The notes below the pieces were generated by a model. It had not been told where the DNA came from. It saw only the letters and a list, made by a program, of their open reading frames with translations, and did no database searches. Below are positions 1 to 32,325 of a DNA stretch of 32,325 nucleotides, one piece after another. Positions within the stretch are counted from its first letter, which is position 1. Every line of letters begins with the position of its first letter. This DNA comes from a virus. The DNA lies in IMG/VR virus record IMGVR_UViG_3300045910_000023, positions 1 through 32,325 of that record; one strand, given 5' to 3'. The translations under genes were made by a program, and so were the position numbers.

Positions 1-240
1 CTGCCTTGCGCACTTTCGCGGTTGGCACGTTTCAGACAGGCCCAAAACCCTAGCAAAATCAACGGTTTGCGGGCACGTGTCCGGCGCGGTCGGATTCCCG
101 GCATTTGATGGTCGCTTTTCCGGCGCGTTGTCGCGCTTGACGTGCGACCCGGTTGCGCTCCACATTGGCGCGCGGTTCCCGGGCGGTTCTGGTCGGTTGC
201 AGATCGGTTCCCGGCGGGTTCCGTTCGGGATCGCGTTGCC
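1..240. promoter_or_regulatory. Non-coding left end, candidate packaging (cos/pac) region
   Basis: No convincing gene lies here; open frames running through it lack a ribosome-binding site and have the skewed composition of shadow frames. The stretch lies immediately upstream of the small terminase gene, where HK97-like phages commonly carry their packaging site. It holds a series of CGGTT repeats spaced about one helical turn apart (listed separately). The first bases (CCTTGCGC at 4-11) are the inverted complement of GCGCAAGG at 32309-32316, so joining the two window ends would give a hyphenated palindrome. The role in packaging is inferred. Confidence 0.45.
150..220. repeat. Helically phased CGGTT repeats upstream of terS
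   Basis: CGGTT starts at 150, 173, 184, 194 and 205, with a variant GGGTT at 216. The last five are 10-11 bp apart, so they lie on one face of the helix; 150 to 173 is about two turns. Such phasing next to a small terminase gene fits an array of binding sites for the TerS oligomer (cosB- or pac-like). The sequence is GC-rich and repeats of this size can arise by chance, so the function is inference. Confidence 0.4.
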
Positions 241-657
241 ATGCCAGCCCGCCGCAAGTCGAACGCCTTAAAGCTACTCACCGGGAACCCGGGCCGTCGT
301 CCAGTCGACGAGTCGCCCGAGGCGTCGTCGCCGCTGTCGGCGCAGCTGCCGCCGGAACTGTTGACCGACGAACGGGCGGCGGCGGAATGGCGGCGCACGA
401 TTGCGCCCGCCAGCGACGCCGGGCAGCTGGTCGCGACGGATCGCGCGCTGGCGGTCATGCACTGCCAGCTATGGTCACGCGTGCAGTCGTTGAACGACCG
501 CCGCGACGTTGGCGCCGACGTCGGCCGGGCGGTCGCGCTGTTGCTGCGCGTTGACGCTGAACTCGGGTTTACGCCTGCCAGCCGGTCGAAGGTCGGCCCG
601 ACCGGCAGCGGATCCAAACTTCGCCGCAACAACCCGCTAGCGAAATACCTCGACTGA
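241..657 (+). CDS. terS: Terminase small subunit, P27 family
   Basis: 138 aa. The DNA-recognition subunit of the packaging motor: it binds the packaging site and recruits TerL. The N-terminus carries the family hallmark LKLLTGNPGRRPV at about residues 8-20, followed by helical segments containing AAAEWRR and LAVMHCQLWSR, as in P27-type small terminases. The ATG at 241 is chosen because translation upstream of it gives an Arg/Gly/Pro-rich, non-family sequence, and the P27 motif begins a few residues after this Met. No strong Shine-Dalgarno sequence is visible. The stop codon overlaps the TerL start as TGATG at 655-659, indicating translational coupling. Length and position immediately before TerL are typical. 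Confidence 0.9.
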   Translation: MPARRKSNALKLLTGNPGRRPVDESPEASSPLSAQLPPELLTDERAAAEWRRTIAPASDAGQLVATDRALAVMHCQLWSRVQSLNDRRDVGADVGRAVALLLRVDAELGFTPASRSKVGPTGSGSKLRRNNPLAKYLD

Positions 658-2420
658 TGCGCACGGCGCGCCCGCGTCGCACGCGTGATCCGGTCACGGC
701 GTACGCCGAATCGGTCGTCGGCGGTCAGACGGTCGCGTCGCGGTGCGTCGTCGCGGCGTGCCGCCGCCATCTGGCCGACCTCGACGTCGCGGCGGCGCGC
801 GGCTGGGAATGGCGCGCAGCTGCCGCCGTCGACGTGATCGAGTTCTTCCGCGACGTGCTCTGTTTGCCCGAGGACAGCGACGCGGGCGACGACGCGTCGA
901 CCGCCGCCAGCGACGACGCGCCGCCGTTCATCCTGTCGCCATGGCAACAATTCGTCGTCGGGTCGCTGATGGGTTGGTACACCGCGCGCGGCGACCGGCG
1001 GTTCCGCACGGCGTACATCGAGACCGGCAAGGGTTCCGGCAAAACGCCCATGTGCGCCGGGCTGTTGCTGTACATGCTGGTCTCGGATCGCGAACGCGGC
1101 GGGCAGTACTACGTTGCCGCCGTCACGCGCGAACAGGCCGGGATCGCGTTCGCCGATATCGAACGAATGGTCGCCGCGTCGCCGCACTTGCGCGACGTCA
1201 TGTTGCCGACGAAAAACAATCTGGCGCTGCCGCGTACGTCGTCGTTTATTCGGGCGATCTCGGCGGAACGGCGGGCACTCGACGGCAAGCGGATCAGCGG
1301 CGCGTTGATCGACGAGCTGCACGAACAGCCAACGCCGGTCGTCGTGAACAAGATCCGGCGCGGCACCAAGGCGCGGCGCAACGCGTTGATCTTGGAACCG
1401 ACCAACGCGGGTTTCGACCGGACGTCGGTGTGCTGGGCACATCACGAGTACAGCCGCAAGGTACTCGACGGCACGATCCCGGGCGACGACTGGTTCGCGT
1501 TTATCTGCGCACTCGACCCATGCGACGAGTGCGTCGCGCGCGGTCGCTGGTTTCCCGACGACGATTGCCCGAATTGCGACAGCTGGCAAACCGAGGGTCC
1601 GCACTGGACGAAACCCAACCCGAACCTTGGTGTTTCGTTGCCGTGGTCGTACGTGCGCGCGCTGGTGCGACAAGCGGTCGGCATGCCGTCGGAAGTCTCG
1701 TCGTTGCTGCGGTTCAATTTCGGGATCTGGACCCGAGGCGTTGATCGCGCGGTCGACATGGGCCGTTGGGCGCAGTGTCAACCGTTGCCGAGTGACGACG
1801 ACCTCGCCGCCGCCGACGCGTTCGGATCGTTCGACCTTGGGGAGACCGACGATTTCTCGGCATGGTGCCGATTGTGGGTGCTCGACGACGGGCGCGTCGC
1901 GGTCAAGATGCGGTACTTCCTGCCAAGTGCCGCGCTGGAACGGTACCCGGATCGGCCCTATCAGGAATGGGAACGGGCGGGCGCGCTGGTCGTGACCGAC
2001 GGCGACGTGATCGATTTCTCTGTCGTGCGGCAAGCGATCCGCGACGACTGGTCGGCCGACGGGTTGCGCGCGGTGTATTACGACACGCGGTCGGCGCGTG
2101 AGACGGCGCAGCTGTTGACGGCCGAAGGTCTCGACCTCGTACCGCTCACGCAGGGGTTCCCGTTGCATGAAGCGATCAAGCGGTTCTCCGCGCTGATCGC
2201 GGCGGGTCTCTTGTGCCACGGCAACGATCCGATCCTCGCGTGGATGGCGGCGAATCTCGTACTGGTGACCGGCGCGAAAGGCGAGAAACGGATCGCGAAA
2301 GAACGGTCGCCCGAAAAGATCGACGGGATCGCGGCGGTCGTTATGGCAATCGACGGCGCGATTGTGCGGCGAGATCGCACCGACAACACGCCCGAGTACC
2401 AAACGTATTTCTTCGGATGA
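657..2420 (+). CDS. terL: Terminase large subunit (ATPase/nuclease)
   Basis: 587 aa. The packaging motor: an N-terminal ATPase translocates DNA into the prohead and a C-terminal RNase H-like nuclease cuts it. The Walker A motif GKGSGKT is at residues 124-130 and Walker B ALIDE, with D219 E220, at 216-220. The nuclease half has an acidic motif in SFDLGETDD, a second aspartate in VYYDTR and a late KIDGIAAVVMAIDGA segment. WTKPNPNLGVS at about 317-327 is typical of the HK97/P27 TerL group. A cluster of four cysteines (C289, C292, C304, C307) between the two domains looks like a small zinc ribbon. The start overlaps the terS stop, and the stop overlaps the next start. Confidence 0.95.
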   Translation: MRTARPRRTRDPVTAYAESVVGGQTVASRCVVAACRRHLADLDVAAARGWEWRAAAAVDVIEFFRDVLCLPEDSDAGDDASTAASDDAPPFILSPWQQFVVGSLMGWYTARGDRRFRTAYIETGKGSGKTPMCAGLLLYMLVSDRERGGQYYVAAVTREQAGIAFADIERMVAASPHLRDVMLPTKNNLALPRTSSFIRAISAERRALDGKRISGALIDELHEQPTPVVVNKIRRGTKARRNALILEPTNAGFDRTSVCWAHHEYSRKVLDGTIPGDDWFAFICALDPCDECVARGRWFPDDDCPNCDSWQTEGPHWTKPNPNLGVSLPWSYVRALVRQAVGMPSEVSSLLRFNFGIWTRGVDRAVDMGRWAQCQPLPSDDDLAAADAFGSFDLGETDDFSAWCRLWVLDDGRVAVKMRYFLPSAALERYPDRPYQEWERAGALVVTDGDVIDFSVVRQAIRDDWSADGLRAVYYDTRSARETAQLLTAEGLDLVPLTQGFPLHEAIKRFSALIAAGLLCHGNDPILAWMAANLVLVTGAKGEKRIAKERSPEKIDGIAAVVMAIDGAIVRRDRTDNTPEYQTYFFG

Positions 2421-2617
2421 TGGCTGAGGATCGCCGCCGCCCGCCGGGTCGACCGCGCGCGCCCGAACCCGGGTCGTCGGTCTCGGCATGGATCCCGACG
2501 CGCTTGCACGACCGCGCGTGCAAGGTCGCCGAACGTCACGGCGTGTCGGTCTCGTCGATTGTGCGCCGCGCGCTGGCCGACACGCTGCGCGACCGGAAAC
2601 GTTTTCCTACTGAATAA
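2420..2617 (+). CDS. Small ribbon-helix-helix (CopG/Arc-like) protein
   Basis: 65 aa. A basic proline-rich N-terminus (RRRPPGRPRAPEPG) precedes VSAWIPTRLHDRACKVAERH and GVSVSSIVRRALADTL. This beta strand plus two helices, with a conserved small-residue turn, is the ribbon-helix-helix fold that inserts a strand dimer into the DNA major groove. It begins with ATG at 2420, overlapping the TerL stop; an ATG one codon earlier (2417) is equally possible. Small RHH proteins between terL and the capsid genes are common in phages and are usually of unknown role. It may bind the packaging region or repress a late gene; no target is visible here. Confidence 0.7.
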   Translation: MAEDRRRPPGRPRAPEPGSSVSAWIPTRLHDRACKVAERHGVSVSSIVRRALADTLRDRKRFPTE

Positions 2618-2653
2618 CCCGACGCGCGCCGCGACGCCTGCACAGTCGTCGGC

Positions 2654-4699
2654 ATGCACCGCGCGTACGCGCTGCTCACCATCGAAAAATCCGACGAGGC
2701 GTCGCGCACGATCAGCGGGATCGCGTCGACGCCCGCGCCCGACCGTGACGGCGACGTCATGGATTCGACAGGCGCGGCGTTTACGTTGCCGTTGCCGTTG
2801 CTCTGGCATCACGACCGCACGCGCCCGATTGGCGAGGTCGTGTCGGCCGAAGTGACCAGCAAAGGGATCGCAATCGTCGCGAAGATCGCGCACGTCACCG
2901 AAGCGGGCGCGTTGCGCGACCGACTCGACGAGGCATGGCAGACCATCAAGGCGGGTCTGATCAAGGGTCTCTCGATTGGCTTTCGGCCGCTGTCGGATCC
3001 CGAACCGATTGCGGGCGGCGGGTACCACTTCCGCAAATGGTCATGGCTGGAACTCTCAGCGGTGACCGTACCCGCCAACGCCGCCGCCACGATCAATCTC
3101 GTTAAGTCCCTCGACGACACGGCACGCGCCGCGACTGGCGACGCCGTCGTCTCGATCCAGTCAACGCCCGGCGTCGCGGGAACTGTCGTCGTCAAGACGA
3201 CTCAGGTACCAGCCATGAAGATCCCGATTGCCGATCAGATCGCAACCGCCAACGCGACGCGCGGCACCAAGGCGGCGCGCATGGCCGAGATCATGTCGGC
3301 CGCTGGCGACAATACGCTGAACGCGGATCAGTCGAAGGAATACGACGCGCTGGTCGGCGAGGTCAAAGCACTCGACGATCACGTCGCGCGTCTCACGACG
3401 TTGGACACGATCAACAAGGCGACCGCCGCGCCGGTCGATCCGCAGCGCGGCACGCCCGCGCCGTCGCCCGCGCCCGCGCCGACCGGTACGCATACGGTCG
3501 TCGGCGTACAGCGCGAAACGGAAAAAGGGATCGAGTTCGCGCGTGCGGTGATCTGCAAGGCGGCGTCGTTCGCGGCGGCGCAGCGCGGCGAGTTCGTGTC
3601 GGCCGCCGAGATCGCGAAAAGCTGGTACCCCGATTCGTCGCGGCTGGCGTTGCACTTGAAGGCGGTTGTTCCGCCGGGCAACACGACCAACGCGACATGG
3701 GCGTCGCCGCTGGTCGATCCCGCGAATCTCGCGTCGGAGTTCATCGAGTACTTGCGCCCGCGTACCATCGTGGGCCGGATCCCGGCGTTGCGGCGCGTGC
3801 CGTTCAACGTGCGGATCATCGGCCAGACGTCGGGCGGCGCGGGGTACTGGGTCGGACAAGGGAAGCCGAAGCCGCTGACCTCGTTCGATTTCGCGCCGAC
3901 GATCCTTGGTTGGGCGAAGGTCGCCGCGATTGCCGCGATCACCGAAGAACTCGCGCGGTTCTCGACGCCCGGCGCGGAGGGTCTCGTACGCGACGCGCTC
4001 ACCGCCGCACTCGTCGAACGGATCGATATCGATTTCATCGATCCCGCCAAGGCGGCGGTTGCGGGCGTGTCGCCCGCGTCGATCACGAACGGCGTTGCGC
4101 CGATCACGTCCGAAGGCAACGACGCCGCCGCGATTCGCGCGGATATCGGCGCACTGCTCGGCGCGTACCTCGCCGCCAATCAGAACGTCGCGGGTCTCAC
4201 GCTGATCATGCCCGCGACGCTGGCGTTGCAGGTCTCGCTACTCCGCAACGCGCAAGGCGTACGCGAGTTCCCGTCAATCGGGATCGACGGCGGCACGCTG
4301 GAAGGGATCACGGTCGTGACCTCGCAGTACGCGAAGGTCGCCGCGCCGCACAACAACATCGTGATCGCGGCGAACGCGCCCGACATTTTCCTTGCCGACG
4401 ATGGATCGGTGACCGTCGACGTGTCGCGTGAGGCGTCGCTCGAAATGTCCGACGCGCCAACGCAGGATGGCGGCGCGGGTACCGGTGCGGAACTCGTCTC
4501 GCTCTGGCAGAACAACCTGATCGGTCTCCGCGCCGAACGGTTCATCAATTGGGCGAAGCGCCGACCCGAGGCGGTCGTGTGGCTGTCCGACGTCGCATGG
4601 GGTACGCCGGAACCGGAAGCGGCGGCACTCGCCGCACGCCGCGCCGCCGCGCCGCCGCGCCCGTCGACGCCGCCGCCGTCGTCGCCGCCGTTGCGGTAG
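2654..4699 (+). CDS. Prohead protease - major capsid protein fusion (HK97 fold)
   Basis: 681 aa, two normally separate proteins in one chain. Residues 1-150 are an HK97-type prohead protease: candidate catalytic His52/His53 in LLWHHDRTRPIGEV, Ser107 in GLSIGF, and the family signature ELSAVTVPAN at 133-142. Residues from about 188 (VPAMKIPIADQ) form a charged helical scaffold-like delta domain and linker, followed by an HK97 capsid body with RTIVGRIPALRRVPFNVRI and, near the end, GLRAERFINWAKRRPEAVVWL. The C-terminal tail is Ala/Pro-rich. The frame is unbroken throughout. An in-frame ATG at 3215 could in principle start a separate capsid protein, but no good ribosome-binding site precedes it. 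The protease should release itself and trim the delta domain during prohead maturation. Confidence 0.92.
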   Translation: MHRAYALLTIEKSDEASRTISGIASTPAPDRDGDVMDSTGAAFTLPLPLLWHHDRTRPIGEVVSAEVTSKGIAIVAKIAHVTEAGALRDRLDEAWQTIKAGLIKGLSIGFRPLSDPEPIAGGGYHFRKWSWLELSAVTVPANAAATINLVKSLDDTARAATGDAVVSIQSTPGVAGTVVVKTTQVPAMKIPIADQIATANATRGTKAARMAEIMSAAGDNTLNADQSKEYDALVGEVKALDDHVARLTTLDTINKATAAPVDPQRGTPAPSPAPAPTGTHTVVGVQRETEKGIEFARAVICKAASFAAAQRGEFVSAAEIAKSWYPDSSRLALHLKAVVPPGNTTNATWASPLVDPANLASEFIEYLRPRTIVGRIPALRRVPFNVRIIGQTSGGAGYWVGQGKPKPLTSFDFAPTILGWAKVAAIAAITEELARFSTPGAEGLVRDALTAALVERIDIDFIDPAKAAVAGVSPASITNGVAPITSEGNDAAAIRADIGALLGAYLAANQNVAGLTLIMPATLALQVSLLRNAQGVREFPSIGIDGGTLEGITVVTSQYAKVAAPHNNIVIAANAPDIFLADDGSVTVDVSREASLEMSDAPTQDGGAGTGAELVSLWQNNLIGLRAERFINWAKRRPEAVVWLSDVAWGTPEPEAAALAARRAAAPPRPSTPPPSSPPLR

Positions 4700-4849
4700 T
4701 CGCCACCAAGATCGCGTCGGTCGTCGCTGGCAACCCGACGACCGGCGCGACGCGGCATGCGGGCAATGCGCGCGCTACATGAAGTGTTAAGCGCGCGACG
4801 TGAACGCGCGCAACCCGCATCGCCGCACTTTTCTTCGGAGGTCGATCCT
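4700..4849 (+). other. Capsid-portal intergenic gap with GC hairpin
   Basis: The gap contains an inverted repeat with GCGCGCG at 4791-4797 and CGCGCGC at 4805-4811, separated by a 7-nt loop, and ends in the GGAGG (4837-4841) that serves the portal gene. There is no T-run after the hairpin, so it is more likely an mRNA stability or attenuation element than a full terminator. An open frame continues leftward from the portal gene through this gap, but the strong ribosome-binding site argues that translation starts at 4850. Confidence 0.45.
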
Positions 4850-6244
4850 TTGCTGTCCGTCTGGTCTCGATTCCGCAGCAAAGCGGCACCCGTGCCCGCG
4901 CCGCGCGCGGTCGTGCCGACGTCGCACGGCGGCGGTTGGTGGCCGTTGATCCGCGAATCGTACGCGGGCGCATGGCAACAGAACATCGAGATCACCGCGC
5001 AAACGGTACTCACGTACGCCGCGCTGTACGCGTGCGTCACGTTGATCTCGTCGGACATCGGCAAGCTACGGATCAAGCTGATCGCGCGCGACGCCGACGG
5101 GATCTGGACCGAGACCGACAACCCGGCATGGTCGCCCGTGCTTCGCAAACCGAATCACTACCAGAACCGGATCAAGTTTCTGGAACAGTGGATCGTCTCA
5201 AAGCTGATTCACGGCAACACGTACGTGCTCAAGATTCGCGACGCGCGCCGCGTCGTCGTCGCGCTGTACGTACTCGACCCGACGCGCGTTCGGCCGCTGG
5301 TCGCCGTCAACGGTGACGTGTACTACCAGCTGTCGACCGACCAGATCGCGGGCGTCGATACCGACGTGACCGTACCCGCCAGCGAAATCATTCACGACGT
5401 ATACGTACCGCTGTTTCATCCGTTGTGCGGCGTGCCGCCGTTGACGGCGTGCGGTCTCGCCGCATTGAACGGAATCAAGATTCAGGATTTCTCGACGCGC
5501 TTTTTTAGCAACGGCACCATGCCGGGCGGGATCCTCACCGCGCCGGGCCGGATCACCGAAGAACAAGCGGCGCGGGTAAAAGCCAATTTCGAACTCGGGC
5601 ACAGCGGATCGAACGTCGGCCGGGTCGCGTTGCTGGGCGACGGGCTGAAGTACGAGAACACGCGCGTAAGCGCACTCGATTCGCAGCTGATCGAACAGCT
5701 GAAGTACTCCGCCGAACAGGTGTGCACGGCGTACCACGTGCCCGCGTACATGGTCGGCGTTGGCCCGCCGCCGAGTAACACCAACGTCGAGGCGTTGGCG
5801 TTGCAGTACTACACCCAATGTTTGCAGACGTTGATCGAGTGCGTCGAACTCGGGTTAGACGAGGGTCTGTCGCTGCCCGCCGACGTCGGCGTCGAACTCG
5901 ATCTCAATGATCTGTTGCGCATGGATACCGCGTCACGCGTCACGGCGGCGCGCGACGCCGTCGGCGCGGCGGTCATGTCGATCAACGAGGCGCGGCGGCA
6001 GTACTTCGGTCTCGGCCCGGTCAAAGGCGGCGACCAACCGTTCCTGCAACAGCAGTACTTCAGCCTAGAGGCGTTGGCGGCAGCGACGCCGCCGACCAGC
6101 GGCGCGCCGCCGGAACCGCCGCGCAATCCCGACGACGACGAACCCGACGACGAGAACGACGACGACGACGACGACCCGCCCGAGGACGTCGAACGGGCGT
6201 TGACGGTGGCGATCACAAAGGAACTCGACCAATGGCACGCCTAA
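4850..6244 (+). CDS. Portal protein, HK97 family
   Basis: 464 aa. A dodecameric channel at the unique head vertex through which DNA enters and leaves, and the docking site for TerL and the connectors. LYACVTLISSDIGKL near the N-terminus, WIVSKLIHGNTYVLK, VPLFHPLCGVPPLTACG, the GLKYENTRVSALDSQLIEQLKYS segment and AYHVPAYMVG are characteristic of HK97-type portals. The TTG at 4850 is preferred because GGAGG (4837-4841) sits 8 nt upstream; the in-frame ATG at 4757 would add 31 residues without a ribosome-binding site. The C-terminus has a run of Asp/Glu/Pro (NPDDDEPDDENDDDDDDPPED) before the final helix. It overlaps the next gene by 13 nt. Confidence 0.93.
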   Translation: MLSVWSRFRSKAAPVPAPRAVVPTSHGGGWWPLIRESYAGAWQQNIEITAQTVLTYAALYACVTLISSDIGKLRIKLIARDADGIWTETDNPAWSPVLRKPNHYQNRIKFLEQWIVSKLIHGNTYVLKIRDARRVVVALYVLDPTRVRPLVAVNGDVYYQLSTDQIAGVDTDVTVPASEIIHDVYVPLFHPLCGVPPLTACGLAALNGIKIQDFSTRFFSNGTMPGGILTAPGRITEEQAARVKANFELGHSGSNVGRVALLGDGLKYENTRVSALDSQLIEQLKYSAEQVCTAYHVPAYMVGVGPPPSNTNVEALALQYYTQCLQTLIECVELGLDEGLSLPADVGVELDLNDLLRMDTASRVTAARDAVGAAVMSINEARRQYFGLGPVKGGDQPFLQQQYFSLEALAAATPPTSGAPPEPPRNPDDDEPDDENDDDDDDPPEDVERALTVAITKELDQWHA

Positions 6245-6726
6245 CCGTCGAGACCGCAACCGCCGTCGTCAAGGCGATTGGCCCGGCATTGCGCGCGGCG
6301 TTGACCGCCGTCGTTGCACCGCTTGCCGCGCGCGTCGCCGCGCTGGAAGAGCGCCCGGCCGAACCCGGCCCGCCCGGCCCGCCCGGCCATGACGGCGCGG
6401 TTGGGCAAACCGGCCCGGCCGGGCGCGATGGCGTCGACGGTCTCGGGTTCGCCGACCTCACCGCGAAGTACGACGGCGCGCGCCGGTTGACGTTGGTCGT
6501 ACGCAACGGCGAACGGGTCAAAGAATTTCCGTTCGATCTGCCGATCCCGCTGTTCGTCGGCGTGTACGACGCCGCCGCCAGCTACAGCAAGGGCGACGTC
6601 GTCTCGCATGCCGGGTCGGCATGGGTCGCCGTACGCGACACGTCGAACGAGAAACCCGACGAACACGCCGACGACCGTGCATGGCGGTTGTGTGTCAAGC
6701 GCGGGCGCGACGGGAGGGTCGGCTAA
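6232..6726 (+). CDS. Collagen-like protein with C-terminal carbohydrate-binding-like module
   Basis: 164 aa. An N-terminal amphipathic helix or coiled coil (VKAIGPALRAAL...VAALEERP, residues 13-42) leads into eight Gly-X-Y triplets at 46-69 (GPPGPPGHDGAVGQTGPAG region), a trimerising collagen-like stalk. The end, VGVYDAAASYSKGDVV..GSAWVAVRDTSNEKP, resembles small carbohydrate-binding modules of the CBM5/12 type seen on phage and chitinase proteins. It lies between portal and connector genes, overlapping the portal by 13 nt, so it is probably a virion component such as a head fibre or decoration; this role is inferred. Its product would be a trimer with the sugar-binding-like module at the tip. 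Confidence 0.7.
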   Translation: MARLTVETATAVVKAIGPALRAALTAVVAPLAARVAALEERPAEPGPPGPPGHDGAVGQTGPAGRDGVDGLGFADLTAKYDGARRLTLVVRNGERVKEFPFDLPIPLFVGVYDAAASYSKGDVVSHAGSAWVAVRDTSNEKPDEHADDRAWRLCVKRGRDGRVG

Positions 6727-7040
6727 TGCCGTACGTCGACCTCGACGTCGCCCGCGACCATACCCGCACGTTGGGCGTACCCGACGACGACGATCTGTTG
6801 CTGAAGATTGCACAGGCCGAGGCGTTCGTGTGGCAACACCTGAAGCGCGACGGCGATCCGCCATGGGACGTGAACAGCGACCCGACGACGGATCGGGAGT
6901 TCGCAATCGTGCTCGCCGCGACGCTGATCGTTCTACAGGATCTCTACCGCTTTCGCGGCGACGACGCACCGTCGCCGTTGCTGTTTAACCCGCGCGTACT
7001 CGACATGCTGTCGATGCTCCGCGATCCGACGGTGGCGTGA
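6726..7040 (+). CDS. Head-tail connector (gp6-like adaptor)
   Basis: 104 aa, mostly helical: YVDLDVARDHTRTLGVPDDDDLLLKIAQAEAFVWQHL resembles the N-terminal helices of HK97 gp6 / SPP1 gp15-type adaptors, which form a ring under the portal. The ATG at 6726 is preceded by GGGAGGG at 6712-6718 and overlaps the previous stop (TAATG). Length (100-110 aa) and position directly after the portal module match the family. Confidence 0.75.
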   Translation: MPYVDLDVARDHTRTLGVPDDDDLLLKIAQAEAFVWQHLKRDGDPPWDVNSDPTTDREFAIVLAATLIVLQDLYRFRGDDAPSPLLFNPRVLDMLSMLRDPTVA

Positions 7041-7043
7041 CCC

Positions 7044-7412
7044 ATGGCACCGGCAGCAACGGGCACGCGTAATCGGTTGGTCACGATCCAACACGGCACG
7101 ACGTCGACGGGCGACTCGGGCGGGCCGGTCGACACGTTCGTCGACACGGTGCCGCCGATTTGGATGGCGCGCGAGATCGCGTCGCGCGGCGGCGAGGTCT
7201 GGCAGGCCGATGCAACGCAGGTTGCCGCGCGTGCCGAACACCGCTGGTCGTTGCCCTATCTGCCCGACATGGATCCCGACGTCGTCGACGTCCCACGGTT
7301 GCGGCGACTCGTGTACCAAGGTCGCACGTACGACATTGTCGACGCGCACAAGACGCGCAGCGACGAGATCACGCTAACGACCCGGGTCAAGACCGATGCC
7401 GCCCAAGTTTGA
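7044..7412 (+). CDS. Head closure protein (SPP1 gp16-like head-tail joining)
   Basis: 122 aa, predominantly beta: NRLVTIQHGTTSTGDSGGPVDTF near the start and RRLVYQGRTYDIVDAHKTRSDEITLTTRV at the end are the pattern of the phage head-tail joining family (small beta barrel that plugs the portal-adaptor channel). It starts 4 nt after the adaptor stop and overlaps the next gene by 17 nt, keeping the usual connector order. Confidence 0.78.
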   Translation: MAPAATGTRNRLVTIQHGTTSTGDSGGPVDTFVDTVPPIWMAREIASRGGEVWQADATQVAARAEHRWSLPYLPDMDPDVVDVPRLRRLVYQGRTYDIVDAHKTRSDEITLTTRVKTDAAQV

Positions 7413-7797
7413 ACTGGTCGGCGTGCGGGAACTTGACGCCGCGATCACGCGTGCGGCCGACGCGTTGACGCCGCGCGTGCAGGTTGACGCGTTGACCGAC
7501 GCGGCGGAAGCGATCCGCGCGCGCGCCGCGCAGCTGGCACCGAACCGGCCCGGCGGCGTCGATCTCCGCGACGAGATCGTCGTCGAACCCGCGTCGCGCG
7601 GCGAGGTCGGCAGCGGCGACACGGGCGTCGTGATCGGCCCGAGTCAACGCGCGTTTTACGGATCGTTTCAGGAGTTCGGCACCGAACATCACCGCGCCCA
7701 ACCCTTTATGCGCCCGGCGTTCGACGAGAACGTCGACGGCGCGCTGTCGACCATCGGCGACGAGTTCTGGTCGGCGATTGCGAGGGAGGCGAAATGA
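7396..7797 (+). CDS. HK97 gp10-like tail/neck protein
   Basis: 133 aa. LDAAITRAADALTPRVQVDALTDAAEAIRARAAQLAP followed by a turn and beta segment (TGVVIGPSQRAFYGSFQEFGTEHHRAQPFMRPAFDE) matches the HK97 gp10 family, in which the FQEFGT..H..QPFMRPA region is the strongest signature. These proteins cap the tail at the head-proximal end. It overlaps its neighbours on both sides (17 nt before, 4 nt after), as expected in a coupled connector operon. Confidence 0.85.
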   Translation: MPPKFELVGVRELDAAITRAADALTPRVQVDALTDAAEAIRARAAQLAPNRPGGVDLRDEIVVEPASRGEVGSGDTGVVIGPSQRAFYGSFQEFGTEHHRAQPFMRPAFDENVDGALSTIGDEFWSAIAREAK

Positions 7798-8246
7798 ACA
7801 CGCCCGAACGCGCCGTACGCGCCCGGCTGTTGCAGCTGCCCGCGCTAACCGCACTGGTCGGCACGCGCGTGTACGTCGGGCACGCGCCGCAAGGCGTCGT
7901 GTCGCCGTTCGTGTCGGTGCAGCTGATCGACGAGGTCGCCTTGCCGCACTTGCGCGGCAGCGGCGGGCCGAAGCGGTCGCGCGTGCAAGTCGACGTGTTC
8001 GCGCGGGAACGATCCGGCGTCGACGCGTACGACACGGCGGCGGATATCGCGGCGGCAATCGATGGCCCGGGCGACGCGGGCGCGCTGGACGGCTGGCGCG
8101 GAATCGTCGACGACCTGTTGATTACGGGCGCGTTTCGAATTGATCGACGCCCGCTGTTCGTGGTGAACGAGCAACGCCTAGAACGCTGGCAGCTGGATTA
8201 CATGATCCATTGGCGTTGGCACTCGTTCGCCGCTTTCGCAGTGTAG
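7794..8246 (+). CDS. Tail completion/terminator protein (DUF3168-like)
   Basis: 150 aa. The start PERAVRARLLQLPALTALVGTRVYVGHAPQGVVSPFVSVQLI is the usual opening of the DUF3168 tail-terminator family (HK97 gp11-like): a helix that ends in 'ALVGTRVY', then 'PFV' strands. A central VQVDVFAR strand is also typical. The protein ends tail polymerisation and joins the tail to the head. ATG overlaps the previous stop (ATGA). Confidence 0.8.
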   Translation: MNTPERAVRARLLQLPALTALVGTRVYVGHAPQGVVSPFVSVQLIDEVALPHLRGSGGPKRSRVQVDVFARERSGVDAYDTAADIAAAIDGPGDAGALDGWRGIVDDLLITGAFRIDRRPLFVVNEQRLERWQLDYMIHWRWHSFAAFAV

Positions 8247-8258
8247 GAGCAACGAACC

Positions 8259-8786
8259 ATGGCCGACGTTACCGATACTTTCTACCCGTCGGAAGCGATC
8301 CACGGGTACGGCGCGCAATGGCTGATCGGCGCGGGCAACGACACGCCCGGGCCGGAAACGTTCTCGGCCGTCGCGCAAGTCAAGACGATCACGCCCGGCG
8401 AAATGTCGACGGAGACCATCGACAAGACGCACTTGCGGTCGCCTGAAGCACACCGCGAACACCGCGCCGGTCTCCGCGATACCGGCCCGTTTGCCGTGCA
8501 GTGCATCTGGGATCCGCGTCACGAATCGCAGTCGAACGCGGGCGGCGGATCGGGCGCGTTCGCCGATGGCGGTCTCGTATTTCTCTGGCGCACGCGCGCC
8601 GAACGCAACATGAAGATCATCATTCCGAACGGCGATCCCGACGCAACGCCGGTCGTCGAAGAAACCGAATGGCCGTTCCGAGGCGTGATCACCAAGTGCC
8701 AGCCGGGCGAAATCGGAGAGGACGGCGTGATCATGCTGGACGTCGAGATCCAGCCGCTGATGGATATCTCGGCGGATCTGCCCTAG
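8259..8786 (+). CDS. Major tail (tube) protein
   Basis: 175 aa, beta-rich. It begins after a good ribosome-binding site (TAGGAG, about 10 nt upstream). AVAQVKTITPGEMSTETIDKTHL with a following EHRAGLRDTG is the pattern of siphovirus tail-tube proteins ('...v..i.gp....d.iDvTh....yrE...Gl.d.G'), which stack as hexameric rings around the tape measure. Position between the tail terminator and the tail chaperones supports the assignment. I saw no C-terminal Ig-like extension. Confidence 0.8.
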   Translation: MADVTDTFYPSEAIHGYGAQWLIGAGNDTPGPETFSAVAQVKTITPGEMSTETIDKTHLRSPEAHREHRAGLRDTGPFAVQCIWDPRHESQSNAGGGSGAFADGGLVFLWRTRAERNMKIIIPNGDPDATPVVEETEWPFRGVITKCQPGEIGEDGVIMLDVEIQPLMDISADLP

Positions 8787-8803
8787 TCGTCGAGGTCGCG
8801 ATC

Positions 8804-9205
8804 ATGGCACGCGAACGCGGCGAAATCACACTCACACTCAACGGGCGCACGTGGATCTTGCGCCCGACGATCAACGCGATCTGCGCGTTGGAGGATTACA
8901 GCAAACAAACGTTCGCCGCGATGGCTGATCTTGCGCAGCGCGGCAGCGTGTCGGCCATGCGGTTGATGGTCTGGTCGTACTTGCAGGAACGACACGGCGC
9001 GGAGATCGTGACGCCCGAAGATGCCGGGCGTTGGATGTCTGAGTTCGGGTCGTTGCAGGATCTCGGGCGCGTGCTCGCCGATCTGCACGCGTTGAACAAC
9101 GACGACGACACGGGAACGCACGAAAAAAAAGTACCTCCGGTCGTGCCCGCGCCGCCGTCGCCAACGCCCGAACCCGACCCGGCACCAGCGACCGCCAGCC
9201 GTTAG
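8804..9205 (+). CDS. Tail assembly chaperone, zero-frame product (G-type)
   Basis: 133 aa. RGEITLTLNGRTWILRPTINAICALEDYSKQTF is typical of GTA/HK97-type tail chaperones ('...G....LrPt..Ai..lE...g.s...l'). The protein coats the tape measure before tube assembly. The C-terminus (THEKKVPPVVPAPPSPTPEPD) is low-complexity and lies beyond a run of eight A residues at 9123-9130, where ribosomes can shift to the -1 frame to make a longer protein (see next entries). The ATG at 8804 is chosen because the family match begins there; an upstream in-frame extension overlaps the tail-tube gene in another frame. Confidence 0.8.
   Translation: MARERGEITLTLNGRTWILRPTINAICALEDYSKQTFAAMADLAQRGSVSAMRLMVWSYLQERHGAEIVTPEDAGRWMSEFGSLQDLGRVLADLHALNNDDDTGTHEKKVPPVVPAPPSPTPEPDPAPATASR
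9124..9130 (+). promoter_or_regulatory. -1 programmed ribosomal frameshift slippery site
   Basis: The heptamer A AAA AAA (zero-frame codons GAA AAA AAA, next base G) is a textbook X XXY YYZ slippery site. After a -1 slip reading resumes at AGT (9130) and stays open to the TGA at 9580-9582, joining two tail-chaperone domains. This is the conserved gpG/gpGT strategy of long-tailed phages. An 8-A run is also very unusual in this GC-rich window. No clear downstream pseudoknot was worked out. Confidence 0.85.
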
Positions 9206-9582
9206 CGTGGCGCGAACTCTTGATCGAGGCGCGGCGCGTCGGCATACCGCGCGACGTGTTCTGGTCGTCGACGCCGCGCGAACTCCGCATCGAGTTTGAC
9301 GCGGCGCGACGCCGGGCCGAGGACGAGTACGACCGCGACGTCGTGCAGGCATGGCGCGCGGTGCAAATTTTCGTACGCACACAAAACGACCGACGTATGC
9401 CGTCGTTGAAATCGCTGTTGACCGCGCACGGTCGGCGACCGGCGGCGCGTCAACAGACGTTGGCGCAGCAACGGTCGGTGTTGCACCTGTTGTCGGCGAA
9501 GTACGGGATCCCGTTGCGACAGAAAGTGACCCATGGCCGGGAACATCACGATTGGAACCCTTCGGGCGCAGCTGACCGCTGA
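9130..9582 (+). CDS. Tail assembly chaperone, -1 frameshift extension (T-type)
   Basis: About 150 codons read only after the -1 shift at 9130, giving a fusion of roughly 259 aa starting at 8804. The recognisable part begins WRELLIEARRVGIPRDVFW and STPRELRIEFDAA, the usual second-domain motif of GTA/HK97 chaperones ('W.eLl..A...G...d.fw.ltPrEl'). There is no ATG at its head; a TTG at 9220 has no good ribosome-binding site and would cut off the conserved start, so independent initiation is unlikely. The end overlaps the tape-measure gene start by 50 nt. The T domain binds the tape measure and recruits tail-tube subunits. Confidence 0.8.
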   Translation, partial: STSGRARAAVANARTRPGTSDRQPLAWRELLIEARRVGIPRDVFWSSTPRELRIEFDAARRRAEDEYDRDVVQAWRAVQIFVRTQNDRRMPSLKSLLTAHGRRPAARQQTLAQQRSVLHLLSAKYGIPLRQKVTHGREHHDWNPSGAADR

Positions 9583-11641
9583 CACGTCCGACTACAAAAA
9601 GGGTCTCGGCGAGGCGACCGGGCAAACGTCCGAGTTCGCTAACACGATTTCGAACGTCGGCAAGGGAATCGCCGCCGCGTTCTCGTTCCGCGATATCGCG
9701 GGCGGCGTTGCCGAGGTCGTCGAGAACGCGTCGGCGATTGCCGACGCCGCCGGGCGCATGGGCGTCTCGGCTGAAGCGGTGCAACGCCTGTCGTTCGCCG
9801 CCCAGCAAGCGGGCGCGTCAATGGGCGACGTCGGCACCGCGATCAAGACCATGTCGACCAAGGTCACCGACGGATCCAAGGCAACGGCCGAAGCGTTGAC
9901 CGGGATCGGGTTGTCGGTCGACCAGCTGCGCGGCATGGCACCGGATCAGGCGTTCGCCGCCATTGCCGACGCAATCGCCAAAGTGCCCGACCCGATGCAA
10001 CAGTCGGCGTTGGCCGTCGACCTGTTCGGCAAAGCGGGTGTCAACCTGCTCCCGATGATCAAGGCCGGGATCACCGACGTCGGGAACTCCGCGCCGATCA
10101 TGTCTCAGAAAGTGATCGAGTCGGCCGACGCGGCGGGCGATCAGTGGGACAAGATGCAAGGCCAGATCAACGCGTTGAAAGCCAACGCGGTTGGTCCGTT
10201 ACTCGACGCGTTCGTCTCCATGCCGCCCGCGATCCAAGGCGTCGCCGCTGGCGTCGTCGGTCTCGCGCCGTCGTTCGACACGATCACTATGGCGATCATT
10301 GGCGCGGGCGGGCCGGTCGCCGCGTTCAAATCGTTGATCGCCATGGGCGGGTCGGTCGTGTCGTTCTTCGGCCCGGGCGGCGCGTTACTCGGCGCACTCG
10401 GATCGGTCGTCACGTTCCTGACGACGACGCTACCCGCCGCGTTCGGAACGATCCTCGCCTTTCTCGGCCCGCAAGGGATCATCGCCGTTGCCGTGCTCGC
10501 GTTGGCGGGCGTCTGGTATTTCTTCGGCGACGAGATCACCGCCGTTGTTACCCGGGTCTATACCGCGATCAAAACGTGGTTGGTCGACAACGTCGCGAAA
10601 CTCTGGGAACAGATCAAGGGATCGATTACGTCGCTGGTGCAGTCGTACCGCGATCTCTGGCTTGGCCCCAACGGGATCGTCAACGTCGCGCAGCGCGTGT
10701 ACGAGGGAATCCGTACGTGGCTGGTCGACAAGTTCGAACAGATCGTCGCCGCGATCAAAGGAAAGATCGACGCGGTAACCGGGTTCTTTCGCGGCATGTA
10801 TCAGACCGTCGTCGGCGGGTCGATTGTGCCCGACATGATCACCGAGATCGGCCAGTGGTTCGAACGCCTCAACGACGTCATGGTCGCACCGACGACCGAA
10901 GCGACGAACGCCGTAACGGGTTCGTTTCTGACGATGGCCCAAACGACACTCGGCAACGTCGAGTCGTTCATGGGTTCCCTGTCGTCGTCAATGGGCGGCA
11001 AAACGAAAGAGGTCATGAACCATTTCGTACAGTCGTTCGGGCACGCGCGCGACGCCGTCGGCGGGTTCATTCGCGGCATGTCGGGCGACCTCACCGGGTT
11101 CGTCGACGCCGCCATCGCGGGATTCCAGTCGATCAAAAGCTGGGTCTCTGGAATCCGCGATCTGTTCCGGTCGGAAGAAAGCAAGTACGTCAACAAACCG
11201 CGTGACGATTTCTTCGGCAGCTACGGCGGGTACGAAGGTCTCGCCGAACAACTGTCGTTCGCCGCCGACGGCAACGTCGCCGATCAGCTGATCTCCGCGC
11301 TGTACGCGTCGCGCACGCGTGAGGATTACGACCGCGCCGTCGACGCAATCGTCGATCTGATCGGGCACGGCACCGGGTATCGCTACGGCACGCCCGGTCT
11401 CGGGTTCGAAAACTTCGGCGCGGGTCGCATGGTCGCGTTGCACGGGCAAGAGGCGGTCGTCCCGAAGGACAGCGCGGAACGGTTCGCGTCGAATTGGACC
11501 GATACCAGCAAGCTGGAAAGTCTCACCGCAACGATGGTCACCGAACTCCGCGCGACGCGCGACGCGGTGCACTTTGATCGCATGCGGTTACCGGGCGAAC
11601 TCGTGTCGCGGCAGCTGGTCGCCGTCGGGTTGACGCCGTGA
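9533..11641 (+). CDS. Tape measure protein
   Basis: 702 aa, the longest tail gene but one. It sets tail length and is ejected ahead of DNA. The N-terminus (TIGTLRAQLTADTSDYKKGL...ATGQTSEFANTISNVGKGI) and the ASAIADAAGRMGVSAEAVQRLSFAAQQAGASM segment are typical of phage tape measures. A long hydrophobic stretch at about residues 235-330 (including GVAAGVVGL, GGSVVSFFGPGGALLGALG and GIIAVAVLALAGVWYFFG) provides several membrane-spanning helices. A DUF-like helical region and a VALHGQEAVVPKDSAERF segment near the C-terminus are common in this family. Using about 0.15 nm per residue, the tail would be roughly 105 nm. The stop overlaps the next start (GTGA). Confidence 0.9.
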   Translation: MAGNITIGTLRAQLTADTSDYKKGLGEATGQTSEFANTISNVGKGIAAAFSFRDIAGGVAEVVENASAIADAAGRMGVSAEAVQRLSFAAQQAGASMGDVGTAIKTMSTKVTDGSKATAEALTGIGLSVDQLRGMAPDQAFAAIADAIAKVPDPMQQSALAVDLFGKAGVNLLPMIKAGITDVGNSAPIMSQKVIESADAAGDQWDKMQGQINALKANAVGPLLDAFVSMPPAIQGVAAGVVGLAPSFDTITMAIIGAGGPVAAFKSLIAMGGSVVSFFGPGGALLGALGSVVTFLTTTLPAAFGTILAFLGPQGIIAVAVLALAGVWYFFGDEITAVVTRVYTAIKTWLVDNVAKLWEQIKGSITSLVQSYRDLWLGPNGIVNVAQRVYEGIRTWLVDKFEQIVAAIKGKIDAVTGFFRGMYQTVVGGSIVPDMITEIGQWFERLNDVMVAPTTEATNAVTGSFLTMAQTTLGNVESFMGSLSSSMGGKTKEVMNHFVQSFGHARDAVGGFIRGMSGDLTGFVDAAIAGFQSIKSWVSGIRDLFRSEESKYVNKPRDDFFGSYGGYEGLAEQLSFAADGNVADQLISALYASRTREDYDRAVDAIVDLIGHGTGYRYGTPGLGFENFGAGRMVALHGQEAVVPKDSAERFASNWTDTSKLESLTATMVTELRATRDAVHFDRMRLPGELVSRQLVAVGLTP

Positions 11642-13845
11642 TCCTCACCGTCTATCTCGGGCTGGGCGGGATCTTCAAAGATCGGATCATCGAGGAGGCG
11701 TACGTTGTCTCCGCATGGGATCTGCACGAACTGTACGGCACGGTCGCGCGCGATTTCATGCACCAGAAAAATCAAGGGATCTACACGAACGCGCCGACGC
11801 GCGGGATCGCGAACGGATTGCCCGAGGGAGGGATCGGATCGCGGTTCACCGGTACGCAGTACGTGCGCGTGCCGCACGACGGCGCGGGGTACCTCTGGCC
11901 GGGCGACGAACACGCGCGCACGCTGAGTCTTGAGGCGGGCGCAATGGACGTGATCGCGTTCATTCGCACCAGTACCAACGACGCGACGCTACGCGCGATC
12001 ATCCAAAAGCACGACGTCGGCAGCGGCACCAACGGGTATCACCTTGCGTTGGTCGACGGCCAGATCGAGTTTTTCTTACGCGTCGCGGGCGTGACGATCT
12101 TTAGCTTTCGACGCGGCGCGGTCGCCGACAACGCGTGGCATATCGTCCAAGGGTTCTACCGGCCCGACACGGGCGCGCGGATCTACATCGATGGCGCGCT
12201 GTCGGGCGCGACCGTCGCGACCAGCGGCGTTGAACCCGCGACGACGACGGGCGACTGTCGGATCGGCATGTTCAACGACGGCGCGGGCGGGTTCATTGGC
12301 GATATCAATTACGCCGTGCTCGGGCGCAACGGCAGCGCGACGATCTCGGCGTCGTTGCAGGCGACGCGCGCATGGTCGGAGATCACCGAACACGTACGCA
12401 TCGAATCGATCCAATGGACCGGCGGCGCGCCGGGCGTGACGCACCGCGATCACACCGCCGGGATCGGTACGTTCTCGTTCGTGTTGGAGAACCGCCCGGT
12501 AATCGGCGGCGTCGAGGTACCCGGGTACTACACCATCGGGCACGCCAACCAGCGCGCCGGGTTCGATCTCAATATCCCGGTTATGGTCGTCGCGACCTCC
12601 GGTGCCGTGTCGCGGATCGTGCACCGTGGTCGACTCGCCGTCGCCAAACCCGAAACCGGGTTCGAAGGATCGTCGCGCGTCTATTGCATGTCGGAGGATT
12701 GGCTAGCCGTCGCCGCGCGTACCGACGTCACGCGCGCCGCCGTGTTGACCAACGTCGTATCGTCCGACGCATGGTCGTCGCTGGTCGACATGGCGGATTA
12801 CCCGCCGGTCGCGGTGTCGGTGCAGACGGGCGCGGAAACGTTTCCGTTCTGTTTTGACCGCGTCGATCAATCGATGCTCACCGAGATCGCGAAGATCGAT
12901 CAGTCGGAGGGAGGTCAGACGTTCATCGCCGCCGACGCCACCACGGGCGGCGTGTTGACGTTCCAGAATCGGAACCATCGACAGACCGCCGTCGATCCCG
13001 ATATCACGTTGACCGAAGAAACCATGCACGCCCTAGAGATCGAAATGGGCGACGCGCGGTTGATCAATTCGGTTGAACAGACGATCACGCCGCGTCGTCT
13101 CGGCGCGTCGTCGACGTCGGTCCTGTACGCGCAAACCAAGGCGACGCCGATTCCCGCGAACGGCGTGATCTTGATCGAAGAAACGTATCAGGATCCGGCG
13201 CAGTCGCGCAGTCAGATCGGCGCGGCGAACGTGCAACCGATGGTCGCGGGCACCGATTACAACCTGACCACGGCCGACGGCGGCGGGTCGAACATCAATA
13301 GTTCGTGCACGGTCGAACTCGTCGCGGGCGGTTCCGGGTTCCGGTTGCGCGTCACGAACACCAACGCGGCGCAAGGTTGGTTTACGTTCCAGCTGCGCGG
13401 GCAAATCCTGTACACCGATAACCCGCTCACCGAGATCACCGAGGACAACGCGCTCGTGCGGCGGCATGGGTTGCACCGCACGTCGGAGTCGTACCCCTAC
13501 CTTGATCGCATGACGACGGCGCGGTACTTCGCCGACTGGTTGATCGACATTTTCGGATTGCCGATTGCGATCCCGTCGCGCGTGACCGTGCGACCCGATC
13601 CCGACGACGCGCAAGAGCAAATCCTGATCACGTTGGGCGTCGGGAATATGTTTTCGCTGTTCGAAGAACTGGCGGCGATCAACCCGGATACCCGGTACTG
13701 GTCGACCAACTATCGTTTCTCCCTCACGAACCAAACACATTTAGAAGCGCAATTCGGCGTGATCCCGTCGTTTACCGCTGGAAACGATCTCGGAGTGTGG
13801 GACGACGCCAATGCGCTATGGGACACGGCAACATGGGCACCGTAA
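11638..13845 (+). CDS. Tail hub/baseplate protein with inserted LamG-like domain
   Basis: 735 aa starting with GTG at 11638 in a GTGA overlap. After a short start (MILTVYLGLGG), residues about 70-235 form a concanavalin/LamG-like beta sandwich: FTGTQYVRVP, MDVIAFIRTSTNDATLRAIIQKHDVG, YHLALVDGQIEFFL, WHIVQGFYRPDTGARIYIDG, DCRIGMFN. Such domains bind glycans or proteins. The rest (EHVRIESIQWTGG, AGIGTFSFVLENRP, RIVHRGRLAVAKPE, VYCMSEDWLAVAAR) resembles siphovirus tail hub proteins, and the gene follows the tape measure, where distal-tail and hub genes sit. It probably forms the tail tip and contacts the host surface. Separate Dit and Tal genes are not apparent, so this protein may do both jobs. 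Confidence 0.72.
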   Translation: MILTVYLGLGGIFKDRIIEEAYVVSAWDLHELYGTVARDFMHQKNQGIYTNAPTRGIANGLPEGGIGSRFTGTQYVRVPHDGAGYLWPGDEHARTLSLEAGAMDVIAFIRTSTNDATLRAIIQKHDVGSGTNGYHLALVDGQIEFFLRVAGVTIFSFRRGAVADNAWHIVQGFYRPDTGARIYIDGALSGATVATSGVEPATTTGDCRIGMFNDGAGGFIGDINYAVLGRNGSATISASLQATRAWSEITEHVRIESIQWTGGAPGVTHRDHTAGIGTFSFVLENRPVIGGVEVPGYYTIGHANQRAGFDLNIPVMVVATSGAVSRIVHRGRLAVAKPETGFEGSSRVYCMSEDWLAVAARTDVTRAAVLTNVVSSDAWSSLVDMADYPPVAVSVQTGAETFPFCFDRVDQSMLTEIAKIDQSEGGQTFIAADATTGGVLTFQNRNHRQTAVDPDITLTEETMHALEIEMGDARLINSVEQTITPRRLGASSTSVLYAQTKATPIPANGVILIEETYQDPAQSRSQIGAANVQPMVAGTDYNLTTADGGGSNINSSCTVELVAGGSGFRLRVTNTNAAQGWFTFQLRGQILYTDNPLTEITEDNALVRRHGLHRTSESYPYLDRMTTARYFADWLIDIFGLPIAIPSRVTVRPDPDDAQEQILITLGVGNMFSLFEELAAINPDTRYWSTNYRFSLTNQTHLEAQFGVIPSFTAGNDLGVWDDANALWDTATWAP

Positions 13846-14318
13846 CCGACGGGCGGTCGCGGCTGATCATCCCGCGCGATCTGATCGACGACGTCGAGAC
13901 GTTCGAACAGTTCCGGCGCATGGTGTTACGCAAGATCGAACGGCGGCGGTTTCAGATCGTGATCGATCCAACGCCGCTGGTCGCGTACGTGAACTATGGC
14001 CGCTGGTGCGCCGACTGTCCGTTCTGTTTTGCGGGCGTCGCGCTGGATCCCGAATGGGATCAAACGTTTTGCTTGGGCTGTTTCCGGTCGTTCCCGTCGA
14101 TCCTCTGGCCGGGCGACGTGCCCGGGATCGAGGCGGCGTTAGTCGTGCGATGGCTGAAGCGCCAGCACTGGAACACGCTGGGCGGCATGACGCGCAACGC
14201 GTTGATCGCCGCCGAGACCGTCGCCGATTTGCTGGCCGAGAACGACCAGTCGACCGACCCGCCGCCGCCGCCTATCCTCCAACAACCCGAGGCTGTATGG
14301 CTTGGACTGCTCCGGTAA
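13833..14318 (+). CDS. Zinc-ribbon protein of unknown function in tail module
   Basis: 161 aa. Helical N-terminus with FEQFRRMVLRKIERRRFQIVIDPTPLVAYVNYGRW, then a cysteine cluster CADCPFC...CLGCF that could bind one zinc ion, then a helical region and a proline-rich end (DPPPPPILQQPE). The family is not one I can name. It overlaps the hub gene by 13 nt and the next gene by 22 nt, so it is co-translated with tail genes and may be a tail-fibre assembly factor or minor tail protein. In-frame ATGs at 13797 and 13818 are alternative starts; none has a clear ribosome-binding site. Confidence 0.7.
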   Translation: MGTVTDGRSRLIIPRDLIDDVETFEQFRRMVLRKIERRRFQIVIDPTPLVAYVNYGRWCADCPFCFAGVALDPEWDQTFCLGCFRSFPSILWPGDVPGIEAALVVRWLKRQHWNTLGGMTRNALIAAETVADLLAENDQSTDPPPPPILQQPEAVWLGLLR

Positions 14319-14839
14319 CGATCATCGCGGGCACGCTGATCTCGGCGGGCTGGGCGAATACGCACGTACGCGATAACACACTCGATTTGCACCAGCGGCC
14401 GATCAACCGCTGTTCGGCATGGTGCAATGTCATGGTGCCGACGGCGGCAAGCGGTGCCGCCGTGATCAGCCTGATCACCGAAGATTTTGATTCCAACGGC
14501 ATGCACACCGGCAGCGCGTCGACGATTGTGGTTCCGACCGGCGGCGGCGGTACGTACTGGTTCTCGTCGAGTACGATTGTGCGCGGCGTCGGCGGCGGTA
14601 CCGGCGCGATGGCGGCGTACTCAGTGCGAAAGAATGGCAGCGCGATCCGCACGCGGTACGTCGGGACGCACGACGGCCAGTACCAGCACATTACCGTCAC
14701 CGACATTTTGTCGATGAACGCGGGCGACACTCTCGATATTCAGGTGTCGTGCAATTCGATTGTTAACCACGAATGGGGCGACGCGACGCCAGCGAACGCG
14801 GTGCGTCTCTCAATGATGGGACCAATGCCGCCGGTCTAG
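14297..14839 (+). CDS. Jelly-roll (C1q-like) tail-tip or fibre protein
   Basis: 180 aa. It opens with WTAPVTIIAGTLISAGWANTHVRDN, a motif widespread in phage structural proteins ('W..PvT...Gt..ta...N.hlRdN'), followed by a glycine- and serine-rich beta domain: TGSASTIVVPTGGGGTYWFSSSTIV, AAYSVRKNGSAI, YQHITVTDILSMNAGDTLDIQV. The spacing of beta strands and the final 'MNAGDTLDIQV...S..LSMM' resemble C1q/TNF-like jelly rolls used as receptor-binding tips. It closes the + strand late operon; an inverted repeat follows at 14944-14977. Unlike most tail genes here it is not followed by a fibre chaperone. Confidence 0.72.
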   Translation: MAWTAPVTIIAGTLISAGWANTHVRDNTLDLHQRPINRCSAWCNVMVPTAASGAAVISLITEDFDSNGMHTGSASTIVVPTGGGGTYWFSSSTIVRGVGGGTGAMAAYSVRKNGSAIRTRYVGTHDGQYQHITVTDILSMNAGDTLDIQVSCNSIVNHEWGDATPANAVRLSMMGPMPPV

Positions 14840-14934
14840 CGGTCGTCGTCGTCGTAATAGCCGCGAATCCGCAGCGCGCGCACGACCAGCGCGACGACGA
14901 GTGCGACAGCGGCGAACGTGAGTAGGAATGGCAC
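14836..14934 (-). CDS. Tiny putative membrane protein (32 aa)
   Basis: Reading from a GTG at 14934 the product is a single hydrophobic helix (PFLLTFAAVALVVALVV) with a basic then acidic tail (RALRIRGYYDDDDR). It overlaps the end of the tail-tip gene tail-to-tail by 4 nt. There is no clear ribosome-binding site, so this is a possibility rather than a firm gene. If real it might contribute to lysis or to superinfection effects at the membrane; that is speculation. Confidence 0.3.
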   Translation of the reverse strand: MPFLLTFAAVALVVALVVRALRIRGYYDDDDR

Positions 14935-14943
14935 GGTAGGTTA

Positions 14944-14977
14944 GCGGCCGACGCCGTCGGGCGTCGGCGTCGGCCGC
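14944..14977. terminator. Inverted repeat between convergent transcription units
   Basis: GCGGCCGACGCC (14944-14955) pairs perfectly with GGCGTCGGCCGC (14966-14977) around a 10-nt loop. It sits between the end of the + strand late operon and the end of the - strand regulator pair, where a bidirectional terminator would be expected. No T-run follows on either strand, so termination would be Rho-assisted or weak. Confidence 0.5.
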
Positions 14978-14985
14978 AGCGGCAC

Positions 14986-15522
14986 TTAGCCGTGCGCGCC
15001 GTTGGGCGGCGCGACCTCCGGTTGCCCGGCGGGCGGTTGCAGTCGCCACGCCGTGTACGTGCCGTCTTTGCCGCGCTTGATTTCGCGGCGATCCATCATT
15101 TGCTTGATCACGACGCCCAATACCCGATGCGGTACCGGCTGATTGACCGCAACGAGACTTGCCAGCAATTCGCCGCGTTCAATCGACGCGGCACCAGCGG
15201 CCGAGAACTGCCGCCGGATCACGTCGGTCGGGCGTGACCCTGTTTTTGCGCGGCGCGCCGACCGCGTCGCGCTCGACACTCCTTCGATCTTGCGCAGCTG
15301 GCGCGGTTTCTTTCCGCGCTTCGGCCGGGCGGGCGTCGTCGCGGGCAACGGGTCGGCGTCGGCGCGCGCGCTGGCTTTCCCGGTCAGCTGTTGCGCCTTG
15401 CGAACAAGGCCGCCGATGTTTCGTAGCAGGATCATCGCGTCGTCGCAACGGCGCGCTTCGGCCAAATGATGATCGCGCAGCTGCCGCAGTTGGTCGATCT
15501 CGGGCGTCGTGTGTTTTGCCAT
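14986..15522 (-). CDS. Unknown protein, possible DNA-binding regulator
   Basis: 178 aa. The N-terminus is helical (PEIDQLRQLRDHHLAEARRCDDAMILL), followed by a basic Ala/Pro/Lys linker (PARPKRGKKPRQLRKIEG) and a C-terminal module (DVIRRQFSAAGAASIERGELLASL...VLGVVIKQMMDRREIKRGKDGTYTAWRL) whose helix-helix-strand order looks like a winged helix. ATG at 15522 is chosen; a Met seven codons upstream is less likely. It lies 17 nt downstream of another DNA-binding-like gene on the same strand and both face the integrase region, so they may be lysogeny regulators. I do not recognise the family. Confidence 0.65.
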   Translation of the reverse strand: MAKHTTPEIDQLRQLRDHHLAEARRCDDAMILLRNIGGLVRKAQQLTGKASARADADPLPATTPARPKRGKKPRQLRKIEGVSSATRSARRAKTGSRPTDVIRRQFSAAGAASIERGELLASLVAVNQPVPHRVLGVVIKQMMDRREIKRGKDGTYTAWRLQPPAGQPEVAPPNGAHG

Positions 15523-15539
15523 CGTGCAAAGACTCGCTT

Positions 15540-16034
15540 TCAAGACGACGACGGTTTATCCGCCGCCAGTGCCGCGCGCGTGTCGCGCGACGTTCGTTGA
15601 CGCGTTGACCGGCGCGCGCTGCCAGTGCGCCCGCGCTTGTCGGCGTCGAGTTCGTGTAGCTTCAGCGTGCGGAACGTGCCGACGTCGTCGTCGTTGACGT
15701 CGCCCGCCCAACGTGCCGGGTCCAACCCGGACGATTCGAATAACCGCCAAAGCACGTACACCGTCGTTTCCCCCAAACCCTTGATCGCCGCGAACGTGTA
15801 CGGCGTCGTTCGTTTGTACAGGTCGTGCACGTTCTTCGCGCCGACCTCCCGTGCCGCCTGACTGAGTACCCGCGCCGCCTTGGTGTGCACGACGCCTAGC
15901 TTGGTGGCAAGTTCGGTCGTCGTCCAGCTTTGCGACCCGATCTGTAACGGCGCGTGTTGGCGGTCGCTGATCCGATTGATCACTCCCGACCCGATGAACG
16001 CCCGCATTGTATCTAGTTGGGCTTGTTTTGGCAT
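15540..16034 (-). CDS. Putative helix-turn-helix regulator
   Basis: 164 aa. SWTTTELATKLGVVHTKAARVLSQAAREVG is a helix-turn-helix (second helix in KAARVLSQAA). Next comes TPYTFAAIKGLGETTVYVLWRLFESSGLDPARWAG, a possible helix-hairpin-helix-like segment, and then a basic low-complexity tail. The ATG at 16034 follows a promoter-like region with inverted repeats (ATACAG 16067-16072 / CTGTAT 16082-16087) and GTTCCGG elements. It is divergent from the integrase and first in a two-gene unit, the place where a temperate phage often keeps its immunity or integration regulator. The gene family is not recognised. Confidence 0.68.
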   Translation of the reverse strand: MPKQAQLDTMRAFIGSGVINRISDRQHAPLQIGSQSWTTTELATKLGVVHTKAARVLSQAAREVGAKNVHDLYKRTTPYTFAAIKGLGETTVYVLWRLFESSGLDPARWAGDVNDDDVGTFRTLKLHELDADKRGRTGSARRSTRQRTSRDTRAALAADKPSSS

Positions 16035-16170
16035 ATGCGGAACCTTGTAACACGTTCCGGCCCGGTATACAGCCCTAAACGCTGTATCTGGACAGTTCCG
16101 GCATGTTCTGACAGACAATTACCGTGCAGCTGGCCCGCCAGCCCGGCCGTAGTGGTCGGCAAGGCGGGTC

Positions 16171-16186
16171 ACTAGTGATCACTAGT
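16171..16186. promoter_or_regulatory. Perfect 16-bp palindrome (operator or recombination-site candidate)
   Basis: ACTAGTGATCACTAGT reads identically on both strands. The CTAG tetramer is rare elsewhere in this window but clusters in this intergenic region (also near 16183, 16436 and 16450). A palindrome of this size suits a dimeric repressor or an integration factor. Confidence 0.5.
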
Positions 16187-16269
16187 TACAGCGCGGCGGA
16201 ACAGGTGATCCCGAGGGTTTGCGCGGAAAGTACGGGAATGACCGAACGGACCAATGTTTATCGAGGCCG

Positions 16270-16309
16270 CTTGCGGTTAGCGTTGGTCGTTCGCGGTCGT
16301 TTCCGGTCG
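16270..16309. repeat. 10-bp tandem direct repeat array A
   Basis: Four consecutive 10-mers: CTTGCGGTTA, GCGTTGGTCG, TTCGCGGTCG, TTTCCGGTCG (consensus about NTTSCGGTCG). The last is identical to a unit of the array at 20381-20420. The exact 10-bp period places every copy on the same face of DNA, as in arrays bound by Xis/Cox-type or other polymerising proteins. Confidence 0.55.
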
Positions 16310-16512
16310 GTCGTTTGGGAATTGGGAGTGTACAAGAGATCCGGTTCCCGACGGTAGCACGGTCGGCCGTTTCGCGCCAAATCATTAGGGTTTCAGCACG
16401 TTCCGTCGTCTGTCCGTTCCGGCGAGGTCGCTGCACTAGCCGGAAAAACTAGTTACCGGGTTATACTGTTTCAGACACGTATACCGGTTTCATCTGAAAG
16501 GACAACGACGCC

Positions 16513-17922
16513 ATGACGACGCCCAACGCCAACGTAACGCCGTTCGAACGCCGCCGCGCCGCCGAGACCGCCCGCGCCGACCGCTACGCCGACCCGACCT
16601 CGACGGCACCAGCGGCCCGCCAGCGGGGCGCCCGGGCCGACGTGCCCGAGACTGCCGCCGACCCGGAGATCGCCGACGTGGCGACCCGCCAGCCCGCCCG
16701 GCGCGCCGCCCGCGCCCGGGTCGCCGTTCCGACGCCGCACAAGTACCGGCGGGTCATGGGAACGGGTCACCTGTTCCGCCAGACCGGCCCGGGCAAATCG
16801 AAAAATTGGTCGATGCAGTTTTACGACGCCGACGGCGTCAAGCGGATCAAGACCAGCGGCACGCGCGACAAGACCGAAGCGCGGCAGCGGTTGAACGAGA
16901 TCCTTGCCGCCATCGGGCGCGGCGAGAACATCGATCACATTGCCGCGCCGCGTTCGAAGGTCTGGACGTTCGACGACGCCGCCGCGCTGTATCTGGAACG
17001 ACTCGCCGCCGACGGTTGCGGCACGTACAAACCGGCGCAGCTGATCGAGAACCATTTGCGACCGGCGTTCGGCGGGCTGGCGAAGTTCTCCGACGTGACC
17101 GCCGACCGGATCCGCAAGTTCGAAGCGGCGAAACTCGCCGAGGGTTTGTCGCGCGCGACCGTCAACGGGTACCTTGCCGCGCTGCGCCGCATGTTCCGGT
17201 TGTCGGCCCGTCTCGGCAAGATCGGCGCGGTGCCCGAGTTCGAATTGCCCGACCCGAAGAACGCGCGGAAAGGGTTTTTCAAGCGCGACCAATTCGATCA
17301 GGTGACGCCGCACTTACCCGAGGATCTACGGCTGGCGGTCGTGTTCGCGTACTTGCTCGGCTGGCGGTTGGCGTCGGAGGTTTGCATTCTGACGTGGGAA
17401 ACGCACGTCGACCGCGAAACCAAAACCGTGCGGCTGGAACCGGGCGAGGCGAAGAACGACGAGGGACGACTGATCGCGTACGGTCAGTTCCCCGCGCTGG
17501 CCGACGTGATCGACGCGGCATGGCGGGCGAAGGGCGAACGGGAAGCGCGCGGCGTGCGGTCGCCGCTGGTGTTCCCGCAGGCGAACGGCCGACCGATGGT
17601 GCAGGCGCCGTGCCCGTCGCAACCAAAGGGCGCGTTACAGAAATCGGTACGCGACCGGTTCAACGCTGCCTGTAAGGCGGCGGGCGTCGAGGGTCGCCGC
17701 CCGCACGACATGCGGCGCAGCGCGGCGCGTAATCTAGTGACCATCGCGGGCATTCCCGAAAATCTCGCCATGAAGATCACCGGGCACCTAACGCGCGACG
17801 TGTTCGACCGGTACCACATCGTCAACCCGGCCGACGTCGCCGCCGCACTCGGCCAGCTGGCGACGACGGACGCGGGCGCGCCGGTCACGCTGGCGACGCC
17901 CGAGGCAACGCCCGTCGTATAA
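16513..17922 (+). CDS. int: Tyrosine integrase
   Basis: 469 aa. Site-specific recombinase that joins attP with attB. Catalytic residues are visible: Arg285 (GWRLASEV), Lys314 (GEAKND), His398-x-x-Arg401 (PHDMRRSAARN), His425 (GHLTRDV) and nucleophile Tyr434 (FDRYHIV). A core-binding SAM-like domain covers about 150-240, and an AP2-like arm-binding segment (GTGHLFRQTGPG...SMQFYDADGVKRIKTSGTRDKTEARQRLNEI) covers about 83-130. Residues 1-80 are an unusual disordered Ala/Arg-rich extension; an in-frame ATG at 16756 would remove it, but the ATG at 16513 has AAAGGA about 11 nt upstream. A strong terminator follows at 17941. Confidence 0.95.
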   Translation: MTTPNANVTPFERRRAAETARADRYADPTSTAPAARQRGARADVPETAADPEIADVATRQPARRAARARVAVPTPHKYRRVMGTGHLFRQTGPGKSKNWSMQFYDADGVKRIKTSGTRDKTEARQRLNEILAAIGRGENIDHIAAPRSKVWTFDDAAALYLERLAADGCGTYKPAQLIENHLRPAFGGLAKFSDVTADRIRKFEAAKLAEGLSRATVNGYLAALRRMFRLSARLGKIGAVPEFELPDPKNARKGFFKRDQFDQVTPHLPEDLRLAVVFAYLLGWRLASEVCILTWETHVDRETKTVRLEPGEAKNDEGRLIAYGQFPALADVIDAAWRAKGEREARGVRSPLVFPQANGRPMVQAPCPSQPKGALQKSVRDRFNAACKAAGVEGRRPHDMRRSAARNLVTIAGIPENLAMKITGHLTRDVFDRYHIVNPADVAAALGQLATTDAGAPVTLATPEATPVV

Positions 17923-17940
17923 TCGCGACGGCGTCGACAT

Positions 17941-17999
17941 TCGCCCGGTCGGTCTGGCATCTTGGGCAGCTGCTAGAACCGGCCGGGCGATTTTTGTTT
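17941..17999 (+). terminator. Rho-independent terminator of the integrase
   Basis: TCGCCCGGTCGGT (17941-17953) pairs with ACCGGCCGGGCGA (17978-17990), 13 bp with one G-U pair, followed directly by TTTTTGTTT. The 24-nt loop contains the palindrome GCAGCTGC (17967-17974). Confidence 0.88.
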
Positions 18000-18052
18000 G
18001 TCCTACTGATCAACCCGCCGCCCGTCGGCCGTCGCGCACTCTGCGCGGCATC

Positions 18053-19462
18053 ATGGCCGAACTCACCAAAGAACAGGCATACGACCAGATCGCCGACGTC
18101 GTGCACGCGTACGACGGACAAACCCCCGTACCACCCGACCCGCCCGCCGACGTCGTTGTCGCCGACGGCGCGTCGCTACAGGCCGCACTGAACGCGAACG
18201 CGTCGGCCCGGTCGTTTCTCGTCATGGGCCGTCGACAGGAACGGGTACGCGTCGACCGGCCCGGCGTCGCGATTGCGTTCGACGAGACCGACGACGACGC
18301 GGGAATCGACGGCGTCGACAACCAACCGACCATCGGGATCTATGCGTCCGACGTGACCGTACGACGCGGCACGCTGCGCCCGGGCGGCAGCGCGGATCGC
18401 TGCACCATGGTCGAGATCGGCACGTACGACGCGACCGACCCGACCGCGCAACCGCGCAACGTACTCGTTGAGGATCTGATCGTCGACGGGTTGTACCGCA
18501 CGAAACACGCGTACGCGATTCACGGCGGGTGCCGCGTCAACCGTACGACCGTGATCGGCGTCGGTCTCGACGGCGTCGAGACGCACGGCGTTTGGATCCT
18601 GAACTCGCCCGGCGATATCACCGTCGAGAACAGCCATATTGAGGCGGCAGCAATCGGCGTGTTCTGCGGCGGCGACACGTTCAGGATCGGGCAAGTCCCG
18701 GTCGGGATCCTCATTCGCAACAACACGATCTATAAGCCGGACGAGTGGCGATCCAAACCGTACGTCGTAAAGTGCGGCGTCGAGTTCAAGGGCGGGCGAC
18801 AGATCACCATCGAACACAACGAGATCGACGGCAATTGGGCCGACGGTCAAGACGGCGACGTCATGAACCTGAAAGCGGAATCGCAGTACGGCGCCGACCC
18901 GTTCGTCGATCTGCGCGACGTGATCGTACGCCTCAATATCATCCGTCGGACGTCGGGCGGGATCTCGATTGGCGGGCCGATGAACTACCCGCATCAAGGC
19001 GTGCACAACATCACGATTGACCGCAACACGTGCACTATCGACAAAAACATCGTTGGTGATCGCAATCAGGCGGGCAGCGGGCGCGGGTTGCAGATCCAAG
19101 GACCAATCCCCAACCTGCACGTACTCGGCAACGTGTTTGACGGCAACGGTTCCAGCTGGTCGTACACGACCGGCGCGCAGCTGACCGGCGCGCGGTTCGA
19201 AGGGAACACCGCGAATCACGGATCGTACGGGTTCACGGGCGACAACGTCTCGCCGAAATCATCGGCGGTCGATTGCCTGTCGCGGTACTTCCCGGGCGCG
19301 GTGTGGATGAACAACACGATCCGCGTTCAGGAGGGAAAGACGTACACGTATCCGCCGGGTACAACCATCGTGCCCGCGACGCGCGGCGCACGCCGTCGGC
19401 ACCGCGAGATCACGCGCCGCGACGTCGCGAATTTTTTGCGCGAAAACCGCTGGTACTTCTGA
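18053..19462 (+). CDS. Right-handed parallel beta-helix protein (tailspike/depolymerase-like)
   Basis: 469 aa. After a short N-terminal helix and a proline linker (DGQTPVPPDPPADVVV), the sequence is built of repeating short strands with Asn/Asp/Gly turns: NVLVEDLIVDG, VNRTTVIGVG, DITVENSHIE, VGILIRNNTI, QITIEHNEIDGNW, VIVRLNIIRRTSGGISIGG, NITIDRNTCTI, LHVLGNVFDGNG, ARFEGNTANHG. This is the pectate-lyase-type solenoid used by phage tailspikes and polysaccharide lyases. No signal peptide is visible. The C-terminus (GARRRHREITRRDVANFLRENRW) is basic and may attach it to another protein. It lies between integrase and repressor, outside the structural module, so it is either a displaced tailspike or a lysogenic-conversion gene; substrate and role are unknown. 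Confidence 0.8.
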   Translation: MAELTKEQAYDQIADVVHAYDGQTPVPPDPPADVVVADGASLQAALNANASARSFLVMGRRQERVRVDRPGVAIAFDETDDDAGIDGVDNQPTIGIYASDVTVRRGTLRPGGSADRCTMVEIGTYDATDPTAQPRNVLVEDLIVDGLYRTKHAYAIHGGCRVNRTTVIGVGLDGVETHGVWILNSPGDITVENSHIEAAAIGVFCGGDTFRIGQVPVGILIRNNTIYKPDEWRSKPYVVKCGVEFKGGRQITIEHNEIDGNWADGQDGDVMNLKAESQYGADPFVDLRDVIVRLNIIRRTSGGISIGGPMNYPHQGVHNITIDRNTCTIDKNIVGDRNQAGSGRGLQIQGPIPNLHVLGNVFDGNGSSWSYTTGAQLTGARFEGNTANHGSYGFTGDNVSPKSSAVDCLSRYFPGAVWMNNTIRVQEGKTYTYPPGTTIVPATRGARRRHREITRRDVANFLRENRWYF

Positions 19463-19625
19463 CAGGCGAGGGGGATTGACGAGCGCGCCGGTTTGCCGTC
19501 CAATAGCCCGGTTCCGACGACCGTTTTGTAACGCGGGTCGTCAGAGCCGGATCCCGGCGGCGGCGTGTTCGTCCGGCGTGTACGGGTTCCCCACGATCAA
19601 TCGACCGACTCGGAGGGTTGCCCGT
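19463..19625. other. Intergenic region with inverted repeat
   Basis: No convincing gene. GACGACC (19516-19522) and GGTCGTC (19536-19542) can pair around a 13-nt T-containing loop and may weakly end the beta-helix transcript. The stretch ends in GGAGGG (19612-19617), which serves the next gene. Confidence 0.35.
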
Positions 19626-19979
19626 ATGCGCGAAGCGTTGTCGCCCGCGCTAGCTGCGCGGTTGGCCGTTTGGCCGTCGTCTCTCCGCCGTACGACTCTG
19701 ATCATGCTGCGCGCGGTCGTCGTGTCGTGCGGTCGCACGCCGCCCGACGCCGTGCGCGGGTTTACTCCGATGGTCGCGGCGTACCTCGATCATTTGCCTT
19801 TGCGGTTGCGGCACCGCTGGATCGACGCGCTGGCCGAGACGGCACGACGTCGAGACGCGGCCGACCAACCGGATCGGCGCGTTCGCGGATCACTTCTATC
19901 AGCATTGCCGCCAGCGACCGCCGCAACGGTGCGCCAGCTGCGCGCCCGAGTGCCAGCCATTCGCGGTCGTCGTCTGTAA
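19626..19979 (+). CDS. Small hypothetical protein, antisense to the repressor 3' end
   Basis: 117 aa. A strong ribosome-binding site (GGAGGG, 8 nt before ATG 19626) and a helical N-terminal region (ALSPALAARLAVWPSSLRRTTLIMLRAVVVS, PMVAAYLDHLPLRLRHRWIDALAETARRR) support it. After about residue 78 third positions stop favouring G/C and the sequence turns Arg/Pro/Ala-rich, where it runs antisense to the repressor gene for 218 bp. The function is unknown. Either the true gene once ended near 19860 and has read on into its neighbour, or the tail is tolerated. Confidence 0.5.
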   Translation: MREALSPALAARLAVWPSSLRRTTLIMLRAVVVSCGRTPPDAVRGFTPMVAAYLDHLPLRLRHRWIDALAETARRRDAADQPDRRVRGSLLSALPPATAATVRQLRARVPAIRGRRL

Positions 19980-20292
19980 GCGCGCCGTTGCTGTCGGCGG
20001 CGGGCGACGCGGTGTACTCGCGGAGTTCATCGTACGGCGTCACGACGCCGCGCAATAGCTTCGCGGGCGGGCACCCGATAGCGTCGGCCAGCCGTTTGAT
20101 CGTTCCGGGTTCGGGCACGTGCGCCGACCGTTCCCAGCTAGAGATCGGCGTCGGTCGACGCATACCGAGGCGTTCGGCGAGATCCTCTTGCGTCAATCCG
20201 GCGTCGAGTCTCGCTTGCCGCAGCGCGGCACCGAACACCATGCGTTGCGGCGGGTTCACTACATCGGGTTTGGGCGTGCGTCGGTTCGTCAT
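19762..20292 (-). CDS. XRE-family (Cro/CI-type) repressor
   Basis: 176 aa. The helix-turn-helix domain covers about residues 18-82: FGAALRQARLDAGLTQEDLAERLGMRRPTPISSWERSAHVPEPGTIKRLADAIGC. The rest is helical (DREWLALGRAAGAPLRRSLAAMLIEVIRERAD) and then low-complexity, without a LexA-type Ser/Lys protease. The ATG at 20292 is used; a Met 15 codons upstream is poorer. The gene is divergent from the early operon, and an 8-bp-arm inverted repeat lies just upstream, the expected arrangement for a lysogeny repressor controlling both directions. Its last 73 codons overlap a + strand gene. Confidence 0.85.
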   Translation of the reverse strand: MTNRRTPKPDVVNPPQRMVFGAALRQARLDAGLTQEDLAERLGMRRPTPISSWERSAHVPEPGTIKRLADAIGCPPAKLLRGVVTPYDELREYTASPAADSNGALTDDDREWLALGRAAGAPLRRSLAAMLIEVIRERADPVGRPRLDVVPSRPARRSSGAATAKANDRGTPRPSE

Positions 20293-20325
20293 GCTGGGGA
20301 TAGTCCAATTCACGTATTGACAGGG

Positions 20326-20346
20326 ATTCGCCGCCATCCGGCGAAT
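20326..20346. promoter_or_regulatory. Candidate repressor operator (inverted repeat)
   Basis: ATTCGCCG (20326-20333) and CGGCGAAT (20339-20346) form a perfect inverted repeat with a 5-nt centre, 34 bp upstream of the XRE repressor start. It suits a dimeric XRE repressor, and could also fold in the repressor mRNA leader. Confidence 0.5.
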
Positions 20347-20380
20347 TTCTGGCGCTCAGCATAAACCCAAGTGACGGCAC

Positions 20381-20420
20381 ATTGCGAGCGTTTCCGGTCG
20401 TTTCTGATCGCTTGCGGTCG
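20381..20420. repeat. 10-bp tandem direct repeat array B
   Basis: Consecutive 10-mers ATTGCGAGCG, TTTCCGGTCG, TTTCTGATCG, CTTGCGGTCG, with TTTCCGGTCG shared exactly with array A near the integrase. The array ends 17 bp before the -35 box of the early promoter, so a bound protein could control that promoter. Confidence 0.6.
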
Positions 20421-20437
20421 TTAGATCCCGCCTGAGT

Positions 20438-20466
20438 TTGACACTCGCTTTTGACGGGCGTATACC
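20438..20466 (+). promoter_or_regulatory. Early promoter with near-consensus -35/-10, likely leaderless transcript
   Basis: TTGACA (20438-20443), a 17-nt spacer and TATACC (20461-20466). The ATG of the first early gene begins 8 nt after the -10 box, so transcription should start at or within a few bases of the start codon, leaving no room for a ribosome-binding site. Confidence 0.75.
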
Positions 20467-20474
20467 GTGCCGTC

Positions 20475-20789
20475 ATGCGTTCGAAAAATCACGACGACGA
20501 CGACGCCGCGGCGTACAAGAGTCTCGACGACGCGCCGCTGATCCTCCTACTCCCTGAGATCGCGCGGATCTACCGGCTGGGCGCGACGACGATCCGCCGC
20601 CGGGTGTTGGCGGGCCAGTTCCGCCCGAAACCGTACGACGTGCGTCCGTACCGCTGGCGCAAGGTCGACGTTGCCGCCGATCTCCGCGACCGCGCCGGGC
20701 AGGATCACACCGCGCGCCCGCGCCCGCGTCGCCGCCGCCGCGCGCCCGTGAACGGCGCGCCCGCCGCCGTCGCTGCCGACCAGTCGTAA
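20475..20789 (+). CDS. Excisionase-like helix-turn-helix protein (Xis/Cox candidate)
   Basis: 104 aa. LLLPEIARIYRLGATTIRRRVLAGQFRPKPYDVRPYRWRKVDVAADL (residues 24-70) is a winged HTH of the MerR/excisionase type: 'l...eiA...glg..tIrr.v..G.l.P.r....yrw...dv...l'. It is followed by a strongly basic tail (RPRPRRRRRAP) that could contact DNA. It is the first gene of the early operon, directly after the promoter at 20438-20466. The same 10-bp repeat array occurs before its promoter and before the integrase, which supports a role in directing excision and autoregulation; this link is inferred. Confidence 0.7.
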   Translation: MRSKNHDDDDAAAYKSLDDAPLILLLPEIARIYRLGATTIRRRVLAGQFRPKPYDVRPYRWRKVDVAADLRDRAGQDHTARPRPRRRRRAPVNGAPAAVAADQS

Positions 20790-20818
20790 CCGGTTCTCCC
20801 AATCAGGAGGGTTGCCCC

Positions 20819-21637
20819 ATGCCCGAGGAAAGTACCGCGCTGGCGACAGCTACGCCCGCGCCGTTGCTGAACGGTGCCGCACTCGCCAAAGCGTTCGATC
20901 ACTACCTAGAGATCCAAGCGGCAATCGACCGCGCGCGACCCGACGCGATCATGACCATCGGCGACCGGAAGTTCCGGCGCAAACCGTATTGGCGCGCCGT
21001 GCGGATCGCGTTTCGGTTGTCGGTCGAACCGGTCGAAGAACTCCGCGACGTGTTCGGCGTGTTGCCCAACGGTGCCGAGAACGTCGTGTATCGCGTGACG
21101 TACCGCGCCGCTGGTGCCGATGGTCTCGCCGTCACGGGCGACGGCGCGTGTTCGTCGATTGAGAAGTTCGCCAAAGGCGGCATGTCGCAGGCGACCGAAC
21201 ACAACGTCAGATCGCACGCGCATACCCGCGCGTTCAACCGGGCGATCTCCAATCTGGTTGGGTTCGGCGAGGTCTCAGCCGAAGAAATCGACGGCGACGA
21301 ACACGACCCGCGCCCGGGCGGATCGCCGCGCCGCGCCGCGCCCGCGCGCCCGGCGGTCGCGGCACCGACCGGCGCGCCCGTGATCACCGACGGCCAGCGT
21401 AAACGGCTGTTCGCCATTGCCCGGGAACACGGGCGCGATCACGCCGCCATCAAAGCGATCCTTGCAGCGCACGGGATCGATCACACCGACCAGATCCCGC
21501 GCGACAAGTACGACCTGATCATCGCGGCACTGTCGGCCGTCGACGAAGAACGCGCCGCGCATGCCGACGCCGCCGCCGAACGCGAACCCGGATCCGACGA
21601 CGGCGACGCGCCGGTCGACGGCGAGGTCGTGTCGTGA
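20819..21637 (+). CDS. Putative ssDNA-annealing/recombination protein
   Basis: 272 aa. A perfect AGGAGGG (20805-20811) lies 7 nt before the ATG. Conserved-looking stretches are FRRKPYWRAVRIAFRLSVEPVEE (52-74), a beta region YRVTYRAAGADG, GDGACSSIEK (108-116) and ATEHNVRSHAHTRAFNRAISNLVGFGEVSAEE (126-156). The last recalls the motif of phage recombination proteins ending in a helical domain, and the C-terminal ITDGQRKRLFAIAREHG...IIAAL is found in many phage annealing proteins. Pairing with the RecB-like nuclease next door fits a two-component annealing system. The family cannot be named with certainty. Confidence 0.6.
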   Translation: MPEESTALATATPAPLLNGAALAKAFDHYLEIQAAIDRARPDAIMTIGDRKFRRKPYWRAVRIAFRLSVEPVEELRDVFGVLPNGAENVVYRVTYRAAGADGLAVTGDGACSSIEKFAKGGMSQATEHNVRSHAHTRAFNRAISNLVGFGEVSAEEIDGDEHDPRPGGSPRRAAPARPAVAAPTGAPVITDGQRKRLFAIAREHGRDHAAIKAILAAHGIDHTDQIPRDKYDLIIAALSAVDEERAAHADAAAEREPGSDDGDAPVDGEVVS

Positions 21638-22287
21638 GTACGGCACGCGTCCGACGCACCGAACGCCGAACGCTGGTGCAGCTGTCGCCGCGCCCGGCGC
21701 AGCTGCCCGCGTCGTTCACGCCGCCCGGGTTGACGTTCGACGAACCGACGCACCGGTACGAACTCGACGGGCGCGACCTGATCAGCGTGACGCGGGCGAT
21801 TGATGCCGCGTCGTTGATCGACCATGCGTTTTTCACCGACGACGCGCGCGCACTCGGCACGCGCGTACATGCCGCGATTGCACTTGGCGCGTTCGACGGC
21901 GACGACGAGACCGCGCCGTACCTGAACGCGTACCGGGCGTTTCTCGCCGAGACCGCATACGAGGTCGTCGCCCGCGAAGAACGGCTAGGCGACGCGTCGC
22001 TAGGCGTCGCGGGTACCTGCGATCTGCGCGGGCGGTTCCCCGACGCGTACCCCGACATGGTCGATCTCGTCGATCTCAAGACGGGCGAGATCCCGCCGTG
22101 GGTCGGGTACCAGACCGCCGGATACGTGCGGCTGTTCCCGCCGGTCGTGCGCGTGCGCACGCGCCGCTGGGTCGTGCAGCTGCGCGGCGACGGCGGGTAC
22201 CGGTTGCGCCCGCTGGTGAACCCGAACGATGCGTCGGTGTTTCTGGCGGCGGTCACGATTGCGCGCGCGAAAGCCGGGCGGTTGTGA
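21634..22287 (+). CDS. PD-(D/E)XK (RecB/Cas4-like) exonuclease
   Basis: 217 aa, GTG start overlapping the previous stop (GTGA). Motifs in order: LGTRVHAAIALG (His79), SLGVAGTCDLRG (Asp130), DMVDLVDLKTGEIP (Asp147-x-Lys149) and GYQTAGYVRLF (Gln160, Tyr164). This is the RecB-nuclease signature (H, D, D-x-K, Q-x-x-x-Y) of phage 5'-3' exonucleases and Cas4 proteins. There is no cysteine cluster, so no Fe-S site of the Cas4 kind. It would resect DNA ends for the annealing protein encoded upstream. Confidence 0.82.
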   Translation: MSTARVRRTERRTLVQLSPRPAQLPASFTPPGLTFDEPTHRYELDGRDLISVTRAIDAASLIDHAFFTDDARALGTRVHAAIALGAFDGDDETAPYLNAYRAFLAETAYEVVAREERLGDASLGVAGTCDLRGRFPDAYPDMVDLVDLKTGEIPPWVGYQTAGYVRLFPPVVRVRTRRWVVQLRGDGGYRLRPLVNPNDASVFLAAVTIARAKAGRL

Positions 22288-22994
22288 TGGCGGAACGATC
22301 CGACTACCCGCCCGACGAAATGCGACTCGCCATCGACGCACCGCACGTCGACGCAACCGACGTCGCCGACCGTCTGACCGGGATCGCGACGATCACCAAC
22401 ACCGAGACCGCCGAGATCGTCGCCGACGTACTCGGCGCGTGCGTTCAGCTGCGCGCGAAGATCGCCGCGACGTTCGACCCGCATATCGCCCGGGCGTTCG
22501 CCGCACACCGCGAATTGCTGCGAGAGAAACGCGACGCGGAGAACGAGACCGCCCGAATCGAACAGCGGGCGCGCGACCTCCTGTCGGTCTGGGTCGCCGC
22601 TGAACGGGCGCGGGTCAACGCCGAACGTCTCGACGCCGACCGCGACCGCGACGACGAGGTCGTCGCACTGACAGCGGAACTCGACGCCGCCGAACAAGCG
22701 GGCGATTTCGCCGCCGCCGAACACGTGCGCGACGAGATCGCGTCGCTGCCGCCAGCGGCGATCACGCCCGCCGCGCTGCCGACCGGGATCAGTGCGCGCG
22801 AAACGTGGTCGGCGCGCGTCGACGATCTCGGCGCGCTGGTGCGCGCTGCCGCCGGGCACGCGCCATGGATCGCGCTGCTCAAACCCGACATGGTCGCACT
22901 CAACGCGCAAGCGCGGTCGTTGCGGTCGCGGCTGGCGATCCCGGGCGTGTCGGCCGTCAAGACGACCGGCGTTGCATCGAGGTCGGGCAAATGA
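22287..22994 (+). CDS. Coiled-coil phage protein of recombination operon
   Basis: 235 aa. It starts at ATG 22287, overlapping the nuclease stop. A long helix or coiled coil spans about 45-155 (LRAKIAATFDPHIARAFAAHRELLREKRDAENETARIEQRARDLL...ELDAAEQAGDFAAAEHVRDEI). The C-terminus, ARETWSARVDDLGALVRAAAGHAPWIALLKPDMVALNAQARSLRSRLAIPGV, matches a segment common at the end of phage proteins encoded beside recombinases. The function is unknown; possible roles are a nuclease partner or a host-nuclease inhibitor. It is coupled to both neighbours by overlapping codons. Confidence 0.7.
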   Translation: MAERSDYPPDEMRLAIDAPHVDATDVADRLTGIATITNTETAEIVADVLGACVQLRAKIAATFDPHIARAFAAHRELLREKRDAENETARIEQRARDLLSVWVAAERARVNAERLDADRDRDDEVVALTAELDAAEQAGDFAAAEHVRDEIASLPPAAITPAALPTGISARETWSARVDDLGALVRAAAGHAPWIALLKPDMVALNAQARSLRSRLAIPGVSAVKTTGVASRSGK

Positions 22995-23170
22995 TGCCTC
23001 GCTGTTCGCGGTGCAAGGCGCGGTGTCCCGTACGGATCCCGCGTCACTCGGCCGAACGCGGTACCGAATGGCTGTGCGAGTACTGCGACGACGACGATCA
23101 CCAGCGCGCCGACCGGCAACAAAAGCGGTTCGACGTACCCGACAACCCGCCGCGCACCAAGGATGACTGA
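22994..23170 (+). CDS. Small zinc-ribbon protein
   Basis: 58 aa beginning MPRCSRCKARCPV; CSRC near the start and CEYC in the middle give a CxxC-CxxC zinc ribbon, followed by a charged tail. The ATG at 22994 follows another ATG at 22991; either overlaps the previous stop (ATGA). The function is unknown. Confidence 0.6.
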   Translation: MPRCSRCKARCPVRIPRHSAERGTEWLCEYCDDDDHQRADRQQKRFDVPDNPPRTKDD

Positions 23171-23477
23171 TCGGTACTTCGATCTCGTTCGCGGCGGTCG
23201 CGTACTCGCCACGTTCCGCGCGCCGTCACTCGTCGCCGCGACGTTGACGGCGATCCGCGAACTACCCGGCGCGCACGCGACGCCGCATGGGGAACCCATG
23301 GAACCCGACCCGCTGGAACTCGACGCACAGATCCGAATCGCTGAACGACTCACCGGAGGTACGACCGATGAACACGACGACGCGGGCACTGATCAAACAC
23401 CACGCGGCACCGACGACGTACGCAGTGGAGATCGACGCCGACGGGATGATCCTGTCGGCACTCGACGTGACGACTGA
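23163..23477 (+). CDS. Small hypothetical protein
   Basis: 104 aa. The beginning (MTDRYFDLVRGGRVLATFRAPSL) reads like a short beta-rich domain, and residues to about 68 are followed by a charged low-complexity tail that overlaps the next gene for 110 bp in another frame. The start overlaps the zinc-ribbon gene by 8 nt. I do not recognise it. Confidence 0.5.
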   Translation: MTDRYFDLVRGGRVLATFRAPSLVAATLTAIRELPGAHATPHGEPMEPDPLELDAQIRIAERLTGGTTDEHDDAGTDQTPRGTDDVRSGDRRRRDDPVGTRRDD

Positions 23478-23796
23478 GAACGCGTCGGGCGGGCTGTGCA
23501 TGCACCTGATCGCGTCGCTGCCGCTGGCGGCGCAGATCGACGACGTCGAGGCGTTGAACCGCACGCGCGACCAGTACGAGACGTTCGTACCGGATTGCGC
23601 CAACGCCCATCACCTGTTAGCGGATCTCGTTCAGAAGGAAACCGAACACCGCGCCGCAATCGACGCGTTCGCCATGCTCGACGCGCGCGCGAAAGCGGGC
23701 AAAAAGCGCGTCGACGAGACCGCCGCCGAAGTGCATACGTTGCTCGGCAAGATCGCGAACCGAAAGCCGTTGCCGCTGTTCGACAACGTGCGCTAG
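23368..23796 (+). CDS. Hypothetical early protein
   Basis: 142 aa. GGAGG at 23355-23359 lies 8 nt before the ATG at 23368. The protein has an N-terminal beta region (TYAVEIDADGMILSALDVTT) and a long C-terminal helix (LADLVQKETEHRAAIDAFAMLDARAKAGKKRVDETAAEVHTLLGKI) that may form a coiled coil. It is placed directly before the replication gene. No family is recognised. Confidence 0.7.
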   Translation: MNTTTRALIKHHAAPTTYAVEIDADGMILSALDVTTENASGGLCMHLIASLPLAAQIDDVEALNRTRDQYETFVPDCANAHHLLADLVQKETEHRAAIDAFAMLDARAKAGKKRVDETAAEVHTLLGKIANRKPLPLFDNVR

Positions 23797-23813
23797 CGAA
23801 CCGAGGTCGGGTC

Positions 23814-24584
23814 ATGGCACGTGGTCGCATGTTGTCAAAATCGTGGTCGACGTCGAAGAAACGCGGTCGGCTGTTCGAAGTACTCGGACAGCCGACGACC
23901 GACCCGGCGTCGCTGGCCGAGTTCGTGTCGGGCCTGTTCCCGCTGTTGCTGGCGCACGCCGACGATCACGGCCGGTTACCGGGCGACGCGTTGACGATCA
24001 AATTGCTCGTCGATCCAGTGAACGCGCGACCCGAAAGCGATTTCGAACGGGCGTTAGATGTTCTGCGCGTCGTCAACCTGATCCGTCGGTACGACTCTCC
24101 GGTCGATGGTCGACCGGTGATCGTGATTGTGGCGTTCGACGCGCACCAAACTTTGCGGTACCGCGCGCGGTCGCAATTCGCTGATGAGTATGAGAAACCC
24201 CGCGCCAAACGATCAATTTCGGAAAATTCCCGAAAAGTTCAGGAAGTTTCGGGAAATTCCCGCCTAAGAGAAGTGAAGGTACGTACAGCTAACAGTACCA
24301 ACCAGCTACGGATCGAAGGATCCGAGATCCGATCAACACCAGTCAGAGAAAAGCGCGCTTCGCGCGTTCTTTCTGACAGGGGTACCCGATCAGAAGATCC
24401 GACGCGCAGCGTTCGAACGATTGCGCGGTTGATCCTCGCGGAGAGGGTCACCAGCAACGACGACGGCGATCTGGTCGAACTCGTGAAACGCCGCGCCGCC
24501 AAGTTCGGAATCCCCTACACGACCGCAACGGTCACGCGGGCGATCAAATCCGCCCGCGCGCAGCAACGAAAGGCGGCGCACTGA
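23814..24584 (+). CDS. Replication initiation protein (phage DnaD-like/replisome organiser)
   Basis: 256 aa. The N-terminus ARGRMLSKSWSTSKKRGRLFEVLG and LFPLLLAHADDHGRLPGDALTIKLLVDPVNARPESDFERALDVLRVVNLIRRY form the winged-helix domain of a widespread phage replication family ('l.phaDd.GRl.GDp..ik..v.P......edie.aL..L...gLI..Y'), ending in the signature FDAHQTLRYR. Residues about 135-150 (ISENSRKVQEVSGNSR) are encoded by an AT-rich repeat. The C-terminal part (TIARLILAERVTSNDDGDLVELVKRRA) is helical. It should bind the origin and load the host helicase. Its gene contains the best origin candidate, as in lambda O. Confidence 0.75.
   Translation: MARGRMLSKSWSTSKKRGRLFEVLGQPTTDPASLAEFVSGLFPLLLAHADDHGRLPGDALTIKLLVDPVNARPESDFERALDVLRVVNLIRRYDSPVDGRPVIVIVAFDAHQTLRYRARSQFADEYEKPRAKRSISENSRKVQEVSGNSRLREVKVRTANSTNQLRIEGSEIRSTPVREKRASRVLSDRGTRSEDPTRSVRTIARLILAERVTSNDDGDLVELVKRRAAKFGIPYTTATVTRAIKSARAQQRKAAH
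24217..24262. repeat. Iteron-like repeats inside the replication gene, candidate origin
   Basis: TTTCGGAAAATTCCCG (24217-24232) and TTTCGGGAAATTCCCG (24247-24262) are direct repeats 30 bp apart, differing at one base. Between them lies a diverged half copy (GTTCAGGAAG). Each copy is itself nearly palindromic (CGGGAA-A-TTCCCG). The surrounding region is the most AT-rich in the early operon, which suits an origin. Confidence 0.55.
24342..24377. other. Imperfect hairpin in the replication gene
   Basis: GTCAGA (24342-24347) pairs with TCTGAC (24372-24377), and GCGCG pairs with CGCGC around a CTT loop, with an imperfect middle. It lies 80 bp downstream of the iteron-like repeats and may be part of the origin structure or an mRNA element. 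Confidence 0.35.
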
Positions 24585-25351
24585 TGATCCCGCCGTATTA
24601 CGCCGACGACGCCGTAACGCTGTTCTACGCCGACTGTCGCGACGTGTTGCCAACGCTGGCGGCGGTCGATCACCTGATCACCGATCCGCCGTACGACGCG
24701 GCGATCTATGGCCGTCTCGATTCGTTGCTGTCGCAATCGCAGGGCAGCGACCGGCAACACACCGCCGCGCGCCAGCTGGCCGACGGCGAGATCGGATCCC
24801 TCGACGATCTCGTCGTGCCGCTGTCGGCGCACGCCGCGCGCTTGGTGCGCCGCTGGTCGCTGGTGTTCTCCGACGTCGAGACGTGCCCGCGCTGGCGCGA
24901 CGCGTTGACGGCGAACGGGTTGCGGTACGTGCGTACCGGCGCATGGGTCAAACCGGATTCCATGCCGCAGCTGACCGGCGACCGCCCGGCGGTTGGATTC
25001 GAACCGCTGACGATTTGCCATGCGCCCGGCAAGCTGCGATGGAACGGCGGCGGGCGGTCGGCGGTGTGGGTCGTGCCGACCGCGCGCGGGTTGCATCGGC
25101 CCGAACATCCGTGCCCGAAACCCGAGGCGTTGATCGCGCAGCTGATCGCCGAGTTCACCGACCCGGGCGACGTGATCCTCGATCCGTTCGCGGGCAGCGG
25201 CACGACCGGCGTTGCCGCAAAACGTTTGGGGCGCAAAGCAATTCTGATCGAACGCCGCGTCGAGTACTGCGCCGTCGCGGTGCGTCGGTTGTGTCAAGGG
25301 TCGCTGTTCGCCGAGACCAGCGACGACGACCAGCTGTTGCCGCTGTCGTGA
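24584..25351 (+). CDS. DNA methyltransferase, beta-class (DPPY)
   Basis: 255 aa. Motif IV DPPY is at residues 34-37 and the SAM-binding motif I FAGSGTTG at 202-209 (DPGDVILDPFAGSGTTGVAAKRLGRKAILIE). The catalytic motif precedes the SAM motif, which defines the beta class, usually N6-adenine or N4-cytosine methylation. Target specificity cannot be read from the sequence. The start overlaps the replication gene stop (TGATG) and the stop overlaps the next start (GTGA). Phage solo methyltransferases often shield DNA from host restriction; here a small nuclease gene follows directly. Confidence 0.88.
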   Translation: MIPPYYADDAVTLFYADCRDVLPTLAAVDHLITDPPYDAAIYGRLDSLLSQSQGSDRQHTAARQLADGEIGSLDDLVVPLSAHAARLVRRWSLVFSDVETCPRWRDALTANGLRYVRTGAWVKPDSMPQLTGDRPAVGFEPLTICHAPGKLRWNGGGRSAVWVVPTARGLHRPEHPCPKPEALIAQLIAEFTDPGDVILDPFAGSGTTGVAAKRLGRKAILIERRVEYCAVAVRRLCQGSLFAETSDDDQLLPLS

Positions 25352-25683
25352 CGCGCCGCGCGCCGCTGGCGTTCGACCGCGTCTGCACGCTATCGGGATT
25401 GCCGACGCCGATTGCCGAATACCGATTCGCGTTGGTGCACGGGCGTCAATGGCGATTCGACTACGCATGGCCCGGGCGCAAGGTCGCAATCGAGATCGAC
25501 GGCGGGCTGTGGATTCACGGACGACACCAGCGACCGGCGGGCGTGCTGTCCGACAACGAGAAACGCAACACCGCGCAGATCGACGGCTGGATCGTCTTGA
25601 CGGTCACGCCGCAACAAGTCGCCAGCGGTGCCGCCGTCGCGTTGGTGCGACGCGCACTCGCAGCGAGAACGGAGAACCGATGA
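25348..25683 (+). CDS. Vsr-like (DUF559-type) PD-(D/E)XK endonuclease
   Basis: 111 aa, GTG start in a GTGA overlap with the methyltransferase. IAEYRFALVHGRQWRFDYAWPGRKVAIEIDGGLWIHGRHQRPAGVLSDNEKRNTAQIDGWIVLTVTPQQV follows the Vsr/DUF559 fold: Glu24, Asp38 in FDYAWP, Glu49-x-Asp51 in AIEIDGG, then GRH and GW. The family is widespread in phages, often annotated as a nuclease of unknown target. Coupling to the methyltransferase invites a link to methylated or mismatched sites, but this is inference. Confidence 0.72.
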   Translation: MTRRAPLAFDRVCTLSGLPTPIAEYRFALVHGRQWRFDYAWPGRKVAIEIDGGLWIHGRHQRPAGVLSDNEKRNTAQIDGWIVLTVTPQQVASGAAVALVRRALAARTENR

Positions 25684-26051
25684 ACGACGCAACGACGCCA
25701 ACGCGCCGCCGCCGACCCGGGCGACCGCGCAACCCGAAACCGAACGGCGCGATCAACGGCGCGTCGCTGTTCGCGTTCGACGACGCCGACGACGCGCCGC
25801 CGTCGCGGGCAGCTGCCGCCGACGCGGTGCGCGACGCATGGTCGCGACTGTTCGCCGCAGCCCGGCTATTCGCGACGACGCAACACGCGTTCACCGCCGC
25901 CGCCGCTGAGTTGGAACGGGCCGATTCGTACCTCAGCCAAACGGAATCGGTGCTCGCTGGCTTTGGACCGCCCAAGGCGCGCCGTCGAAAAGCGTATTCC
26001 CGGCGCGCCAGCGTATCACCAAGCGACGAACGCGAGGTCGCCAAGGGTTAG
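25680..26051 (+). CDS. Hypothetical protein with AT-hook-like N-terminus
   Basis: 123 aa. The start RRRRPGRPRNPKP contains the AT-hook core (GRP flanked by basic residues), which binds the minor groove of AT-rich DNA. The middle is helical (VRDAWSRLFAAARLFATTQHAFTAAAAELERADSYLSQTESVLAGFG), and the end is basic. ATG overlaps the previous stop (ATGA). The function is unknown; DNA binding is likely. Confidence 0.6.
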   Translation: MNDATTPTRRRRPGRPRNPKPNGAINGASLFAFDDADDAPPSRAAAADAVRDAWSRLFAAARLFATTQHAFTAAAAELERADSYLSQTESVLAGFGPPKARRRKAYSRRASVSPSDEREVAKG

Positions 26052-26093
26052 ACATGGGCGGCGACCCGCGCCGCTGTACGGGCAAATGGTGCG

Positions 26094-26112
26094 GCCGGGC
26101 TAACAGCCCGGC
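26094..26112 (+). other. Hairpin between early genes
   Basis: GCCGGGCT (26094-26101) pairs perfectly with AGCCCGGC (26105-26112) around AAC. The following bases (TATTAC) lack a T-run, so it may slow or stabilise the transcript rather than end it. Confidence 0.5.
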
Positions 26113-26134
26113 TATTACAACGAAAGGTCGAGGT

Positions 26135-26455
26135 ATGACGACGCCGAATACTGCCCCGGTTAAAACGATCCCGGTTATGCGGTCGACGCCGCCCGCGTTG
26201 GCGACGTGCAACGCCGCCAGCTGCCGACGTCCAATCGAATGGGTCACGACCCTGTACGGGAAGCGGCGCATGCCGGTCGACTCGCCGCTGATCGTCGTCG
26301 ACGCGGTCGAACGCGACGGCGGGTTGATCGTCTGGATCGAGAGTCGACAATCGCATTTCGTGTCGTGTCCCGAGGCGTTGGCGTTTCGGGATCGCGTCGA
26401 GAACAAAACGCGGTCGGTCAAGCGGAACCCGCGTCGTCGCGACGCGCGCTGGTGA
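26135..26455 (+). CDS. Small zinc-binding phage protein
   Basis: 106 aa. ALATCNAASCRRPIEWVTTLYGKRRMPVDSPLIVVDAV and SHFVSCPEA form a short zinc-ribbon-like domain common in phages ('C...C..pI.W..t..Gk..MPvD'). Start 26135 has AAAGG about 10 nt upstream; an upstream ATG at 26054 would run through the hairpin and is less likely. The function is unknown. Confidence 0.65.
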   Translation: MTTPNTAPVKTIPVMRSTPPALATCNAASCRRPIEWVTTLYGKRRMPVDSPLIVVDAVERDGGLIVWIESRQSHFVSCPEALAFRDRVENKTRSVKRNPRRRDARW

Positions 26456-26820
26456 TCGCCATGCACCGACCGCCGCCGCCGATCCTGCAACACGAACGTT
26501 GGCCGTTGATCCGGTCGCTGATCCGTCACTCGCAGTACGACCGCGACGACGGGCGACACCGGTTCGATATCGACGTACCGCGCGAACACAAATCGTTGCT
26601 GCTCAATATTCGCGTCGAGTGCGTCACGTGCGGGCGACTGATGAACCCGATCCGGCAACGGAATAGTTCCAGCCCGCACGCGTACATCGCCGTCGCGTGC
26701 CCGTTGACGGTGTCGCCGCGTTGTTCGAAGGGTCGCGCCGCCAGCGACGCATACGAGGCAATCGCCCGCGTCGCGCCGCCGCCGTCGCGCCCGACGACGC
26801 AACGCGATCTGTTTGAGTGA
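26452..26820 (+). CDS. Hypothetical phage protein with zinc-finger-like cysteines
   Basis: 122 aa. It starts at GTG 26452 in a GTGA overlap, matching four other junctions in this phage; ATG 26461 is the alternative. RWPLIRSLIRHSQYDRDDGRHRFDIDVPREHKSLLL is followed by IRVECVTCGRLMNPIRQ and ACPLTVSPRCSKG, where CVTC and a later pair of Cys could bind zinc. I do not know its role. Confidence 0.6.
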   Translation: MIAMHRPPPPILQHERWPLIRSLIRHSQYDRDDGRHRFDIDVPREHKSLLLNIRVECVTCGRLMNPIRQRNSSSPHAYIAVACPLTVSPRCSKGRAASDAYEAIARVAPPPSRPTTQRDLFE

Positions 26821-26826
26821 CGCGCC

Positions 26827-27234
26827 ATGTTCCACGTTGACGAACACGCGCGCGTTGCGTTTTACGGCGGCGAGGTCGGCGACCAGCGCGGCGCGTTTCT
26901 ATTCGTGTCGCCCGAAAGCGGCTGGCTGTTGTACGCCATCGCCGACGACGGCACGTTGCCGCCCGGGCCGGATGATCCCGACCCGCCGCCATGGGCGGGC
27001 TGGGAACACGTGTCGGTCTCGGCGCGCAAACGTCTCGGCCGGGATCGCGTGCAGCTGCGGATCCCGACATGGCGGGAAATGTGTTTCATCAAATCGGTGT
27101 TTTGGGATCCCGAGGACGTCGCGATCCAATTTCATCCGAGGCGTTCGCGGTACGTGAACACGAACCCGAACGTACTGCACCTATGGCGACACACGACGAT
27201 CCCGATCCCGGAACCGGCAACCGAACTGATCTAG
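26827..27234 (+). CDS. Phage protein of the DUF7694-like family
   Basis: 135 aa. WEHVSVSARKRLGRDRVQLRIPTWREMCFIKSVFWDPEDVAIQFHPRRSRYVNTNPNVLHLWRHT is the pattern of a phage family described as DUF7694 ('WeHvSvs......PtW.EM...K...W..e..v.Q.hp....yvn..p..lHLWr'). No function is known. It is the last gene of the early operon; a strong terminator follows 70 nt later. Confidence 0.75.
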   Translation: MFHVDEHARVAFYGGEVGDQRGAFLFVSPESGWLLYAIADDGTLPPGPDDPDPPPWAGWEHVSVSARKRLGRDRVQLRIPTWREMCFIKSVFWDPEDVAIQFHPRRSRYVNTNPNVLHLWRHTTIPIPEPATELI

Positions 27235-27302
27235 GCACGGCGAGATCGACGCCCGCCCGCGCCGCCGGAAACGCTGAACGTCGCACGCCCAACCCGCCAA
27301 CG

Positions 27303-27334
27303 AACGCCCGGCCAACGCCGGGCGTTTCTGTTTT
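27303..27334 (+). terminator. Rho-independent terminator of the early operon
   Basis: AACGCCCGGC (27303-27312) pairs perfectly with GCCGGGCGTT (27317-27326) around CAAC and is followed by TTTCTGTTTT. The T-run merges into TATGCT (27334-27339), a possible -10 box for the next gene at 27348. Confidence 0.9.
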
Positions 27335-27347
27335 ATGCTCGTTCCCT

Positions 27348-27626
27348 ATGCCCAAGATGCCATGTCTGGAGTTCCGGCCCGATCACAACGGCGAGTGCTT
27401 AAACTGCGACGAATGGGCCGACGCGCACGAACTCGCCGAGACCGTCACGCGGGCGATTGCCCGGCTGATTTACGAACGACGGGTCGGCGCCGATTGGCAC
27501 CTGTCGCACGTCGATCCCGGCGTCGATCCGTTCTATCTCACGCTGGCGCGCGAACACATCGCCAGCGTTGAACCGGCGCGCGACGCCGTGATCCTGCCGA
27601 CGCCGCCCACGGACGACGACCAGTGA
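27348..27626 (+). CDS. Small hypothetical zinc-ribbon protein
   Basis: 92 aa. MPCLEFRPDHNGECLNCDEWADAHELAETVTRAIARLIYERRVG: a CLNC pair with one upstream Cys may hold a metal, then a helix. The start follows the terminator by 13 nt and a TATGCT hexamer by 8 nt, so the transcript may be leaderless. It is coupled to the next gene (GTGA). Confidence 0.55.
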   Translation: MPKMPCLEFRPDHNGECLNCDEWADAHELAETVTRAIARLIYERRVGADWHLSHVDPGVDPFYLTLAREHIASVEPARDAVILPTPPTDDDQ

Positions 27627-28162
27627 GTAAACCGCACGCGCGCGACCTCGCCGCACTCGACGCGTTGTATGCGCAGCTGCCGCGCGTGCAGTGCGTTGGC
27701 AAGTGCGGCGGCAGCTGTGGCCCGATCCCGATGGCACTGATCGAGGCGCGGCGACTCCGCATGGTCTCAGGAAAGAAACCAACGACGACCGGTACCGGGC
27801 GCGACGAACGGTGCGTCTATCTCCGCAACGGTCGGTGCAGCGTGTACCACGTGCGCCCGCTGATCTGTCGAGTGTGGGGAACGGCGAAATCGTTGTCGTG
27901 CATGTACGGGTGCAAACCCGACCGCTGGTTGTCGCTGGCCGAGTTCGTCGAGATCGGCAAACAGATCGAACGACTCGGCGGGCCAAACATCGTGACGACC
28001 AACGGCGACCCGCGCCCGGTCGAGGATTACGCAACGCGCACGCTGCCCAACGATCCCGAGGCGCGCGCGTTCGTCGCGCGATCCGAAGAACTCACGCGCA
28101 CGGCGCGCGCGTTACTCGGCGGGTACGCGTACGGTGCGATCCCGACCGACGACGACCGGTGA
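27623..28162 (+). CDS. YkgJ-like cysteine-rich (zinc/iron-chelating) protein
   Basis: 179 aa, GTG start. CVGKCGGSCGPIPMALIEARRL and ERCVYLRNGRCSVYHVRPLICRVWGTAKSLSCMYGCKPDRWLS match the YkgJ/UPF0153 pattern, in which two Cys clusters (CxxxCxxxC; C...C.....RP..C) bind a metal ion or Fe-S cluster. Bacterial members are of unclear function and a phage copy is uncommon. The rest is helical. It is second in a two-gene unit that faces the minus-strand accessory operon. Confidence 0.75.
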   Translation: MSKPHARDLAALDALYAQLPRVQCVGKCGGSCGPIPMALIEARRLRMVSGKKPTTTGTGRDERCVYLRNGRCSVYHVRPLICRVWGTAKSLSCMYGCKPDRWLSLAEFVEIGKQIERLGGPNIVTTNGDPRPVEDYATRTLPNDPEARAFVARSEELTRTARALLGGYAYGAIPTDDDR

Positions 28163-28278
28163 TCGCTGCGGCAGCTGCCGCCCGCATAGGCAAACGAGGC
28201 AACAGTACCGCTTGTGTTTCGACCGGCCCGTATGCGGCTGATGCCGGATCCCGCACGCGCACACGTGCGGCGACGGCA
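28163..28278. other. Convergent intergenic region with palindrome
   Basis: The 14-bp palindrome GCGGCAGCTGCCGC lies at 28168-28181, and a second inverted repeat CGCACG/CGTGCG is near 28252-28267. Both may help terminate converging transcripts; neither is followed by a T-run. Confidence 0.4.
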
Positions 28279-28488
28279 CTACTTGACGTGTCGCCATGTG
28301 AGGCGTTCGACAACCTGCGTTATACACGTCGGCGACACGCCGTACCGCCGCGCGATTGATCGTTTCGATTCACCGAGACCGTAGCGCAACCGGATCGCCC
28401 GCACGTTGGCGGCGTTTAGCTTCGCCGCCGCCGGGTTCGGGTCGCGGGTCTGGCGCGGGAGTGGCAACGTCGGGCGTCGTCGAGACAT
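28279..28488 (-). CDS. Small helix-turn-helix protein
   Basis: 69 aa. NAANVRAIRLRYGLGESKRSIARRYGVSPTCITQVVERLTWRHV is a homeodomain-like HTH frequently seen in phages ('Lt...V..IR..y..G.s...iA..ygVs...I..iv....W.hv'). ATG at 28488 overlaps the preceding stop. As the last gene in the minus-strand operon it may be a regulator or an accessory DNA-binding protein. Confidence 0.72.
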   Translation of the reverse strand: MSRRRPTLPLPRQTRDPNPAAAKLNAANVRAIRLRYGLGESKRSIARRYGVSPTCITQVVERLTWRHVK

Positions 28489-28835
28489 CAGAAATCCTCG
28501 CCGCAGATCGCAACGGCGATCCCGCGTTGCCGCGCCAACCCGATCATGCCGACCGTGCCGACACTCGCGGGCAACGGAAACGCGATCACGACGTGCGGTC
28601 GCATCAGATCGATCATGGCGCGATTGCGAATCATGCCCGCGCGCTTGCCGTGGCGTACCCAATTGGCCGGGCACTTGACGCGATCAATACCGCGTTTCTC
28701 CGCGACCTGATCGGCGAGGGTATCCAGCCCGCGCGCGTCGCCATGCACGATCAGCGTTGGGCGGTACTGATCGAACGCGCGTTCGACGGCGGCGCGGTCG
28801 GTCCAGTTCCGCGATCCCGTGACCAGCGCGATCAA
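28488..28835 (-). CDS. SLOG-domain protein (YspA/DUF2493-like)
   Basis: 115 aa from TTG at 28835, which overlaps the upstream stop (TTGA). IALVTGSRNWTDRAAVERAFDQYRPTLIVHGDARGLDTLADQVAEKRGI...WVRHGKRAGMIRNRAMIDLMRPHVVIAFP is the SLOG Rossmann fold: GSR at the first strand and the HG.ArG.D and RN..M motifs that bind nucleotides. SLOG proteins sense nucleotide ligands and occur in defence systems and phages alike. A stop-free extension upstream lacks a start signal. Confidence 0.82.
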   Translation of the reverse strand: MIALVTGSRNWTDRAAVERAFDQYRPTLIVHGDARGLDTLADQVAEKRGIDRVKCPANWVRHGKRAGMIRNRAMIDLMRPHVVIAFPLPASVGTVGMIGLARQRGIAVAICGEDF

Positions 28836-29128
28836 TGAACCGGCGCGCCCGGCGCGGTCGTGCGGTGCACGTTGACCCGCGTACCCGTGACGACGTTGTG
28901 ATAGTGCGGATCCTCGACGGCGTGCGCCGCCGTGCACAACCCAAGCGGCATCATGCCGACGCAACCATCGATGATCGCGTCGAACGCAATCATCAGCGAC
29001 GCGCCGTTCGCCGACGCAAGGATCACCATACCGGACACGGTCTCGGGTCGGCCGTTCTCGTCGACGGATACCTCTAGGGTCACGAAATCGCCGCGTCGAA
29101 TCGGCGGCGGATCACCGGGCGTCGTCAT
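28832..29128 (-). CDS. Small hypothetical protein
   Basis: 98 aa. IRRGDFVTLEVSVDENGRPETVSGMVILASANGASLMIAFDAIIDGCVGMMPL resembles a small beta-barrel with a long middle strand; HYHNVVTGTRVNVHRT is the end. The family is not recognised. It overlaps the preceding gene by 17 nt and the next by 4. Confidence 0.55.
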   Translation of the reverse strand: MTTPGDPPPIRRGDFVTLEVSVDENGRPETVSGMVILASANGASLMIAFDAIIDGCVGMMPLGLCTAAHAVEDPHYHNVVTGTRVNVHRTTAPGAPVH

Positions 29129-29372
29129 GTCGGATCCAATCAAGTAGTCGACGCCACCAACGACGCCGAACGGGTTGCGGGTACCACGAATGAAAGCGCG
29201 CGCGCTTGTCGCACCGTTCCATCGTGGTACCGCACCATGCACACATCACTTCGCGGCCGTACTCGCGGGTTCGGATCGATCCCGTCGCGTACTTGGTGCA
29301 GCGTTGGCACAGTGGGCGCGGCGGGTGCCCATGGAACATCGGCCAGATCGCGCGGTACGACGACTCGATCAC
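29112..29372 (-). CDS. Small zinc-ribbon protein
   Basis: 86 aa, starting at GTG 29372 in a GTGA overlap. PLCQRCTKYATGSIRTREYGREVMCAWCGTTMERC is a CxxC...CxxC zinc ribbon, followed by a basic Trp/Arg-rich end (RRRWWRRLLDWIRHDDAR). ATG 29339 is the alternative start. The role is unknown. Confidence 0.6.
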   Translation of the reverse strand: MIESSYRAIWPMFHGHPPRPLCQRCTKYATGSIRTREYGREVMCAWCGTTMERCDKRARFHSWYPQPVRRRWWRRLLDWIRHDDAR

Positions 29373-29572
29373 TTGGGTCTCTGGTCGTTGCGCCGTCGCC
29401 AGTATTCGGCGTCGGCGGGCGTGCCGCCGGGCGACACGGTATGCGGTTCCGACGGGATCAGGATGCGCCGATCCTCGATGCACTCGGGACAGACGAGTAC
29501 GGCGCGGATCACGCTGTCGTCGGGTAGTTCGGTCGTGACCGACCGGCCGCAGAAATGACAGAAGTACCGCAT
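29369..29572 (-). CDS. Small zinc-ribbon protein
   Basis: 67 aa. RYFCHFCGRSVTTELPDDSVIRAVLVCPECIEDRRIL has CHFC and CPEC, a treble-clef-type ribbon. It is coupled to both neighbours through overlapping start/stop codons. Role unknown. Confidence 0.65.
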   Translation of the reverse strand: MRYFCHFCGRSVTTELPDDSVIRAVLVCPECIEDRRILIPSEPHTVSPGGTPADAEYWRRRNDQRPK

Positions 29573-29748
29573 CAGCGATCCGCCGGGCCGACGACGTGTT
29601 CGGTCGTCTTGATATCGGCCGCACGGATCCCGCGTTCGCGCAGCAACGCGATCACGGCGTCGGCCGTTAACCCGGTCACGTCGATCCGTTCACCGCTGGC
29701 GAGTACGACCGTGATCGATTTCGTGATTTGGCGTCGCGTGTCGGTCAT
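29572..29748 (-). CDS. Small hypothetical protein (58 aa)
   Basis: 58 aa: TKSITVVLASGERIDVTGLTADAVIALLRERGIRAADIK reads as a compact beta-beta-alpha domain. It is joined by overlapping codons on both sides (TGATG at its stop, ATGA at its start), which supports it despite the size. Role unknown. Confidence 0.6.
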   Translation of the reverse strand: MTDTRRQITKSITVVLASGERIDVTGLTADAVIALLRERGIRAADIKTTEHVVGPADR

Positions 29749-29933
29749 GGTTTTGAGTGCAACGGGATCACGACGCGCACCAAGCGCGCCAGATCATGCG
29801 GGCACTTGATCGGCAACGTGCCGTCGAGGGTCCAATCTCTCTCCATTGCAGGAGAGAGCGTAACGGACCAGTGGCAAAACGGACAGCTGAATTTTGATTC
29901 GCTGGCCCGGTCAACGGTCGTCGGTTTCGGCAT
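29745..29933 (-). CDS. Small zinc-finger-like protein
   Basis: 62 aa. FSCPFCHWSVTLSPAMERDWTLDGTLPIKCPHD has one CxxC and a C..H that could complete a metal site. GAGGAT precedes the ATG at 29933. The function is unknown. Confidence 0.6.
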   Translation of the reverse strand: MPKPTTVDRASESKFSCPFCHWSVTLSPAMERDWTLDGTLPIKCPHDLARLVRVVIPLHSKP

Positions 29934-29944
29934 GGCGTCGATCC

Positions 29945-30415
29945 TCACTCGCCGTCGTAACGCGTCGTCGTCGCGTAGTACGCACGTTGGGCGCGCGATC
30001 CGGCGGGCCCGCCGAACATGGCCGATCCGGTCGTCTCGCAAATGTGATCGGCGTGCGCCATGGCGTCGCCCGGCAACAGCCCGTCGCGCGTCAACAGGTA
30101 CCCGCGCAGCTGCCCGCCGCCGATATCGCTGATCGTGAACGCGTCGACGTCGGTGTCGTCGTACCCGTTGGCGCGCATGGTGCCGAGTGCGTCGATAGCT
30201 GCCTGTCGGCTGATCGTCAGACTGTCGGCGACGCGCGACAAGTGCGCCGCCAGCGCGCGCAACGTCGAGTGAGGTCCGGCAATGTGGGTCAACGATCCCA
30301 GCGTGACCTTAGTGATCAGCGGGTAGTCGGCGAGACCGATCAAGGCAACCGCCGACGTCGAGATCGTCACGTGCCCGAGGTCGGGCGGCGCGGTCGGTGT
30401 ACGCGGGCCATTCAT
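29945..30415 (-). CDS. Hypothetical accessory protein
   Basis: 156 aa. TISTSAVALIGLADYPLITKVTLGSLTHIAGPHSTLRALAAHLSRVADSLTISRQAAIDALGTM, then a charged segment and GGQLRGYLLTRDGLLPGDAMAHADHICETTG. No transmembrane segment or familiar motif is evident. The start overlaps the upstream stop. It is the largest gene of the minus-strand operon and its product is the least explained. Confidence 0.6.
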   Translation of the reverse strand: MNGPRTPTAPPDLGHVTISTSAVALIGLADYPLITKVTLGSLTHIAGPHSTLRALAAHLSRVADSLTISRQAAIDALGTMRANGYDDTDVDAFTISDIGGGQLRGYLLTRDGLLPGDAMAHADHICETTGSAMFGGPAGSRAQRAYYATTTRYDGE

Positions 30416-30588
30416 GATCGCGACGCCAGCGCGCGCAGCGCAATCGAGACGAGAATCAACAGGATCGCGATCAGGAACAGCACCAGCGCGCGCCATTCGT
30501 CGGCGACGTCGGCGGCAAGCACCAGCGCGAATAGCAACACCAGCGCGGCGAGATCGACGAATCGGGCATGGCGTCGTGATTCGATCAT
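30412..30588 (-). CDS. Two-helix membrane protein, holin candidate
   Basis: 58 aa: a basic start (MIESRRHARF), a hydrophobic helix (about 11-26, VDLAALVLLFALVLAA), a short DVADEW turn and a second helix (about 33-52, RALVLFLIAILLILVSIALR). Two segments joined by a short loop is the class II holin layout, but the gene sits in an accessory operon without an endolysin next to it. An inhibitor or membrane-damaging toxin is equally possible. It overlaps both neighbours by 4 nt. Confidence 0.6.
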   Translation of the reverse strand: MIESRRHARFVDLAALVLLFALVLAADVADEWRALVLFLIAILLILVSIALRALASRS

Positions 30589-30821
30589 TGCGGTACTCCG
30601 ATCACGTGCAGCAAGTACGACGCGTTCGCCGATTTCAGAATGTCGACGACGCGGGTTTGTGTCTCGGAATCGAGGTCGCCGAACGCGGCGCGTACCCGGG
30701 TCTCGGCACTCGGGCGACCGCCGCGTCGGCCATTGGCGCGACTCGCTGCGCGCTTGGCGTCGGATCGCACTTGTGCGGAACGTTGCCCCATGGCGACGGC
30801 GTGCGGATCCTTGTCGGTCAT
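30585..30821 (-). CDS. Small basic protein, DNA-binding-like
   Basis: 78 aa. QRSAQVRSDAKRAASRANGRRGGRPSAETRVRAAF carries the 'ASRANGRRGGRP' motif found at the start of many small bacterial proteins of uncertain function, followed by a helical end. AGGGGG precedes the ATG by 10 nt. Role unknown. Confidence 0.6.
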   Translation of the reverse strand: MTDKDPHAVAMGQRSAQVRSDAKRAASRANGRRGGRPSAETRVRAAFGDLDSETQTRVVDILKSANASYLLHVIGVPQ

Positions 30822-30833
30822 GGTCGGTACCCC

Positions 30834-31019
30834 CTACGATTCGCGTCGGCGTTTGCGACTCTGTCGGGCGTACAGGACACGGGCGATCTTGTTCAGGTCG
30901 ATATCGCCGCGCGCCGCACTCCCGAGTACGTCAAGCGGTAGTGCGTTGAGGTAGTCGACGGCCCGTAACAGCGGGTCGTCGTGTCGGCTGGTCGTCGTCG
31001 AGGTCGGCTGTATTGCCAT
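30834..31019 (-). CDS. First gene of the minus-strand accessory operon
   Basis: 61 aa. DDPLLRAVDYLNALPLDVLGSAARGDIDLNKIARVLYARQSRKRR is helical with a basic end; no family is recognised. It is directly downstream of the promoter and operator at 31029-31056. An AGG lies 2-4 nt before the ATG, too close for a normal ribosome-binding site, so the mRNA leader is very short. Confidence 0.6.
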   Translation of the reverse strand: MAIQPTSTTTSRHDDPLLRAVDYLNALPLDVLGSAARGDIDLNKIARVLYARQSRKRRRES

Positions 31020-31028
31020 ACCTGCCGG

Positions 31029-31056
31029 ATCCTAAACCCGAACGTTCAGGTTTCAA
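31029..31056 (-). promoter_or_regulatory. Promoter of the minus-strand operon with embedded operator
   Basis: On the minus strand TTGAAA (31056-31051), a 16-nt spacer and TAGGAT (31034-31029) lie 9 nt before the first ATG. The spacer carries a 20-bp near-palindrome, AAACCCGAACGTTCAGGTTT on the plus strand (31034-31053), with one mismatched pair. A repressor bound there would block the promoter. Confidence 0.65.
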
Positions 31057-31105
31057 CACGGTTGTTGCACGTGAAACACTAGCGCGGCGGTAACGGGTAA
31101 TCGCT

Positions 31106-31480
31106 ATGCCGAACCGGCCGATTGGGTTCTGTCCCTACCCGGGCTGTAGCGTGCGCGGTGTCGGTCTCTGCCAGCTGCACCGAAGCCAGACCAACCAGCG
31201 AGACGACCGCGCCCGAGGCAACCGGCATGCGCGCGGCTACACCAACGATTGGGCGCGCTACAGTCGGCGTAGGCTGCACGATCACCCATGGTGCGAGGGT
31301 TACCCCTCAGGCGTGCACGCCCGCCCTACGCTGGCCGACGTGACCGACCATATCGTCGACGCCGCCGACCGGCCCGACCTGTTTTGGGATCCGACGAACC
31401 ATCAATCGCTGTGCTCTGACTGCAACAAGCGCAAGGCAATCGACGCGCGCGGGTCGATTCGAAACTTGCGATTTTCCTAA
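31106..31480 (+). CDS. HNH endonuclease (terminase-associated type)
   Basis: 124 aa. HPWCEGYPSGVHARPTLADVTDHIVDAADRPDLFWDPTNHQSLCSDCNKRKAIDARG is the phage HNH pattern: D81-H82, N98, and a final CSDCNKRK in which the usual last His is Asn107 (HNN variant). C103/C106 form one half of the structural zinc site. The other half lacks one of its two Cys (only C63 is present). In many cos phages an HNH protein works with TerS/TerL in cutting packaged DNA; here terminase is at the opposite window edge. Confidence 0.85.
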   Translation: MPNRPIGFCPYPGCSVRGVGLCQLHRSQTNQRDDRARGNRHARGYTNDWARYSRRRLHDHPWCEGYPSGVHARPTLADVTDHIVDAADRPDLFWDPTNHQSLCSDCNKRKAIDARGSIRNLRFS

Positions 31481-31483
31481 CCA

Positions 31484-32260
31484 ATGCCGCGCAAGGGTCA
31501 ACAACCGCCGAGTCGGCAGTGTGAGTATTGCGGCGCGTCGTTTCGTGGGTTTCGTCGCACGTGCGGCGACGCCTGCCAGCGGATCGCGCTTGCTCGCACT
31601 CAGCCGCGATCAGCTGATCGACAGTGCGCCGCGTGCGGAACGGTGTTCCGTCGCAAATCAGGTAGCGGAAACGTCGGGCTATGTTGTTCGCGCGCGTGCG
31701 GGCATGCGTACCAACGGCAACAACGACAGGCGACAAGACCAGACCGGGAACGGCGCAAGATCGAACGGGCTGAACAACAGAAGGCCGAACGAAAAGCCAC
31801 ACGGCAACAACGGCAAGCGGAACGGCAAGCGGTCGCGGATTTTCTGAGGGAGGCAACCCGCGCGTTTCACCGCGTGTTGAAGGCGCCGATCCGTTGCGAT
31901 CTCTGCGGCGTTGCCTTTTACCCGATCCATGGTTGCGGCGCCTACTGTTCGCGGTCGTGCCAACGACGACGCAACCGGCGGATCGCGAAGCGCGTACGCC
32001 GGGCACGAAAGCGACAGGCGGAATACGAATCCGTCGATCCGCGCGTCGTGTTTGCCCGCGACCGTTGGCGCTGCCAGTTGTGCGGCCGACGTACGCCACT
32101 GCGCGCGGCGGGAACCATGCGCGACGACGCGCCCGAGTTGGATCACATCGTGCCGTTGGCGTGCGGCGGCGCGCATACCTACCAGAACACCCAATGCACG
32201 TGTCGTGAATGCAACGGGCGCAAGGGCGCGACGATTCTAGGCCAACTTCGCCTACTGTAA
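31484..32260 (+). CDS. HNH endonuclease with three zinc ribbons
   Basis: 258 aa. Three CxxC...C-x3-C modules precede the catalytic part: C13/C16 with C27/C31, C48/C51 with C67 or C68/C72, and C138/C141 with C155/C159. A Glu/Arg/Gln-rich helix (DRERRKIERAEQQKAERKATRQQRQAERQ) lies between modules two and three. The nuclease end, VVFARDRWRCQLCGRR...ELDHIVPLACGGAHTYQNTQCTCRECNGRKG, has D220-H221, N235 and C240/C243 with Asn244. The many zinc ribbons suggest sequence-specific DNA binding, as in homing endonucleases. It starts 4 nt after the first HNH gene. Confidence 0.85.
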   Translation: MPRKGQQPPSRQCEYCGASFRGFRRTCGDACQRIALARTQPRSADRQCAACGTVFRRKSGSGNVGLCCSRACGHAYQRQQRQATRPDRERRKIERAEQQKAERKATRQQRQAERQAVADFLREATRAFHRVLKAPIRCDLCGVAFYPIHGCGAYCSRSCQRRRNRRIAKRVRRARKRQAEYESVDPRVVFARDRWRCQLCGRRTPLRAAGTMRDDAPELDHIVPLACGGAHTYQNTQCTCRECNGRKGATILGQLRLL

Positions 32261-32325
32261 GTCCCTTTGTTTCAATAGGTTAGGGGGGGAAAGGGTAAGG
32301 TTCTCGCGGCGCAAGGTGTCGGGAC
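32261..32325. promoter_or_regulatory. Right end, purine-rich non-coding sequence
   Basis: No gene. It contains a G-rich stretch (GG, GGGGGGG, GGG and GG runs at about 32276-32300) unlike the rest of the window, then GCGCAAGG (32309-32316), the inverted complement of CCTTGCGC at 4-11. Lying between the HNH gene and, across the window ends, terS, it is a candidate for the cos cleavage region. Confidence 0.4.

Follow-up and report, generated by a model that had tools for sequence, protein, structure and literature searches.

The question raised by this locus is whether a single phage protein acts at two places in the genome, one upstream of the integrase gene and one in front of an excisionase-like gene, by way of the same phased repeat. 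The window, that is, the whole stretch of DNA analysed here (32,325 bases), is a complete IMG/VR virus record, from a temperate phage. Its left part carries terminase, capsid, portal and tail genes, and the early genes, which include an exonuclease and a replication initiator, run rightward from 20475; no tRNA was found in the window. The genes that matter for the question are the following:

16513..17922, plus strand: tyrosine integrase (int; Phage_integrase, E=1.3e-9; phrog_1, E=5e-35)
19762..20292, minus strand: Cro/CI-type repressor (HTH_31, E=1.9e-12; phage repressor PHROGs), divergent from the excisionase-like gene
20475..20789, plus strand: excisionase/RDF-like winged-HTH protein of 104 aa with a basic tail (xis; phrog_66, HTH_17, profile, model), candidate binder of both arrays
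21634..22287, plus strand: phage exonuclease (phrog_298, E=5e-13), downstream of xis in the same early direction

The excisionase-like gene is the first in the early direction, opposite the CI-type repressor, and a cognate tyrosine integrase (16513-17922) is present in the same element. Eleven intergenic gaps of at least 60 bp occur in the window, and the regions preceding int and xis are two of these. Between the integrase and repressor genes lies a gene for a right-handed beta-helix protein (18053-19462; PF13229, E=4e-10) without a PHROG match, in a position where lysogeny-associated cargo is often found. Another viral contig (L002, 5.9 kb) encodes a terminase with 100% identity to the one in the window, and is the same phage, or a near-identical one, assembled elsewhere.

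Two phased arrays of one motif

The repeats form two blocks:

16270..16309, plus strand: array A, four 10-bp direct repeats of the NTTSYGRTCG family, approximately 200 bp upstream of the integrase start
20381..20420, plus strand: array B, four 10-bp direct repeats with the motif and orientation of array A, between the repressor and the excisionase-like gene

A previous reading of this DNA, made from the sequence only, had placed four back-to-back 10-mers in each of these two intervals, and the units lie exactly there. In order, they are CTTGCGGTTA, GCGTTGGTCG, TTCGCGGTCG and TTTCCGGTCG in array A, and ATTGCGAGCG, TTTCCGGTCG, TTTCTGATCG and CTTGCGGTCG in array B; the single unit said to be identical in both arrays is thus TTTCCGGTCG, the fourth of A and the second of B. 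The consensus proposed at that time, NTTSCGGTCG, captured a motif that is indeed shared, but NTTSYGRTCG fits the eight units better. When the two arrays are taken together, G6 is invariant (8/8), while T2, T8, C9 and G10 are each found in 7/8 units and T3 in 6/8. Array A is weaker than array B, with two poor units (the one at 16270, which ends in TA, and GCGTTGGTCG at 16280). Tandem direct repeats spaced by one helical turn are present near the integrase gene (array A, at period 10 only), and a second array of the same motif is found beside an early promoter candidate (array B).

When the 32 kb were scanned on both strands with a matrix built from array B alone, the top site other than B was array A, and a matrix built from A likewise ranked B first. 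These reciprocal scores were reached by none of 100 dinucleotide shuffles in either direction, and by 2/400 and 0/400 sequences under a 4th-order Markov model. Array scores calculated at periods 7 to 14 collapsed everywhere except at 10. In a blind pair search of the window, A and B emerged as the best reciprocal pair (score 25.2), although the finding of such a pair anywhere in the window has by itself a p of only ~0.03 (122/4071 simulations). This value from the unrestricted search speaks for an explanation by chance or composition, in which GGTCG is common in a G+C-rich genome and the two clusters arose via mutation or local duplication; three-unit runs of the motif are also found in unrelated viral contigs, six of which were inspected in detail, with none at int or xis. 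Since the biological question is whether the regions preceding int and xis share a phased array, we limited a second test to these two intergenic regions (478 and 182 bp) and scored the best joint eight-unit match. The joint score of A and B (92.2) was reached by 0/29,789 dinucleotide shuffles (mean 55.6, sd 4.1, maximum 77.3), and the match works at period 10 only. In addition, the 9-mers common to both regions are all within the arrays or touching them, with the exception of one promoter-like 9-mer (CGTATACCG), and the units differ at the variable positions yet keep the core, unlike the product of a recent duplication. We thus regard chance or composition as a very improbable source of the arrays.

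Equally phased runs at many coding positions, for which the earlier reading had suggested a motif scan, were not seen in the window; it holds one further strong block with a 10-bp phase, at 24218-24257, but of another motif. Both arrays are confirmed as real and shared.

The block at 24218-24257 (TTCGGAAAAT TCCCGAAAAG TTCAGGAAGT TTCGGGAAAT) is part of a gene whose product matches proteins for phage replication initiation (phrog_1408, E=5e-7), and likely represents the iterons of an origin embedded in the initiator gene, an arrangement like that of lambda O.

The integrase-side region and the excisionase-like protein

The region that contains array A has three elements of note:

16035..16512, strand not assigned: 478-bp intergenic region, putative attP, the largest gap in the window, with array A, an ACTAGT palindrome and GTTCCG repeats
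16171..16186, strand not assigned: perfect palindrome ACTAGTGATCACTAGT, unique, a candidate core or operator
16054..16059, plus strand: GTTCCG motif, also at 16095, 16400 and 16416, and on the minus strand at 16038 and 16197

We infer that array A lies inside attP because it is located in the longest gap, next to int, and is accompanied by flanking GTTCCG copies and by the ACTAGTGATCACTAGT palindrome. All three ACTAGT sites of the window fall within 16035-16512, the third copy being at 16448. As for GTTCCG, 6 of its 45 copies are concentrated in this 1.5% of the window (uncorrected P 3e-5), and their presence on both sides of array A is at most suggestive of Int arm-type sites. Neither an attB match nor a tRNA fragment was found in the putative attP region, and an Rfam search of it returned nothing.

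The gene that follows array B had been described as excisionase-like, and this description is borne out by the match of its product (P0001) to phrog_66, 'excisionase and transcriptional regulator' (E=1.2e-6), and by the matches of a profile (A4) in which P0001 is aligned with eight xis-like proteins from related phages. Among solved structures, this profile gave significant matches to BldC (6amk, 5e-4), RdfS (8dgl, 1.5e-3) and Pukovnik Xis (4j2n, 6e-3), which occupy direct repeats head-to-tail or as tandem oligomers; the comparison is partly circular since most of the partners were picked with phrog_66. The hit of P0001 to Pfam HTH_17 (E=0.008) was below the cut-off, and P0001 alone gave no meaningful match to the PDB. 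Single-sequence structure prediction was poor, and the AlphaFold model, which has an HTH core, was of low confidence (pLDDT 61, pTM 0.34); it places helices at residues 26-33, 37-45 and 68-75, with short strands. A fold search with this low-confidence model gave no significant match (best E 0.79), and in the non-significant list BldC chains came best, with RdfS and Pukovnik Xis lower down. The earlier reading had drawn its comparison with the Cox/Xis-type proteins of P2-like phages; the closest models are phage 186 Apl, RdfS, Pukovnik Xis and BldC, and not P2 Cox specifically.

The similarity to BldC raises the alternative that a host protein, such as a BldC-like regulator, occupies the arrays and would couple integration and early transcription to the state of the host. 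Indeed, BldC is a host regulator that binds tandem repeats (PMC5859096), and its fold is the closest to P0001, albeit in a non-significant match. Nevertheless, the phage encodes its own protein of the BldC class right beside array B, and nothing links a host protein to the motif, which makes a host binder the least probable of the explanations considered here, with hardly any likelihood.

The early switch and a proposed mechanism

Two promoter-like sites flank or overlap array B:

20438..20466, plus strand: early promoter candidate TTGACA-17-TATACC; no other site in the window, on either strand, reaches 10/12 matches
20358..20387, minus strand: weak promoter-like site, the best one for the divergent repressor (TCGCAA-18-TATGCT, 7/12 matches)

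The predicted transcript start of the early promoter candidate coincides with the ATG of xis, so that the message would be leaderless; its -10 element, TATACC, was missed by a scanner that demands T at the last -10 position. TATACC occurs only four times in the window, and GTATACC-type words are found at 16062-16070, 16479-16487 and 20459-20467, where TATACC points into each of three genes. In the two intergenic regions, TATACC is likely the -10 element of promoters.

An array located between face-to-face lytic and lysogenic promoters, a strict P2-like Cox/Apl trait, is absent here: the repressor gene and xis point away from each other, with the early promoter candidate downstream of array B. 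The earlier reading had predicted that the protein binds its own promoter, but array B is not located on that promoter: the array is beside the early promoter candidate and ends 17 bp upstream of its -35 (20438). Its first unit overlaps the -35 of the weak repressor promoter-like site. From these two positions, off its own promoter and on that of the repressor, the first target of a filament on array B may be the repressor promoter. An inverted repeat (CAGGGATTCGCCG / CGGCGAATTTCTG) is found at 20321-20351, between the repressor start and array B, and is a candidate repressor operator.

The location of both arrays would also fit operators that co-regulate the integrase and early promoters and have no role in excision, recognized by the CI-type repressor (19762-20292) or by a further phage regulator, for instance the 15540-16034 product: array B falls in the gap that separates the repressor from xis, array A in the one that separates a leftward gene from int, and these are regulatory positions. 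Cro/CI-type HTH dimers, however, normally bind inverted repeats, whereas the units here are four same-direction copies at exactly 10 bp. The 20321-20351 inverted repeat and the ACTAGT palindrome are better operator candidates, and the 15540-16034 product has no significant family match in Pfam or PHROGs. The explanation of the arrays as operators is thus unlikely, although it is the strongest of the competing ones.

Considerably more probable, and the explanation that we favour, is that a single recombination directionality factor uses both arrays as binding platforms, with the 20475-20789 product as the candidate binder at each. According to this proposal, monomers would bind one per 10-bp unit, head-to-tail, along a single helix face. 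At array A, four protomers would coat 40 bp, bend the DNA that separates the integrase sites in attP, and promote excision. On array B, a filament of this protein would occupy the stretch that separates the repressor gene from the early operon headed by xis; the divergent repressor promoter would be repressed first, at a low level of the protein, and at higher concentration the filament would spread by 1-3 turns toward the -35 at 20438 and limit its own transcription. This order, with the repressor shut at a low level and xis at a higher one, is the simplest scheme because Apl spreads into neighbouring DNA. Both the bending at A and the sign of regulation at B are presumed. A more tentative variant, which we regard as possible but doubtful, is that the array B filament serves as an anti-repressor, shutting the repressor promoter through unit 1 on its -35 and sparing or helping the early promoter 17 bp downstream. 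If this were true, excision and lytic commitment would be set by one cooperative filament on two equal four-site platforms. Overall, the sequence-only reading is partly supported: pattern and precedent speak well for it, and protein binding and the attP assignment are its presumptive elements.

Relatives and known systems

Alignment of the terminase identified true relatives, at 57-64% identity. The int-xis module of these phages is mosaic, with phrog_66 or integrase genes present in some of them only, and int and xis are either distant from those of the window, absent, or adjacent to each other. The comparison with related phages that had been suggested did not reveal a second case, as no relative examined keeps both arrays, and a blind pair search of 13 other related records gave no comparable xis/int array pair. 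Integrase relatives in bacterial genomes amounted to 80 loci, and at 77 loci with distant integrases the window motif was not found near int; the top 'blocks' at bacterial integrase loci were masked N runs and were rejected. No relatives were found for P0001 in viral contigs and phages, for int alone in viral contigs, or in the P0004 and exonuclease scans, and an int alignment search yielded 3 distant loci without arrays. An exact motif scan of viral contigs gave 21 matches, many of them near-copies of one another; in the six inspected in detail, the motif was away from int and xis. Since the module is mosaic in relatives, none of which has a paired A/B-like array, and distant integrases lack the motif, conservation in the sequences compared neither supports nor refutes the paired-array reading.

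Repeats of other kinds were observed in two records. In the related phage G035 (L239), a long duplicated intergenic-looking module (AAAAACTCGC...TTGCTAGCAAATT..GCGACATTGGTA) occupies 6004-7790, with copies ~1.7 kb apart, near a leftward integrase. In another, G037 (L241), approximately eight TTTGCYAT-like repeats of 10-11 bp follow one another at ~13506-13620 and resemble, by eye, the 186 Apl motif.

Apl of phage 186 is both an excisionase and a switch regulator, and spreads from its sites into neighbouring DNA (PMC7498355). Its sites are annotated at attP and between pR and pL in the 186 record (NC_001317), which served as a positive control: for a matrix trained on attP, the strongest further site was the pR-pL array, and the Apl pair came first in the blind pair search (23.7 versus a null maximum of 19.2 in 12 simulations). 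On this same measure the window reaches 25.2, and thus carries the same kind of signal as the experimentally known 186. The two systems have in common a single small HTH protein, encoded by the first of the early genes, and tandem repeats at two places, which in 186 are 10-11 bp direct repeats, 5 at attP and 7 at the early switch. They differ in that the 186 switch promoters are convergent, with the Apl array between them, whereas in the window the repressor and xis genes diverge and array B precedes the early promoter candidate. Moreover, the 186 arrays are opposite in orientation while A and B have the same one, and the motifs are unrelated (TTTGCCA-like in 186, GRTCG in the window).

RdfS of ICEMlSym (PDB 8dgl), also matched by profile A4, binds 40 bp as a tetramer at attP and a site upstream of its own gene, which it represses (PMC11963761). 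The window is similar, the RdfS attP site being a 40-bp, four-protomer site just upstream of intS, with the second one before its own gene. Unlike the phage protein, RdfS belongs to an ICE and its promoter is driven by the activator FseA; no single base is critical in the RdfS site (PMC11963761), and the window repeats are plain by contrast. Mycobacteriophage Pukovnik Xis (PDB 4j2n), a profile A4 match of remote sequence similarity, is cited in PMC7498355 as binding tandem repeats one turn apart. Streptomyces BldC (PDB 6amk, 6ama), the best profile match and the best, non-significant, fold match, binds direct repeats head-to-tail, through an AT-rich element and a C-G pair; in contrast to the system proposed here, it is a host developmental regulator with the consensus AATTXXXXC and no role in recombination (PMC5859096). 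In Pf4, the excisionase gene xisF4 is divergent from the phage repressor gene, as in the window, and XisF4 and the repressor repress each other, although Pf4 is a filamentous phage (PMC7379572).

The layout of one RDF with phased repeats at both att and the early switch is therefore already known from 186 Apl and ICEMlSym RdfS, and the present locus differs in its divergent promoters, its motif and the shared strand orientation of its two arrays. It would add an uncultivated phage lineage to the P2-like coliphages and ICEs as the setting of a clean, sequence-visible dual excisionase and switch regulator. Its two four-unit arrays of one motif offer a convenient system in which to follow how a filament-forming protein is shared out between excision and the lysis-lysogeny switch, and the paired-array search, having recovered the known arrays of 186, could be applied to further phages.
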